Under the pieces are notes generated by a model that was given only the letters and a program-made list of their open reading frames with translations, had not been told where the DNA came from and searched no databases. From Bacteroidaceae bacterium (GTDB taxonomy: Bacteria > Bacteroidota > Bacteroidia > Bacteroidales > Bacteroidaceae), in assembly GCA_017471185.1 (NCBI GenBank), contig JAFUVZ010000064.1:1-54017 (forward strand): a DNA stretch of 54,017 bases, written 5' to 3'. Both the position numbers and the translations under genes were made by a program. Within the stretch, counting starts at the first letter, position 1, and the number at the start of each line of letters is the position of its first letter. Positions 1-54,017 of this stretch are shown in pieces.

Positions 1-273
1 CTCACATTCAGATTCCGACAACGTGCGCCTGAAAATTGGCAGTTCCCTTGTATCGTCAATCGTTTGCCGAGGTTCATCTCCCACTGTCAGGAAGCGGATA
101 CGGAATGCCGGGCAGGTGGCATAGATAGTCCTGAATGCCTGTTCCAGGCGGTCAAGGTCAATACTTTTGGGTAAAGAAGTCATGTACCCTAAGTTGTATT
201 GTGTCATCTGCGGATGCTGCATCATCTCCACGAAGATGCCCATCTGCGACTGTGATAGCGGATATGTCTTCAT
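1..273 (-). CDS. Non-ribosomal peptide synthetase, N-terminal condensation domain (partial)
   Basis: The first 91 codons of a protein that runs off the left edge. It opens with MKTYPLSQSQMGIFVEMM, the usual start of an NRPS condensation (C) domain (YPL-x-x-x-Q-x-x-x-F). A typical C1-region pattern follows: YNL, then LDRLEQAFRTIY, then a PAFRIRF segment matching the family's 'H-x-x-L-R-x-R-F'. C domains form the peptide bond between carrier-bound aminoacyl groups. Starting with a C domain suggests either an acyl-capped product or an upstream partner. The ATG at 273 is the only plausible start because an in-frame stop lies at 304-306. The gene follows the TolC-like gene by 47 bp on the same strand and is probably the last or near-last part of that operon. 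Modules, substrates and product cannot be judged from this fragment. Confidence 0.85.
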   Translation of the reverse strand, partial: MKTYPLSQSQMGIFVEMMQHPQMTQYNLGYMTSLPKSIDLDRLEQAFRTIYATCPAFRIRFLTVGDEPRQTIDDTRELPIFRRTLSESECE

Positions 274-320
274 CTCTTTTTGGGGGGATGGCTTTTTTGC
301 CCATTACCTGCTAAAAAAAC

Positions 321-1667
321 CTATTGCGCATAAACGTCTAAGATCTTCTGCCTGATGATGAACTCATATTTGGCTTGCACGGCATTCTCTCTGGCCTCAC
401 GAAGTCGTTGGGTGGCTTGGGTAAGGTCGTATATGGTGCTGCGGCCTGCCTCATATTTGTCAGACTCATAGCTGTACGCTATTTCGCAGGCATCCTGAGA
501 CTTCTGCGCTGACAGGTACCTGTCTTTTGCATCAAGGGCATTATAGAAGGCCTGGTCAATCTCCTTGCGCAGTCTCTGCTGTGTATCGCTCAATTGTAAC
601 TGGCTTTGGGTAAGCTGCATCTTGGCGCGGCGAATCTCGTTGCGCGTTGAGAAACGGTTAAAGATGGGCATTGTGAGATGAATGCCTAACAGCTCACTCT
701 TGTTCTTGTTAAGTCTGCTGAAGAACGGACCTTCACCAGGACCTTTGAAAGGCTTGAAATAGTATGTGTTGAGCGACGCACGGAAGTCAATGCGAGGGTA
801 ATAGCCCGCACGGGCTGTCTCAATGTCAAATTTACTCCGCTCCACGGCTGCTTGTGCAGCAACTACAGCTGGATGTGTCTCAGAAGCATCAGTATAAAGG
901 TCAATAGGGTTCAGCAGTTCCTGGCCAAGTGCCCTCTCATCATCTATGTCGGCGATTGAGAAGCCATCCTTGCTGGGTAGGTTGAGCAATTGTGATAAAG
1001 AGAGTAGGGCGATATTGGCCTTGCCTCTGCAGGCTGTCAGGTTATACTCATCTGTAGCTAATTGAGCCTCAGCGTCAGCCAGGTCACTTTTCGGACTTTT
1101 GCCGTCTTCCACCAACGCATGGGTCTTTTCGCACAGGCGGCGACTGGCCTCCACCTGCGCTTCAGCCACCTCAGCCATACCTTGTTCATACAACACCTGT
1201 AGGTAATAAGTGGCCACTTGTATGGTTAGATTCTTGTGCGCATGGTCTAACGAAGCTACAGCCTCCTTTACAGACCAGTCGGCTGAACGCTGGCGGTTTT
1301 TACGCAGAAAACCATCAAACAGAGGCATCTCGACATTCAGGGAGCCACTGGTATATGACAGGTTGGCATCAAAAGGCTCTGTGGCCATGACACCCGTTGA
1401 AGCTGAAGCATTGCCAAAACTGAATTGCTGTGCTGCCGTGAACTCGATTGTAGGCAGCCAGTCGTTTTTGGCAGTGTTAAGACTGTTTTTGCTCAACTCC
1501 ACCTCTATCTCTCTCTTCTGGAGGTCAATATTGTTCTCACGGGCATATTGGAGACAATCGTCAAGTGTCCAAGGCTGCTGGGCATTTGCGGTAAAGGCTG
1601 CCAATAGCATGGGGATTACCACTGAGATACGTTTCACATCTCCCCTAAAACTCTTCAATGTCATCAT
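321..1667 (-). CDS. TolC-family outer-membrane efflux channel
   Basis: A 448-residue protein with a signal peptide ending near the AFTANAQ segment (about residue 29), then WTLDDCLQYARENN, the conserved opening of the outer membrane efflux protein (OEP) family. Two long helical halves rich in Gln, Ala and Arg follow, as expected of the TolC duplication. TolC homologues trimerise into an outer-membrane beta-barrel with a periplasmic tunnel. The gene lies 19 bp after the HlyD adaptor gene and 47 bp before the NRPS gene, so it is probably the exit duct for the adjacent ABC exporter. Start choice: two adjacent ATGs at 1667 and 1664; the first is used. Family assignment is strong; the cargo is inferred from context only. 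Confidence 0.9.
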   Translation of the reverse strand: MMTLKSFRGDVKRISVVIPMLLAAFTANAQQPWTLDDCLQYARENNIDLQKREIEVELSKNSLNTAKNDWLPTIEFTAAQQFSFGNASASTGVMATEPFDANLSYTSGSLNVEMPLFDGFLRKNRQRSADWSVKEAVASLDHAHKNLTIQVATYYLQVLYEQGMAEVAEAQVEASRRLCEKTHALVEDGKSPKSDLADAEAQLATDEYNLTACRGKANIALLSLSQLLNLPSKDGFSIADIDDERALGQELLNPIDLYTDASETHPAVVAAQAAVERSKFDIETARAGYYPRIDFRASLNTYYFKPFKGPGEGPFFSRLNKNKSELLGIHLTMPIFNRFSTRNEIRRAKMQLTQSQLQLSDTQQRLRKEIDQAFYNALDAKDRYLSAQKSQDACEIAYSYESDKYEAGRSTIYDLTQATQRLREARENAVQAKYEFIIRQKILDVYAQ

Positions 1668-1686
1668 ACTTCTGGTCTTTTACGGA

Positions 1687-2787
1687 TTATTTCAGGTTTC
1701 CACGTAGCAGCTCACCGGCCTTAACCCCATCTTTCAGCTCTATGTAGTAACCGTCGGAGAGGCCAACGTTGACTGACCTGCGTTCAAACTGTTGATGTTC
1801 CTCATCGTCAGGGTCAGAAACGAGTACATACACGTAAGCGTCATCTCCATCGAACTCTATGCATGTTTCGTCACATGAGAAAGAATTGGAGACCTTGTCT
1901 AACAAAATGGATGCGGAGGCACTATAGCCAGAGCGGATGGTGACATCAGCCGGTACATGAACGGTTCCTTCCAGTTTAAACATCTTCGCTCCGTTTCTTA
2001 ACTCACCTTCCGGTGATATATATTCGAGTTTGGCAGGTAGTGACACTTCTTTGATCGAACCTAACGTAAGCTGCATATCCATACCCTCATGGAGCAGGTT
2101 AACCTGGGTCTCGTCAATGTAGCCTCGGAATATGATGTCGCTCATATCAGCTACCTTGGCAACAGTGGTTCCCTCTGTATAAGCACTGGTGCCAGAGACG
2201 GATGTACCTTCCTTTACAGGCACACTGAGCACCAATCCGGAAATCGTGGAACGCAGGTCGGTGGTGCTGACACTACCCGAACGGGCCGACTGCCCGCGTT
2301 TGATTACCTCCACTTGCGACTCTGCCCCTTTAAGGGATTCTTGAGCTGAAGCCAGTCTGGCTTCTTTCTGCTCATATTCCTCACGGCTCACTACGCCTTT
2401 TTCGAAGAGTGACTTCAGGCGGTTGAACTCACGTTCCTCCTCCCCGAGTATGATACGTGCCGCTTCCACCTGATTAAGCGCTTCATTGAGCTGCGCCATG
2501 TCAGGGATGATGCGGATGGTGGCCACCAGGTCACCCACTTTTACATAATCACCTGCTTTTACCAAAAGCCTGCCCACTACACCTGTTGCCAGCGGTTTCA
2601 GCTCCACTTGGTCGCGCGCTTCTAAAGTGCCAGTGGCTGTCGCCTTCTTCACAATGTCACGTTGCTGGGGAGAAACCAGTTCATACACCACTGGCTCCGG
2701 TTGCGATTGCTCCCAGAGGAAGTAGAATGTGTATAGCACAAAAAAAGCTACCAGTACCCATCCCGTTGTTTTCAAAACCTTCTTCAT
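1687..2787 (-). CDS. HlyD/MacA-type periplasmic adaptor
   Basis: A 366-residue membrane-fusion protein. One N-terminal transmembrane segment lies at residues 7-24. The first half-lipoyl segment follows (near TGTLEARDQVELKPLATG), then an alpha-helical hairpin at about 80-165, the second lipoyl half (STISGLVLSVPVKEGTSV) and a beta-barrel domain. MacA-like adaptors link a MacB permease to a TolC channel and stimulate the ATPase. It sits between the permease genes (36 bp upstream) and the TolC-like gene (19 bp downstream), which completes a tripartite exporter. No Cys lipobox is seen, so it is anchored by its N-terminal helix. Confidence 0.9.
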   Translation of the reverse strand: MKKVLKTTGWVLVAFFVLYTFYFLWEQSQPEPVVYELVSPQQRDIVKKATATGTLEARDQVELKPLATGVVGRLLVKAGDYVKVGDLVATIRIIPDMAQLNEALNQVEAARIILGEEEREFNRLKSLFEKGVVSREEYEQKEARLASAQESLKGAESQVEVIKRGQSARSGSVSTTDLRSTISGLVLSVPVKEGTSVSGTSAYTEGTTVAKVADMSDIIFRGYIDETQVNLLHEGMDMQLTLGSIKEVSLPAKLEYISPEGELRNGAKMFKLEGTVHVPADVTIRSGYSASASILLDKVSNSFSCDETCIEFDGDDAYVYVLVSDPDDEEHQQFERRSVNVGLSDGYYIELKDGVKAGELLRGNLK

Positions 2788-2823
2788 ATTTATAATTCTT
2801 TAGTTTTATATCTTAAATTGGCA

Positions 2824-4074
2824 TTATTCTTCTCTAAGTGCATCGATTGCCTTAATCTTCAAAGCATTCCGTGCAGGAAGCCACCCGGCGAAAAGCCCAC
2901 CTGCAATCAAGATGAGCAATGAGATTACCGCTGCCCAGAACGGCATGTACGGATGATAGAAAGTGTCGTTCTCCACATTACCTATCATATTGTTCACTAT
3001 TTGTAATAGAATGACTCCTAAGCAAAGTCCGGTAAATCCCGAAATGGATGTCAGCACTAAGCTTTCCGTCATGATTTGCCGGAGAATGGTGGATGGCAAA
3101 GCCCCCAATGCCCGGCGGACACCAATTTCCAACTTGCGCTCCTTCACACTGATGAGCATGATGTTGGAGATACCTATCAATCCTGCCAGCAGTGTACCCA
3201 ACCCTACAATCCATATCAGGATATTTATTCCCGAGAACAAGCCACCGTATTGATTGATCATTTCTTCAGTTGTATATGAATACAAAGCCATGGTGTCATC
3301 GGGATGAATTGAATATTCCTCCTTAACCAGTGCCACAGCTTTCGAGGCAAGTTGCTGGATAGGCTTTCTTTGGTGGAAGGCCACCATACACAAATCTAAA
3401 TCGCCCTGTTTCCCGTATGTCGCCAGTTCTGTGGGAAGCGGCATCAGTACACTTGCGGAAAGATCGAACCCCGCATATATCGAGTTATTTGATTTCCTGA
3501 CAATGCCCACTACTTCCAGCATCATTCCATTCACTTCCACCGTGTTGCCTAACGCCTGGTCATAATTATCGAATAATGCAGTCGCTACGTTTTGCCCCAA
3601 AAGACACACCATGCGTTGCTCACGCATGTCTATCTCGTTGATAAACCTGCCTTTTAAGATTTTCATCGGGCTGGCAGAATGATATTCGGGCGACAAGCCA
3701 ACTACATCATAGAGAAAAACCTTCTCTCCGTGCTTCACCTCTTGCAAACCGGCTAAGCTGACAGACGATATATAATCCACATCCCCCTGCAACTCTTGCT
3801 TTATCTTTTCCTCAAAGCCTGTTTTTAAATACCATTTTCTGCCGCTTTCCATGCCCTTATACGGCAGGGATGTCTGGTCGGGTGCCATGAACAGGAGGTT
3901 GGCAGGTACATTCGTCACGCTGTTGACGACGCCATTGTTAAGCCCCATGCCTGCACCTATCATGACCGTCAGGATGAAAATACCCCAGAACACACCGAAA
4001 GCCGTCATCAGGCTCCTGGTGCGCTGCTCCATGATAGTCTGCCAAATCTCACTCCAATAATCAGAATTAAACAT
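2824..4074 (-). CDS. MacB/FtsX-type ABC transporter permease (second copy)
   Basis: A 416-residue permease with the MacB layout. An N-terminal transmembrane helix (GVFWGIFILTVMIGAGMG) is followed by a large periplasmic MacB_PCD domain and three C-terminal helices of the FtsX domain, including the conserved ERKLEIGVRRALGA coupling segment. It has no ATPase domain, unlike E. coli MacB, so it must use the separate ATPase encoded upstream in this operon. It is paralogous to the preceding permease (9 bp away), which suggests a heterodimer. MacB-type transporters act as mechanotransmitters that push periplasmic substrates through TolC. Nothing odd was seen in its length or motifs. Confidence 0.9.
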   Translation of the reverse strand: MFNSDYWSEIWQTIMEQRTRSLMTAFGVFWGIFILTVMIGAGMGLNNGVVNSVTNVPANLLFMAPDQTSLPYKGMESGRKWYLKTGFEEKIKQELQGDVDYISSVSLAGLQEVKHGEKVFLYDVVGLSPEYHSASPMKILKGRFINEIDMREQRMVCLLGQNVATALFDNYDQALGNTVEVNGMMLEVVGIVRKSNNSIYAGFDLSASVLMPLPTELATYGKQGDLDLCMVAFHQRKPIQQLASKAVALVKEEYSIHPDDTMALYSYTTEEMINQYGGLFSGINILIWIVGLGTLLAGLIGISNIMLISVKERKLEIGVRRALGALPSTILRQIMTESLVLTSISGFTGLCLGVILLQIVNNMIGNVENDTFYHPYMPFWAAVISLLILIAGGLFAGWLPARNALKIKAIDALREE

Positions 4075-4083
4075 AGCTCTTCT

Positions 4084-5325
4084 TTATCTTGCATTCAATG
4101 CTTCTACCAACTTTATGTCAACCGCCCGTCTGGCAGGCGCATAACCGGCCACCAATCCTGCCACCAGCATGATGGCGTTGATGCCCATGACTATAGAGAA
4201 ATCAACAGTAGGATGCTCAAACACGCCGTTGCTTCCCAACTCTCCCAAAAACCACGATGCCAGCTGCGTGAGTCCGATGCCCAAGAACATGCCTATATAG
4301 CCGAAGATAACAGTGATGATGACAGACTCCACCAGTACGAGTGAAATAATCTGTATCCTGGAGGCTCCCATCGCACGCCTCACTCCCAATTCTCTGGTCC
4401 GTTCCTTAACGGTAATCAGCATGATGTTAGAGATGCCTACCACACCTGAAACCAGCGTGGCCAGTCCTATAATGATTACAAAGAAACTGATTCCTGTCAG
4501 AATGTTATTTATCCAAATTGGGTCTTCGTAATAATTGCCTATAGTGACCGCCTTGACATCTGTGGGGGCAAAAGACTTCATGCCACCTAATGTCTGTAAA
4601 AGCCGGGTGTTGAAAGCTTCGTTCAGTTCTATGGTTGTCAGGTGATCCACTTTCAGGTGAAGTTCGTCCAAATGCCTTTCAGGACGGAATATAGCTGTCA
4701 TGGTTGACAAAGGGCATATAATGGAATTGTTGATTTCTGTAGCCACTTTGGTGTCTGACACGCCTATAACCTCGAAATCGATATCATTAAGCTGAACATG
4801 CCGTCCTATGACAGAGCCACTGACATTCTGGAACAAGAGCTTTTTGATAATAATCGGGATAATGCATACTTTTCGCTTTTCCTGTATATCTCTGCTGTTG
4901 ATGTCACGGCCTTCTATGATTCGTGTGTTGGTAGCCACGTCATAGCCAGGGGTGGTTCCTTTAGTAGTGATTTTGCTGGTATATGCCCCCTGATGTATCA
5001 CCAGCGACTCATTAATGACAGGAACCACTGCAGGGATGGTGTCACCCCAAAGTGACTGCAGGTAATAGCCGTCTTCCTCATAAAGTCTGACAGGCTGTCC
5101 TTTCTGTTGTCCCTGAAAACTGATAGAGGTTTCTCCAGGAGTCAGTCCAACCACATTGTTGCCCATCAGTTCGAAATCTGAAGTTATGCCATTTACCAAC
5201 CCGTTTCCCGATCCGATGAGTACGATGAGGATAAAGATACCCCATCCTATGGAGAATCCTGTAAGCGCTATGCGCGTCCGGTTGCTTTTCATGGCGATGA
5301 AGACCTCTGTAAAAAAATCTCTCAT
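4084..5325 (-). CDS. MacB/FtsX-type ABC transporter permease (first copy)
   Basis: A 413-residue permease with an N-terminal helix (GFSIGWGIFILIVLIG), a MacB periplasmic domain, and three C-terminal helices with the FtsX signature ERTRELGVRRAMGAS. Its ATG (5323-5325) overlaps the TGA stop (5322-5324) of the ABC ATPase gene as ATGA, so the two are probably translationally coupled and expressed in fixed ratio. The paired permease genes plus one ATPase imply an asymmetric transporter. The cargo is not visible in the sequence. Proximity to the NRPS suggests export of its peptide product, or self-protection. Confidence 0.9.
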   Translation of the reverse strand: MRDFFTEVFIAMKSNRTRIALTGFSIGWGIFILIVLIGSGNGLVNGITSDFELMGNNVVGLTPGETSISFQGQQKGQPVRLYEEDGYYLQSLWGDTIPAVVPVINESLVIHQGAYTSKITTKGTTPGYDVATNTRIIEGRDINSRDIQEKRKVCIIPIIIKKLLFQNVSGSVIGRHVQLNDIDFEVIGVSDTKVATEINNSIICPLSTMTAIFRPERHLDELHLKVDHLTTIELNEAFNTRLLQTLGGMKSFAPTDVKAVTIGNYYEDPIWINNILTGISFFVIIIGLATLVSGVVGISNIMLITVKERTRELGVRRAMGASRIQIISLVLVESVIITVIFGYIGMFLGIGLTQLASWFLGELGSNGVFEHPTVDFSIVMGINAIMLVAGLVAGYAPARRAVDIKLVEALNAR

Positions 5326-6929
5326 ACTACCGGCCCCCTTTCATCCCTAAATATCGTTCCGTCCTTCAGGAAGATGCGACGGTCTGTCTGGTCGGCTATC
5401 TCCTGCTCATGCGTAACTATGATAACCGTTTGCCCTTCCTTGCGGTTTACTTCACGCAACATGTTCATCACTTCCTGTGTTGTCTTTGAATCAAGCGCAC
5501 CTGTAGGCTCATCAGCCAGGATAATCTTCGGGTGCTGTATCAGGGCACGTGCGATGGCCACACGTTGTCGCTGGCCTCCAGACATTTCCATGGGCTTATG
5601 GTTCCAATGAGCACCCAAGCCTACTTTTTCCAGATATTCCATCGCCAGCTTGTTTCTCGTCTCACGATCTACTCCTCTGTAGGTGAGAGGCAATGCCACA
5701 TTATCGAGCGCATTCTTGAAGTTGATGAGGTTAAAGCTCTGGAAAATGAAGCCAATCATATCATTGCGCAAAGTAGCTTGCTCATCCTCTGAAAGGTTCT
5801 TGATGAGGTGTCCGCCAAGATGGTATTCCCCCTCATCGTAGTCGTCAAGGATGCCAATGACATTCAGCAGTGTTGACTTTCCTGAACCGGAGGCACCCAT
5901 GATGCTCACTAACTCTCCCTCATGTATATCCAAATCCACGCCTTTGAGCACATGTAGCGGAGAAGCTCCCTGATAAGTCTTGTGGATGCCTTTCAGACTG
6001 AGAATAGCTTCGTTCTTCTCCGTGTCTGACTGCATTGACATGAGCTTCTCCATGGAGATACCCTCCTGTTTGTGATACTGGTTTTTCGAATCATCGGTAT
6101 GCCAGGTCAGAGTGGTCACATTCTGCCTATACATTCTCTTATAATCTATAAGAGGGCATAATGATTTAACAAGCAGCGTCTCCAGCTTCAACTCGTCATT
6201 GTCAGCTGCTGTCGGGTTGAAATGCTTGCCATCATCTATCAGTATGACCCTAATCTTTTCTCCTGCATGTGAGATATGCAATTCAATTGAGTTTGCCTCG
6301 CTTTCCTTGCCAGCTCTTGAGGCTATGATTTCCAGAAGGCTTTCAGTGCAAAGTTCAATGTTGTAGGCCAGGTTTGCCGTCCCCAATTCCATTAACTTCA
6401 CAAATTGATGTACCTCTGAAAGAGAGTTGTTCACTTCTTGCTGGTTGGCTGGTATCAAGATATCCAGCTTGTGCTGGTATGGTTTAACTTGTGGGTATAG
6501 CTGAAGCAAGCCCGTGTTGGAATGATGGCGATGAACCAACAGCCACTGGGCGATTAATGGCAACAAAACGAGACATGGAATTAGCAGCAGTGAGACGGCA
6601 ATAGAAACATGGAGCGCTAATGAAATCAAGATAAGCAATGCCAATGTGAGTGACACTGCCTGCAAGCAACGTATGAAAAGAATCCTCATACCTTTGGCGT
6701 TTCTTTGTAAGGATAACATGTGCCCGGAAGAGCTGATGAGCAGGGTAGCGGCAATTGACACCAATGCACCCACTGATACCAGGCTGTAAGCCATACTCTG
6801 TCTTGGTGTAATGTATCCTGATAGCCAACATGCTGCAATCAAGCCAAACAGGCATACGGCTGTAGCCAGGGTCGCAGTCGTGACATACGACCTAATGGCA
6901 TTATTTACCAGTTTCGTTTTCTGTATCAT
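5322..6929 (-). CDS. ABC transporter ATPase with N-terminal membrane and HATPase-like domains
   Basis: A 535-residue protein about twice the size of a normal MacB-type ATPase. Residues 15-135 hold about four hydrophobic helices. Residues 150-278 resemble an RsbW/anti-sigma HATPase domain: a helix around TESLLEIIAS in the N-box position and a D-box IDDGKHFNP at 231-239. The N-box Asn appears replaced by Glu200. Residues 303-535 are a LolD/MacB-class ATPase with Walker A GASGSGKST (345-353), signature MSGGQRQR (449-456) and Walker B IILADEP (469-475). An ATG at residue 293 could yield a separate ATPase, but the frame is continuous. It follows the MATE gene by 10 bp and overlaps the first permease gene. 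The ABC part is certain; the HATPase assignment is from motif reading. Confidence 0.85.
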   Translation of the reverse strand: MIQKTKLVNNAIRSYVTTATLATAVCLFGLIAACWLSGYITPRQSMAYSLVSVGALVSIAATLLISSSGHMLSLQRNAKGMRILFIRCLQAVSLTLALLILISLALHVSIAVSLLLIPCLVLLPLIAQWLLVHRHHSNTGLLQLYPQVKPYQHKLDILIPANQQEVNNSLSEVHQFVKLMELGTANLAYNIELCTESLLEIIASRAGKESEANSIELHISHAGEKIRVILIDDGKHFNPTAADNDELKLETLLVKSLCPLIDYKRMYRQNVTTLTWHTDDSKNQYHKQEGISMEKLMSMQSDTEKNEAILSLKGIHKTYQGASPLHVLKGVDLDIHEGELVSIMGASGSGKSTLLNVIGILDDYDEGEYHLGGHLIKNLSEDEQATLRNDMIGFIFQSFNLINFKNALDNVALPLTYRGVDRETRNKLAMEYLEKVGLGAHWNHKPMEMSGGQRQRVAIARALIQHPKIILADEPTGALDSKTTQEVMNMLREVNRKEGQTVIIVTHEQEIADQTDRRIFLKDGTIFRDERGPVV

Positions 6930-6939
6930 TTTTCTTTAC

Positions 6940-8697
6940 CTATTTCTTTATATTAAGATACAAGCAGTTGATTCCGTTGAGGTATTTATAGTTCACTTCG
7001 TCACAAATGCCCTGTATCATCATGATTGACAAACGGTCTTCGTCTATATCTTCTATATCTCCCGGCTTGTAACTAACCAACGGGTTATAAGCTCTGCCAA
7101 CATCCTTCACGATGATAGTGAATCGCTCGGGCTCATCAATCACATTTACATCAAACGTACCCTCTTTCTGTTCTTTGACTCCCATTTCATATTGGTTAAT
7201 CATCACCTCCTCCAGACTGTGTTCAACAGACTTCATCCGTTCCTCATCCAAGTCGAAGATACTAATGTAGAAAAGGAGGTCTTTCAGTTTCTGCTGAACG
7301 TCATTGAAATCATATTTTACGCTTACGGCATGGGAATCGACGCATCCAATGAGTGGGGTCAGATATAGCCAATGGGTCAATTCCTTCCGAGACAAATAAT
7401 AGGAGATGCCAATGCAGCAAATCATGAGCAGCCACATACCGATAGGGAGGGATTCCCAGAGGTAGGAAGGGTTCACATAGGATACTGCCAAGGCTGGCAA
7501 CAGGATGAACAGAATCATGCCTACCTGGACGGCGGATGACAAAAAGCCCTTATCAATGACCACGTAAATCTCACTGAGAAGAGATACCACAACCACAGGA
7601 ATCAATATCAGGCTAAACATCCTCAAAGGTTGCTCAGACACGGCAAGCAGGGCTTCATCGGCTCCAAAGACACGGGCCATTATTGAAGGAAACAGGAATA
7701 ACACAATGGTGGATATGACTGTTCCTCCCACCATGATTCTGCTGATGCTGTCGAGCAGACGGTTCAAGCCTGCCCAGTCTTGCTCACCACATAACACACC
7801 ACCTATTCCACTGATAGCGCTGCCGGCGCCACCGGTAATGAGGAAACTCAGAGAGAGGGTCTGCAGGCACACACTGAGGATGAACATGCCATCGGCACCC
7901 TGGGTGTTTAAGACAATGGTATTCATGCCCAAGAACAAGACAATCATCGCAATGTTCCCAACCACATCGGGCAATCCGCGGATCATGCATTTCCCCAGTA
8001 CATTAGCCGACTTGCTGGCTTGAAGAAGGTGGAACTGGAAAGGCTGGGGACGTTTTTTCAAATAAGGAACAAGGGTAAGCAAGCCTGCCAAGGCACTTAA
8101 GGCAGTGGCAATGGCAGCTCCTTTCATTCCTCCGTCAAGGACAACCACAAGCAGCAGGTCGAGCAAGATGTTTGCTGCGGAAATAGACAGAAGGCACATC
8201 GTCACCAAGCGAGGCTTACCGCTGATTTCCACGAACTGGGTTAAGCAGAAGAGTACAATCATCAACACGTCTGCGATAAAGGCAAATGGCAGGTAGTCAA
8301 TCAATAAAGGAAGCAAGCGATCCTCGTCGGTAAGCAGATGGGCGATAGGTTCGGCCAGCGTACCCAATAAAAGTGCCAGAAGACCATTGATTAAGAATAT
8401 ACTGACCAGGCTGACGGTAAAGATGTTATTGACCTTCCCATATTGCTGACTGCCGAATGCCGGTGCCATGAGCAAGACGGCGCCAGAAGTAATGAAAGAA
8501 CCGACAAGTGTGACAATCCACGATATGGGGTAAGCCAGCGTGACAGCCGATATGGCATCTGCTCCTACTGCGTTACTTACGATGATACCATCAATGGTGT
8601 CGTTGAGCTGGTTGACAATGGAGCTCAAAACAGCTGCTACGAGATAGACTCGCAGAGAATGATTTATGATGTATGAATTTCTTTCTTCAACTTTCAT
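6940..8697 (-). CDS. MATE-family exporter with C-terminal RsbW-like HATPase domain
   Basis: 585 residues from the ATG at 8697. A longer frame begins at 8802, but its extra 35 codons cross the promoter and are not hydrophobic. Residues 12-440 form about 12 transmembrane helices with a MATE pattern (NDTIDGIIVSNAVGADAISAV). Residues 453-585 are soluble and match an anti-sigma/serine-kinase-type HATPase: N-box LEEVMINQ (Glu496, Glu497, Asn501), D-box KDVGRAYNP (Asp532-x-Gly534) and a C-terminal IQGICDEVNYKY segment typical of the RsbW fold. MATE proteins export cationic or peptide-like compounds using H+ or Na+ gradients. It is the first gene of the operon leading to the NRPS. What the ATP-binding domain senses or phosphorylates is unknown. 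Confidence 0.85.
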   Translation of the reverse strand: MKVEERNSYIINHSLRVYLVAAVLSSIVNQLNDTIDGIIVSNAVGADAISAVTLAYPISWIVTLVGSFITSGAVLLMAPAFGSQQYGKVNNIFTVSLVSIFLINGLLALLLGTLAEPIAHLLTDEDRLLPLLIDYLPFAFIADVLMIVLFCLTQFVEISGKPRLVTMCLLSISAANILLDLLLVVVLDGGMKGAAIATALSALAGLLTLVPYLKKRPQPFQFHLLQASKSANVLGKCMIRGLPDVVGNIAMIVLFLGMNTIVLNTQGADGMFILSVCLQTLSLSFLITGGAGSAISGIGGVLCGEQDWAGLNRLLDSISRIMVGGTVISTIVLFLFPSIMARVFGADEALLAVSEQPLRMFSLILIPVVVVSLLSEIYVVIDKGFLSSAVQVGMILFILLPALAVSYVNPSYLWESLPIGMWLLMICCIGISYYLSRKELTHWLYLTPLIGCVDSHAVSVKYDFNDVQQKLKDLLFYISIFDLDEERMKSVEHSLEEVMINQYEMGVKEQKEGTFDVNVIDEPERFTIIVKDVGRAYNPLVSYKPGDIEDIDEDRLSIMMIQGICDEVNYKYLNGINCLYLNIKK

Positions 8698-8724
8698 GTA
8701 CTTCTTTTTGTAATTTATATGTGG

Positions 8725-8732
8725 CAAATATA
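8725..8732 (-). promoter_or_regulatory. Bacteroidetes -7 element for the MATE-NRPS operon
   Basis: TATATTTG on the minus strand fits the Bacteroidetes sigma-ABfr -7 consensus TAnnTTTG exactly. It lies 28 bases upstream of the MATE ATG, so it probably drives the whole exporter-NRPS operon. No convincing -33 TTTG was found at the expected spacing. Confidence 0.6.
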
Positions 8733-8775
8733 AACAATAATCTGAAGAATTAAAAATATTAAGGTTATAAATTAC

Positions 8776-8783
8776 TATATTTG
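8776..8783 (+). promoter_or_regulatory. -7 element for the K+ channel gene
   Basis: TATATTTG matches TAnnTTTG and lies 21 bases before the channel ATG at 8805, which implies a very short leader. It is divergent from the MATE promoter, with about 43 bases between the two -7 elements. It also shows that the TTG at 8781, inside the element, is not the start. Confidence 0.6.
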
Positions 8784-8804
8784 CAGCGGAAAACGGAATC
8801 ACTT

Positions 8805-9578
8805 ATGACAATTAGAGAAAGAATTAATGATATGATAGGGACTAAGAGTAATCATCTCTATTCCCGTATCTATGACTGGCTGATGCTGCTGATGATAGCC
8901 GTGGGTATATTCCCTCTGATGTTTAGAGAGACGAATGCCACATTCTTATTGATGGATTGGATTTCAGGTATCTGTTTTATCATTGACTATATCTTCAGGT
9001 GGATGACGGCAGACCTTCGTTCTAAACGTAAACCCTGGGTAGCTTTCGCGATATATCCGTTTACGCCGATGGCAATCGTTGACTTATTCTCTATCCTGCC
9101 TACTTTCAATGTGTTAGGGTCAGCGTTCAAAGTGGCGAGGGTGTCCCGTCTGCTTAGGATTCTGCGAGTGGTGAAAGTCATTCGTTACTTCGAACCATTG
9201 GAGATTATTCTGGCTGTGGTACGTCGCCAGAGTAAAATTCTCTGCACGGTGCTTTCGTTGGCTGTGTTCTATGTGTTTGTCACAGCTCTCATCATGTATA
9301 ATGCCGAACTGGAAGTAAACCCTGAGACTGGGGAGTATGTGTTTGAGAATTTCTTTGAGGCGTTCTATTGGTCAGCCTGTACACTGACTACCGTGGGATA
9401 TGGTGATTTTTATCCTGTCTCCCAAACAGGACGAATCATCAGTATCATCTCTGCTATCGTGGGCATAGCTATCATAGCCCTGCCGTCAGGTATCATGACG
9501 GCAGGCTATATGGATGAGCTTAATCATCGGAAGGAACAGAAGGAGAAGGAGAAACAGGACGCTGCATCAGCCTCTTGA
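8805..9578 (+). CDS. Voltage-gated-type potassium channel (ion_trans family)
   Basis: 257 residues from ATG 8805. It has six transmembrane helices, an S4-like segment with regularly spaced Arg/Lys (ARVSRLLRILRVVKVIRYF), a pore helix, and the K+ selectivity filter TVGYGD within TLTTVGYGDFYPVS. A charged Lys/Glu-rich tail ends the protein. No RCK or cyclic-nucleotide domain follows. It probably passes K+ across the inner membrane in response to voltage. The last 59 bases overlap the 3' end of the convergent pseudouridine synthase gene. It has its own promoter and is probably not part of the divergent NRPS operon. Confidence 0.92.
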   Translation: MTIRERINDMIGTKSNHLYSRIYDWLMLLMIAVGIFPLMFRETNATFLLMDWISGICFIIDYIFRWMTADLRSKRKPWVAFAIYPFTPMAIVDLFSILPTFNVLGSAFKVARVSRLLRILRVVKVIRYFEPLEIILAVVRRQSKILCTVLSLAVFYVFVTALIMYNAELEVNPETGEYVFENFFEAFYWSACTLTTVGYGDFYPVSQTGRIISIISAIVGIAIIALPSGIMTAGYMDELNHRKEQKEKEKQDAASAS

Positions 9579-10485
9579 ATGCAGGGGGGTAGGGAGTCTC
9601 GAACTTCATCTCCTCTCCTGTTACAGGGTGGGTAAAGCAAAGCTTGAAAGCATGGAGACCCAAACGATGCAGAGGGTTTTCGTCATCTTCTCTGCCATAA
9701 CGCCCGTCTCCTACAACGGGATGTCCTAAGTCAGCCATGTGTACACGAATCTGGTTCTTTCTGCCAGTCTCCAGGCGAAGCTCCATGAGTGAATAACCAT
9801 TGGCACGTTTGATGGTTTCGTAATGAGTGATGGCTACTTGCCCACCATCATCTACAGGACTGGATGCCACGTATAGTTTCCTGTCTGTCAGCCAGGAACG
9901 GACCGTTCCGTAATCTTGCTCCATATCACCGTGTACGATGGCTACATACCGGCGGTCGGTCACTATCTGGTGCCAGTTGTCACGCAAGGTCTGCTGCGTC
10001 TTTTCATCTTTGGCGAACATCATCAGCCCGGAAGTGTCACGGTCCAAGCGATGAACGATATATACCTGACTGCGTTTGTTGCTGCGTTTCAGGTATTCCG
10101 TCAGGATGGTAGCTGCCGTGCGCTCTTTCTCACGTTCAGTCTTGACGGACAATAAACCAGGTTCTTTCTCCACCACAATGAGATATGCGTCTTCATAGAC
10201 AATCTTCAAGAGGCGGTTGCGGAACTCATGTCCTGCTTTTTCGCGGCTGATCTGTACCTTCATACCAGGTTTCAACGGATAGTTGTATTGGGTGGTAATC
10301 TTCTGATCCACATATACGATGCGCTTGCTAAGCAATGATTTCAGCTTCGTGCGACTCGCCTGAGGCATTCGTGCCGCTAAAAACTGCATCAGTTCCATGG
10401 GCTCACGCACCACGTAATCGGTATATTGATTACGGGCTCTCGCCATTGATCGTTGACTGTTGACTGTTTTTCCTTTCTTTTCCAT
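9520..10485 (-). CDS. RluA-family RNA pseudouridine synthase
   Basis: A 321-residue protein. An S4-like N-terminal region (SRTKLKSLLSKRIVYVD) precedes the catalytic domain with the family motif HRLDRDTSGLMMF, whose second Asp is the catalytic residue, and the RKNQIRVH and HPVVGDGRYG segments. It isomerises specific uridines in rRNA or tRNA; the target cannot be read from sequence. It follows rlmD by 5 bp, so the two RNA-modification genes are probably co-transcribed. The true start may be the ATG at 10446. The 13 codons before it come from low-complexity sequence (gttgactgttgactg), and the family-like sequence begins there. Confidence 0.9.
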   Translation of the reverse strand: MEKKGKTVNSQRSMARARNQYTDYVVREPMELMQFLAARMPQASRTKLKSLLSKRIVYVDQKITTQYNYPLKPGMKVQISREKAGHEFRNRLLKIVYEDAYLIVVEKEPGLLSVKTEREKERTAATILTEYLKRSNKRSQVYIVHRLDRDTSGLMMFAKDEKTQQTLRDNWHQIVTDRRYVAIVHGDMEQDYGTVRSWLTDRKLYVASSPVDDGGQVAITHYETIKRANGYSLMELRLETGRKNQIRVHMADLGHPVVGDGRYGREDDENPLHRLGLHAFKLCFTHPVTGEEMKFETPYPPAFKRLMQRPVSPSPSVPSDD

Positions 10486-10490
10486 ATCTC

Positions 10491-11909
10491 TTAACTCTTA
10501 AGTTCTAACTTTACGACATTTTCCACATGGTGAGTCTGTGGGAACATATCTACTGGCTGAACAGCCATCACCTTATACTTGACATCCAGCAACTGCAGGT
10601 CACGTGCCTGGGTAGCAGGGTTGCAGCTCACATATACAATGCGTTTCGGCTCTGCTTTCAGTATCACATTCACAACATCAGGGTGCATACCGGCACGCGG
10701 AGGGTCGGTGATGATGACGTCGGGTCTGCCATGCTCGCGGATGAACTCTTCTGTCAGGATGTCCTTCATATCTCCAGCATAAAACAATGTGTTGCTGATT
10801 CCATTGATCTGTGAGTTTACCTTCGCATCCTCAATTGCTTCCGGTACATACTCTATGCCTATCACTTGGCGTGCCTGCCTTGATACAAAGTTAGCAATAG
10901 TACCCGTACCGGTATAAAGGTCATACACCAGTTCGTTACCAGAGAGATCGGCAAAATCACGAGCTACCTTATATAGTCGGTACGCCTGTTCTGAGTTAGT
11001 CTGATAGAAACTCTTCGGGCCAATCTTGAATTTCAGGCCTTCCATTACCTCAAAGATATGGTCACGCCCTTTGAAAGTATAAGTTTCCAAGTCACCTATG
11101 GAATCGTTCACCTTATTGTTGATGACATATTGCAGGGAGGTGATTTCAGGGAACTTATCAGCCACGAATTGAAGTAGCTTCATGAATTTCTCCATCTCAG
11201 CGTCATTCTCAATACGAGCCACTATAATCAACATCAGTTCGCCAGTAGAGGATGTACGCACAATCAGGTTGCGCATCATGCCCTCGTGAGATCGCAAATC
11301 TGAGAATGAGTAGTTATTCTCCAAAGCATAGTCACGGATGGCGTTGCGAATCTGGTTGGATATGTCAATCTGCAGCCAGCATTTCTCGATTGGCAGTACC
11401 TTATCGAAAGCCCCGGTGATATGGAATCCCACCACGTTACGCTCATATTCCACTGCCTGTGACACTTCTTCCCTTGTCAGCCATCGTTTGTTACTGAAGG
11501 TGAACTCCAGTTTGTTGCGATATTCCTGAGTCTTGTCTGAGCCGATGATCGGGCTGATTTCAGGGAGTTCCACCTTGCCGATGCGTGTCAGGTTATCTAC
11601 CACCTGCTTCTGCTTGTACTTCAGCTGCTCTTGATAAGGAAGTATCTGCCACACGCAACCACCACAAATGCCATAATGCTGGCAGAATGGTATGGCCCTT
11701 ATGTCAGAGTATTTATGAAATTTCACGGCTTCAGCTTCCGCATAATGATGCTTCTTGCGACGCACCTGCAGGTCCACCACATCGCCAGGCACCACATGAG
11801 GTACGAATACCACCAGGTCGTTCACCCTGGCAATGGCCTTCCCCTCAGCTGCCACGTCAGTTATCGTTATCTGCTCCAGCAAGGGGAGCTCTTTTTTCTT
11901 TCTTGCCAC
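10491..11909 (-). CDS. rlmD: 23S rRNA (uracil-C5)-methyltransferase, RlmD/RumA type
   Basis: 472 residues. An N-terminal TRAM domain (EGKAIARVNDLVVFVPHVVPGD) is followed by Cys-rich CQHYGICGGC, consistent with the 4Fe-4S site of RumA. The SAM-binding motif is DLYTGTGTIANF, then ITDPPRAGMHP and VYVSCNPAT, which contains the catalytic Cys. It methylates C5 of a uridine in 23S rRNA (U1939 in E. coli). Paralogues RlmC and TrmA/TrmFO-like enzymes share the fold, so the exact position is an inference. It is followed at 5 bp by the pseudouridine synthase gene. Confidence 0.88.
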   Translation of the reverse strand: MARKKKELPLLEQITITDVAAEGKAIARVNDLVVFVPHVVPGDVVDLQVRRKKHHYAEAEAVKFHKYSDIRAIPFCQHYGICGGCVWQILPYQEQLKYKQKQVVDNLTRIGKVELPEISPIIGSDKTQEYRNKLEFTFSNKRWLTREEVSQAVEYERNVVGFHITGAFDKVLPIEKCWLQIDISNQIRNAIRDYALENNYSFSDLRSHEGMMRNLIVRTSSTGELMLIIVARIENDAEMEKFMKLLQFVADKFPEITSLQYVINNKVNDSIGDLETYTFKGRDHIFEVMEGLKFKIGPKSFYQTNSEQAYRLYKVARDFADLSGNELVYDLYTGTGTIANFVSRQARQVIGIEYVPEAIEDAKVNSQINGISNTLFYAGDMKDILTEEFIREHGRPDVIITDPPRAGMHPDVVNVILKAEPKRIVYVSCNPATQARDLQLLDVKYKVMAVQPVDMFPQTHHVENVVKLELKS

Positions 11910-11939
11910 GTCTTAATGATTTATTATTGGGGTGCGAAG

Positions 11940-13232
11940 TTACGAATTAATTTTGGTAAAATCAAAAAACTGCATGATGATTGCTGCTGCAATCCAGAAG
12001 ATGATATACAAGATACCCAACAGCTGGACTACAATGTTTCCCAAGTGTTCTTGCCTTTCAAAATAACGGAAGCTCTCCCAGTGATGAGACAACCACACCA
12101 GTTTCCGTCCGTTATAACCCAATAATACCATTATTACTGCTCTGAATAAAACAATACGGTATGCTGATTCGATAGAAGGAGATGACATGGTTAAGTTCGC
12201 TATGGTGCCAATAATGATGAAGTAGGCTATTACCCTGTATTTCACTTGCTGGCAGATGATGTAGAACTCAGGTAACCAGAAGGCTGTCCAGCTCCATTTC
12301 TGAACTCCTTCAGGTATGTTGGGATCTTTGCTAATCCTTATCATTTGGGCCATTTTGTTCTTGCGGGCGTAAAGATAGGTTTTATTTGACTCAAATAAAG
12401 TTTTATGACTTTGTTCAAAAAGCCAACGGAAACGCTGATAGTCCTCTTTCTCTGCCAAGTAGATGATACGAAATGACCAGTCGAGCTCATAATAGAATAC
12501 CACATGACATTTCCTGTCTTCCAGTTGTGGAAACTCTAACCCGTAACGATGCTTTATGATTCTTTTAAACTGCCTGTATTCGTCTATATTATCTACCCAG
12601 AATACAGATTTCTGCATGAAATAACGTTTGAAGCATTGCTCGAACTCCCAGAGGTAATTCTCAGAAGTGCTGACGCGATGGAGGATGAGCTTGGAACGTT
12701 GTATCATCTCCAATACTATCTCCTGCCAGTCGTCATCCACGTAAATGCGCTTGGCACCGGGAGGAGGCATGAATTCGTCAGGATTGCCGATGGCATATAC
12801 GGGAAACCAGTCGCTCATCGCCTTTGTCATTTTTCGCTTCAGCCTGCTGTTCTTACGGTCATCGTTAAAACTGCGAAGGTAAACTGTGAAATAGTCAAGA
12901 TATTGAAGATGTTTTTTCGTATAAAAAGGTTTCCTGCCTACAAGCCATGAGAGGATATGAAAATATGGCACTGTCATGATGAAAGCACCAGAAGCAGGCA
13001 GGATGTATTTGAAGAAGACACTTTCGCCAGGTTCTAAAGGCTGGAATAAGAACGCAGTTGCCGTACTGACGGTGGCTCCCACCGTCAGAAACAACAATAT
13101 CCAGTCAGCTATCCTCCTGGACGTGATGACCACCTTATAGCTTTTAGCATAATAGATAATCAGCCTAAGAGGCAGTGTCAGGAAGAAATAGGTGATGAAT
13201 ACGTTGATGGCAGCTGCTGGCAACGTAAACAT
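11940..13232 (-). CDS. Membrane protein with putative TIR-like central domain
   Basis: A 430-residue protein I cannot name. Helices lie at about residues 5-28, 42-62 and 74-97. A soluble domain at about 115-215 carries YLRSFNDD (118-125), AIGNPDE (147-153), GAKRIYVDDDWQ (159-170), and a hydrophobic strand (SKLILHRVS) followed by YLWEFEQC (193-200). This order recalls membrane-tethered TIR-like or nucleotide-processing domains seen in bacterial conflict systems, with Glu196 as a possible functional residue. A Trp/aromatic segment (WSWTAFWLPEF) and C-terminal helices follow. It lies 21 bp after the RyR-domain gene on the same strand. The coding call is firm; the domain call is tentative. Confidence 0.85.
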   Translation of the reverse strand: MFTLPAAAINVFITYFFLTLPLRLIIYYAKSYKVVITSRRIADWILLFLTVGATVSTATAFLFQPLEPGESVFFKYILPASGAFIMTVPYFHILSWLVGRKPFYTKKHLQYLDYFTVYLRSFNDDRKNSRLKRKMTKAMSDWFPVYAIGNPDEFMPPPGAKRIYVDDDWQEIVLEMIQRSKLILHRVSTSENYLWEFEQCFKRYFMQKSVFWVDNIDEYRQFKRIIKHRYGLEFPQLEDRKCHVVFYYELDWSFRIIYLAEKEDYQRFRWLFEQSHKTLFESNKTYLYARKNKMAQMIRISKDPNIPEGVQKWSWTAFWLPEFYIICQQVKYRVIAYFIIIGTIANLTMSSPSIESAYRIVLFRAVIMVLLGYNGRKLVWLSHHWESFRYFERQEHLGNIVVQLLGILYIIFWIAAAIIMQFFDFTKINS

Positions 13233-13253
13233 ATTGCTTCTCCTGGATAAAGC

Positions 13254-13691
13254 TTATGCGGTAAAGTCTTCCTTGTCAAGCTTTTTGCCACAATGTTCGC
13301 AGAAAACCTGGTGCTTGAAGATTACGCCTCCGCACTGGCTACAGTGGTTGGCATGCTCCAGGTCACGAACTCGTGAAATCAACTCTTTGTACAGAGGGGT
13401 TTCTTCGCTCTTAACGATGTCATATCCTAACTTCTTAAGCAGTTTGATGGTACGCCATGCGGTTGCGCGGTCGTATTCCTTTTCTTTTTCCGATAGTTCA
13501 TTGTAAGGCACCATGTCAGGCGTCTCTTTCTTCACATCGTCGCGTTTCGGACCATAAGTCCAGCCTTCGCGCATACGGTTTTCAGCCCATACTTCATGTG
13601 TGTTTTCTGCAATCGCTTCACGCAGTTCTCTTAAATCTTCACTGATGCTTACATCGCTCAGGTCGATAGGTTTTGGAATGTATTTTCCCAT
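13254..13691 (-). CDS. RyR-repeat domain protein with C-terminal zinc ribbon
   Basis: 145 residues. Residues 8-92 closely follow the ryanodine-receptor repeat (RyR, PF02026): LSDVSISEDL, then AENTHEVWAENRMREGWTYG, a lysine-linked proline, MVPYNELSEKEKEYDR and LLKKLGY. The animal RyR pattern ENTHEVWA-x2-R-x3-GWTYGP is nearly intact. Residues 117-134 hold a CxxC-x10-CxxC zinc ribbon (Cys117, 120, 131, 134). Bacterial RyR domains are thought to bind ligands or proteins and occur in nucleotide-signalling and conflict contexts. The neighbour 21 bp downstream is the membrane TIR-like protein, which suggests a sensor-effector pair. Function is inferred only. Confidence 0.88.
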   Translation of the reverse strand: MGKYIPKPIDLSDVSISEDLRELREAIAENTHEVWAENRMREGWTYGPKRDDVKKETPDMVPYNELSEKEKEYDRATAWRTIKLLKKLGYDIVKSEETPLYKELISRVRDLEHANHCSQCGGVIFKHQVFCEHCGKKLDKEDFTA

Positions 13692-13755
13692 GGTATGAAA
13701 TAATTAAAGGTTATACTTTGCCGTAAAGTTAGTAAAAAAAGTCAATTGTCAATTA

Positions 13756-14229
13756 TCAATTGGCAATTAATTTAAATCTGATGCGCCAGATATGTGTGTC
13801 TTCATTCCAGTCGTGGCTTAACAGCTTGAATGTGCCAATCTCACCGGTATTGCTCACATGCTGGCCTATGCAGAGACATTCGTCGTAGTCGCCAACCTTT
13901 ACGATGCGTACCGTTTCAGATGCGTCGTCTGGCAGGCGTTCCATATCAAAACGGCCTTGGGCTTCTGCTTGGGTAATGAATTCAGTGGTGACAGGTAGGT
14001 TGCGATGTATCACCTCATTAACTGTATCTTCAAGCAGTTGCACTTGCTCTGGAGTGGGGCAAGCCACCAGCTTATAATCCAGCTTACTTTTCTTTCGCTC
14101 GATATGCGCCTCCACCGAACGACCACATCCGAAGAGGTTAATCATCGTTCGGTTGATGATATGCTCTGTCGTGTGCATGGGTGGGTATTCAGCCTTATTG
14201 TGCTGATTCAATGTCATTTCCTGTTCCAT
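13756..14229 (-). CDS. AlaX-type alanyl-tRNA editing domain protein
   Basis: A 157-residue stand-alone editing domain. The metal-binding HTTEH (HxxxH) lies in an MHTTEHIINR segment and the second half-site is CIGQH (Cys-x3-His). These are the zinc ligands of the AlaX/ThrRS-SAD editing fold. Such proteins hydrolyse mischarged tRNA-Ala (Ser- or Gly-tRNA-Ala). Its first 35 bases overlap the 3' end of the M50 protease gene, so translation is probably coupled and it shares that gene's promoter. It could start at residue 5 instead. The 3' end lies in a short AT-rich repeat (tcaattgtcaattatcaattg). Confidence 0.85.
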   Translation of the reverse strand: MEQEMTLNQHNKAEYPPMHTTEHIINRTMINLFGCGRSVEAHIERKKSKLDYKLVACPTPEQVQLLEDTVNEVIHRNLPVTTEFITQAEAQGRFDMERLPDDASETVRIVKVGDYDECLCIGQHVSNTGEIGTFKLLSHDWNEDTHIWRIRFKLIAN

Positions 14230-15370
14230 TGTATAGTTCCTTTATGTGTTCCATTAATGCGATGGCCGTACGAGCTTCACCTATGAAGGCGTAGTTGTCT
14301 TGGTTCGCTTTCATATCATTTAAAATCTTGTCTGCATCAGCAGGATTATTTTCGTGAATCAGCTGCCAGGCGAAGAAGGTAGCCTGCTTTTGTGCAGAAT
14401 ATTTGCCGGCACTCTGCAGATAAGCCCATAGTTGCTTGGTATTGATGCGTTCAATCTGAAGAGGACGGTTATGAAGGGCCAATTCAAGCAACAGCCAGTC
14501 GCAGCCAAGTTCAAATCGAATGAGTTGAGGAATCTCTGCCTCATGCTCCATCACCTTTTCTGTCTCTTCCAAAGCTTCTTCAAAGCGCAGATTGTCTTCC
14601 AGCCAACAGATATAGTTATTCTTGGTCGTAATGGTAATCAAGTCCTTGAAATCGGTAATTGTTGGATTCGGGAACCACTCTTCTGGCATCTCTATAGCCC
14701 TTTTCCCTTTGCTTGTTTCAGCCACAATCAGTAGTTGATGAGCCATATCCGTTCGCTTTTCCGGATGCTTCCACAATTCCATGATGTTACTGCCATCGTT
14801 GTTCAGACCTGCGGATTTTAGTGGCAGGCCGTTCATCAGTGCGATGGCTACGCCCACAAACATCATCATGAAGAAGAAACACTCCCAGAACATAGGCAGG
14901 TCGAAAGACTTGAGCATCACTAAGGAGATGATGACCAATAGGATATTGACTATCACGCCCCCTGCGTTATACCAAAAGTAAGGAAGATTTTCTGATTTAA
15001 AATCCCTGGGTGGCTCCATCAGACATTGCCCCAAGGTACCACTGATAGAATATTTCTTCCACTTAAACTTACCTTGCACATCCTTTATCAAGGTAAGGCT
15101 GAAAGCTCTATAAGATACGAACTTATAACCTGTCAGCAAGCCGAACACCAAATGTCCCGCCTCATGTAGCATGATGTTCAGTACTACGGCGATAGCCATG
15201 CTGAGGAAAGAGAAGCAGATGGCTAACCCCAGCTTACCTGTCTTCACATCGCTGATGTCGTGAAAGCCAGAGAGGTTGCCGTCTATCAGCAGTACCATCA
15301 TTATAACGATGGCTACACCGATAACGGCACCACCCAATAAGCCCAAAGCAAATTTCAAGAATTTCTTCAT
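14195..15370 (-). CDS. M50-family (site-2 protease-like) membrane metallopeptidase
   Basis: 391 residues. Two N-terminal helices are followed by the zinc motif HEAGH in NIMLHEAGHLVFGLLTGY (helix about 55-78), then further helices near 140-180 where NAGGVIVNI could supply the NxxG-type third motif. The C-terminal half (about 190-390) is soluble and alpha-helical, without a PDZ domain, and resembles helical repeats. Members cleave transmembrane substrates or act on cell-surface regulators. The substrate is unknown. A good -7 element lies 20 bases upstream. The AlaX gene overlaps its end. Confidence 0.85.
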   Translation of the reverse strand: MKKFLKFALGLLGGAVIGVAIVIMMVLLIDGNLSGFHDISDVKTGKLGLAICFSFLSMAIAVVLNIMLHEAGHLVFGLLTGYKFVSYRAFSLTLIKDVQGKFKWKKYSISGTLGQCLMEPPRDFKSENLPYFWYNAGGVIVNILLVIISLVMLKSFDLPMFWECFFFMMMFVGVAIALMNGLPLKSAGLNNDGSNIMELWKHPEKRTDMAHQLLIVAETSKGKRAIEMPEEWFPNPTITDFKDLITITTKNNYICWLEDNLRFEEALEETEKVMEHEAEIPQLIRFELGCDWLLLELALHNRPLQIERINTKQLWAYLQSAGKYSAQKQATFFAWQLIHENNPADADKILNDMKANQDNYAFIGEARTAIALMEHIKELYNGTGNDIESAQ

Positions 15371-15389
15371 TTGTCGTAAATTTTTCTTG

Positions 15390-15397
15390 CAAACTTA
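15390..15397 (-). promoter_or_regulatory. -7 element for the M50 protease-alaX pair
   Basis: TAAGTTTG on the minus strand fits TAnnTTTG and ends 20 bases before the ATG at 15370. This implies that transcription of the M50 gene and the overlapping alaX starts here, separately from the radical SAM gene upstream. Confidence 0.55.
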
Positions 15398-15427
15398 CAA
15401 AACATATTTGAATTCTGAAAGAAAAAA

Positions 15428-16300
15428 TCACAGTCTGATGCCTAACCCTGCCAGAATCGTATCAGGTTTCAGGTTGAACACAGCATTCATCTCGCCTGCC
15501 ATGCTAAAGCCACATCGCTCACAGACACCACTTGACTTGTCATCGATGCATTGTGGAGACCGACGCCCATCGCAATAGATGAAATTACAAATCCAGCAAT
15601 GACGTTTGAATCTCAATGTCAGCATGTTCCTCAATCCAGAAATGCTATTCATGATTCGGTATCCCTTTCTTTTACTCTCCACGAGCAGATTAATCACCTC
15701 CTCTCGCTGAACCTTACTTAATGCCAAATGCTCAATACCAGCGAAAGGTGTATGAAAGTTGAAAGCAATCTGCTTGATGCCCGGATGCTGTTGAACAAAC
15801 TCCAATATTGCTGGCAACTCCTGGTAGTTTTGCGAATTCACCACCATATACAAAGACGCTTTATTCATATTTTCCAGCAATTGGCAGTCCTCTAACCCCA
15901 TGACGCTTACCCAAAGCACATCCACATCCGTTCCCAATGATTTACATTCCTCATACAGGGGCGCTGGTATCATTGTAGAAGTACTGTAAAAACCTTTGGC
16001 TTTCGCCAATTGGAAAATCTCGTTCACCTGATGCTCTCCGTCATGCCAATACAGTAGGTTCACACCTTCAATATCGAGTATGCGGGCACCTTGACTGTAG
16101 CACTCATCCAAGTCTTTGGATATATCATCAAAAGGTTTGAAATAAGCTTCCGCTGCATTTGTGCAGTTTGTACAATGCCGGCAAGTACTGTTACATCCGT
16201 TGGTTACAAAGACCACACTTTGTAAAGGTTTCCGTCTTCCCAAGAACCTGGCTCTGAAGAACCACCAGCCAAGATACAACAGTTGCGATAGCGCGTTCAT
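15428..16300 (-). CDS. Radical SAM protein next to menA
   Basis: 290 residues from ATG 16300; a TTG at 16318 would overlap menA and is less likely. The radical SAM motif CNSTCRHC (CX3CX2C) lies at about residues 38-45, followed by a partial TIM barrel. A C-terminal Cys-rich region (CWICNFIYCDG, then CIDDKSSGVCERCG) could hold an auxiliary cluster, as in SPASM or twitch domains. The gene starts 4 bp after menA, so the two are probably co-transcribed. I do not recognise the specific family. A role in quinone or isoprenoid modification is suggested only by position. Confidence 0.85.
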   Translation of the reverse strand: MNALSQLLYLGWWFFRARFLGRRKPLQSVVFVTNGCNSTCRHCTNCTNAAEAYFKPFDDISKDLDECYSQGARILDIEGVNLLYWHDGEHQVNEIFQLAKAKGFYSTSTMIPAPLYEECKSLGTDVDVLWVSVMGLEDCQLLENMNKASLYMVVNSQNYQELPAILEFVQQHPGIKQIAFNFHTPFAGIEHLALSKVQREEVINLLVESKRKGYRIMNSISGLRNMLTLRFKRHCWICNFIYCDGRRSPQCIDDKSSGVCERCGFSMAGEMNAVFNLKPDTILAGLGIRL

Positions 16301-16304
16301 CTTC

Positions 16305-17222
16305 TTACCAAAGTGCAATAGTCAGCAGTATGCCGAGTAAAGTAAAGTTCCTCGGGCTCTCATAGTAAATGACGTTCAGCGCGTTTCCTTCTCTGATTCT
16401 GTTCAGCTTAATCCAAGAGCCAATATGCAGGATGAGATAAGGAACAGCAGAGTAGAGCAGTCCGATCCAGCTGATACAGCCATCTATGTACAGCAATACT
16501 ACCTTCGCTACACATACGAGTCCTGCGATGAGGTAGAACCAACGTCCGAAAGGTTCGCCCAAGATACCCACGCTGGTGTATTTCCCTGACTCGTAATCTT
16601 CATCACGATCGCGGTAATTGTTTACAATCAGTAGTGTATCAATAGAGCAGCCTGCAACGATGGAAGCCCATACGGCATCCCAGGTTACAGTATAGGTAAG
16701 CACGTAGAAAGTGCCGCATACAGGAATCAGACCGAAGCAAAGCAAAACAGCCAGGTCACCCAATCCGTGATAAGCAAAGGTAGTACTGTATAGAAATGTG
16801 CAAGCTACTACAATGGCGCCCATAAGCACGATTTCCCATCCATCCCACAACAAGTGATCCCACACCATATATAAAATGGTAAGACCTACAAGGCATCCTA
16901 ATACCAGGCAAATGGCGATGGTGGTATAAGCCACATTCTTTGTCAGCAGACCGTTGGCATATATTCGGTCGATACGTTCCGGATCGCTTTTATCCAGACC
17001 TCGTTTAAAATCCACCACATCGTTAATCAGGTTGGCTGCTATGTGCATGAGCCAGGCGAAAACCCAGCATAAAAGTGCTATGGCCCATGAGAACTGTTCT
17101 GGCATAAAGCCATGAGCCAGTCCTGCACCTAATAATACTGTCATCAATGATGCACCCAGACTTGTGGGGCGTATGCCTAAAATCCAGGCCTTGAAGGAAT
17201 TCACTTCTATCTTTTCTCCCAT
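16305..17222 (-). CDS. menA: 1,4-dihydroxy-2-naphthoate polyprenyltransferase
   Basis: A 305-residue UbiA-family membrane enzyme with about nine helices. The first Asp-rich motif is NLINDVVDFKRGLD and the second is NNYRDRDEDYESGK, which bind Mg2+-prenyl diphosphate. MenA attaches the polyprenyl tail to 1,4-dihydroxy-2-naphthoate in menaquinone synthesis. This is consistent with the Nqr complex encoded at 42264-48085, which reduces a quinone. UbiA relatives with other substrates exist, but the length and motifs fit MenA best. A 38-bp stretch of this gene (16525-16562) recurs identically at 18638-18675. Confidence 0.88.
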   Translation of the reverse strand: MGEKIEVNSFKAWILGIRPTSLGASLMTVLLGAGLAHGFMPEQFSWAIALLCWVFAWLMHIAANLINDVVDFKRGLDKSDPERIDRIYANGLLTKNVAYTTIAICLVLGCLVGLTILYMVWDHLLWDGWEIVLMGAIVVACTFLYSTTFAYHGLGDLAVLLCFGLIPVCGTFYVLTYTVTWDAVWASIVAGCSIDTLLIVNNYRDRDEDYESGKYTSVGILGEPFGRWFYLIAGLVCVAKVVLLYIDGCISWIGLLYSAVPYLILHIGSWIKLNRIREGNALNVIYYESPRNFTLLGILLTIALW

Positions 17223-17246
17223 AATAAATATAGTTGTTTAAGGATG

Positions 17247-17254
17247 CAAAGATA
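17247..17254 (-). promoter_or_regulatory. -7 element for menA
   Basis: TATCTTTG on the minus strand matches TAnnTTTG, 24 bases upstream of the menA ATG. It lies between the menA start and the 3' end of the lipoprotein gene, so menA has its own promoter. Confidence 0.55.
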
Positions 17255-17311
17255 CGATTATATAAGAGAAAAGCAAAATGTTTTTAAGCTTATTCCTCCA
17301 AGTTGATGACC

Positions 17312-18403
17312 TTATTTGTCAAAAGTACTTTTGACTTCCTCTGTTGTCATTTTGCTGAAATGACTGACGGCAAAAATCCCATTGCCTTGCTCATTAATGC
17401 CAACTTGTTCAACCACACTGAATCCAGATCCATTATTACTTGCTCTGATGAACCATAAATCATATTTGTCGTCTTCAGTCACTAAGCGGGACCTGCTTTC
17501 ATCATATTCACTCTTCAAGGTCTGAAGTTCGGTCTCTTTATCTTTCTTGAAGCAGAGGGTAACACAGGTCTTTTCCAAATAAAGAGCTGTAGGCAAAACT
17601 TCCAAGTTGATACCCTCATCGTATTGGTCACCTCCGTATTGAGCCCACGATCCGTCTTCATTAATCAGATGTCCTCCAGTTCTTTTCCATCCAAATCCTT
17701 CATATAATACGGATAATATGGAATATTGGACAGCGTCATTGAAAGGTATGTACCAGTCGCCCTCTTCCGATCTGGAGAACTGCATCCTGTTTGCCCTTAT
17801 CACAAGCTCGTGGTCAGTGGTGTAGTTAGTGCGGAAATAATCCACCTCCTCAGTGTTCAGTTTCCTGAACACACTGAATAACGGGTACTCTTGATTGCCC
17901 CGATAAACACGGTCGAAGTTTAAGACCTTAAGCGTATCGGCCGTTGCCGACAAGACAGTGAATGTAAAATCCGTGTTCTTCACCTCGTTATCTTGATAGG
18001 TGTAGTCATAATCTTGGTAAGAAGGTGGGTAATGTTTGGACCACGCCGTATAATTGTTGCTGAAATAGCGTGTCATCTTGTTTTCGGAGAAATACATGAC
18101 AGGTTCCCTGGCTGATGATGTATTTATTCTGGTAGTTGCTCCGAGGACATCCAATGGCTGAGTATGGTATTCGTAATAGCCGTCTTCATTGACCAGATAT
18201 TCCGCCACACATGCCCATCCGTTTCCTGCAACCGTCTGTAGGAAAGCCTCTTTAGATAGACTTTCCTTGGCTGGGAGGGAAATGTATTTAACCGTTTCTA
18301 CAACTTCTGTCGGCTCTACCAGTGAGGAGCCATTGCTCTTGTCGCAGGCAGTAAAACAACCTGCCAAACCTATGGCTAACGCCAGAATGCCTTTACTTTT
18401 CAT
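17312..18403 (-). CDS. Putative lipoprotein with two related domains
   Basis: 363 residues of unknown function. The N-terminus (MKSKGILALAIGLAGCFTAC) is a lipoprotein signal; the lipidated Cys is probably Cys20, and residues after it lack hydrophobic helices. The segments GNGWACVAEYLVNEDG (about 60) and GFGWKRTGGHLINEDG (about 240) align, and both sit after a short helical stretch, so the protein appears to contain two copies of one small domain. It is probably in the periplasm or on the surface. It lies between menA and a menA remnant, which suggests that it arrived by insertion or that the region was rearranged. Confidence 0.8.
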   Translation of the reverse strand: MKSKGILALAIGLAGCFTACDKSNGSSLVEPTEVVETVKYISLPAKESLSKEAFLQTVAGNGWACVAEYLVNEDGYYEYHTQPLDVLGATTRINTSSAREPVMYFSENKMTRYFSNNYTAWSKHYPPSYQDYDYTYQDNEVKNTDFTFTVLSATADTLKVLNFDRVYRGNQEYPLFSVFRKLNTEEVDYFRTNYTTDHELVIRANRMQFSRSEEGDWYIPFNDAVQYSILSVLYEGFGWKRTGGHLINEDGSWAQYGGDQYDEGINLEVLPTALYLEKTCVTLCFKKDKETELQTLKSEYDESRSRLVTEDDKYDLWFIRASNNGSGFSVVEQVGINEQGNGIFAVSHFSKMTTEEVKSTFDK

Positions 18404-18746
18404 GTTGATATATTTTTTAGTCCATTATTTTACCTGTAAACGGAGAAAAGCCGAAATTATGCGCAAAAAAATAACTTTTTTTGGCAACTTTTTAGCCATA
18501 ATATAGCAGTTGGCACAAATATCATACAAATGGTGTTGTTCCTTTTGTCGTAAAATCATTCAAATATAAACTTGAGTTACTTGATGAATCTGGTATTGAC
18601 CAAATATACCAAGCAATTATTGATTGGATATATGGTGGCGATGAGGTAGAACCAACGTCCGAAAGGTTCGCCCAAAAATCAAGCTTTCAATGAATTTACA
18701 GCTATTTTCTCTTCCATTTTTTTCGTTTTTAGGTTAAATGGTATCG
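18404..18746. other. Intergenic region with no intact gene
   Basis: This 343-base gap holds the menA remnant (18638-18719), the leader of the lipoprotein gene, and about 150 AT-rich bases. The plus strand has a start-less open stretch of about 60 codons that ends near 18690. I do not recognise it and do not call it a gene. Confidence 0.5.
18638..18719 (-). pseudogene. menA remnant with large internal deletion
   Basis: Read on the minus strand, this starts with MEEKIAVNSLKA (compare MenA MGEKIEVNSFKA), then a stop codon. It then jumps to FLGEPFGRWFYLIA, which equals internal MenA residues about 221-233. The DNA at 18638-18675 is identical to menA 16525-16562, while the 5' part is diverged. 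About 200 codons are missing between the blocks and nothing of MenA follows. It is therefore a non-functional fragment of a second menA copy. Confidence 0.75.
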
Positions 18747-19421
18747 TTATTGTTCTTCTTCGCATTGTCTTACAAGTCTTTCGCCCAATTCAAAAGCCTT
18801 TTCCAGATCTTTGGGGAACTGATTGTTACGCACCTCAGCTTTGTGGGGTTCATTGAAAGAGGCAGCATCATACTTCTCATAGTTATTGAACTGATAAGTA
18901 TCAAATGAGCAAAGAATCTCTGTTGGTCCGAACATACCTAATTGCTGCGCAGAAGTGTCCATCAGAATGTGATAGTTTGCCATTCTGTAAGTATCTTTAT
19001 TAGGGCAATTCATTGTGTAGATGGTGGCAGAATGTAGTTTCTTCAATATCACAGGCTTGCTATAATCTGAATAGTTTACGGCAGGGAATATCAATCGCTC
19101 CATGAAAGCTCTCAGCATCGCACTTGGATAACTGCAGTAATTGGGTGAACCACATACAAGTACATCAGCTTGTACGGCTTTTTCCAAAATGGGCTGAAGA
19201 TCATCCTTAAAGGAGCAAACGCCTTTCTTGCCACCTTTAATCTTGCAGGCGAAGCAGCTCAAGCACCCCTTATAATTCAGGTTGCGGTCGTAAAGGTTCA
19301 CCATTTCTACCTCAGCTCCAGCACTTTCTGCCCCTTCCATCGCCTTTTGAAGCAACTGGGCTGTATTCTTATTCTTTCGCGGACTGCCGTTGATAAACAA
19401 TGCTTTAATTTTCTTTTCCAT
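18747..19421 (-). CDS. Flavodoxin-family NADPH-dependent FMN reductase / iron-sulfur flavoprotein-like
   Basis: 224 residues. It starts with KALFINGSPRKNKNTAQLL, the FMN-phosphate loop of the NADPH-dependent FMN reductase / iron-sulfur flavoprotein group. A CLSCFACK segment follows at about 53-60 (Cys-x2-Cys-x2-Cys-like spacing), then the flavin-contacting GSPNYCSYPSAMLRAFMERL. The Cys cluster could bind an Fe-S centre, as in the archaeal Isf proteins, but the spacing is not decisive. Probably a cytoplasmic electron-transfer or quinone/nitro-reducing enzyme. It has its own promoter region and is divergent from the TonB-dependent receptor. Confidence 0.85.
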   Translation of the reverse strand: MEKKIKALFINGSPRKNKNTAQLLQKAMEGAESAGAEVEMVNLYDRNLNYKGCLSCFACKIKGGKKGVCSFKDDLQPILEKAVQADVLVCGSPNYCSYPSAMLRAFMERLIFPAVNYSDYSKPVILKKLHSATIYTMNCPNKDTYRMANYHILMDTSAQQLGMFGPTEILCSFDTYQFNNYEKYDAASFNEPHKAEVRNNQFPKDLEKAFELGERLVRQCEEEQ

Positions 19422-19454
19422 ATATCATTATAGTTTTATACAAATATCCAACTA

Positions 19455-19462
19455 CAAAGGTA
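19455..19462 (-). promoter_or_regulatory. -7 element for the flavoprotein gene
   Basis: TACCTTTG on the minus strand fits TAnnTTTG, 33 bases before the ATG at 19421. A second candidate, TATATTTG, lies at 19483-19490. Either or both could be used. Confidence 0.45.
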
Positions 19463-19590
19463 GGATAAACTATCGGATTCTGCAAATATAAGTCTAACTG
19501 AAACGGAATTCTATAGCTTTTCACAACGGATTCTGTAAAATAGGTAAGTAATTCCGTATTATTGGTTTTGCCTGTGTTTTTGGGAATAAT

Positions 19591-19598
19591 TAATTTTG
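19591..19598 (+). promoter_or_regulatory. Promoter -7 element (with -33 TTTG) for the TonB-dependent receptor
   Basis: TAATTTTG fits the -7 consensus, and TTTG at 19567-19570 lies 20 bases upstream, the usual -33 position. The ATG at 19626 follows by 27 bases. Confidence 0.6.
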
Positions 19599-19625
19599 CA
19601 GGCAAATTAAAAAACTTACGTGTGT

Positions 19626-21887
19626 ATGAACATTTCCAGAACTTTAATGACAATTCTCATTAGTGCTTTTGTAACCATCGGAACATCAGCCCAAGAGGCT
19701 GCGAACGACAGTATAAAGACTTCAACATCCAGTGAAGGTAGCAACAGAAATATGCTGATGAATGCTGCTTCTGCTTCTCAACCCCGACAGATATCACTGG
19801 GTTTGCCCACTGCCAATTGGGCTACAATCTACGAGGATGGCCTTCCCGTCTCACACTATATGTTGCAGATTTATCCATATAAATCATGGCATAGCGGTGT
19901 GAGCCACGAGTCAGCCGGCACCATGACTCCCCAGGATATGGTGTTGAAATATGGTACAATCTCGTATGGTGTTGACAGTAAGTCGAAACTGGCAGGCGAC
20001 ATCTTCGAAGGCAAGGTGAACTATACGGTCAATCATTTCGGACGTCAGGCTATCGATGCCAATATTTCTTCTCCGATAGGCAAGGGTTGGGGATTCAGCG
20101 TGGGTTCTTACCAGAATTTTGACCCGGGAAGCAATCATTTAGATATGACTTCTCTGCAAGACCGTGTTCAGTTTTACAAGGGAAGTATCTCCAAGACCTG
20201 GAACGAGGGCCGGGGCAAGGTTGCCCTGATTTACCAGTACTCTCAATATAAAGGCATTGTTGAGAACTTCGGGCCGTTTATTTTTGTGGGTGACGGAAGT
20301 GTAAAGGAATATGATGGTTTCAAACTTGGAACGGACCAGTATCTGCCAGCCAACAACATTGTTACCTATATGGACATGGAGACTGGAAAAATGATTGAAC
20401 AACCTATTGATAAGGCTAATACGGATAAAATTCATAATGTGAACTTTGTGTTCGACTATCAGTGGGACAATGGTGTGAAGCTATCTGTTCATAGCAAATA
20501 TAAACGAGGTCATTCTTATCGCTCAAACAGTACAGTCATGGGCGTGAGCGAGGCTGTCGCTGGAAGCGGTTACACCTACGAGGATGGCCGTGAATATCTC
20601 GGAAACGTGCAGGCTCGCCGTATGTTACATTTTGATGCTTTCGATCATTTCTGGATGGCTAATGCCGAACTGACAGGCAGGTCAAAGGATCAGCGTCATA
20701 AATGGCGTGCTGAGGTTGACTACTGGCTTAATCATGGCGGAACCAATACTTCAATGTATATGTTCGCACATGAAGCAAAGAAAGACCCGAAGATGCTGTT
20801 GCTCAATGGTAGCAAGGGGTATAACTACAATACCTACATTGAATATTATAACGGACATGAGCACAAGGTGTTTGGCTTGATTTCTGATGAATGGAACGTA
20901 AGTGACCGTCTCTGGCTTTATGGTGGCGTGCGTCTGGAATACATCAAGGAACATGGTACTGCGGCTCATGCTGACCAAGAGCCAGGCAACAAGCGTCATG
21001 CAGGTTTTTACCTCAATAACGGTTCTGCTAAAAGAACCAAATTTGATGACGGACATATCAACCCATCCTATATCTTCAGTGGCCGTCTGGCGTTACTTCC
21101 AGGATTCGGATTGCAGGCGGAGTATTCAACAGCTACTATTCATTCGCAGCTTTTCCACTATGGAACTGCTTATTATCCGACGCAGGATCCTTCTACCGTT
21201 CATTATCTGCGTGGAGGTATCTATTGGAAGAATAAATGGATTGACCTTACTTCACAGATTACCAATATTACTATGAGCAACCGCCAGGAGCGTCCGAACT
21301 TTGAGCATGTGCTGGTGCGTGACGCAGGTGACCTTAAGGCAGGTATGAGGGAAACGGTTACTACCCAGATTGCCTATGACTTAGCAACGCTGGGTTGGGT
21401 AACAGATGCAGTGATTACCCCGTTTACTGGGTTCAACGTGCATGTGATGTTCACTCTTCGCAATCCTAAGTACAAGAATTTCAACCTATCGCATACTTTC
21501 AGTGATGGAGTGACAGAAGAATATGATTTCTCTGATAAGAACATAACGGCTTTGTCGAAGGTGGAATTGGAGGTTGAACCGTCATATACCTTTGGCGACT
21601 GGCGCATCTGGGCAAGTGCCCGCTATTTCAGCAAGCAGTATATCAACAAGACCAACTCCTTGTATTTCAATGGTCGTTGGGAAACCTTCGGGGGCGTTGA
21701 CTATAAGTTGAACAATCATGTAAGTTTCTCAGCCAGCGTGGTTAATATCCTGAATCAGAAGGGTGCCAGTGGCTCTATCGCGTCAGCAGACTTGGTGACA
21801 GATCCTACCCCATATAAGAACTATGTAATGGCAGGTACCTTCATCCGTCCGTTTACATTAGAGCTGACCACCAAGTTCAGCTTTTAA
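19626..21887 (+). CDS. TonB-dependent receptor-like outer-membrane protein
   Basis: 753 residues from ATG 19626 (a GTG at 19620 is less likely). The signal peptide MNISRTLMTILISAFVTIGT ends near AQEA. There is no carboxypeptidase-like N-terminal domain. A plug-like segment (ISLGLPTANWATIYEDGLPV) is followed by many alternating beta-strands and a C-terminal KFSF, as expected of an outer-membrane barrel ending in Phe. The size is in the range of small TonB receptors. No SusD-like partner follows, so it is not part of a classical glycan-uptake pair. Ligand unknown; metal chelates, cofactors or peptides are possible. Confidence 0.85.
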   Translation: MNISRTLMTILISAFVTIGTSAQEAANDSIKTSTSSEGSNRNMLMNAASASQPRQISLGLPTANWATIYEDGLPVSHYMLQIYPYKSWHSGVSHESAGTMTPQDMVLKYGTISYGVDSKSKLAGDIFEGKVNYTVNHFGRQAIDANISSPIGKGWGFSVGSYQNFDPGSNHLDMTSLQDRVQFYKGSISKTWNEGRGKVALIYQYSQYKGIVENFGPFIFVGDGSVKEYDGFKLGTDQYLPANNIVTYMDMETGKMIEQPIDKANTDKIHNVNFVFDYQWDNGVKLSVHSKYKRGHSYRSNSTVMGVSEAVAGSGYTYEDGREYLGNVQARRMLHFDAFDHFWMANAELTGRSKDQRHKWRAEVDYWLNHGGTNTSMYMFAHEAKKDPKMLLLNGSKGYNYNTYIEYYNGHEHKVFGLISDEWNVSDRLWLYGGVRLEYIKEHGTAAHADQEPGNKRHAGFYLNNGSAKRTKFDDGHINPSYIFSGRLALLPGFGLQAEYSTATIHSQLFHYGTAYYPTQDPSTVHYLRGGIYWKNKWIDLTSQITNITMSNRQERPNFEHVLVRDAGDLKAGMRETVTTQIAYDLATLGWVTDAVITPFTGFNVHVMFTLRNPKYKNFNLSHTFSDGVTEEYDFSDKNITALSKVELEVEPSYTFGDWRIWASARYFSKQYINKTNSLYFNGRWETFGGVDYKLNNHVSFSASVVNILNQKGASGSIASADLVTDPTPYKNYVMAGTFIRPFTLELTTKFSF

Positions 21888-22064
21888 ATAACAGAGCTGG
21901 ATTGTCAGGCGACAGGATAGGATTGTTTTTGACAAACGATGTTATACAGCATAGATAAAGTCATCATTATACGTTTCGGATTGTAAAATTGCAAATTTTC
22001 ATGAAATAATGGAGATGATGATAAAAAAAGTTTCATAATATTTTGCATCTTGAGGAAGATGCCT

Positions 22065-22072
22065 TATATTTG
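22065..22072 (+). promoter_or_regulatory. Promoter of tmRNA (-7, with -33 TTTTG at 22041)
   Basis: TATATTTG fits TAnnTTTG, with TTTTG at 22041-22045, a spacing of 19 bases. The mature tmRNA starts 26 bases later, so a short 5' leader is probably trimmed by RNase P. Confidence 0.65.
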
Positions 22073-22098
22073 CAAATGAAAATATGGTAACGTTCTTT

Positions 22099-22491
22099 GG
22101 GGTTGTTTGGTTTTGACAGCGAGTAGAAAAGGTAAGTAAGCATGCAGTGCCTCGTTGGTTTGCACTTAAATCTGAGCTTTCAACAATTATCTGGCAACAA
22201 TAACTATGCTCTTGCTGCTTGATCGAAGTATAGTAGATCGGCTTAATCTCGGCACCAGGTGCTGAGACGAGACATCACTCAAATGCTCTTGCTCCGAAGC
22301 GGTTTGGTAAAGTGGTGCAGTAATATCGGGGATAGTCAGCGTAAGCCTCGCTGCGTTGATGAAATCTTAGAGGATAAGGTTACAGTTGATGGCTTTGGTT
22401 CTGCCGTAGCACGAAAATGTAGTCAAAGATAAGCATGTAGAAAGCTTATGGTTTCCTTGTTTGGACGAGGGTTCGACTCCCTCCAGCTCCA
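22099..22491 (+). ncRNA. ssrA: Transfer-messenger RNA (tmRNA)
   Basis: The 5' end GGGGTTG pairs with 3' CAGCTCC (22484-22490) to form the tRNA-like acceptor stem. The 3' side has a T-arm (GAGGGTTCGACTCCCTC) and a discriminator A, and CCA is not encoded. The tag frame runs from GGC at 22193 to the TGA at 22220-22222 and reads GNNNYALAA, with the typical YALAA proteolysis end. tmRNA with SmpB rescues ribosomes stalled on broken mRNA and tags the product for degradation. Pseudoknot boundaries were not worked out. The length of 393 nt is normal. Confidence 0.93.
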
Positions 22492-22537
22492 CAGTTTCGA
22501 TTGATATGTTAAGCAAAATAATAAATAAATCTTCTTC

Positions 22538-22580
22538 AACTCCTTTACCTGTGAAGGTGGGGGAGTTTTTTTATTTTTTT
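22538..22580 (+). terminator. Rho-independent terminator after tmRNA
   Basis: The stem AACTCC/GGAGTT with inner ACCT/AGGT pairs is followed by a T-rich tract from 22565. It lies 46 bases after the tmRNA 3' end and before the carbonic anhydrase ATG at 22594. Confidence 0.65.
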
Positions 22581-22593
22581 ATTTTTTAGCACT

Positions 22594-23136
22594 ATGATTG
22601 ATCAAATTATTGCATACAACAAGTCTTTCGTGGCTGATAGGGGCTACGAGAAATATCTCACGAGCAAATATCCTGATAAGAAACTTGCAGTGCTGTCTTG
22701 TATGGATACCAGGTTGACTGAACTACTTCCTGCTGCTTTGGGATTGAAGAATGGCGACGCTAAGATTATCAAGAATGCGGGTGGCTTAGTGATATCTGCT
22801 TTCGACTCGGCAATGCGTAGCCTGATAGTCGCTATTTATGAGTTGGGCGTTGAGGAGATTATGGTGGTGGCTCACTCTCATTGCGGAGCCTGCCACATGA
22901 GCTATGACCATTTCCATCACGAGATGATTGCCAGAGGTGTGTCTGATGAAACGCTCGATACCATACGTAAGTGCGGGATTGATTTGAACCAATGGCTGGA
23001 GGGTTTTAAAGATACACCTGAGTCTGTAAGAAAGACGGTTGAGACTATCAAGACTCATCCTCTGGTACCCAAAGACATTGTGGTGCGTGGCTTCATCATT
23101 GACTCTGAGACAGGCGAGCTGGAGGAAATCAGGTAA
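22594..23136 (+). CDS. Beta-class carbonic anhydrase
   Basis: 180 residues. The zinc and active-site motif CMDTR (Cys-x-Asp-x-Arg) is at about residues 36-40, then KNAGG, then HSHCGAC, giving the second and third zinc ligands (His, Cys). This is the pattern of small beta-carbonic anhydrases, which interconvert CO2 and bicarbonate in the cytoplasm. No -7 element was found between the tmRNA terminator and the ATG, so the promoter is unclear; read-through from tmRNA is possible. The BASS transporter starts 21 bp later on the same strand, so they probably form an operon. Confidence 0.9.
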   Translation: MIDQIIAYNKSFVADRGYEKYLTSKYPDKKLAVLSCMDTRLTELLPAALGLKNGDAKIIKNAGGLVISAFDSAMRSLIVAIYELGVEEIMVVAHSHCGACHMSYDHFHHEMIARGVSDETLDTIRKCGIDLNQWLEGFKDTPESVRKTVETIKTHPLVPKDIVVRGFIIDSETGELEEIR

Positions 23137-23157
23137 ATCAGTACTGGACTCTAACTG

Positions 23158-24084
23158 ATGAAGGCTATTTGCGATTTTATATCTAAATGGATGGCCCTGT
23201 TGGTGTTGTTGGTGGCAGGCCTGGCTTTGCTAAAGCCAGATACTTTTGCTTTCATTGACACTTGGTATATTAATCCGATACTCGGATTGATTATGTTTGG
23301 CATGGGGCTGACACTTTCTTTACAAGACTTCCGCATTGTTTTCAGTAATCCCAAAGATGTGCTTACGGGTTGTTTGGCTCAGTTTACCGTTATGCCTCTT
23401 TTGGCTTGGTTACTGGCTAAGGCGTTCGCTTTGCCTGATGAGTTGGCTTTAGGTGTGATGCTGGTGGGTTGTTGCCCGGGGGGCACTTCTTCCAATGTGA
23501 TAACCTATCTGGCAAAAGGAGACCTGGCTCTTTCTGTAGGCATGACCGCTACTTCAACAGTCTTGGCTCCTCTCCTTACTCCCCTGTTAGTGTGGCTGCT
23601 GGCTGGTACAATGGTGGATGTTGACACCCTTGGTATGCTGATGAGCATTCTCTACGTGGTGATAGCCCCCATAGCAGGAGGCCTGATTTGTCAGAGGTAT
23701 TTACCTAAACTCACGGAAAAGATTGTTCCGTATCTTCCTGCCTTTTCCACATTGATGATCATGATGGTGGTGCTGATTGTGGTGTCGCATAATGCTGCCA
23801 AGCTGCTCACTGGCGGCTTGCTGATTGTGCTGGTAGTGATGCTCCACAACCTGTTGGGGTATGCAATCGGCTATCTGATTGGCAGACTCTTGAAGTTGTC
23901 AAAGCCTAAGCGGGTAGCTATCTCTGTAGAGGTAGGCATGCAGAACTCAGGCCTTGCATCTTCTCTCGCTGTGCTTCATTTTGCCTCTTATCCTTTGGCA
24001 ACCATCCCCGGTGCCGTTTTCAGTGTGTGGCACAATATCAGTGGCGCTTTGATGGCAAAGTGGTATGGGAAAGGTATGGAATGA
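23158..24084 (+). CDS. BASS-family (bile acid:Na+ symporter-like) transporter
   Basis: 308 residues, about ten transmembrane helices. The family signature GCCPGGTSSNVITYLAKGD lies at about residues 102-120, and a second conserved block EVGMQNSGLASSLA lies near residue 261. BASS proteins move organic anions (bile acids, pyruvate, pantoate and others) with Na+. The substrate cannot be inferred from sequence. The gene begins 21 bp after the carbonic anhydrase gene, which suggests co-expression. A bicarbonate-related role is only a guess from that. Confidence 0.88.
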   Translation: MKAICDFISKWMALLVLLVAGLALLKPDTFAFIDTWYINPILGLIMFGMGLTLSLQDFRIVFSNPKDVLTGCLAQFTVMPLLAWLLAKAFALPDELALGVMLVGCCPGGTSSNVITYLAKGDLALSVGMTATSTVLAPLLTPLLVWLLAGTMVDVDTLGMLMSILYVVIAPIAGGLICQRYLPKLTEKIVPYLPAFSTLMIMMVVLIVVSHNAAKLLTGGLLIVLVVMLHNLLGYAIGYLIGRLLKLSKPKRVAISVEVGMQNSGLASSLAVLHFASYPLATIPGAVFSVWHNISGALMAKWYGKGME

Positions 24085-24163
24085 TGTTTTTTTGCTCCCT
24101 AACTGGGGAAAAATATTTTCCTAACTATGTAGCAAAAAAAACGCTCACTTGAAAGAAGTCTTT

Positions 24164-24179
24164 GTTGCAGCACTGCAAC
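24164..24179. repeat. 16-bp perfect palindrome, GTTGCAG-CA-CTGCAAC
   Basis: Two 7-base arms around CA, in the gap between the BASS gene and the GH2 gene. There is no T-tract, so it is not a clear terminator. It lies about 100 bases upstream of the putative GH2 promoter and could be an operator. Confidence 0.4.
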
Positions 24180-24280
24180 GTAGATTATTCTTCCATGTCA
24201 GAAAGTGAACAGCTCTTGCAAAAACAGTGGTATTCTCAAAACTATTTCGATTATGATGATGGAAAATGGAAATAGTTTTT

Positions 24281-24288
24281 TATCTTTG
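24281..24288 (+). promoter_or_regulatory. -7 element for the GH2 gene
   Basis: TATCTTTG fits TAnnTTTG, 27 bases before ATG 24316. It supports that start over the upstream ATG at 24205. Confidence 0.55.
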
Positions 24289-24315
24289 CAACTAAGAAAC
24301 AAAAAAGTGGATACC

Positions 24316-26832
24316 ATGAAAAAGACCTTTGCTAACAAGCTTTGTGTGCCCGCTGAGGGGATGTATAGCTATGGCGGTTATTATGATGCGCCTGAAGTGG
24401 AACCTGTGAGAGAGATGCTCATCAATGACGGATGGAAGTTCGCTCCAACGGAGCTGAATGGCGCTGAGTTTATGGATTATGATGATTCCGACTGGAAGCC
24501 AGTGGATTTGCCTCATGATTATAGCCTGATTCCCTTGCCAGGTGGCGATAACGACGAACAGATAGGACCGTTCAGTAAGCATTCTCCAGGCAGAAATGCT
24601 ACAGGTCACGTGATGGGCGGAACGGGATGGTATCGCAAAATTATCAAGACAGACAAGAACTTTGAAGGAAAACTGGTGAAGCTGAACTTCGATGGCACTT
24701 ACAATGAGACCAAGGTGTGGGTGAACGGCATCATGGTGGGAAATCATGTCAGTGGATACGCTCCTTATTATTACGATATTACCAGTGCCTTGAAGCCAGT
24801 TGGCGAAGACAATATCATCGCTGTAAGGTGCCGTAACAACGGGCGAAACGCCCACTGGTTCTCTGGCGCAGGTATCTATCGCGATGTGAAACTGGAGATG
24901 TTTGACCCGATTCATGTCGATCCATGGGGTGCTTACGTGACTTTGAGCTATCTGGATTCTTATGAAACAAAGGTAAACGTTGAGGCGAGGGTGGTGAATG
25001 AAACCAATGAAGACAAGACAGTTTCCGTGCAGGTGGTACTTCGCTCACATAGAGGCAGAAACGTGGGTAACGCTCACCAGGAGATAGAGGTGAGGGCTAA
25101 CTCATGGGTGAGAGTGACCCAGATGATGCATGTGAGCCGTGCCGTTATCTGGACACTCGACAATCCTTATCTTTATACTGCGGAAATCACTATCAAACAG
25201 GGTGATAAGGTGATTGATGAATTCAAGCAGAAGTTTGGCGTCAGAAAGATTGAGGTGTCTGCCGACAAAGGTTTCCGTCTGAACGGCGAACTGATTTATC
25301 TCAAGGGTGGATGCGTGCATCATGACAACGGACTCTTGGGCGCATCTGCCTTCAAACGTGCTGAATACCGAAAGGTTGAACTCCTGAAGGAAGCCGGCTA
25401 CAATGCCATAAGAACCGTTCACAATCCTCCTTCAAAATACTTACTCGAAGCTTGCGATGAACTGGGTATGTTGGTCATCGAGGAATTTACAGATGTTTGG
25501 GAGGTTCATAAGACCCCACAGGATTATGCCACTTATTTCAAGGAAACCTGGGAACCAGACCTCACCAATATGATCAAACGTGACAGGAATCATCCGAGTG
25601 TCATCATGTGGAGCATAGGTAATGAGATACCTAACCGTTCTACAGAGGATGCCTTGCGTATTCAAAGCGCACTCATCAAGCGTGTGAAGGAACTTGATCC
25701 AACCCGTTTCGTGACCCAGACGGTTTCACCCCACATGGTTAACGGCGGATGGGAGGAAGTGCAACCCCAGCTGATAAACCTCGATGTGTGTGGCTATAAC
25801 AATATGTCTGATAAGATTGAATCCGACCATGAGCAATATCCTGACCGAATCATCTATACTTCTGCGTCTTATTCATCACACGCATTGGATTATTGGAAGC
25901 CGGTGCTGAATCATCAGTATGTGATTGGCGACTTTGTGTGGACGGCTATTGACTACCTGGGTGAGGTAAGTCTGGGAGAGGCATATTATGCTCCTGAAAA
26001 TAATGACATTTCCCAAGAAGTGATTAGCGAAGGTAAACTGCCAGAGGGAGTAACCCCAGAGAATCTCTATGACATGCAGTTCGCTCATTCTCCAAACCTA
26101 TTTCCGAAATACATCTCTTGGTCTGGAGACTTGGATATAACGGGTCGCAAGAAGCCACAGGGCTATTATCGCAATGTGCTTTGGGATGTAACGCCTGTTG
26201 AAATGCTGGTGCACGAGCCGATACCGGAAGGTATGGTTGAGAACTTGCCTCTTTGGGCGTGGCCTAATGAATATCATCACTGGAACTGGCTGGGCAATGA
26301 AGGCAAGCCTATGAAGGTGAGGGTATTCACCAAGGGAGATAAGGTAAAGCTGAACCTGAATGGTATGACGGTGGCTGAGGCTGAGGTAAATGAACGCTAT
26401 ATCGCTGAGTTTGAGATTCCATTTGAACCAGGACGACTCGAGGCGATAGCTTATAAATATGGTAATGTGATAGGTAGAGCCGTACTAAGAACGGCCAATG
26501 TGCCTCATGGCATCCTGCTTATACCAGACAAGGTGTTGCTTGAGGCTGACCGTCAGGATCTTTCATACATCGTGGTGAAGGTAATTGACAGAGGCGACAA
26601 CAAGGTTACTGATATCGATGTGCCTGTGGAGGTGGAGGTTATAGGTAATGGTGAGCTTGTCGGCTGTGGTAACGGAAGCATCGACGGCATGAAGAGCTTC
26701 AACCACGCTAAGTTCACCACCTGGCGAGCATACGGACAAATTATCGTCCGTCCTTTCGCAAGGCCTGGTGACATATTCGTCAAGGTGAAAAGCGAGTTTG
26801 GCGTAAGTGAAGTGAAGCTGACTGTAAAATAA
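24316..26832 (+). CDS. Glycoside hydrolase family 2 protein lacking the usual nucleophile Glu
   Basis: 838 residues, no signal peptide, so probably cytoplasmic. Layout: sugar-binding domain (GTGWYRK at about 106, NGIMVGNHVSGYAPYYYDIT), immunoglobulin-like domain, TIM barrel from about 300, and C-terminal beta domains. The acid/base Glu is Glu437 in MWSIGNEI. In relatives, the nucleophile Glu sits in a TES/SET segment shortly before DYW and VIGDFVWTAIDYLGE. Here that segment reads YTSASYSS, with Ala517 (gcg, 25864-25866) in the Glu position. GAG to GCG is one base change. If the alignment is right, the enzyme cannot work as a normal retaining beta-galactosidase/glucuronidase-type hydrolase. 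Otherwise the frame is intact and well conserved. Confidence 0.88.
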   Translation: MKKTFANKLCVPAEGMYSYGGYYDAPEVEPVREMLINDGWKFAPTELNGAEFMDYDDSDWKPVDLPHDYSLIPLPGGDNDEQIGPFSKHSPGRNATGHVMGGTGWYRKIIKTDKNFEGKLVKLNFDGTYNETKVWVNGIMVGNHVSGYAPYYYDITSALKPVGEDNIIAVRCRNNGRNAHWFSGAGIYRDVKLEMFDPIHVDPWGAYVTLSYLDSYETKVNVEARVVNETNEDKTVSVQVVLRSHRGRNVGNAHQEIEVRANSWVRVTQMMHVSRAVIWTLDNPYLYTAEITIKQGDKVIDEFKQKFGVRKIEVSADKGFRLNGELIYLKGGCVHHDNGLLGASAFKRAEYRKVELLKEAGYNAIRTVHNPPSKYLLEACDELGMLVIEEFTDVWEVHKTPQDYATYFKETWEPDLTNMIKRDRNHPSVIMWSIGNEIPNRSTEDALRIQSALIKRVKELDPTRFVTQTVSPHMVNGGWEEVQPQLINLDVCGYNNMSDKIESDHEQYPDRIIYTSASYSSHALDYWKPVLNHQYVIGDFVWTAIDYLGEVSLGEAYYAPENNDISQEVISEGKLPEGVTPENLYDMQFAHSPNLFPKYISWSGDLDITGRKKPQGYYRNVLWDVTPVEMLVHEPIPEGMVENLPLWAWPNEYHHWNWLGNEGKPMKVRVFTKGDKVKLNLNGMTVAEAEVNERYIAEFEIPFEPGRLEAIAYKYGNVIGRAVLRTANVPHGILLIPDKVLLEADRQDLSYIVVKVIDRGDNKVTDIDVPVEVEVIGNGELVGCGNGSIDGMKSFNHAKFTTWRAYGQIIVRPFARPGDIFVKVKSEFGVSEVKLTVK

Positions 26833-26864
26833 GCAGGGTATGTCAAATTTGACACACCCTGCTT
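26831..26864. terminator. Bidirectional hairpin between convergent genes
   Basis: AAGCAGGGT and ACCCTGCTT form a 9-bp stem around an inner GTCAAATTTGAC inverted repeat. It lies between the GH2 stop and the 3' end of the PPOX gene at 26890 and can serve both strands. Confidence 0.65.
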
Positions 26865-26889
26865 ATGAATTATCTGAAGATTGATTTAA

Positions 26890-27402
26890 TTACTTCACTT
26901 GATATACTTTCTTTCCAATCTCAACGCTAATACCTGTCAGCCTCATGAAAGTTAAATCTGTGTCGGTAAGAGCATCTGGATGAGCTTTTATTACACTTGG
27001 GTATATGGCAAGAAAATGTCTGCGTACTTCAGGTGTTTCCGCTTCTACTAACTTACAGCTTACGCGTGCCCAGTTTCGACTGTCCTTAGGATAAAATGCA
27101 ATCTGGATATTGGGGTTCTTTTTAATATGCTCGTAAACATCCTTAGATTTACGTGTCATAGAATACACTTCACCATTATATATATCTATAAAGGTGACAG
27201 GGCGGACACATGGAAGGTTGTCATTTACAGTTGCAAGAAAATAGTGATCGCATTCTTTCAGCATGGTTACAAGTTCTTGGGGAGTCATGACCTCTACTGC
27301 ATTTGCTTTTGGAGTGGCAGAAGTACGGCCATCTGTTTTCTGGGCATACGACACAGTGAATACCGTCAAACTCATAGCTAAAATTAATAAGATTCTTTTC
27401 AT
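26890..27402 (-). CDS. Exported pyridoxamine-phosphate-oxidase-fold protein (second copy)
   Basis: 170 residues. An N-terminal signal peptide (MKRILLILAMSLTVFTVSYA) ends near the AQKTDG segment, so the mature protein is periplasmic. A flavin-binding split-barrel domain of the PPOX (FMN-binding) family follows: HYFLATVNDNLPCVRPV, then GEVYSMTRKSKDVYEHIKKN and CKLVEAETPEVRRHF. It lacks a lipobox, unlike its tandem paralogue 25 bp upstream in transcription. PPOX-fold proteins bind FMN, F420 or heme; exported ones are unusual. It is probably co-transcribed with the paralogue. Confidence 0.85.
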   Translation of the reverse strand: MKRILLILAMSLTVFTVSYAQKTDGRTSATPKANAVEVMTPQELVTMLKECDHYFLATVNDNLPCVRPVTFIDIYNGEVYSMTRKSKDVYEHIKKNPNIQIAFYPKDSRNWARVSCKLVEAETPEVRRHFLAIYPSVIKAHPDALTDTDLTFMRLTGISVEIGKKVYQVK

Positions 27403-27427
27403 TTTGTTGTTTCTTTTAGTTAAACTA

Positions 27428-27967
27428 TTATTTCACACTATATACTTTATCTCCCAGCACGGCTGTTATGCCCACCAGCTTCATGAAAGCGTAATCCGGA
27501 TCATCGATTGGATGAGCTTTCTTCATGTTAGGGTACTTGTCCAGAAAATGAGTACGCACCTCAGGAGTCTCTGCTTCCACCAGCTTGCAAGTGATTCTCA
27601 TCCAGCCACGGCCTTCTTTTGGGAAAGCGGCAATCTGTACCTTAGGATTCTTAACCAACTGCTTGTAAACATCCTTGTGTTTGCGGGTCATGAAATAAAC
27701 CTCACCGTTGATGACATCGCAAAAACTGAAAGGACGGACTCTTGGCTGGTCACCATCCATCGTGGCAAGGAAATAATGTCCGCAGCTTTCCAAGTAGGCT
27801 ACGAAATCCTCTGGACTCATGGCTGCATTAGCCTTCGGGGTTGCAGAAGTTGTACCGTCTGCTTGTTCCTGAACTCCTTGTGCTTTTTCCTGCTGAGCCT
27901 CTTTTTGAGAGCAAGATAACAGGCATGTCGTTAATGCGACAGCCATCATTAAAAACATCTTTTTCAT
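27428..27967 (-). CDS. PPOX-fold lipoprotein (first copy)
   Basis: 179 residues with a lipoprotein signal (CLLSCSQKE; Cys19 is the likely lipidated residue), then a low-complexity Gln/Glu linker and a PPOX-family split barrel: HYFLATMDGDQPRVRPF, GEVYFMTRKHKDVYKQLVKN, and CKLVEAETPEVRTHFLDKYP. It shares the linker TSATPKANA with the paralogue that follows, so the pair is a recent tandem duplication. It is divergent from an AraC-type regulator with about 150 bases between starts, so regulation by that protein is likely. Confidence 0.88.
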   Translation of the reverse strand: MKKMFLMMAVALTTCLLSCSQKEAQQEKAQGVQEQADGTTSATPKANAAMSPEDFVAYLESCGHYFLATMDGDQPRVRPFSFCDVINGEVYFMTRKHKDVYKQLVKNPKVQIAAFPKEGRGWMRITCKLVEAETPEVRTHFLDKYPNMKKAHPIDDPDYAFMKLVGITAVLGDKVYSVK

Positions 27968-28006
27968 TTCTTTTTAAAGTTTAGTTTATTATTATTGAAT
28001 TTTGTG

Positions 28007-28014
28007 CAAAGATA
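28007..28014 (-). promoter_or_regulatory. -7 element for the PPOX lipoprotein pair
   Basis: TATCTTTG on the minus strand fits TAnnTTTG, 39 bases before the lipoprotein ATG at 27967. It lies in the gap shared with the divergent AraC gene. Confidence 0.55.
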
Positions 28015-28114
28015 GTGGATGATAACCAATACTGTTTTACCCATATTTCCACAATAATTGAAAGATTTACCCCAAAAGTTTGGAAGCCTGGGGGATTTAG
28101 GCTATCTTTACCAC

Positions 28115-28954
28115 ATGGGACAGATTGAAACAAGCATATTATTTCAGGATATCATCTTCTTGGACGATGTGAGGAAACTGACGGGCAGGCAATGTGCTGA
28201 TTATTTCCTGCATATTTTCGTTATCCAGGGAAGCTTGCGCTTTCGAGTGGGAGTTAATGAGTTCTTGGCAAAGGCTAATGATGGAGTTATCCTGATAGAA
28301 GGTAAGCCGGTTTGTGTGTTGGATGTCAGTGAGGATTTGCTGACAACAGTCTTGTTGCTCTCCAATAAATACCTTCAGGTGAATATGCCAAAGATATCCT
28401 TCAATGTGAAAGGGCTGACTTTCTATCATGAACGTCCCATCATGAGCATGAACAATGAGGATATGAAACTCTGTCTGAGCGATTTGGAAGACATTAGGCG
28501 AAGGTTATCTATGGAGGGACATATATATTTTAAAGAAGTGCTCATGCGTTCCATTGATAACTTTACCTATGATATCTTCGACATCTATACCCGATGCAAT
28601 CAGGAACAAACTTCTAAAGGCGGTCAAGAATCTATTATTACCCAGCACTTCATTAACCTCTTGGAGGAAAACGTCTTGCATAATCGAACGGTGGAATTTT
28701 ATGCTGATAAGCTATGTGTTACTCCGAAATATCTATCGAGGGTGTGTTTGCAATCCACAGGGCATACGGCTTCCTATTGGATTGCACAGTTTGCTCTGAC
28801 TCGAGTGTTGGAAATGTTAACTGATACGGACAAAAGTCTGACGGAGATTAGCAATGAGGTTAATTTCCAATCACTCTCACATTTTACCCGTTTCGTCAAG
28901 AAACATACTGGCCTCACTCCTTCCGAATATCGCATGAAGAAAGGGAAAGGGTAA
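28115..28954 (+). CDS. AraC-family transcriptional regulator
   Basis: 279 residues from ATG 28115; a TTG at 28058 would add 19 residues. The N-terminal half looks like a cupin-type sensing domain. The C-terminal 100 residues hold two helix-turn-helix units ending with SNEVNFQSLSHFTRFVKKHTG-type sequence and LTPSEYR, the classical AraC end. It is divergent from the exported PPOX pair, so it is their likely regulator. It ends 5 bp before the 3' end of the convergent antiporter gene. The ligand is unknown. Confidence 0.9.
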   Translation: MGQIETSILFQDIIFLDDVRKLTGRQCADYFLHIFVIQGSLRFRVGVNEFLAKANDGVILIEGKPVCVLDVSEDLLTTVLLLSNKYLQVNMPKISFNVKGLTFYHERPIMSMNNEDMKLCLSDLEDIRRRLSMEGHIYFKEVLMRSIDNFTYDIFDIYTRCNQEQTSKGGQESIITQHFINLLEENVLHNRTVEFYADKLCVTPKYLSRVCLQSTGHTASYWIAQFALTRVLEMLTDTDKSLTEISNEVNFQSLSHFTRFVKKHTGLTPSEYRMKKGKG

Positions 28955-28959
28955 AACTT

Positions 28960-30405
28960 TTATTTCAGGTTGCCATCCTTGATTACCAATAGCTTGTCTC
29001 CTTCTAACAATTCCATCTTTCCATTTGGAACAATAAACTGGGTACCTCTTTTGATAATCATCACCAGCATGCCTTTCGGCAAATTCATGTCTGCCAGACG
29101 GTTGCCGTTTTGCAACATTTCTGCAGTCAGAGTCAGGTCTTCCAATTTGGAGTCAATCTCATCAGGAAGCTCTACGCCAAAATCATTGCCGGTCTTTTCT
29201 TCCGGCAAGTCGAGCTGAAGACATCTTGCCACTTTGGCGATAGTCATCCCCTGGATAAGCAAGGAGAGCAAAGTGATGAAGAACACGATGTTGAACAGTT
29301 GGTTTGAACCTTCGATGCCTGCTATGACAGGATAGGTGGCGAAGATGATAGGAGTGGCACCACGAAGCCCCACCCAAGAGGTGAAGACACGGGCCTTATT
29401 ATTGAACTTCTTGAATGGTAACAGACAGGCATAGACACTGAGTGGTCTGGCTACCAGCATCATAAATGCGGCTATCAGCAGAGCAGCTACTGTTACATCA
29501 AGCATCTCATGTGGATTGACTAACAGCCCGAGGATGAGGAACATGATGATTTGGAAAAGCCAAGTCATACCATCCATAAACGTATTGATTTCCTTGCGGA
29601 ACGTCAGTTTGTTGTTGCCTACTACCATACCCGCTATATAAACGGCCAAGTAGCCGTTGCCATTGGCAAAGTCAGTGACAGTGAAGGTAATGAATACCAA
29701 GCTCAGCAACAAGATAGGGTAGAGCGAACTGTTAGGGAGGTTGATGCGGTTGATCAGCTTGACTGCATACTTGCCTATCAGAAAGCCGATTAGTCCGCCA
29801 AGGACAAATTGCACCAGCAAGCCCCATAACACGTTACCAATACTTATCCCTTCGCCACTGTTAATGATGTCTATCAGTACGATAGTCAGCATATAAGCCA
29901 TCGGGTCATTACTTCCGCTTTCCAACTCAAGCATGGGTTTGAGGTGCAGTTTGAGATTCATGTGTTGTGAACGTAACAGGCTGAACACAGAAGCTGAGTC
30001 AGTAGAAGACATGGTGGCAGCAAGCAACATGCAGGTCAGCAGAGGTAATGCGATCGCTACCCTTGTATAGTTTGAAAGAAAGAAAATGAAGCAACCTGTA
30101 ATGACGGTGGTTAGCAATACACCTATTGTTGAGAGCAAGATTCCCTGCACGGCTACAGGGCGGATGTCTTTCAGCTTGGTGTCAAGACCACCCGTAAACA
30201 GGATGATACTCATGGCTACCATACCAATGAATTGGGCGCTTCTGGCATCATCAAACTGAAGACCTATACCATCTGTGCCAAATGCCATTCCCACCAACAG
30301 GAACAACAACAGGGTAGGGATGCCAAACTTGAATCCCGTCTTACTAATCAAGATACTCAAATAAATCAGTATCGCTCCTACCAATAATCCAAATTCCAGA
30401 CTCAT
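28960..30405 (-). CDS. CPA1 K+/H+ or Na+/H+ antiporter with RCK_C domain (NhaP2-like)
   Basis: 481 residues. About 12 helices cover residues 5-385, with the cation-site pattern LELESGSNDPMAY, in which the Asn-Asp pair is the usual ion-binding position. The C-terminus (about 415-481, including ADMNLPKGMLVMIIKRG) is an RCK_C/TrkA-C domain, which in the NhaP2 group gates cation/proton exchange. It probably sets K+ or Na+ and pH balance. The Nqr Na+ pump is encoded elsewhere in the window. Which ion it moves is not clear from the sequence. Confidence 0.9.
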   Translation of the reverse strand: MSLEFGLLVGAILIYLSILISKTGFKFGIPTLLLFLLVGMAFGTDGIGLQFDDARSAQFIGMVAMSIILFTGGLDTKLKDIRPVAVQGILLSTIGVLLTTVITGCFIFFLSNYTRVAIALPLLTCMLLAATMSSTDSASVFSLLRSQHMNLKLHLKPMLELESGSNDPMAYMLTIVLIDIINSGEGISIGNVLWGLLVQFVLGGLIGFLIGKYAVKLINRINLPNSSLYPILLLSLVFITFTVTDFANGNGYLAVYIAGMVVGNNKLTFRKEINTFMDGMTWLFQIIMFLILGLLVNPHEMLDVTVAALLIAAFMMLVARPLSVYACLLPFKKFNNKARVFTSWVGLRGATPIIFATYPVIAGIEGSNQLFNIVFFITLLSLLIQGMTIAKVARCLQLDLPEEKTGNDFGVELPDEIDSKLEDLTLTAEMLQNGNRLADMNLPKGMLVMIIKRGTQFIVPNGKMELLEGDKLLVIKDGNLK

Positions 30406-30453
30406 TATTTAAGTTGTTTTTTATTGTTTACTCGTGTCTTGTAGTTCGTATAT

Positions 30454-31461
30454 CTATTGTCCTCCCAATCTGTCGAAGAAAACTATCACATCTTCCCACG
30501 TCTTGTATGGATCCTCGCCAAACTTAATATTGGTACCCATAAAACCATCTGCACCATCAGACTCATGAGCGTCAATCAAGTAATCGCCATAACTCAGGTT
30601 CTTGTGATTAGACAAAATCAGACGGTTGTAAGCAGGCACTCCCAACCATTGCTCCACCCATCTCACTTGTTCGCTCCAAACATCCGGGCTATTGTAGGGA
30701 GCGGTACCTAATATATAGGTATCATATACTGCAGACAACTTTTGGAACGCTTTCACAGCTGTAGGCATCGGAGTTCCATCAGGTTTGCGTAAGGTATCGT
30801 CTAAGCTGACGTAAAGGATTGGTCTTTCCCGACTTTCCTGACGATCGTCAATCCACTGAATGACAGGTAATACGCAACGAACAAGGGCATGGTCGTTTAA
30901 AAAATGCTCTCCATCAAAGCGGATGGCTTGTGGATAATGTTGCGAGTATAAGTCAAAAGTATGCACCAGTTGGTCATGAATGCCGAAGAGGGCAAACACT
31001 TTATGTTTTTCTTTTTCCTCAACTTTTTCAAAACAATGACTTGATACCTCACGGAACTCGTTCTGCAAGGCTTTGTTGACCAGAAAATCTTTTGCCCCAT
31101 CCTGACGTGGATTACTGAATTCCACCCGTCCCATCATATTGTGTTCAGCCAATGTGTCGGCAATCTGAAAAGCTGGATTCACCAACAGACGGTCGAATCC
31201 ATAGAGCATTTCCGTAAACATGCCACCCATCGAGGAACCTACTATCAAATCAGGTCTCTCTGTTTCACAAAGATGATGAAGCAATTCCATGGCTTCTGAA
31301 GGATGTACAGGCAGATCTGGTGAGATAACTGTAGCTTGGGGAAGCAGGATACGCAATCCCCTTGCCGACCCAGATGCGCCAGATGAGCCGAATCCGTGTA
31401 CATACATTATTTTTTTGCCCACCATCAGGTCGGGTCTCTTCTCTTTGGTGTTCTCTTCCAT
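30454..31461 (-). CDS. Alpha/beta hydrolase (YqiA-like) fused to a 5'-nucleotidase-like domain
   Basis: 335 residues in one continuous frame. Residues 17-205 are a YqiA-type esterase: MYVHGFGSSG oxyanion loop, nucleophile elbow GSSMGG (Ser77) and a C-terminal His (His186 in DGEHF). Residues 213-335 match the 5'(3')-deoxyribonucleotidase (NT5C/HAD) fold: ILYVSLDDT, then YDTYILGTAPYN, WVEQWLG, NRLILSNHKNLSYGDYLIDAH. In that family the first motif is DxDxT/V; here the first Asp is Ser219 (codon at 30805-30807), so the phosphatase nucleophile is missing. The hydrolase half keeps its catalytic residues. No function can be assigned beyond esterase/thioesterase-like. Confidence 0.85.
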   Translation of the reverse strand: MEENTKEKRPDLMVGKKIMYVHGFGSSGASGSARGLRILLPQATVISPDLPVHPSEAMELLHHLCETERPDLIVGSSMGGMFTEMLYGFDRLLVNPAFQIADTLAEHNMMGRVEFSNPRQDGAKDFLVNKALQNEFREVSSHCFEKVEEKEKHKVFALFGIHDQLVHTFDLYSQHYPQAIRFDGEHFLNDHALVRCVLPVIQWIDDRQESRERPILYVSLDDTLRKPDGTPMPTAVKAFQKLSAVYDTYILGTAPYNSPDVWSEQVRWVEQWLGVPAYNRLILSNHKNLSYGDYLIDAHESDGADGFMGTNIKFGEDPYKTWEDVIVFFDRLGGQ

Positions 31462-31517
31462 AAACTATTATTTTGTGCGAATTTAATGAAAATGTTGCAT
31501 AATACCAAAGTTTGACT

Positions 31518-31525
31518 TATATTTG
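31518..31525 (+). promoter_or_regulatory. Promoter for superoxide dismutase (-7, with -33 TTG at 31495)
   Basis: TATATTTG fits TAnnTTTG and TTG at 31495-31497 lies 20 bases upstream. The ATG at 31552 follows by 26 bases. Confidence 0.6.
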
Positions 31526-31551
31526 TAGGGAAACATTTATTAACTAAAACG

Positions 31552-32166
31552 ATGCGAATGATGGAGACAAAACCTGTTAACGGAAAATTTGAACTGATCA
31601 AGGTGCCGTTCGGCAATGCTGACTTGCAACCCTATATCAGTGGCGTGACTTTAAGCTTTCATTACGGAAAGCATTTGCAAGCCTACGTGAATAACCTCAA
31701 TGCAGCACTTCCAGGTTCTGGGTTTGAAGGATTTTCATTGGAAGATATCGTGCGTAAGGCAGAAGGAGGAGTATTCAACAATGCGGGACAGATCTTGAAT
31801 CATAACCTCTATTTCACTCAGTTTGCTGCTCCTGAATCATGCCAGCCTGCACCAACTGGCAAACTCTTGGTGGCTATAGAGGCTCAGTTCGGTAGCTTTG
31901 AGGCATTCCAGAAGGAGTTTGTGGCGAAGGGTGTTTCACTTTTTGGATCAGGATGGGTGTGGTTATCTGCAAATACCGAAGGCAAACTATTGATCACCCA
32001 GGAACCTAATGCAGGCAATCCCATTCGTAAAGGTTTACGTCCCTTACTGACTTTTGATGTATGGGAGCATGCGTATTATTTGGATTACCAGAACCGTCGT
32101 GCCGACCAATTGAACGATCTTTGGAAGATTGTCAACTGGCGTGTGATAGAAGAGCGCTACGCTTAA
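31552..32166 (+). CDS. Fe/Mn superoxide dismutase
   Basis: 204 residues. Metal ligands: His in FHYGKH (first helix), His in NHNLYF, and Asp and His in DVWEHAYYLDYQNRR. The GSGWVW and NHNLYF blocks are typical of the iron/manganese SodB/SodA group. Bacteroidetes SODs are often cambialistic (Fe or Mn). It detoxifies superoxide in the cytoplasm and suits an anaerobe with oxygen exposure. The start could be any of three near Met codons (1, 3, 4). It has its own promoter. Confidence 0.93.
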   Translation: MRMMETKPVNGKFELIKVPFGNADLQPYISGVTLSFHYGKHLQAYVNNLNAALPGSGFEGFSLEDIVRKAEGGVFNNAGQILNHNLYFTQFAAPESCQPAPTGKLLVAIEAQFGSFEAFQKEFVAKGVSLFGSGWVWLSANTEGKLLITQEPNAGNPIRKGLRPLLTFDVWEHAYYLDYQNRRADQLNDLWKIVNWRVIEERYA

Positions 32167-32168
32167 CC

Positions 32169-33134
32169 TTATCTCCACTTGCCAATTAATGCCGGACAGT
32201 ATCGCCTTGATAGCCAAGCTAATCCGCTGAGTGCCACTATAGCTGTCAGGGCGATAGCAAATGACCATAGATTGCCTTGTGGCATCAATTCTCGCAAAGG
32301 CCAGAAGATACTCTGGTGCAAAGCGAATATAATCAATGTGCCTTCTGAAACCAACTGCACGAAACTATTGGTACAATCGAGCGTGTATCTAATCAGCAGT
32401 AACAGGCCTACGGAAGTGAGGGTGGCACTGAGATAGAACAATGGAACAATATCTCCTGGTGTACAGCGGAATATATTTACAAAACCATTGTGATGGGCAA
32501 TAATTAATCCTATTATCATCCAGCAAATGGGTAAGCCTATCTGTGAGACACGATGCAGCTTGTCAAACATATTGTGTCCTTCATATCGTTTCAAGATGGT
32601 GCCAATGATAAAGAAGGGGAAGCAGATAATCGCTGCGAATATCTGCGTATAGTTATTCGTGGGAGTCATAAAATCGCTGCCTGCAAAATACCATGTAAAC
32701 AGACCGCAGATAATGGCGAGCAGATAGCTACCCTTCAAAGGTAAAGCTGCGTAAGCTATTCGCATCCAGAACAATGCCAGCAGAAACCACAACGGACGAC
32801 AAGCCATACTGAGGTTCCATTGTAAGCCAACAGCCATCGACCAAGGATAATCAGACGTGTATTCTCCTGTGAAAAGACTGTAAATCAACAGATACACATT
32901 ATATATAATATAAGGGACTAACAATGATTTGGCAGATTTTACCAGTTCTTCTTTCAAGGGCCTTTTCTTCTGAAGGAAACCAGAGAGCATGAGGAAGAAA
33001 GGCATGTGGAAGCTGAAGATATAAGAGTTATAATCGGAACGTAGGTGACCTAACACTACTAGGGTTATGGCGATGGTCTTTGCCCAATCCATCCAATCCA
33101 TACGGTTCTTTATAGCTGTAACATCTGTATTCAT
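32169..33134 (-). CDS. Acyltransferase-3 family membrane protein
   Basis: 321 residues from ATG 33134; a TTG 24 bases upstream would overlap the LysO gene. About ten helices. The signature is MDWMDWAKTIAI followed by GHLRSDYNSYIFSFHMPFFL, with the His of the first helix being the catalytic residue in this family (OafA/NodX/Acyl_transf_3). It probably O-acylates a sugar of the cell surface. It is the last gene of a minus-strand run and overlaps nothing. Its stop lies 2 bases from the SOD stop. Confidence 0.85.
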   Translation of the reverse strand: MNTDVTAIKNRMDWMDWAKTIAITLVVLGHLRSDYNSYIFSFHMPFFLMLSGFLQKKRPLKEELVKSAKSLLVPYIIYNVYLLIYSLFTGEYTSDYPWSMAVGLQWNLSMACRPLWFLLALFWMRIAYAALPLKGSYLLAIICGLFTWYFAGSDFMTPTNNYTQIFAAIICFPFFIIGTILKRYEGHNMFDKLHRVSQIGLPICWMIIGLIIAHHNGFVNIFRCTPGDIVPLFYLSATLTSVGLLLLIRYTLDCTNSFVQLVSEGTLIIFALHQSIFWPLRELMPQGNLWSFAIALTAIVALSGLAWLSRRYCPALIGKWR

Positions 33135-33145
33135 ATAACTTGATT

Positions 33146-33751
33146 TTAGATTGAACAAAAGAAAGTAACGATAAATGGTACGCTGAAATCCACTACGAAT
33201 CCGTGAAAGAGCGAGAGGATGACGAATTGTTGTCCGCTGGTTTGGGTGATAATAGGCAGGGTAGTGTCCATGGTGGTAGCTCCACCTGCAGAGATGGGAG
33301 CCAGACTACCAAACCATCTGACCATCAAAGGAGCTCCTATCAGCGTGATGATTTCCCTACTGATGTTGGCCAATAGAGCGATAGTTCCCAGTTCTGCACC
33401 TTTATACTGGGTAATGAGAATACTGGAAAGCGAGTAGTATGCCTGTCCTGAACCAACTGCTAGACAATCTGCAGCTGAACGCTGAGGGAGTAACAGGCTA
33501 ACGGCCAGGCTTCCGACAAATGTACCAAGAATGGTCATGACCGGGAGCCAGGCTAATTTTGGATTCAACGCTTTGAAACGTTGCCAAGCAGTAGGGTCAT
33601 TGCCTACGCTGAAGCCCACACAAATCAATAAGGCACAGAGGGCGCAAAAGCTGATGTCATGATTTTGGGCAACATCTGCAGGAATCACTCCGAAATAGCC
33701 GCAAACCAGTCCGGAGATGAAGAAGCCGATAATGATAAAGCTTCCTTTCAT
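33146..33751 (-). CDS. LysO-type exporter, C-terminal half (DUF340)
   Basis: 201 residues from ATG 33751. About six helices. The conserved LysO segments are SVGNDP, SGQAYYSLSS (a Gly-x-Tyr-Tyr-Ser motif), NISREI and GGATTMDTTLP. LysO exports lysine in E. coli, where both halves are one protein of about 300 residues. Here the N-terminal half is a separate gene, and the two are joined by an ATGA stop/start overlap (33748-33751). So they are co-translated and probably act as one transporter. A longer start at 33775 is less likely because it has no adjacent purine-rich site. Confidence 0.85.
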   Translation of the reverse strand: MKGSFIIIGFFISGLVCGYFGVIPADVAQNHDISFCALCALLICVGFSVGNDPTAWQRFKALNPKLAWLPVMTILGTFVGSLAVSLLLPQRSAADCLAVGSGQAYYSLSSILITQYKGAELGTIALLANISREIITLIGAPLMVRWFGSLAPISAGGATTMDTTLPIITQTSGQQFVILSLFHGFVVDFSVPFIVTFFCSI

Positions 33752-34005
33752 CTTACCTTCTTCCATAAAAACCAAGCAGCTACCAAACTGCCTAAGGTTG
33801 CTGCAATAGCGATAGTCAAAGCTTCCAAACCTAAGGAACCGATATGGCTGACAAGCTCCTTATCGCTACCGATGTTCAGTCCTAATAGAAAGAGCAAAGC
33901 CCATATCAAAACCATGATAATCTGTTGGATATGAGCAACCTGTTTCTTGCGGAAAAGATAACCGCACAAGATTCCTCCGAACATCATCAGTACTACCGTC
34001 AGCAT
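33748..34005 (-). CDS. LysO-type exporter, N-terminal half
   Basis: 85 residues, two or three helices (MLTVVLMMFGGILCGYLF, then LIWALLFLLGLNIGSD, then LEALTIAIAATLGSLVAAWF). This is the N-terminal module of LysO. The NIGSD pattern resembles that in the full-length family. Its stop overlaps the start of the C-terminal module (ATGA). The D-2-hydroxyacid dehydrogenase gene ends 37 bases upstream on the same strand. Confidence 0.8.
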   Translation of the reverse strand: MLTVVLMMFGGILCGYLFRKKQVAHIQQIIMVLIWALLFLLGLNIGSDKELVSHIGSLGLEALTIAIAATLGSLVAAWFLWKKVR

Positions 34006-34042
34006 AATCCTTTCTTAGGTGATGGGGGCTCGTTGCTTGTAA

Positions 34043-34999
34043 CTAATTTACAACATTGACAGGTTTCCCATCCATAAATGCCTTTACATTTTCCACCAGA
34101 ATATCCATTAGACGCACGCGGGCCTCATAACTTGCCCAACCGATGTGAGGCGTGATGTAACAGTTCTTCGCCTTTAGCAATGGATTGTCAGCTGTAGGTG
34201 GTTCTGTTTCAAGAACATCTATGCCGGCTGCCATGATTCTCCCACTGTTTAAAGCATCGGCTAAATCTTGCGCATTCACCACAGGTCCTCTGCTGGTGTT
34301 GATAATGACGGCATTAGGCTTCATCATTTTCAATTTATCAGCATTTACGAGATTCTTTGTAGAAGGAGTCAAAGGACAATGCAGGCTTAAGATGTCACAT
34401 TCTCTGAAGAGGTCGTCCAGTTCCATTTTCTTAATCTCGTGAGGTAACTGGAACTCCGATTTGGAGGTAAAGGCGTAAACCTGCATGCCGAAGCCAATGG
34501 CGATGCGGGCAGTAGCAGAACCAGTGTTGCCTAAACCAACGATACCAATCTTCTTGCCATACAACTCATGCAGAGGTGTATTGAGGTATGAGAAATCCAG
34601 GCTCTTTACCCAAGCGTCTTGTTCATGAATCTCTGTGGCGTAATGATCCACCCTATTGTAAATGTTCAGAATATGGGCGAAAACCATCTGAGCTACAGAA
34701 TTAGTACTGTAAGCCGGTATATTGGTCACTATAACGCCATGAGATTTAGCTGCTTCACAATCGATAATGTTATATCCGGTGGCCATCACACCGATAAACT
34801 TCAAGTCGGGTAACAGATCAAAATGTTCAGCCTTAAAGCATACCTTGTTGGTGAGTACGATGTCGGCACCTTTGGCGCGATTTATCATTTCTTCTGGAGC
34901 CGTGCGGTCATATATCGTGCAGTCTCCCAATGCTTTCAGTGCATCCCAAGATAAATCTCCAGGATTGCCTGCATAGCCGTCTAACACTACTATCTTCAT
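34043..34999 (-). CDS. D-2-hydroxyacid dehydrogenase (NAD-dependent)
   Basis: 318 residues. The two-domain fold has the NAD-binding motif GLGNTGSATARIAIGFG at about residues 153-169. The catalytic residues are Arg in NTSRGPVV, Glu in LETEPP, and His in ITPHIGWA. Members reduce 2-keto acids or hydroxypyruvate/glyoxylate (HprA/GyaR-like) to D-hydroxyacids. The substrate is not determined. It is placed between rarA (35 bases upstream) and the LysO pair, in a possible operon. Confidence 0.9.
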   Translation of the reverse strand: MKIVVLDGYAGNPGDLSWDALKALGDCTIYDRTAPEEMINRAKGADIVLTNKVCFKAEHFDLLPDLKFIGVMATGYNIIDCEAAKSHGVIVTNIPAYSTNSVAQMVFAHILNIYNRVDHYATEIHEQDAWVKSLDFSYLNTPLHELYGKKIGIVGLGNTGSATARIAIGFGMQVYAFTSKSEFQLPHEIKKMELDDLFRECDILSLHCPLTPSTKNLVNADKLKMMKPNAVIINTSRGPVVNAQDLADALNSGRIMAAGIDVLETEPPTADNPLLKAKNCYITPHIGWASYEARVRLMDILVENVKAFMDGKPVNVVN

Positions 35000-35034
35000 T
35001 GTATTATACCTATATTTCTTTATTTCCTAAATTA

Positions 35035-36306
35035 TCAATAATTCTTACCTATCCCCCAAAGGGCTTTCATCCTCTCCTTGTGCCTGTCTTCTGCAGGATT
35101 GGGTTGAGGCTCCCAGAATTGTTTGTCTTTCAAGGCATCCGGCAAATATTGTTGGTTGACAAAATGACCAGGATAGTCATGGGCATACTTATAGTCGATG
35201 CCATAACCCAGTTCCTTCATCAGTTGGGTAGGGGAGTTCCGCAAATGTAAAGGAACTGGTTGGTTGCCCGATTTCTTCACTTCTTCTAAAGCGTTGGCAA
35301 TCGCCATATAAGCAGAGTTGCTCTTAGGACTTGTAGCCAGATAAATGGCAGTTTCTGCTAAAGGTATGCGTCCTTCTGGCCATCCTATCTTCATAATGGT
35401 ATCAAAACAGGCATTCGCCAGTAACAAGGCATTAGGATTGGCAAGACCTATGTCTTCTGCTGCAAGAATCACTAAACGCCGGGCTATAAAGGCTGGATCT
35501 TCACCTCCTTCTACCATGCGTGCCAGCCAATAAACAGCAGCATCGGGATCGCTACCTCTGATACTCTTGATAAAAGCAGAAATAATGTCATAGTGCATCT
35601 CTCCGTCCTTATCATACGCCAATGGATTCTGCTGGATGCGTTTGGCAACCAATTCATTGGTGATAATGATAGGGTCTTTCTGCTCTGCTTGTACTACCAA
35701 TTCCAAAATATTGAGTAACTTGCGTGCATCGCCTCCACTAAAACGAAGGAGGTCAGAGGTCTCCCGTAGCTCTATCTTGCGTTTCTTCAACTCTATATCG
35801 CAGGTGATAGCTCGATTGAGCAAATCCATCAAGTCTTCTTTCTCTAATGACTTCAGGGTATATACCTGACAACGGGAAAGCAACGGACGTATCACTTCAA
35901 AAGACGGGTTCTCTGTCGTGGCACCTATCAGGGTGACCACTCCTTGTTCGACGGCACCTAATAGTGAGTCTTGCTGTGACTTGCTGAAACGATGTATTTC
36001 GTCAATAAAAAGGATGGGGCTTGCCTGAGAGAAGAAGCGGGCATTTTTAGCTCTATCTATTACATCACGTACATCCTTTACACCACTTGTAACAGCGCTT
36101 AATGTATAGAAAGGTGTCTCTAATTTATGGGCGATGATTTGTGCAAGGGTAGTTTTTCCAACACCCGGAGGACCCCACATGATGAAAGAAGATATTTCTC
36201 CCTTGTCAATCATCTGACGCAAAACAGCCCCTTCACCGACCAGATGTTTCTGACCAATGTACTCGTCAAGAGTCTGAGGACGAAGTCTTTCTGCTAAAGG
36301 CTGCAT
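35035..36306 (-). CDS. rarA: Replication-associated recombination protein A, AAA+ ATPase
   Basis: 423 residues. It starts with [20 protein letters not shown], as in RarA/MgsA. Walker A is GPPGVGKTT, Walker B is ILFIDEIH, and sensor 1 is [11 protein letters not shown]. The C-terminal domain holds the RarA tetramerisation region (KSNSAYMAI, then VPLHLRN). RarA (WRNIP1/Mgs1 homologue) acts at stalled replication forks and with SSB. It starts 19 bases after the DUF5686 gene ends, on the same strand. Confidence 0.92.
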
Positions 36307-36325
36307 TTTGGTTAATGAATAATGT

Positions 36326-38923
36326 TCAGAATGTCATCAGTACCATGAATCGAAAACCTCCTTTATGAGTGCCTGGGGCATCCAGATAGGTAAGTCGTCT
36401 TACATATTCCACATGGAACAGCTTGAAGATGTTATAGATTCCGAAGCTGACCTCAACATAAGGTTTTTTAGGATCCATCAGGAAACTGGCAGGCTGTCCA
36501 TTTCGCATCGGGAACAGGAACAGATCTTCATTTCCTGCCTTATAGGGGTTGTTCTGGTCGGTCAGCGTACCCCACATGGCTCTCACACAGAACATTTCGC
36601 GCCATTTCAGACGCTTGAGCAGAGGGATGCGGTTGAACAGCTTGCCGTTCATATTGTATTTCACAAACAATGCAGCATAACGGTCGTTCAGGAACTCCAT
36701 GTTCTTGATTAAGGCGAATGACTCCTGGTCGTACATCATGATGTAGGAAAGGTTCGTGATGGGAATGTTCAGCATGGGGAAGGGCACCTTATTCCACTGG
36801 GCTCCGGCACGTCCGATAATATTCAGATAGCCCCATGAACCCATCCAGAAACGCTTGCGCAAGCTAAACTCCGTAATGTTGAAGTTATAGTCGCCTCCTA
36901 AACCCTTGAAGCCAAAAGTATGGGTCAGCGTATAGATTGGCGCATCGAGTGAGATGGGTCTTCTGCGCTGCTTCGTGTTGATGAAAGATTCACCTGGAGC
37001 ATAGCGAAGGGTCACAGCCAGTTCATTGGTGGTTATGTCCTTGACGAACGTGTTCTGTTCGCTCCATTCTCCGGGTACGGGACCGTCATTCTTATAATAA
37101 GCCAGTGTACCTACAGGTTCGTCGTTACGGTGTCGGGCCTGGGCTTTGACTGAAAAGCCTGAAAGAGTCTCTAACTCATAAGTAAGTTCCGCATTACGTG
37201 AATACATCATCTGGTCGGAGGTAGTCCAACGCATACCTACAAACATATTGTCCTTATCCGTGTCCAGATACTTGTCGCTTGGTGACATCACGTCGTATTG
37301 GTACTTAAACTGAATATAGTGCTTAGGAAATTCCCAAAGCATGAATTCACGAGGCTTGAAAGAATAGGCCAGTTCCCCATTGTACATCCATTTGTGGTCT
37401 TTAAAACCATACGCTCCGTAACCCTTGAGAAACCAATGCTTACTCAGGTTTGCTGTTGTTTCTGCACTCAGACGAAGTCGCAATCCATTTACAAAGTTGC
37501 TGGTCACGATGGTGTTGATAGGACCCAAATCAACTTTGCTCGGATGTTTCCTGTCACCTAACTCCACGTAGTTCTCTATCAATGCCTTGGCGGCAAATAT
37601 GGCATACTTGAATCCTGGTATCTGTTCCAAACGGTTCATGAACAAGTCCATAGAACTTTCCTGTCTAGTCAATGGCTCGTGCCTGACTTCAGCCCAATAC
37701 TCGTCACTTTTATTCATCATGTCAATCTCTTTGATGACATCGCCTTTGAGTCGGAACAATCTGGCTTCGATAGGGTCAAACTTATAGTCAGAATAGCGGG
37801 TTGTTCGCTCCACTTCAAGACCTTGTATGGCAGAAGCCAGTTTGAGCTGAACAGTCATATCGTCAGTCATCAGTACCCAACTGCTGTCAGGCATCTGCTG
37901 GTATTCCTGCTGGATGATCATATCTTCCACAAAATTCACCGCAGTCTTTTTGGGCAGGTTCATGATGCAGCGTTTCACGGCATAAGAAGAATCCCGGGCT
38001 ACATAAAGGTGTCCGGTAAAGCCTGGATCCATAGGATTGGCAGGTACGAAAGAAAGGTGTATGCACTCTGTCTTGTCTATCATCAAAGTGTCTTCCAGGT
38101 AATACTGGTAGAAGGTGATGGCACCTTGACCGATAGGACTTACAAAACGTCTTTGAAGCAAGTTGATATCGTTATCATAAATATTCACATCCCTGAATAC
38201 GTCATTCAGGATTGTTCCCACCATATCGCCCGTACTGAAAAACTCCTCGATGCCAGAAGAGTTATAACCGTCAATGATTTCCTTCTTGCTTTCCGGGTCC
38301 TTGCGGTAGATGGTGCGGGAAGCGGTCTCCTTGATGGAAATAGGCAGAATCATCTTGCCTGTCTTAGCAGAAGGCTCCACTTGATCCTTGAAGAATGAGA
38401 ATTTCTTATAGATACCTTTTTCCATCTTCTCAGGTGTGATGTCGTTGATAGACATACGCATCTTCTGATATTTACGGTATTCGTAGAAATCGTTAGCCTC
38501 AAGCTTCAAGCCCTTTTTCTTCTCAATAACCTTGCGCATGAAGATCACGGCGGGATTGTCCCTGCGACGATAACGCTCACGCCCGGGCTTTACTACAACC
38601 TCAGCAATCTGTATGTCTGCGGGCTTCAACTTCAGGGTAATCTCTCTGGTCGCAGACGTAATCTTCACTCGTTTGGTTTCATAACCAATCGCAGAAAATG
38701 TCAGTTCAGTCCATCCTCTTCGAGCATGGTTGTCAACCTCATATTCGCCATCGCCATTGGTAACGCTACCAGAGCCCTTGCCTTCATATTGTACGGTAAC
38801 GTATAACAAAGGCTCATTGGTTAAAGAGTCAGTGACAACACCCTTGATTTTCTGAGCAGATGCATGGGATGCAAATGCCAGAGAAGTTGCCAAGATAAAG
38901 AAGAATATGTAGAGTCGCTTCAT
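36326..38923 (-). CDS. DUF5686 / carboxypeptidase-regulatory-like outer-membrane protein
   Basis: 865 residues. A signal peptide (MKRLYIFFFILATSLAFASH, cut near ASAQ) precedes a carboxypeptidase-D regulatory-like domain (KIKGVVTDSLTNEPLLYVTV, residues 25-105), then a long DUF5686 region ending in a probable outer-membrane barrel whose last residues are GFRFMVLMTF. Bacteroidetes carry several such proteins. They resemble TonB-receptor barrels without a plug and their role is not established. The rarA gene follows by 19 bp. Confidence 0.85.
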   Translation of the reverse strand: MKRLYIFFFILATSLAFASHASAQKIKGVVTDSLTNEPLLYVTVQYEGKGSGSVTNGDGEYEVDNHARRGWTELTFSAIGYETKRVKITSATREITLKLKPADIQIAEVVVKPGRERYRRRDNPAVIFMRKVIEKKKGLKLEANDFYEYRKYQKMRMSINDITPEKMEKGIYKKFSFFKDQVEPSAKTGKMILPISIKETASRTIYRKDPESKKEIIDGYNSSGIEEFFSTGDMVGTILNDVFRDVNIYDNDINLLQRRFVSPIGQGAITFYQYYLEDTLMIDKTECIHLSFVPANPMDPGFTGHLYVARDSSYAVKRCIMNLPKKTAVNFVEDMIIQQEYQQMPDSSWVLMTDDMTVQLKLASAIQGLEVERTTRYSDYKFDPIEARLFRLKGDVIKEIDMMNKSDEYWAEVRHEPLTRQESSMDLFMNRLEQIPGFKYAIFAAKALIENYVELGDRKHPSKVDLGPINTIVTSNFVNGLRLRLSAETTANLSKHWFLKGYGAYGFKDHKWMYNGELAYSFKPREFMLWEFPKHYIQFKYQYDVMSPSDKYLDTDKDNMFVGMRWTTSDQMMYSRNAELTYELETLSGFSVKAQARHRNDEPVGTLAYYKNDGPVPGEWSEQNTFVKDITTNELAVTLRYAPGESFINTKQRRRPISLDAPIYTLTHTFGFKGLGGDYNFNITEFSLRKRFWMGSWGYLNIIGRAGAQWNKVPFPMLNIPITNLSYIMMYDQESFALIKNMEFLNDRYAALFVKYNMNGKLFNRIPLLKRLKWREMFCVRAMWGTLTDQNNPYKAGNEDLFLFPMRNGQPASFLMDPKKPYVEVSFGIYNIFKLFHVEYVRRLTYLDAPGTHKGGFRFMVLMTF

Positions 38924-38946
38924 GCCATTTCTTTTTAATTAATGTG

Positions 38947-38954
38947 CAAATGTA
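38947..38954 (-). promoter_or_regulatory. -7 element for the DUF5686-rarA run
   Basis: TACATTTG on the minus strand fits TAnnTTTG, 23 bases before the ATG at 38923. It probably drives the DUF5686, rarA and downstream genes. Confidence 0.5.
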
Positions 38955-38993
38955 GGTCATTTAACCTAAACTGCATAAAAAAGGTGTAGCAAC

Positions 38994-40091
38994 TTATAAA
39001 CTATTAACACTTTCTAACAACACTTGTACGATACGTTCTGCTGTTCTGCCGTCCCAACGGTCGGGTAGGGTAGCGTGTTTCCATTCCCCTTTCATCAGTT
39101 TGTCTAAAGCGGCGGCAAGGGCAAATGTGTTCTCGCCAACCAATTCGTTCGTGCCTATACGCCAGGTCTCAGGATGTTCGGCGTAAGTGTTGAGTGTGAT
39201 GCAGGGCACGTCCAGGAATGTAGCTTCCTCTGCGATATTGCCGGAGTCTGTCACGATACCCTTAGCCTGGTTGATGAGGAAGCCGAAATGGAGATAGCTC
39301 TGTGAAGGCATGATGTGCAGGTTAGGTGCATCTAACTCCAGCTGCTTGACAGCTTCCTCTACATACCCATGCAAAGGAGCTACAATGGGCAGCCCTTCGG
39401 CTTTCTTAACCACCGTTTCCAGTAATGATTTCAAAACCGGTTTGTTTCGAAGCAAGTCGCGCCGGTTGAGGGTGAGCAAAAGATAGTTACCCTTGCGTAA
39501 TCCCATGCTGTTAAACCACATCGGCTGCAAAAGCCGATGTCGGTTGTAACGAATAGTATCAATTAGAATGTTGCCTACATAATGGATATATTCGGGAATC
39601 ATGCCTTCTTGGTTCAGGTTTCGGTTAGCCACCATACCGGCGGTAAACAGGAAATCTGAGATGGCGTCAACGATGGTCCGGTTAACTTCACGAGGCATGT
39701 TCATGTCGAAAGAACGTGTGCCTGCTATCACATGCGCCACCTTCAGACCACGCTTTTTCGCCACGATTGAACAGCTCATGGTGGAAGCAAGGTCGTCAAC
39801 CACGAGTACCACGTGTGCAGGATGTGCATCAAGTTCTTTCTCGAATGCCAGCATAATAGCCGCAGAGACCTCAGACTGCCCGCCTTCAGGAACATTCAGG
39901 TAACCGTCTGGCTGCCGAATATCCAAATCGGAGAAGAGTGATGCGTCAAGGCTCGGGTCTCCCTGAGGGCCTGTGTATATCAAGCGGTATGAAATGTCCT
40001 TACCGCTGTCATGAGCAGCATTAATCGCACGGCAGATGGGAGCGATTTTCATAAAGTTGGGGCGTGCGCCCGATACAATGGTTACCTTCAT
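38994..40091 (-). CDS. wecB: Non-hydrolysing UDP-N-acetylglucosamine 2-epimerase
   Basis: 365 residues from ATG 40091, matching MKVTIVSGARPNFMKIAP, the family opening; a Met 9 codons upstream is not needed. It includes GDPSLDASLFSDLDI, a HVIAGTRSFDMNMPREVNRTI stretch with the catalytic region, and VTDSGNIAEEATFLDVPC near the C-terminus. It interconverts UDP-GlcNAc and UDP-ManNAc for surface polysaccharide synthesis. The HV-x-AG-x-R segment differs slightly from the usual HVEAGLRS (Ile and Thr for Glu and Leu), so substrate specificity is uncertain. It has its own promoter and is a stand-alone gene. Confidence 0.85.
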   Translation of the reverse strand: MKVTIVSGARPNFMKIAPICRAINAAHDSGKDISYRLIYTGPQGDPSLDASLFSDLDIRQPDGYLNVPEGGQSEVSAAIMLAFEKELDAHPAHVVLVVDDLASTMSCSIVAKKRGLKVAHVIAGTRSFDMNMPREVNRTIVDAISDFLFTAGMVANRNLNQEGMIPEYIHYVGNILIDTIRYNRHRLLQPMWFNSMGLRKGNYLLLTLNRRDLLRNKPVLKSLLETVVKKAEGLPIVAPLHGYVEEAVKQLELDAPNLHIMPSQSYLHFGFLINQAKGIVTDSGNIAEEATFLDVPCITLNTYAEHPETWRIGTNELVGENTFALAAALDKLMKGEWKHATLPDRWDGRTAERIVQVLLESVNSL

Positions 40092-40115
40092 CGTCTGTAC
40101 TTTTATTTTTTTCTG

Positions 40116-40123
40116 CAAACATA
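40116..40123 (-). promoter_or_regulatory. -7 element for the epimerase gene
   Basis: TATGTTTG on the minus strand fits TAnnTTTG, 24 bases before ATG 40091. Confidence 0.5.
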
Positions 40124-40217
40124 CAAATAATTATTCAGATTATCACTTACTGCATGGAACAAACAATTATTTTTGTAAAAAAACAGAACATTGATTCCGT
40201 AAACCAAAATAAAGTTG

Positions 40218-40225
40218 TATCTTTG
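40218..40225 (+). promoter_or_regulatory. -7 element for the oxaloacetate decarboxylase gene
   Basis: TATCTTTG fits TAnnTTTG, 47 bases before ATG 40273, which is preceded by a purine-rich AGAGAGAAAGAGA tract. Confidence 0.55.
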
Positions 40226-40272
40226 CGGTAAATTAGATAAAAAGGTAAAATTTTAATAGAGAGAAAGAGAAT

Positions 40273-42039
40273 ATGAAGAAAGAAATCCAATTCAGTCTCC
40301 TTTATCGAGACATGTTTCAGAGTTCAGGCAAGTTCCAGCCCAGAAAAGACCAGCTGGAGCGAATTGCCCCTGTCATCATTGACATGGGTTGCTTTGACCG
40401 CGTGGAAACCAACGGTGGTGCTTTCGAGCAGGTGAACTTAATGTATGGCGAGAATCCAAACTTGGCTGTTCGCGCATTTACCAAACCTTTTAATGAGGCT
40501 GGTATTAAGACACACATGCTGGATCGCGGTTTGAACGCTCTGCGTATGTATCCATGTCCTGTGGATGTACGCAAATTAATGTATAAAGTAAAACACGCTC
40601 AGGGTGTTGACATCACACGTATCTTCGATGGTCTGAACGATGCCAACAATATCATTCCTTCTATCAAGTATGCTTTGGAAGGCGGAATGACCCCACAGGC
40701 AACTCTCTGTATTACTTATTCTCCTATTCACACTGTTGAGTATTATACTAAACTGGCTGATACGTTGATTGAAGCCGGCGCACAGGAAATCTGTCTGAAA
40801 GATATGGCAGGTATCGGCCGTCCTTGGTCATTAGGTCAGTTGACAAAGAATATTAAGGACCGTCATCCTGAAATTATCGTTCAGTACCACGGTCATAGTG
40901 GCCCAGGTCTCTCTGTGGCTTCTATGCTGGAAGTTGCTGAGGCTGGTGTTGACGTGATTGATGTCGCTATGGAACCGTTGTCATGGGGTAAGGTACACCC
41001 GGATGTAATTACTATCCAGGCTATGCTGAAGGATGCAGGTTTCAAGGTAAAAGACATCAATATGAAGGCTTACATGGAGGCTCGTGCCTTGACACAGGAA
41101 TTTATTGATGACTTCTTGGGTTACTTCATGGATCCTACTAACAAGCACATGACTTCATTGCTGCTGAAGTGTGGTTTGCCAGGCGGTATGATGGGCTCTA
41201 TGATGGCGGATATGAAGACCATGATGCCAGTTATCAATATGTCACTGAAAGCTCAGGGCAAGCCGGAAATGACTATCGATGAAGTCGTGGTAAAACTGTT
41301 CGACGAGGTAGAATATGTTTGGCCTAAGGTAGGTTATCCTCCATTGGTAACTCCATTCAGCCAGTATGTGAAGAACATTGCGTTGATGAACATTATGGCA
41401 GAGGCTCAGGGTAAGCCTCGTTACAGCTTGCTGACTGATAAGAGCATCTGGGGTATGATTCTCGGTAAGAGTGGTAAGCTGCCAGGTGAGGTGGCTCCTG
41501 AAATCAAGGAACTGGCTAAGGAACAGGGCTTAGAGTTCTTCACCGGTGACGTTCAGGCACTCTATCCGGACAATATGGATGACTTCCGCAAGGAAATGAA
41601 AGAGAACGGCTGGGAGACTGGCCCGGATGATGAAGAACTGTTCGAGCTGGCTATGCACCCAGAACAGTATCGTCCGTTCAAGAGTGGCGTAGCTAAGCAA
41701 CGCTTCGAGGCTGACCTGCAGAAGGCAAAGGATGCTGCAATGGCTAAGCAGGGCTTCAATCCAGAGGATATCCTAAAGATGAAGCGGGCAAAGGCTGAGC
41801 CTATCACAGCTTCTGTCAATGGTCAGATTTTCTGGGAGATTGACGTTGTGAATGCCTCTTTGGCTCCGGCTGTCGGCGCTAAATATAAGGAAGGTGACCA
41901 CTTCTGCTATATCCATACGTTATGGGGTGAGCATGAGGAGGTGAAAGCTAACTTCACCGGTAAGATTATTGAGGTGTGCGCTCAGCAGGGTGCTACTGTG
42001 AATAAGGGTGATGTGTTGGCTTATATCGAGAGAAGCTAA
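40273..42039 (+). CDS. Oxaloacetate decarboxylase alpha / carboxyltransferase-type protein
   Basis: 588 residues. The carboxyltransferase TIM barrel includes SLLYRDMFQSS, GLNDANN, KDMAGIGRPWSL and the metal-binding HGHSGPG, with the conserved PLSWGKVHPD. The C-terminus (about 535-588) folds like a biotinyl/lipoyl carrier. But where the biotin motif AMKM is expected, between CYIH and EEVKANFTGKI, the sequence reads TLWGEH and no Lys is present. So this subunit probably cannot be biotinylated there and would need a separate carrier. Oxaloacetate decarboxylase couples decarboxylation to Na+ export. The adjacent nqr operon fits Na+ bioenergetics. No beta or gamma subunit genes are seen here. Confidence 0.85.
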   Translation: MKKEIQFSLLYRDMFQSSGKFQPRKDQLERIAPVIIDMGCFDRVETNGGAFEQVNLMYGENPNLAVRAFTKPFNEAGIKTHMLDRGLNALRMYPCPVDVRKLMYKVKHAQGVDITRIFDGLNDANNIIPSIKYALEGGMTPQATLCITYSPIHTVEYYTKLADTLIEAGAQEICLKDMAGIGRPWSLGQLTKNIKDRHPEIIVQYHGHSGPGLSVASMLEVAEAGVDVIDVAMEPLSWGKVHPDVITIQAMLKDAGFKVKDINMKAYMEARALTQEFIDDFLGYFMDPTNKHMTSLLLKCGLPGGMMGSMMADMKTMMPVINMSLKAQGKPEMTIDEVVVKLFDEVEYVWPKVGYPPLVTPFSQYVKNIALMNIMAEAQGKPRYSLLTDKSIWGMILGKSGKLPGEVAPEIKELAKEQGLEFFTGDVQALYPDNMDDFRKEMKENGWETGPDDEELFELAMHPEQYRPFKSGVAKQRFEADLQKAKDAAMAKQGFNPEDILKMKRAKAEPITASVNGQIFWEIDVVNASLAPAVGAKYKEGDHFCYIHTLWGEHEEVKANFTGKIIEVCAQQGATVNKGDVLAYIERS

Positions 42040-42068
42040 AATAATAGTATTTTTTCATAATTGTGAGG

Positions 42069-42100
42069 AGTCTCGCTGTGACAGCGGGGCTTCTTTTTTT
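42069..42100 (+). terminator. Rho-independent terminator after the decarboxylase gene
   Basis: AGTCTCGCTG and CAGCGGGGCT form a 10-bp stem (two G-T pairs) with a TGA loop, followed by TTCTTTTTTT. It separates this gene from nqrA. Confidence 0.8.
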
Positions 42101-42218
42101 CATTACTTAATCTTGACGATTGGCATGAATGGAAATCATTTTTCGGCCTAAAGTAGAAATAAACGTAGTTGTTGCGAAAATAAAACGCAATAACTTCGTT
42201 TATTTGTTAAATAATGAC

Positions 42219-42226
42219 TAATTTTG
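42219..42226 (+). promoter_or_regulatory. -7 element for the nqr operon
   Basis: TAATTTTG fits TAnnTTTG, 37 bases before the nqrA ATG. A weak TTCG lies at the -33 distance. Confidence 0.55.
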
Positions 42227-42263
42227 CAAGGATTATTATGAAACTAATTATTAATATAATCGC

Positions 42264-43616
42264 ATGGCAAATGTAATTAAATTACGCAAAGGCCTGGACA
42301 TTAACCTGAAAGGCAAGCCTGCCAATGATGTGATTACAGTACCAATGTCGGACGCATATTCTCTTGTGCCCGATGATTTTACTGGTGTCACTCCAAAGGT
42401 AGTCGTTAAAGAACAGGTGCATGTTCTGGCAGGGGAACCCTTGTTTATAGACAAGAATCACCCCGAAGTGAAATTTGTTTCGCCAGTTAGTGGCGTGGTA
42501 GCAAGCGTTGAACGCGGTGCCCGTCGTAAGGTGATGAACATCATCGTGAATCCTGACAAAGATCAGCAGTTCGCTGATTTTGGCAAGAAAAATCCTGCCA
42601 GCCTGAATGGCGAGCAGGTAAAGGCAGCCCTGCTTGAAGCAGGTCTGTTCGCTTTTATGCGTCAGCGTCCTTATGATGTGATTGCTAATCCTGACAACGC
42701 TCCACGTGCAATCTTCATCTCTGCTTTTGACAGTGCGCCTCTGGCTCCTGACTTCGAGCTGCAGCTGAAGGGTGAGGAAACTAACTTCCAGACTGGTTTA
42801 GATGCACTGGCTAAGATCGCTAAGACTTATTTAGGCATCAGTGTTAAACAACAATCTGCCGCATTGACTCAGGCAAAGAATGTGACTGTTACGGCTTTTG
42901 ATGGTCCTCATCCTGCTGGCAACGTGGGTGTACAGATCAATCATGTAGCTCCTGTGAATAAGGGCGAGGTAGTGTGGACCATCGGTGCAGAAGCAGTTAT
43001 CTTTATTGGCCGTTTGTTCAATACCGGTAAGGTCGATTTAACCCGCACGGTAGCTCTCACCGGATCTGAGTTCGTGAAGCCTTGCTACGTGAAGATGTTG
43101 GTGGGTGCTAAACTCGACAACGTGTTCAAAGGGCACGTTACCGAAGGAAAAACCTTGCGCTATATCAGTGGCAACGTACTTACTGGCAAGCAGGTAAATG
43201 CCGAGAACTCATATCTGGGTGCGTTTCATGCTCAACTGACTGTTATTCCTGAGGGAAATGACGTGCATGAGATGTTGGGTTGGATTATGCCTCGTGTAAA
43301 TGATTTCAGTACCAGCCGTTCTTATTTCAGCTGGCTGCAGGGCAAGAAAGAGTATGTGATGGATGCCCGTGTCAAGGGTGGCGAACGTCACATGATTATG
43401 TCTGGTGAATATGACAGCGTGTTCCCAATGGACATTTATCCTGAGTATCTGGTGAAGGCAATCATTGCCGGTGATATCGACAAGATGGAGGCTTTGGGTA
43501 TCTACGAGGTAGCTCCTGAAGACTTCGCTCTCTGCGAGTTCGTATGTTCTTCTAAGGTTGAGGTGCAACGTATCGTTCGTGAAGGACTTGATGCACTTCG
43601 TGCTGAGATGGCTTAA
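42264..43616 (+). CDS. nqrA: Na+-translocating NADH:quinone reductase subunit A
   Basis: 450 residues, the normal NqrA length. It begins KLRKGLDINLKGKP, the conserved NqrA start, followed by the barrel-sandwich/Rnf-like segment VKEQVHVLAGEPLFID. NqrA is the cytoplasmic subunit that contributes to the quinone site. It is the first of six consecutive genes nqrA-F on the plus strand with short gaps. It has its own -7 element and follows the decarboxylase terminator. Confidence 0.95.
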   Translation: MANVIKLRKGLDINLKGKPANDVITVPMSDAYSLVPDDFTGVTPKVVVKEQVHVLAGEPLFIDKNHPEVKFVSPVSGVVASVERGARRKVMNIIVNPDKDQQFADFGKKNPASLNGEQVKAALLEAGLFAFMRQRPYDVIANPDNAPRAIFISAFDSAPLAPDFELQLKGEETNFQTGLDALAKIAKTYLGISVKQQSAALTQAKNVTVTAFDGPHPAGNVGVQINHVAPVNKGEVVWTIGAEAVIFIGRLFNTGKVDLTRTVALTGSEFVKPCYVKMLVGAKLDNVFKGHVTEGKTLRYISGNVLTGKQVNAENSYLGAFHAQLTVIPEGNDVHEMLGWIMPRVNDFSTSRSYFSWLQGKKEYVMDARVKGGERHMIMSGEYDSVFPMDIYPEYLVKAIIAGDIDKMEALGIYEVAPEDFALCEFVCSSKVEVQRIVREGLDALRAEMA

Positions 43617-43642
43617 TTTTAATACAAAAACTTAAAAATAAA

Positions 43643-44806
43643 ATGAGCGCGTTAAGAAATTATCTGGATAAGATAAAGCCGAACTTCGAGGAAGGCGGCA
43701 AATTACACGCATTTCGATCTGTTTTTGATGGTTTCGAGACATTCCTCTTCGTACCGTCAACTACAGCGAAATCCGGAACGCATATTCATGATGCCATTGA
43801 CAGCAAACGTATCATGTCATTGGTGGTCATTGCTTTGATTCCGGCCATGTTGTTCGGTATGTACAATGTGGGTTATCAGCATTTCATGGCAACAGGCGCT
43901 GAAGGTAGCTTCTGGGCTATGTTCTTCTATGGTTTCCTGGCTGTGTTGCCTAAAATCATCGTATCTTATGTAGTGGGTCTGGGTATCGAGTTTACCGTGG
44001 CTCAGTGGAAGCATGAGGAGATTCAGGAAGGTTTCCTGGTATCTGGTATCCTCATTCCGCTGATTGTTCCGGTTGAGTGCCCGTTGTGGATCTTAGCAAT
44101 CGCGACAGCTTTTGCCGTAATTTTCGCTAAGGAAGTGTTTGGCGGTACGGGTATGAACGTATTCAATGTGGCATTGATTACCCGTGCATTCCTGTTCTTC
44201 GCATACCCTACCAAGATGTCTGGTGACTCTGTATGGGTTTCTGGTGACAGTATCTTCGGTTTGGGTAAGACTGTTGACGGCTTGACGGTCGCTACTCCTT
44301 TAGGACAGGCTGCTACAGGTGTTGACATTTCCTATTCTCTAAATGATATGATTACAGGCTTTATTCCCGGTTCTATCGGTGAAACCAGTGTGATTGCCAT
44401 CGCTATTGGTGCAGTGATTCTGCTGTGGACTGGCGTGGCAAGCTGGAAGACCATGTGCAGTGTATTTGTCGGTGGCGCTTTCATGGCTTGGGTATTCAAT
44501 GCCTTTGGTCCTGACACTGCTATCGCAAATATGCCTTGGTATGAGCATCTGGTGCTGGGCGGCTTCTGCTTCGGTGCTGTGTTTATGGCTACTGACCCTG
44601 TAACCTCAGCAAGAACCGAGTGTGGCAAGTATATCTACGGTTTCCTGATTGGCGTTATGGCAATCGTGATCCGTGTGCTCAACCCTGGTTATCCGGAAGG
44701 TATGATGCTGGCCATCCTGCTGATGAATATCTTCGCTCCGCTGATTGACTACTGCGTGGTTCAGAAAAACATCAGCAAGCGTGAAAAACGAGTTGCAAAA
44801 GTTTAA
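43643..44806 (+). CDS. nqrB: Na+-translocating NADH:quinone reductase subunit B
   Basis: 387 residues, about ten helices. The subunit carries a covalently bound FMN on Thr in a D-G-x-S/T-x-A-T motif. Here that is DGLTVATPLG, with Thr218 the likely acceptor. The usual SGAT is TVAT, so the Gly is replaced by Val. NqrB belongs to the Na+-translocating core and binds riboflavin. It starts 26 bp after nqrA. Confidence 0.95.
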   Translation: MSALRNYLDKIKPNFEEGGKLHAFRSVFDGFETFLFVPSTTAKSGTHIHDAIDSKRIMSLVVIALIPAMLFGMYNVGYQHFMATGAEGSFWAMFFYGFLAVLPKIIVSYVVGLGIEFTVAQWKHEEIQEGFLVSGILIPLIVPVECPLWILAIATAFAVIFAKEVFGGTGMNVFNVALITRAFLFFAYPTKMSGDSVWVSGDSIFGLGKTVDGLTVATPLGQAATGVDISYSLNDMITGFIPGSIGETSVIAIAIGAVILLWTGVASWKTMCSVFVGGAFMAWVFNAFGPDTAIANMPWYEHLVLGGFCFGAVFMATDPVTSARTECGKYIYGFLIGVMAIVIRVLNPGYPEGMMLAILLMNIFAPLIDYCVVQKNISKREKRVAKV

Positions 44807-44827
44807 CAATTAATACCGTTTAAGAAA

Positions 44828-45505
44828 ATGAATACCAATAGTAACAGTTATACTATCATTTATGCTGCGGTAATGGTTGTTATTGTAGCATTCCTGCTTT
44901 CATTCGTTCACTCTACCTTTAGTAGCCGTCAGGACGCTAATGTGGAGCTTGATACCAAAAAGCAGATTCTGTATTCCCTCAACATTCGAGATTCTAAGGA
45001 TGCTGAGGCAGATTATAAAAAGTTTGTGAAGGCTGACATGTTGCTCAAGGGCGACCAGCTGACTGAAAATACCGGTAAGTTCGTTACCAGTTTTGAGAAT
45101 GATTACAAGAAGAACGGCAACCTACATGTTTTCGTAGCTGAGATTGACGGTCAGACAAAGTATATCTTCCCCGTTTTCGGTGCAGGTCTGTGGGGCTCTA
45201 TCTGGGGCTATGTTACTTTGAACGACGATAAGGACACTGTATATGCCACTTATTTCTCTCATGCCAGTGAGACTCCTGGTCTGGGTGCAGAGATCCAGAG
45301 TTACGCCGCTTTCCAGCAGCAGTTTGAGGGTAAAAAGGTGCTGAATGGAGGCAATGTGGCTATAGAGGTTGTGAAAAATGGTCAGGCTAAGGGAGACATC
45401 AACAAGGTTGACGGTATCTCAGGCGGTACGATGACTTCTAATGGCGTTGATGCTATGTTGAAGGATTGTCTGAACAATTACAAGTCATTTTTAAATAATA
45501 AATAA
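44828..45505 (+). CDS. nqrC: Na+-translocating NADH:quinone reductase subunit C
   Basis: 225 residues. One N-terminal helix, then the periplasmic FMN-binding domain. The covalent FMN motif is DGISGGTMTSNG with Thr201 the likely acceptor; the usual SGAT has Gly for Ala here. It accepts electrons from the NqrD/E Fe-S centre. Flavinylation normally needs ApbE, for which I see no gene in this window. Confidence 0.94.
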   Translation: MNTNSNSYTIIYAAVMVVIVAFLLSFVHSTFSSRQDANVELDTKKQILYSLNIRDSKDAEADYKKFVKADMLLKGDQLTENTGKFVTSFENDYKKNGNLHVFVAEIDGQTKYIFPVFGAGLWGSIWGYVTLNDDKDTVYATYFSHASETPGLGAEIQSYAAFQQQFEGKKVLNGGNVAIEVVKNGQAKGDINKVDGISGGTMTSNGVDAMLKDCLNNYKSFLNNK

Positions 45506-45522
45506 GGAGGAGGATAAACATT

Positions 45523-46158
45523 ATGGCAGAATTATTTTCAGCAAAGAATAAAGAAGTGTTCATGACTCCTCTGGGCTTGAACAACCCTATAACTGTGCAG
45601 GTGCTGGGTATCTGCTCAGCGCTCGCTGTAACCAGTAAGCTTGAACCTGCTATCGTGATGGGTCTGGCTGTGACGGTCATTACCGCTTTCTCTAACGTGG
45701 TGATTTCACTGCTTCGCAAGACGGTTCCTAACCGCATCCGTATCATCGTTCAGCTGGTGGTCGTTGCGAGCTTGGTAACTATCGTAAGTGAGATTCTGAA
45801 GGCTTTCGCTTACGATGTAAGTGTTCAGCTGTCAGTGTATGTGGGTTTGATTATTACCAACTGTATTTTGATGGGGCGTTTGGAGGCATTCGCCATGCAG
45901 AACGGTCCTTGGGAGTCATTCCTTGATGGAGTTGGTAACGGTCTGGGTTATGCCAAGATTCTTGTTATTGTGGCTGTGTTCCGTGAAATTCTCGGCTCAG
46001 GTACATTGCTTGGCTTCAACCTGTTGAACTATGATTGGATTAAGGATTTGGGTTATATCAACAACGGTCTGATGGTAATGTCACCGATGGCGCTGATTAT
46101 CGTGGCTTGCATCATCTGGTACCAGCGTGCCCACAATAAGGAATTGCAAGAAAAGTAA
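45523..46158 (+). CDS. nqrD: Na+-translocating NADH:quinone reductase subunit D
   Basis: 211 residues, six helices, typical NqrD (TNCILMGRLEAFAMQNG, where the Cys is a ligand of the intramembrane Fe-S centre shared with NqrE). It follows nqrC by 17 bp with a GGAGG site upstream. Confidence 0.94.
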   Translation: MAELFSAKNKEVFMTPLGLNNPITVQVLGICSALAVTSKLEPAIVMGLAVTVITAFSNVVISLLRKTVPNRIRIIVQLVVVASLVTIVSEILKAFAYDVSVQLSVYVGLIITNCILMGRLEAFAMQNGPWESFLDGVGNGLGYAKILVIVAVFREILGSGTLLGFNLLNYDWIKDLGYINNGLMVMSPMALIIVACIIWYQRAHNKELQEK

Positions 46159-46171
46159 TAATTGAAAGAGT

Positions 46172-46798
46172 ATGGAACATTTCTTTAGCTTAGTCGTCCG
46201 CTCTATTTTCGTGGACAATATGATATTTGCATTCTTCCTGGGTATGTGCTCTTACCTGGCCGTATCAAAGAATGTGAAGACTGCGTTGGGCTTGGGTGCC
46301 GCTGTTACTTTTGTGCTGTTGGTAACCCTCCCCGTGAACTACCTGTTGCAGACATACGTGCTGTCTGAGGGTGCGTTGATTGAGGGTGTTGACCTGAGTT
46401 TCCTCAGTCTTATCCTTTTCATCGCTGTGATTGCCGCTATCGTTCAGATTGTTGAAATGGTGGTTGAGCGTTTCAGCCCTTCCCTATACAATGCACTCGG
46501 TATCTTCCTGCCGCTGATTGCCGTGAACTGTGCCATCATGGGCGCATCATTGTTCATGCAGCAGCGTATCGGTTTGAATGCCAGCGACCCTAAGTATATT
46601 GGCGGTGTGGTTGACGCAATCGGTTATGCCCTGGGTTCTGGTATCGGTTGGCTGCTGGCTATCGTTGGTCTGGCTGCTATTCGTGAAAAGATGGCTTACT
46701 CTGACGTTCCTGCACCTCTCAAGGGGCTGGGCATCACGTTCATCGTGGTAGGCTTGATGGCCATGGGCTTTATGTGCTTCTCTGGTTTGAAACTTTAA
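46172..46798 (+). CDS. nqrE: Na+-translocating NADH:quinone reductase subunit E
   Basis: 208 residues, six helices with inverted topology relative to NqrD. It carries the opening [20 protein letters not shown] and the [13 protein letters not shown] segment with the Fe-S Cys. Starts 13 bp after nqrD. Confidence 0.94.
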
Positions 46799-46816
46799 AA
46801 AGGAAAGGAATATACA

Positions 46817-48085
46817 ATGAATATGGATTTAATATTAGCGAGCATTGGGGTATTCCTTGTTGTCATCCTGCTGCTTGTCATCATCCTGTTGGTTGCCAAG
46901 TATTACCTGGTGCCTTCAGGCAATGTGAAAATTACTATCAATGGTGGCGATAAGGTGCTCGATGTTCAGTCGGGTAGCACATTGCTCAATACATTGGTTA
47001 CAAACGATGTTCACCTACCTTCTGCCTGTGGTGGAAAGGGCTCTTGCGGTCAATGTAAGGTACAGGTGCTCGAAGGTGGTGGTGAAATCCTGCCTTCTGA
47101 GACCTCTCATTTCAGTCGTAAGCAGCAGCAAGACCACTGGCGTCTGGGTTGCCAGGTAAAGGTGAAGAATGATCTCTCAATTAAGATTCCTGAGAGCATA
47201 CTCGGTGTGAAGGAATATGAGTGTACTGTTATCTCTAACAAGAACGTAGCTTCATTCATCAAGGAGTTCATTGTACAGCTGCCTCCAGGTGAGCATATGG
47301 ACTTCATCCCTGGATCATACGCACAGATTCAGATTCCTGCTTTCTCAATGGACTATGATAAGGACATTGATAAGGAGTCATTGGGCGAGTATCTGCCTGC
47401 ATGGGAGAAGTTTGGCTTGTTTACTCTGAAATGCAAGAATGACACGCCAACCATCCGTGCATATTCAATGGCTAACTATCCTGCTGAGGGCGACCGATTC
47501 ATGCTGACCGTCCGCATCGCTACACCTCCGTTCAAACCAAAACCACAGGTAGGTTTTATGGATGTTAGTCCTGGTATCGCTTCTTCTTACATCTTCAGCT
47601 TGAAACCAGGTGACAAGGTGAAGATGAGTGGTCCTTACGGAGAATTCCATCCTATCTTCGACTCTAAGCGTGAGATGATTTGGGTAGGTGGTGGTGCCGG
47701 TATGGCTCCACTTCGTGCTCAGATAATGCACATGTGCAAGACATTGAATACTCGTGACCGTGAGATGCACTACTTCTATGGTGCACGTGCATTAAATGAA
47801 GTGTTCTATCTAGATGACTTCCTCGGATTGGAGAAGGACTTCCCGAACTTCCACTTCCATTTGGCACTTGACCGTCCTGACCCAGCAGCTGATGCAGCTG
47901 GTGTACCTTATACCGCTGGCTTCGTACATCAGGTAATGTACAACAATTACCTGAAGGATCATGAGGCTCCAGAGGATATCGAATACTATATGTGCGGTCC
48001 TGGCCCGATGTCAAAGGCTGTAGAAGGTTTGCTCTACGATTTGGGTGTTCCTTCTCAGAACTTGATGTTCGATAACTTCGCATAA
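46817..48085 (+). CDS. nqrF: Na+-translocating NADH:quinone reductase subunit F
   Basis: 422 residues. One N-terminal helix, then a 2Fe-2S ferredoxin domain with ACGGKGSCGQC and the fourth Cys in RLGCQ. The FAD domain has RAYSMANYP, the NAD domain has GGGAGMAPLRAQIMH, and the C-terminus ends with CGPGPM and MFDNFA. It takes electrons from NADH and passes them into the complex. Last gene of the operon and followed by a strong hairpin. Confidence 0.95.
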   Translation: MNMDLILASIGVFLVVILLLVIILLVAKYYLVPSGNVKITINGGDKVLDVQSGSTLLNTLVTNDVHLPSACGGKGSCGQCKVQVLEGGGEILPSETSHFSRKQQQDHWRLGCQVKVKNDLSIKIPESILGVKEYECTVISNKNVASFIKEFIVQLPPGEHMDFIPGSYAQIQIPAFSMDYDKDIDKESLGEYLPAWEKFGLFTLKCKNDTPTIRAYSMANYPAEGDRFMLTVRIATPPFKPKPQVGFMDVSPGIASSYIFSLKPGDKVKMSGPYGEFHPIFDSKREMIWVGGGAGMAPLRAQIMHMCKTLNTRDREMHYFYGARALNEVFYLDDFLGLEKDFPNFHFHLALDRPDPAADAAGVPYTAGFVHQVMYNNYLKDHEAPEDIEYYMCGPGPMSKAVEGLLYDLGVPSQNLMFDNFA

Positions 48086-48105
48086 CGAATATCGATACCA
48101 TATTT

Positions 48106-48146
48106 AAAATACAGGTGGAGCTGTAAACTCCACCTGTATTTTTTTA
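48106..48146. terminator. Bidirectional terminator after nqrF
   Basis: AAATACAGGTGGAG and CTCCACCTGTATTT form a 14-bp perfect stem around CTGTAAA, with A-rich 5' and T-rich 3' flanks. It ends the nqr operon and the convergent nudC transcript. Confidence 0.85.
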
Positions 48147-48172
48147 TGTTTCGTGAATTGATAAGTTTCTGC

Positions 48173-48961
48173 TTATTTTTCCAGCCACCAGTCGATGAGC
48201 TTACGGGCAATACTCATTTTTTGAGGAATATGAGGCATGTTGTCCTTGCGATAGAAGGCTCCTGCGGTCAGCTCGTCTTCTTGCAGCTTGATGGTGCCAC
48301 TCTCATATTCAGCCGTGAAGCCAACCATCAAGCCACTGGGATAGGGCCAGGTCTGACTCCCGAAATAGCGAAGGTTCTTAATGGTGAGTCCTGTTTCCTC
48401 CATCACCTCCCTGCGTACACACTCTTCCAAGTTCTCTCCAGCTTCCAAAAAACCAGCCACCAGCCCGTAGTAGTCACGCTTGAAAGCCCTATTATGAACC
48501 AAAAGGATTTCATCGCCCCGTTGTATCAATACGATGATAGCGGTAGCGATGGGAGGATACATTTCCAATCCGCACTGAGGGCATTTTTTCATGATAGGGG
48601 TCTGTTGTACGGTTTTCACACCGCAAGTGGGACAGTAACGGCTATGCTCGTCCCAATACAGGATTTGCGAAGCTTTACCTCCACAAAGGTAATCTTCTAA
48701 TGGAATATAATTGAAAGACTCACGCAGGTTGACCATTGCCCATTGACCGTTGGCTGTTGATTGTTCACAACAAGCCAATGTGTCTTCAATGGGCTTATCA
48801 AGGGCAAAAGTCTTAACCTTTACGCCATTGTTCATGGTTACTTCATGAACCTGATGTCCTTCTGGCACAGCAACTGGAGGCTCATCACCTTCTGGTACCT
48901 GCAAGCGGTCACCCTGCTTTTGTAACGCCACCTGACCTTTATAGAACACGAACCATTTCAT
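48173..48961 (-). CDS. nudC: NADH pyrophosphatase NudC
   Basis: 262 residues from ATG 48961. Zinc-ribbon Cys pairs (CPTCG, then CPQCG) precede the Nudix box GFLEAGENLEECVRREVMEE, which matches GX5EX7REUXEE. The SQTWPYPSGLM segment is the NudC substrate motif. NudC hydrolyses NAD(H) and removes NAD caps from RNA. Its start overlaps the stop of mltG as ATGA (48958-48961), so the two are probably translated together. Confidence 0.92.
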   Translation of the reverse strand: MKWFVFYKGQVALQKQGDRLQVPEGDEPPVAVPEGHQVHEVTMNNGVKVKTFALDKPIEDTLACCEQSTANGQWAMVNLRESFNYIPLEDYLCGGKASQILYWDEHSRYCPTCGVKTVQQTPIMKKCPQCGLEMYPPIATAIIVLIQRGDEILLVHNRAFKRDYYGLVAGFLEAGENLEECVRREVMEETGLTIKNLRYFGSQTWPYPSGLMVGFTAEYESGTIKLQEDELTAGAFYRKDNMPHIPQKMSIARKLIDWWLEK

Positions 48962-49995
48962 CTGCTGATTTTCCGCTTGTTTAATGCAGCCCAATAACGT
49001 TGTGCGTTGTTCAGATGCTCGCGATAGGTAGCTGCAAAGTTGTGTGTGCCAGAGAAATCCTCCTTGGCGCACATATAGAGGTAGTTATGATGCGCATAAT
49101 TCAGCACGGCATCCAAGCCTACTACAGAAGGTATGCGTATAGGACCGGGAGGCAGACCGCGATGGATATAAGTGTTATAAGGGGAGTCAACATTGAGGTC
49201 GGAGTTGAGGATACGCCTGATGCCGAACTCCTGTAAGGCAAACTTAATGGTAGGGTCAGCCTGTAGAGGCATGCCTATACGCAGACGGTTGTAATACAAG
49301 CCAGCCACAGATGGTTTCTCACCGTTATTATTTGTCTCTTCTTCAACGATAGATGCGAGGGTAGCCACTTCATTTTCTGTCAGTCCCATCTCTTGGGCCT
49401 TAGCTTTCCTTTGTGTATTCCAGAACCGCTTGTGTTCAGCCTGCATACGCTCGAAGAACTCATCCACGCTGATATTCCAGTACATCTCGTATGTTTCCGG
49501 GATAAAGAGGGCAGGCATCGTCTCCTTGTTATAGCCCATTTTCGCTTGAAAGACTGAATCATACATCAAAGTGGCTATTTCCACAGAATCAATCATCAGC
49601 TGGCGACCTACCTGACCTGCCAGACGCTTCATTGTCCGGGCACTGTTAATCGTTATATTCATAGGAGTCTGATAGCCTCGCCATATCCTGCTGAAGACAT
49701 GATATACACTCTCGCCATTTCTAATCTCATAGCGCCCGGTGCTGATATCTTCAGGATAATTGCGATATTCGCTCATCCATTTGAACCCATGAAAATCTTT
49801 CACGTTGCCCATCTGCTGCACTTTGACATACACGGAGTCTGCCGTATCGTCGCGGTCTATATAGACGTATGCGGTTTGTCGGGGGAAGAATTGAGGAGCC
49901 ATAAAGAAGTAATAGAAAGCGCCTCCGATGGCACATGCCACCAGAACCAGAGCCAGAAAGCTGCCAATAAGTATGTTGCGTGTCCTTTTCTTCAT
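48958..49995 (-). CDS. mltG: Endolytic murein transglycosylase MltG (YceG-like)
   Basis: 345 residues from ATG 49995. A short cytoplasmic start (MKKRTRNILIG) and one helix (residues 9-29) precede a LysM-like region and the YceG domain with catalytic Glu in ASIVEEETNN. The conserved QADPTIKFAL and PYNTYIHRGLPPGPI follow. MltG cuts nascent peptidoglycan strands at the inner membrane and limits glycan length. Its stop overlaps the nudC start. Confidence 0.9.
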   Translation of the reverse strand: MKKRTRNILIGSFLALVLVACAIGGAFYYFFMAPQFFPRQTAYVYIDRDDTADSVYVKVQQMGNVKDFHGFKWMSEYRNYPEDISTGRYEIRNGESVYHVFSRIWRGYQTPMNITINSARTMKRLAGQVGRQLMIDSVEIATLMYDSVFQAKMGYNKETMPALFIPETYEMYWNISVDEFFERMQAEHKRFWNTQRKAKAQEMGLTENEVATLASIVEEETNNNGEKPSVAGLYYNRLRIGMPLQADPTIKFALQEFGIRRILNSDLNVDSPYNTYIHRGLPPGPIRIPSVVGLDAVLNYAHHNYLYMCAKEDFSGTHNFAATYREHLNNAQRYWAALNKRKISR

Positions 49996-50057
49996 ATCAC
50001 TCTTTAATATAATAGGGAGATGTTCGGTATGTCCCCACATCTCCCTATCTCTACCAG

Positions 50058-50130
50058 AGCCACTTGCCAGACTTGAACTGGCGACCTACGCGTTACGAAT
50101 GCGTTGCTCTACCGACTGAGCTAAAGTGGC
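50058..50130 (-). tRNA. tRNA-Thr (anticodon CGU)
   Basis: Minus strand, 73 nt. Acceptor stem GCCACTT/AAGTGGC, D-arm GCTC...GAGC, anticodon stem ACGCA/CGCGT with loop TTCGTAA (anticodon CGT), T-arm GCCAG-TTCAAGT-CTGGC, discriminator T, no encoded CCA. It reads ACG. Confidence 0.93.
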
Positions 50131-50161
50131 GAAGCAATAGTTTTAATCGCTTTTGCGACTG

Positions 50162-50169
50162 CAAAGGTA
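50162..50169 (-). promoter_or_regulatory. -7 element for tRNA-Thr
   Basis: TACCTTTG on the minus strand fits TAnnTTTG and lies 31 bases upstream of the tRNA 5' end. Confidence 0.55.
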
Positions 50170-50234
50170 CATCTTTATTTTAGATTGGAAAAAAGATTTG
50201 CTTCTTTTTTTGCTTATACATCTACATTTTGTTG

Positions 50235-50242
50235 TATTTTTG
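50235..50242 (+). promoter_or_regulatory. -7 element for the GH-D-like hydrolase gene
   Basis: TATTTTTG fits TAnnTTTG, 26 bases before ATG 50269. It supports that start over the upstream ATG at 50185. Confidence 0.5.
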
Positions 50243-50268
50243 TATCTGTCAACTTAATTTTAAATACG

Positions 50269-52671
50269 ATGAAAAAACAGTTATCATTGTCAGTGCTGGC
50301 TTTGGGCGTAGGCCTCCTGTCTCTGCATGCCCAGCTTCCTGTTTCTGGTGCCGATGAAAAGACGGCTTCACACTCTGAGTATTTCTCTTGGATAAACAAT
50401 ACCAACGAGGGAGCTACAGCTGAACATACCCTCATTAATCTGGATTTCTTCAAATGGCTGAACAGCACGTATGGTATGAAACTGGATATATATGCCTTTG
50501 ATGCGGGAGCTATTGACGGAGCCAAAATGTATGGCAGTACCAAGTCTGCCCGTTTCAAAAGCCAGTTCCCTCAAGGATTCGGGCCTATCAGTCAGGAAGC
50601 TGCTAAGATAGGCGCAAGGCTCGGCGTATGGGGAGGCCCTGACGGGTTTGGCGATACTCCCGAGGAAGCTCAGGAACGTATGGATATGATGGTGGGCCTG
50701 GTACGAGATTACAATTTCCAACTGTTTAAGATGGATGCCGTATGCGGACAGTTGCGCCCGTCCAAATATGATTACTTCGACCAAATGATGACAATAGTGC
50801 GTCAGTATTCGCCAGATTTCGTCTTGCTAAATCATCGCTTGGACTTAGGACCTGGCACAAAGCACTCTACCACTTTCCTGCTGGGTGGTGACGAGACTTA
50901 TATTGATGTGTTTATGACTAACGACATGACAGCTCCTCATCATAGAGCGAAAGCTATCAGCCGTAAATCACCAGAGGGTCTGACCAGGCTTACGGAGGAT
51001 CACGGCGTATGCCTGTCTTCATGCCTGGATTATTGGGAAGATGACCTGATTCTGCAGGCTTTCGGCAGAGAACTTATCCTTTCGCCTGAGATTTATGCCA
51101 ATCCATGGTTGCTCAAGGATGATGAGTTCCCTTATCTGGCTTACATATTTAACTTGCATCGTGACTATCGGGACATTTTGGTGGACGGCATGAAGCTTCC
51201 AGAGGATCAATATGGCCCGGAAGCTGTATCAAGAGGTAATGAAAGTACCAGGTTTCTGGCTCTGAGAAACCTTACTTGGAACCCGGTGAAATATCGCATA
51301 AAGCTAGATAGCGAAGTAGGATTGACGCGACAGGGCTCTGTCAAAGCCAGACTCTATCATCCTTATATCCTCGATTTAGGTGCTCATGCTTATGGATCAG
51401 AGATAGAAGTGGAGGTGCTGCCATTCCGTGCTGCCTTGGTGAAACTGACTACAGAAGCGGAAAAGGACAAAGTGGCTTTGAGTGGCATTCCTTATCAGAT
51501 TATCAATGACAGGACAAGTGATGCTGTAGAGCTGAAGCTGTTGGGCATGCCCGGACAGAAATACAATGTGAAGATAGAGCGTGGAGCTGATGCATTGAAG
51601 TCTGCTACTTTGGAGCATGCGCAAGCAAATGGTCTGCTGAAAGGCAAGTCATATCCCGTGGCTTTCAGTGGCAAGAAACTGCAGCATGATTATCATCGCC
51701 AGATAGCCGTGATGGATGCTTGTGTAAATGTGCCTGATGACATCAGCTCTGTTTATTACGCTACTTGTTTTGCTGCCGACAACAATGCGCTTGAGGCACG
51801 TTCTGTCTTGCGTTCAGGTGAGACAACTGTTCCGGAGGTAAAGGCAGCTCGTGACGCTTTCTTTAACCAGAGAATCTTCCAAGAACGTGAGATTTGGGAC
51901 AAATATCTCTTCGACAATGATCCCGCTACCGCTTTCTCCATCAGTTTCCGCTGGGGTGACAAGAGACAGGGTGGTGAATCCAGCTTCTATTTGGATTTAG
52001 GTAAACCGACTTCCTTGGACAAACTGACATTGGATTCCTTTGATGAGTATTCCATCGCTCCACTCAAATCGTTTGAAGGGGTATATGCTTATGTTTCAAA
52101 AGATTTGAAAGAATGGCAGAGCATAACCTTTGTGGCTGGCAAACACATGGAGATTGACCTAAGCCAGGCAGGAGAGGTGAGGTATATTCGATTCTCTCCT
52201 TGTCCCATTCGCTTGTCAGAAGTTACTGGCTATAAAGATGGAAAAACTGTGGAACGTAGCCAGTGGAGGGCATCCAATCTGTTCCATACGTATGGCAGTG
52301 GTAAATTCAATGCCAAGCAGGTATGGAAGTCTTCGTTCACCCTTGATGAGATTCCGCAAGGATCTTACCTTTGTGTGGCTGTGAATGGTAAGCATGGTGA
52401 GGAGGGCGCATGGGCAGGCTTCAAGATTGATGGGGAATATATAGGTTGTCCAGACAGAGCACCGTCGTTTGCTTCCAATACATGGGAATATCGTAATAAT
52501 ACAGGAAATCAGAATTATACGTACTATCTTCCTTTAACAGAAGATATGAAAGGTAAGCAGATAGAGGCGTTTGCCATGACCTTTGGAAATCAGTCGGAGA
52601 CAATCAAGCCGGAGGTGTGGATAACAGCTTATCCGATACCGTTTGAAAGCAAGAATCTGGTGCTGCGTTAA
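50269..52671 (+). CDS. Exported clan GH-D-like glycoside hydrolase with discoidin-like domain
   Basis: 800 residues from ATG 50269. The signal peptide MKKQLSLSVLALGVGLLSLH is cut near AQL. The catalytic TIM-barrel region includes KLDIYAFDAG, GARLGVWGGPDGFG and LFKMDAVCG; KMD (Asp156) corresponds to the nucleophile Asp of the KWD-type motif in alpha-galactosidases of clan GH-D (GH27/GH36). A beta-sandwich follows, and then a stretch at about 540-680 resembles an F5/8-type (discoidin) carbohydrate-binding domain (DNDPATAFSISF, SFYLDLG, RYIRF). It probably cleaves an alpha-linked sugar outside the cytoplasm. The family is inferred from motifs only. It stops 6 bases from the convergent acetyltransferase gene. 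Confidence 0.75.
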   Translation: MKKQLSLSVLALGVGLLSLHAQLPVSGADEKTASHSEYFSWINNTNEGATAEHTLINLDFFKWLNSTYGMKLDIYAFDAGAIDGAKMYGSTKSARFKSQFPQGFGPISQEAAKIGARLGVWGGPDGFGDTPEEAQERMDMMVGLVRDYNFQLFKMDAVCGQLRPSKYDYFDQMMTIVRQYSPDFVLLNHRLDLGPGTKHSTTFLLGGDETYIDVFMTNDMTAPHHRAKAISRKSPEGLTRLTEDHGVCLSSCLDYWEDDLILQAFGRELILSPEIYANPWLLKDDEFPYLAYIFNLHRDYRDILVDGMKLPEDQYGPEAVSRGNESTRFLALRNLTWNPVKYRIKLDSEVGLTRQGSVKARLYHPYILDLGAHAYGSEIEVEVLPFRAALVKLTTEAEKDKVALSGIPYQIINDRTSDAVELKLLGMPGQKYNVKIERGADALKSATLEHAQANGLLKGKSYPVAFSGKKLQHDYHRQIAVMDACVNVPDDISSVYYATCFAADNNALEARSVLRSGETTVPEVKAARDAFFNQRIFQEREIWDKYLFDNDPATAFSISFRWGDKRQGGESSFYLDLGKPTSLDKLTLDSFDEYSIAPLKSFEGVYAYVSKDLKEWQSITFVAGKHMEIDLSQAGEVRYIRFSPCPIRLSEVTGYKDGKTVERSQWRASNLFHTYGSGKFNAKQVWKSSFTLDEIPQGSYLCVAVNGKHGEEGAWAGFKIDGEYIGCPDRAPSFASNTWEYRNNTGNQNYTYYLPLTEDMKGKQIEAFAMTFGNQSETIKPEVWITAYPIPFESKNLVLR

Positions 52672-52677
52672 GTGGCA

Positions 52678-53232
52678 TCAGATTTGCTTTATCACACGGC
52701 ACGGATTGCCTGCGGCTATGGAGCCTGACGGTATATCTTTCACCACCACCGATCCTGCTCCAATGGTCACATTGTCACCGATAGTGACCCCTGGCAAGAT
52801 GGTGACGCTGCCACCAATCCATACGTTGTTGCCGATTGTTACAGGTTCAGCCCATTCCTGGCGGGTGTTACGTTCCGCAGGATTTGTGCTGTGACAAGCT
52901 GTGTATATGCTTACGTTCGGACCAATGAAACAATCATCGCCAATGGTGACAGGTGCCTCGTCGAGGACGGTAAAGTTAAAGTTGGCAAAGAACCGCTTGC
53001 CTACGCTGATTTGCTTGCCGTAGTCGCAGAAAAACGGCTGGATAATCTTCACTTCTTCGTCAGCCGTATGCCCTAATAGGCTTTTCAAGATTTTCAGGTG
53101 GGCATCATGGTCGGTAGGGCGCAGTGCATTATACTGTTGGATTATGTCCTTCACTTCATTCAGCTCCCGCAACAGTTCCGCGTCAATGGCTGAGTAAACC
53201 ATGCCAGCCAGCATTTTTTCTTTCTCTGTCAT
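52678..53232 (-). CDS. Maltose O-acetyltransferase-type hexapeptide acetyltransferase
   Basis: 184 residues from ATG 53232. The N-terminal Mac domain (MTEKEKMLAGMVYSAIDAEL) is followed by left-handed beta-helix repeats of the I-G-x-x-x-x-I type (TIGDDCFIGPNVSI, TIGNNVWIGGSVTI, TIGDNVTIGAGSVV) and the active-site His in YTACHSTNP. It acetylates sugars or galactosides (LacA/Maa group) using acetyl-CoA. The substrate is unknown. It has its own divergent promoter facing the PPOX gene. Confidence 0.9.
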   Translation of the reverse strand: MTEKEKMLAGMVYSAIDAELLRELNEVKDIIQQYNALRPTDHDAHLKILKSLLGHTADEEVKIIQPFFCDYGKQISVGKRFFANFNFTVLDEAPVTIGDDCFIGPNVSIYTACHSTNPAERNTRQEWAEPVTIGNNVWIGGSVTILPGVTIGDNVTIGAGSVVVKDIPSGSIAAGNPCRVIKQI

Positions 53233-53256
53233 ATCACAGTTTGATTTATTTCTTTG

Positions 53257-53264
53257 CAAAGTTA
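53257..53264 (-). promoter_or_regulatory. -7 element for the acetyltransferase gene
   Basis: TAACTTTG on the minus strand fits TAnnTTTG, 24 bases before ATG 53232. Confidence 0.5.
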
Positions 53265-53296
53265 GCGTTTTATGCTGAGGATTCACATATTTTCTT

Positions 53297-53304
53297 TAAT
53301 TTTG
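53297..53304 (+). promoter_or_regulatory. -7 element for the cytoplasmic PPOX gene
   Basis: TAATTTTG fits TAnnTTTG, 29 bases before ATG 53334. It lies in the coding frame of the longer open frame from 53124, which is therefore unlikely to be translated. Confidence 0.5.
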
Positions 53305-53333
53305 TGGTGCTAACGACTAAATACATTATAGTT

Positions 53334-53744
53334 ATGAAAAAAAATATGCAAACAGTATTGGCTTACCTCAAGGAATGTGGCGCGTACTTCATTGCCACTA
53401 CCGAGGGTACACAGCCTCGTGTCCGTCCTTTTGGAGCCGCTGAGATTATCGATGGCCGTCTGTATATCATGACAGGCAAGGTGAAAGACTTCTTCAAGCA
53501 GGTTTCAGTCAACAGCGAGTTTGAAATTTGTGCCATGAAGGCTTCTGGTGCAGAATGGATGCGACTCAGTGGAACACTGGTCAATGACGATAGCCTTTCA
53601 GTCAAGGAAACCTACCTGGAGCGCGAACCAGAATTGAAGTCTATGTATAAGGCAGATGATGACAATATGGCTGTGCTTTATATCAAGGATGCCACTGCCC
53701 GCTTCTATTCATTTACGGAACCTATGCATGAGCTGAAGTTCTGA
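53334..53744 (+). CDS. Cytoplasmic PPOX-fold flavin-binding protein
   Basis: 136 residues from ATG 53334, no signal peptide. It matches the two exported proteins at 26890-27967: AYFIATTEGTQPRVRPFG, GRLYIMTGKVKDFFKQV, EWMRLSGTLVNDDS. This is the usual size of single-domain PPOX-family (FMN-binding split-barrel) proteins. The role is unknown. Together with the exported pair, the window has three members, two of them secreted. Confidence 0.85.
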   Translation: MKKNMQTVLAYLKECGAYFIATTEGTQPRVRPFGAAEIIDGRLYIMTGKVKDFFKQVSVNSEFEICAMKASGAEWMRLSGTLVNDDSLSVKETYLEREPELKSMYKADDDNMAVLYIKDATARFYSFTEPMHELKF

Positions 53745-53858
53745 TACTTCAAAATCGATATGCCCTTTAGCCCTGCCAGAATCCAGACTCTGGTTGCAGT
53801 TTGCTATTGCTGAGTATTTCTTGCTGTTGGGAATAACAACATCCTCAGTGAGTATTGA

Positions 53859-54017
53859 GGGATATTAATTATTTCCGATACGCCCCATTATGAGAACCGA
53901 CAGGTCGGCGAAGCCAATGAGGTGCCGTTTGAGGTGCCAGAGGGATGGAAATGGTGTATTGTCGATGACTTTGCATACGTTGCTTCTGGAAGTACGCCAA
54001 GTAAAGACTCTTTTGTA
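53859..54017 (+). pseudogene. Type I restriction specificity subunit (HsdS) segment, no visible start
   Basis: A 53-codon open frame that runs off the right edge. It reads DTPHYENRQVGEANEVPFEVP, then EGWKWCIVDDFAYVASGSTPS, the conserved beginning of an HsdS target-recognition domain. A TGA stop lies just upstream (53856-53858) and no ATG precedes the homology, so as seen it is headless. HsdS normally has about 150-200 residues before or after such a block. It could be an inactive remnant, or a silent cassette of an inverting hsdS locus whose active partner lies outside the window. An unusual start codon cannot be excluded. Confidence 0.6.

Follow-up and report, generated by a model that had tools for sequence, protein, structure and literature searches.

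Pumps of the MacAB-TolC kind are widespread, and RsbW-type proteins, to which the Pfam family HATPase_c_2 is linked, gate sigma factors. NRPS (peptide synthetase) clusters of rumen Bacteroidaceae and Prevotella have been published in bulk (PMC8241843); its passages on these clusters give counts and expression and name no product, and the word 'transporter' is absent from its text. Those clusters share the enzyme class with the cluster described here and come from related organisms, the nearest NRPS found being that of P. ruminicola KHT3. The dipeptide-aldehyde NRPSs of the ruminopeptin type (PMC12327764) are likewise small NRPSs of gut anaerobes, and their reductase end is also found in the related loci G352 and G057; in KHT3, the nearest relative, the end is by contrast probably a thioesterase. 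A narrow search of part of the open literature found no paper tied to the cluster or to its product.

The window is a whole contig (C35) of 54 kb, from an assembly that is 80% complete and made of 85 contigs and belongs to a relative of P. ruminicola. Positions 1-8697 hold seven co-directional frames on the minus strand, i.e., in the order of reading: a MATE exporter with a C-terminal HATPase_c_2 domain (6940-8697), an ABC fusion protein (5322-6929), two MacB-type half permeases, both MacB_PCD + FtsX (4084-5325 and 2824-4074), a HlyD/RND-type periplasmic adaptor (HlyD_D23/HlyD_3; 1687-2787), a TolC-like outer membrane channel (OEP; 321-1667) and the start of an NRPS, i.e., 91 residues with an N-terminal condensation domain, the gene being cut by the contig end (1-273). 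These assignments come from Pfam, with NCBIfam in addition for the ABC fusion. From MATE onward the intergenic gaps are 10, −4 (overlap), 9, 36, 19 and 47 bp, so that the run of genes described in the first-pass annotation (gaps of 9-47 bp or an overlap) is present in full.

The longest MATE frame opens at GTG 8802; the ATG at 8697 was taken as the start because relatives start there, which agrees with the end coordinate of the first-pass annotation. The −7 type element TATATTTG (8725-8732, minus strand) lies 27 bp before this ATG. It is the only exact minus-strand copy of TAnnTTTG, a Bacteroidetes −7 consensus, outside genes within 1-8800, the three further minus-strand copies (827, 3391 and 7152) being intragenic; the single good upstream element reported earlier is thus recovered. 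A separate promoter and terminator between the TolC-like gene and the NRPS, named earlier as grounds against one operon, are not borne out: the gap holds no terminator-like or sigma-70-like site on the minus strand, the terminator-like site at 270-291 being on the plus strand, and the RNA of the gap shows no folding beyond that of shuffled sequences (z 0.18 and 0.75). Positions 1-9000 gave no megablast match in 72,556 plasmid records.

The MATE protein matches PF01554 (4.7e-24) in two MatE stretches and carries an RsbW-like HATPase_c_2 domain at 6955-7257 (2.4e-10, 41.0 bits for a cut-off of 27.4). Nine related NRPS-linked MATEs likewise bear HATPase_c_2, i.e., ten copies in all. The Asn of the N-box is kept in the studied MATE and in 7 of the 9 related ones (8/10) and is replaced by His in KHT3 and RUG12352; D-x-G is kept in 9/10. 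The ATP-lid segment is gapped in the alignment of all ten MATE copies and of the ABC copy described below, and is present, with GG, in the two non-MATE HATPases aligned. The studied MATE domain resembles the anti-sigma kinases RsbW/SpoIIAB by its Pfam score over the cut-off, and most MATE copies share the N-box Asn and D-x-G with them; unlike these kinases, the domains are joined to exporters and lack the ATP-lid, and the studied operon has no STAS gene (neither STAS nor SpoIIE was found by Pfam among its seven proteins). Since the ATP-lid is gapped and the N-box Asn is replaced in some of them, several copies may lack kinase activity, their role being perhaps only structural or the binding of a partner. 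The conservation of the domain differs between pairs: its identity is the highest of all MATE parts between the studied copy and KHT3 (66% vs. 47-59%) and between KHT3 and RUG12352 (94% vs. 74-83%), and the lowest against G352 (21% vs. 26-30%).

The ABC fusion protein comprises three hydrophobic stretches (aa 14-43, 45-70 and 81-135, the last one long enough for two helices), a degenerate HATPase_c_2 at 6102-6452 (0.0021, 18.5 bits, under the cut-off of 27.4) and a MacB-type ATPase part at about 5322-6008. Against an HMM built from the HATPase domains of the ten MATEs, the ABC copy scores 84.6 bits (for one sequence, E 4e-28); it has Ile at the N-box in place of Asn, and is without counterpart in six related ABC genes. 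For both the MATE and the ABC protein, the HATPase identity rests on sequence profiles. A MATE origin of the N-terminal membrane part was considered and is not supported (8.1 bits, where the best of 200 shuffles reached 7.7). By E-value, DarD (darobactin exporter ATPase, NF038007) is the NCBIfam entry that the ATPase part matches best; membership was rejected, the score being 238.9 bits for a cut-off of 375. All the components of the MacAB-TolC type are present according to Pfam (ATPase, two MacB_PCD/FtsX half permeases, adaptor and OEP channel). The studied exporter differs from MacAB-TolC in that its ATPase is fused to hydrophobic stretches and to a HATPase-like domain, and in that ATPase and permeases are encoded by separate genes.

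The NRPS start matches PF00668 (Condensation; 3.5e-13, 49.5 bits for a cut-off of 30.6) over positions 3-88 of the 456 of the model, and is 90% identical to the start of the KHT3 NRPS, which continues C-A. As far as 91 residues allow to judge, the other ground raised earlier against the operon, that the 273-bp frame belongs to a short unrelated condensation-like protein, is not borne out either. The H-x-x-x-D-G of the condensation domain is present in the 8 relatives checked (8/8) and lies beyond residue 91 in the studied copy. The continuation of the gene was not found in its own assembly by condensation, AMP-binding, carrier and KHT3-NRPS searches. An AMP-ligase near the start of contig C9 was rejected as a candidate, since the frames around it are FabH-, ACP- and SDR-like, as judged by eye, and its identity to the query is 30%.

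To what extent the 90% identity stands out was estimated from a host baseline, i.e., 35 proteins of the window and 3 from contig C8 compared by tblastn (E<=1e-10) with 1.23 Mb of KHT3. Thirteen of these 38 proteins were matched: six collinear ones (NQR-type operon; two identified by Pfam) are 47-79% identical, two others stand at 65% and 46.5%, and the remaining five matches are weak, short or paralogous. The identity of the NRPS start is higher than every one of these matches, over 91 residues only. In KHT3 the A domain matches solved A domains; a contig (C39) other than that of the C-A part carries A-T, followed by a thioesterase-like end in which GHSFGG occurs. In all four genomes where a thioesterase match was obtained, its Pfam score stays below the cut-off, and the GHSFGG-type motif is found in KHT3 and not in G885, G586 and G669. 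In the NRPS of RUG12352 the frame is broken between C and A, which may be an assembly artefact.

The same parts (MATE, NRPS and ABC/permease/permease/adaptor/TolC) occur, arranged in two other orders, in six further genomes (KHT3, RUG12352, G581, G885, G586 and G669, the contig of the last one ending after the permeases). This cluster family is present in P. ruminicola KHT3 and its genus, as well as in one further family of the order. Because the same parts recur in other orders, the studied cluster is regarded as a rearranged member of this family; its order, MATE-exporter-NRPS, is one of three and looks secondary. The first-pass annotation had grouped NRPS, tripartite exporter and MATE in one cluster: this association is supported by the recurrence of the parts, and a secreted peptide is fairly deduced from it; self-protection, also suggested there, would be a possible further role. 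The ATPase domains linked to the exporters, which are the most unusual trait of the cluster, had escaped that annotation, as had the difference in ancestry described below.

The NRPS adjoins each of the three other MATE-HATPase loci reached by MATE queries (KHT3, RUG12352 and G352). A MATE-HATPase stands beside the NRPS in 6 of the 20 loci reached by the C-domain query; none was recognised in the other 14, several of which are cut by contig ends. In its own genus, the MATE query retrieved 3 of 148 relatives at E<=1e-40, its own included, the two others being matched over the MATE part only (Pfam of that of G057). The C-domain query retrieved 4 of 158, its own included, the others being 25-30% identical. 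No close copy of the cluster was thus found in the genus. Across the order, the MATE query retrieved 2 of 393 at E<=1e-60, its own included.

In the trees, the tripartite exporter groups with that of G581 and the MATE with that of KHT3, and AU tests reject the alternatives tested. By this comparison, the tripartite exporter is from a different lineage than the MATE and the NRPS of the same cluster; as exporter and MATE group with different genomes, an exporter cassette seems to have been inserted between MATE and NRPS. Such a swap suggests block-wise recombination of exporters and synthetases in these clusters, a point of relevance to predicting the pump that serves a given peptide. The difference in ancestry, together with the wide occurrence of such pumps, would also fit an ordinary MacAB-TolC multidrug pump merely located upstream of the NRPS, the MATE alone belonging to the NRPS. 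This is unlikely, since in six other genomes the MATE-NRPS pair is adjacent to these exporter genes, at two other positions but with their internal order unchanged (for G669 only ABC and permeases are visible before the contig end). Moreover, the nearest relative among those compared, that of G581, is cluster-linked, in a one-sided sample of NRPS-linked exporters only. It is still less likely that the MATE-exporter-NRPS order or the HATPase-ABC fusion is a metagenome assembly artefact: the incomplete assembly in many contigs, the contig end within the NRPS, the existence of one copy only and the frame break of RUG12352, which may be of such a kind, speak for it, but the reading frames, of 535 and 585 codons, are unbroken and normally spaced, and a single 54-kb contig contains the junctions.

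The reading of the whole as a cluster that makes a small peptide and exports it through HATPase-tagged exporters is rather probable. The product would be a peptide that is exported and probably N-acylated. To judge from the KHT3 sequence, the first condensation domain would N-acylate the first residue and a thioesterase would release the product; the MATE would carry the product or its precursor through the inner membrane, and from the periplasm the tripartite pump would expel it. It is improbable that the product is a peptide aldehyde made by an NRPS of the gut C-A-T-C-A-T-R type (ruminopeptin/pyrazinone family) and not a thioesterase-released lipopeptide. The NRPS of G352, in a MATE-HATPase cluster, does terminate in a reductase domain, and in the same genus as the studied genome the NRPSs of G057 and G022, of about 2,420 aa, stand beside a MATE without HATPase, the domains of G057 fitting C-A-T-C-A-T-R. 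However, the studied NRPS start is nearly that of KHT3, with its probable thioesterase, and the C domains of G057, G022 and G524 share no more than 25-30% identity with that of KHT3. As for the HATPase domains, their being functionless decayed relics carried by the fusion is somewhat unlikely, although less so than the preceding alternatives; the gapped ATP-lid, the loss of the N-box Asn in KHT3, RUG12352 and the ABC copy and the low conservation against G352 agree with decay, but the high conservation in the two other pairs, and the retention of the domain in ten MATEs, some pairs of which are only 26% identical, argue against it.

By analogy with RsbW, the HATPase domains may be a cytoplasmic switch that binds a nucleotide or a STAS partner and gates export, a tentative proposal to which we give about a third of our belief. 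Its more specific form is doubtful: clusters of this family would use partner-switch parts to control secretion in addition to transcription, the RsbW-like domains of MATE and ABC would be engaged or released by STAS proteins set by SpoIIE, the exporter would open only on a sensed signal, and the inserted HATPase-bearing cassette would make the system doubly tagged. If the domains do gate export, a switch known for sigma factors would work on pumps too, and the signal for peptide secretion could be traced through the STAS and SpoIIE partners. STAS/SpoIIE genes are found beside only some related clusters. In G841, the STAS, AMP-ligase, MATE-HATPase and NRPS genes are co-directional and, when the longest frames are taken, spaced by 47, 13 and −4 bp; in G352, a SpoIIE match, the only one in a 94% complete genome, lies 32 bp after the NRPS. 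The genome of the studied cluster (G000) encodes stand-alone RsbW-like and STAS proteins on contig C8 and has one SpoIIE match, on C9.

The synthetase and the pumps of this locus are of known kinds; its new points are the HATPase domains carried by the exporters and the apparent swap of the exporter cassette (i.e., ABC, two permeases, adaptor and TolC). Nothing was found on either in a narrow literature search of partial coverage. Frames and domain matches confirm the layout of seven minus-strand genes described in the first-pass annotation: a MATE exporter (6940-8697), an ABC ATPase gene of 535 codons (5322-6929), two half permeases (4084-5325 and 2824-4074), an adaptor (1687-2787), a TolC-like gene (321-1667) and the NRPS (1-273). 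The window is one entire contig of an assembly that is 80% complete, and the contig end truncates the NRPS after 91 residues. The intergenic gaps from MATE to NRPS are 10, −4, 9, 36, 19 and 47 bp. An exact copy of TAnnTTTG precedes the MATE and is absent from all gaps between operon genes. There is no terminator-like site on the minus strand in any of these gaps, and the fold of the TolC-NRPS gap shows nothing unusual; these sequence features thus give no sign of a separate terminator and promoter in that gap. A plus-strand TATATTTG at 8776-8783 and the operon's −7 type element face away from each other. The plus-strand copy may drive the divergent ion-channel gene (8781-9578), in which case the true gene start would be downstream of the listed TTG.

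The synthetase, the MATE and the tripartite pump stand as first annotated; the HATPase_c_2 domains on the MATE and on the ABC gene had not been seen. The C-terminal domain of the MATE scores 41.0 bits (Pfam cut-off 27.4); this is the Pfam family to which RsbW-type proteins belong. In the ABC gene, three hydrophobic stretches (aa 14-43, 45-70 and 81-135, the last long enough for two helices) are N-terminal to the MacB-type ATPase, and the region before this ATPase has an HATPase_c_2 match under the cut-off (18.5 bits). Its homology to the MATE HATPase domains is firm, since hhalign gives a probability of 96.7 against them, an HMM built from ten of them gives 84.6 bits, and BLASTP gives 5e-15 against the MATE of G352 (a genome from another family of the order). 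A stop codon lies 1-13 codons upstream of the ABC start in all six relatives, thus the HATPase-ABC fusion is limited to the window among the seven ABC genes compared. The window's genome has three HATPase_c_2 matches: the MATE, the ABC copy and, on contig C8, a stand-alone protein. On that contig (L124 2138-4777), genes for this RsbW-like protein, a CitMHS/TrkA_C transporter and a STAS protein stand in a row (gaps of 0 and 21 bp), a further transporter linked to partner-switch parts.

A MATE query of database genome contigs gave two relatives at 56-57% identity: Prevotella ruminicola KHT3 (the named organism with the closest cluster) and the MAG RUG12352. Both have the order ABC - permease - permease - adaptor - TolC - MATE/HATPase - NRPS, and both contigs terminate within the NRPS. 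In KHT3's genus, 145 of 398 genomes match the first KHT3 condensation (C) domain at E<=1e-30. Among the 20 best-ranked of these after KHT3 and RUG12352, a MATE/HATPase immediately precedes the NRPS in six (G581, G885, G586, G841, G669 and G601); of the remaining 14, with none recognised, several are short contigs. In G581, G885, G586 and G669 the exporter genes follow the NRPS, with the ABC gene 16, 16, 7 and −4 bp after it, respectively (the G885 TolC frame is incomplete at the edge of the stretch analysed, and the G669 contig stops after the permeases). With G352, from the MATE query, the set holds ten MATE/HATPase proteins, all with an NRPS at the locus; seven of the ten are the window or were reached via the NRPS, and only KHT3, RUG12352 and G352 are free of this bias. 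The MATE-NRPS spacing is −4 to 63 bp in the eight relatives measured. The same parts recur in related clusters, which partly supports the earlier interpretation: the link of the NRPS with a tripartite exporter and a MATE is favoured, the peptide would reasonably be secreted, and self-protection is a putative role. The order MATE - exporter - NRPS is found in the window only, among the loci compared.

The window's NRPS start is 90% identical to KHT3 and 45% to G581, and its MATE 57% and 31%. The permeases are 42-43% identical to KHT3 (44-46% by another aligner) and 54-56% to G581; the corresponding values are 53% and 68% for the adaptor, 42% and 59% for TolC, 80% and 83% for ABC. The tree of the five exporter proteins groups the window with G581 (support 100/100), and that of the MATE groups it with KHT3 and RUG12352 (100/100). 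The reverse groupings are rejected (p-AU 1.6e-50 for the exporter with KHT3 and RUG12352, 1.2e-7 for the MATE with G581), it being noticed that the groups were chosen after the identities were known and that the window's exporter branch is long. Judged from these sequences, the simplest account would be insertion of a G581-like cassette between MATE and NRPS. The ABC HATPase piece scores higher to the G352 MATE than to the window's own (two MATEs compared singly), which would fit a remnant carried in with the cassette.

The eight credible core-protein matches between the window's host and KHT3 are 46-79% identical, and the NRPS start is 36-64% identical among the members compared, excluding pairs within the window/KHT3/RUG12352 trio. 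The 90% identity to KHT3, over 91 residues only, therefore suggests a recent exchange. KHT3 seems to lie outside the window's genus, since the window's own is the only KHT3-like match among 158 genomes of that genus.

From the families involved, the peptide would be synthesised in the cytoplasm, carried over the inner membrane by the MATE and moved out of the periplasm by the MacB-type pump. AMP-ligase genes adjoin the G581, G586 and G841 clusters (none is seen in the window) and the first C domain precedes any adenylation (A) domain; together these argue for acylation of the first residue. The exporter HATPase domains could be one side of a partner switch, because STAS or SpoIIE genes adjoin some related clusters: a STAS gene is within the apparent operon of G841, a Cache-type SpoIIE/HATPase gene (the sole SpoIIE match of its genome) is 32 bp after the G352 NRPS, and a SpoIIE gene is ~4 kb upstream in G885. 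In the window's own genus, a similar Cache-type gene is near a reductase-ended NRPS in G057, and G022 has an HATPase match at a like position. Against such a switch, none of the ten MATE copies has the ATP-lid segment, and two of them, like the ABC copy, lack the N-box Asn. Moreover, conservation within the MATE is lowest in the HATPase part relative to G352 (21% vs. 26-30% elsewhere), though highest there relative to KHT3 (66% vs. 47-59%).

KHT3 contig C39 starts inside an A domain and encodes A-T (T, carrier domain), then a thioesterase-like end bearing GHSFGG. Since its A half resembles, by eye, the first A domain of RUG12352, the KHT3 NRPS is probably C-A-T-[C]-A-T-TE across two contigs, with one piece missing. 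About 7.5 kb past the NRPS end (L059 9492-15016) are STAS and Cache-HAMP-SpoIIE-HATPase genes and a divergent fused ABC transporter for amino acids, in which the final 138 residues resemble a degenerate HATPase by eye and have no HATPase match in Pfam. In RUG12352, a frame resembling, by eye, a type I restriction methylase start precedes the exporter (L013 3620-4150); in KHT3 this is reduced to a short remnant (L014 4160-4260), and the cluster may have inserted at such a stretch. In the RUG12352 NRPS, the reading frame is interrupted between C and A (L013 13040-13070), where KHT3 is ~30 residues longer; past it, similarity shifts by eye from the first KHT3 A domain to the later one, through either assembly collapse or recombination. 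Both genomes have a further NRPS. That of KHT3 contig C16 (C-A-T, L023 2282-14949) is downstream of genes for a TonB-dependent receptor, histidine-kinase-like proteins and a SpoIIE-domain response regulator. That of RUG12352 contig C43 (A-T-C-A-T-TE, L024 5345-14027) precedes a gene for a TonB-dependent receptor, a layout like that of siderophore loci. Contig C9 of the window's genome (L126 210-5532) carries co-directional genes judged by eye to be FabH-like, ACP, AMP-ligase, two SDR and acyltransferase-like, adjoining a frame that by eye is glycosyltransferase-like.
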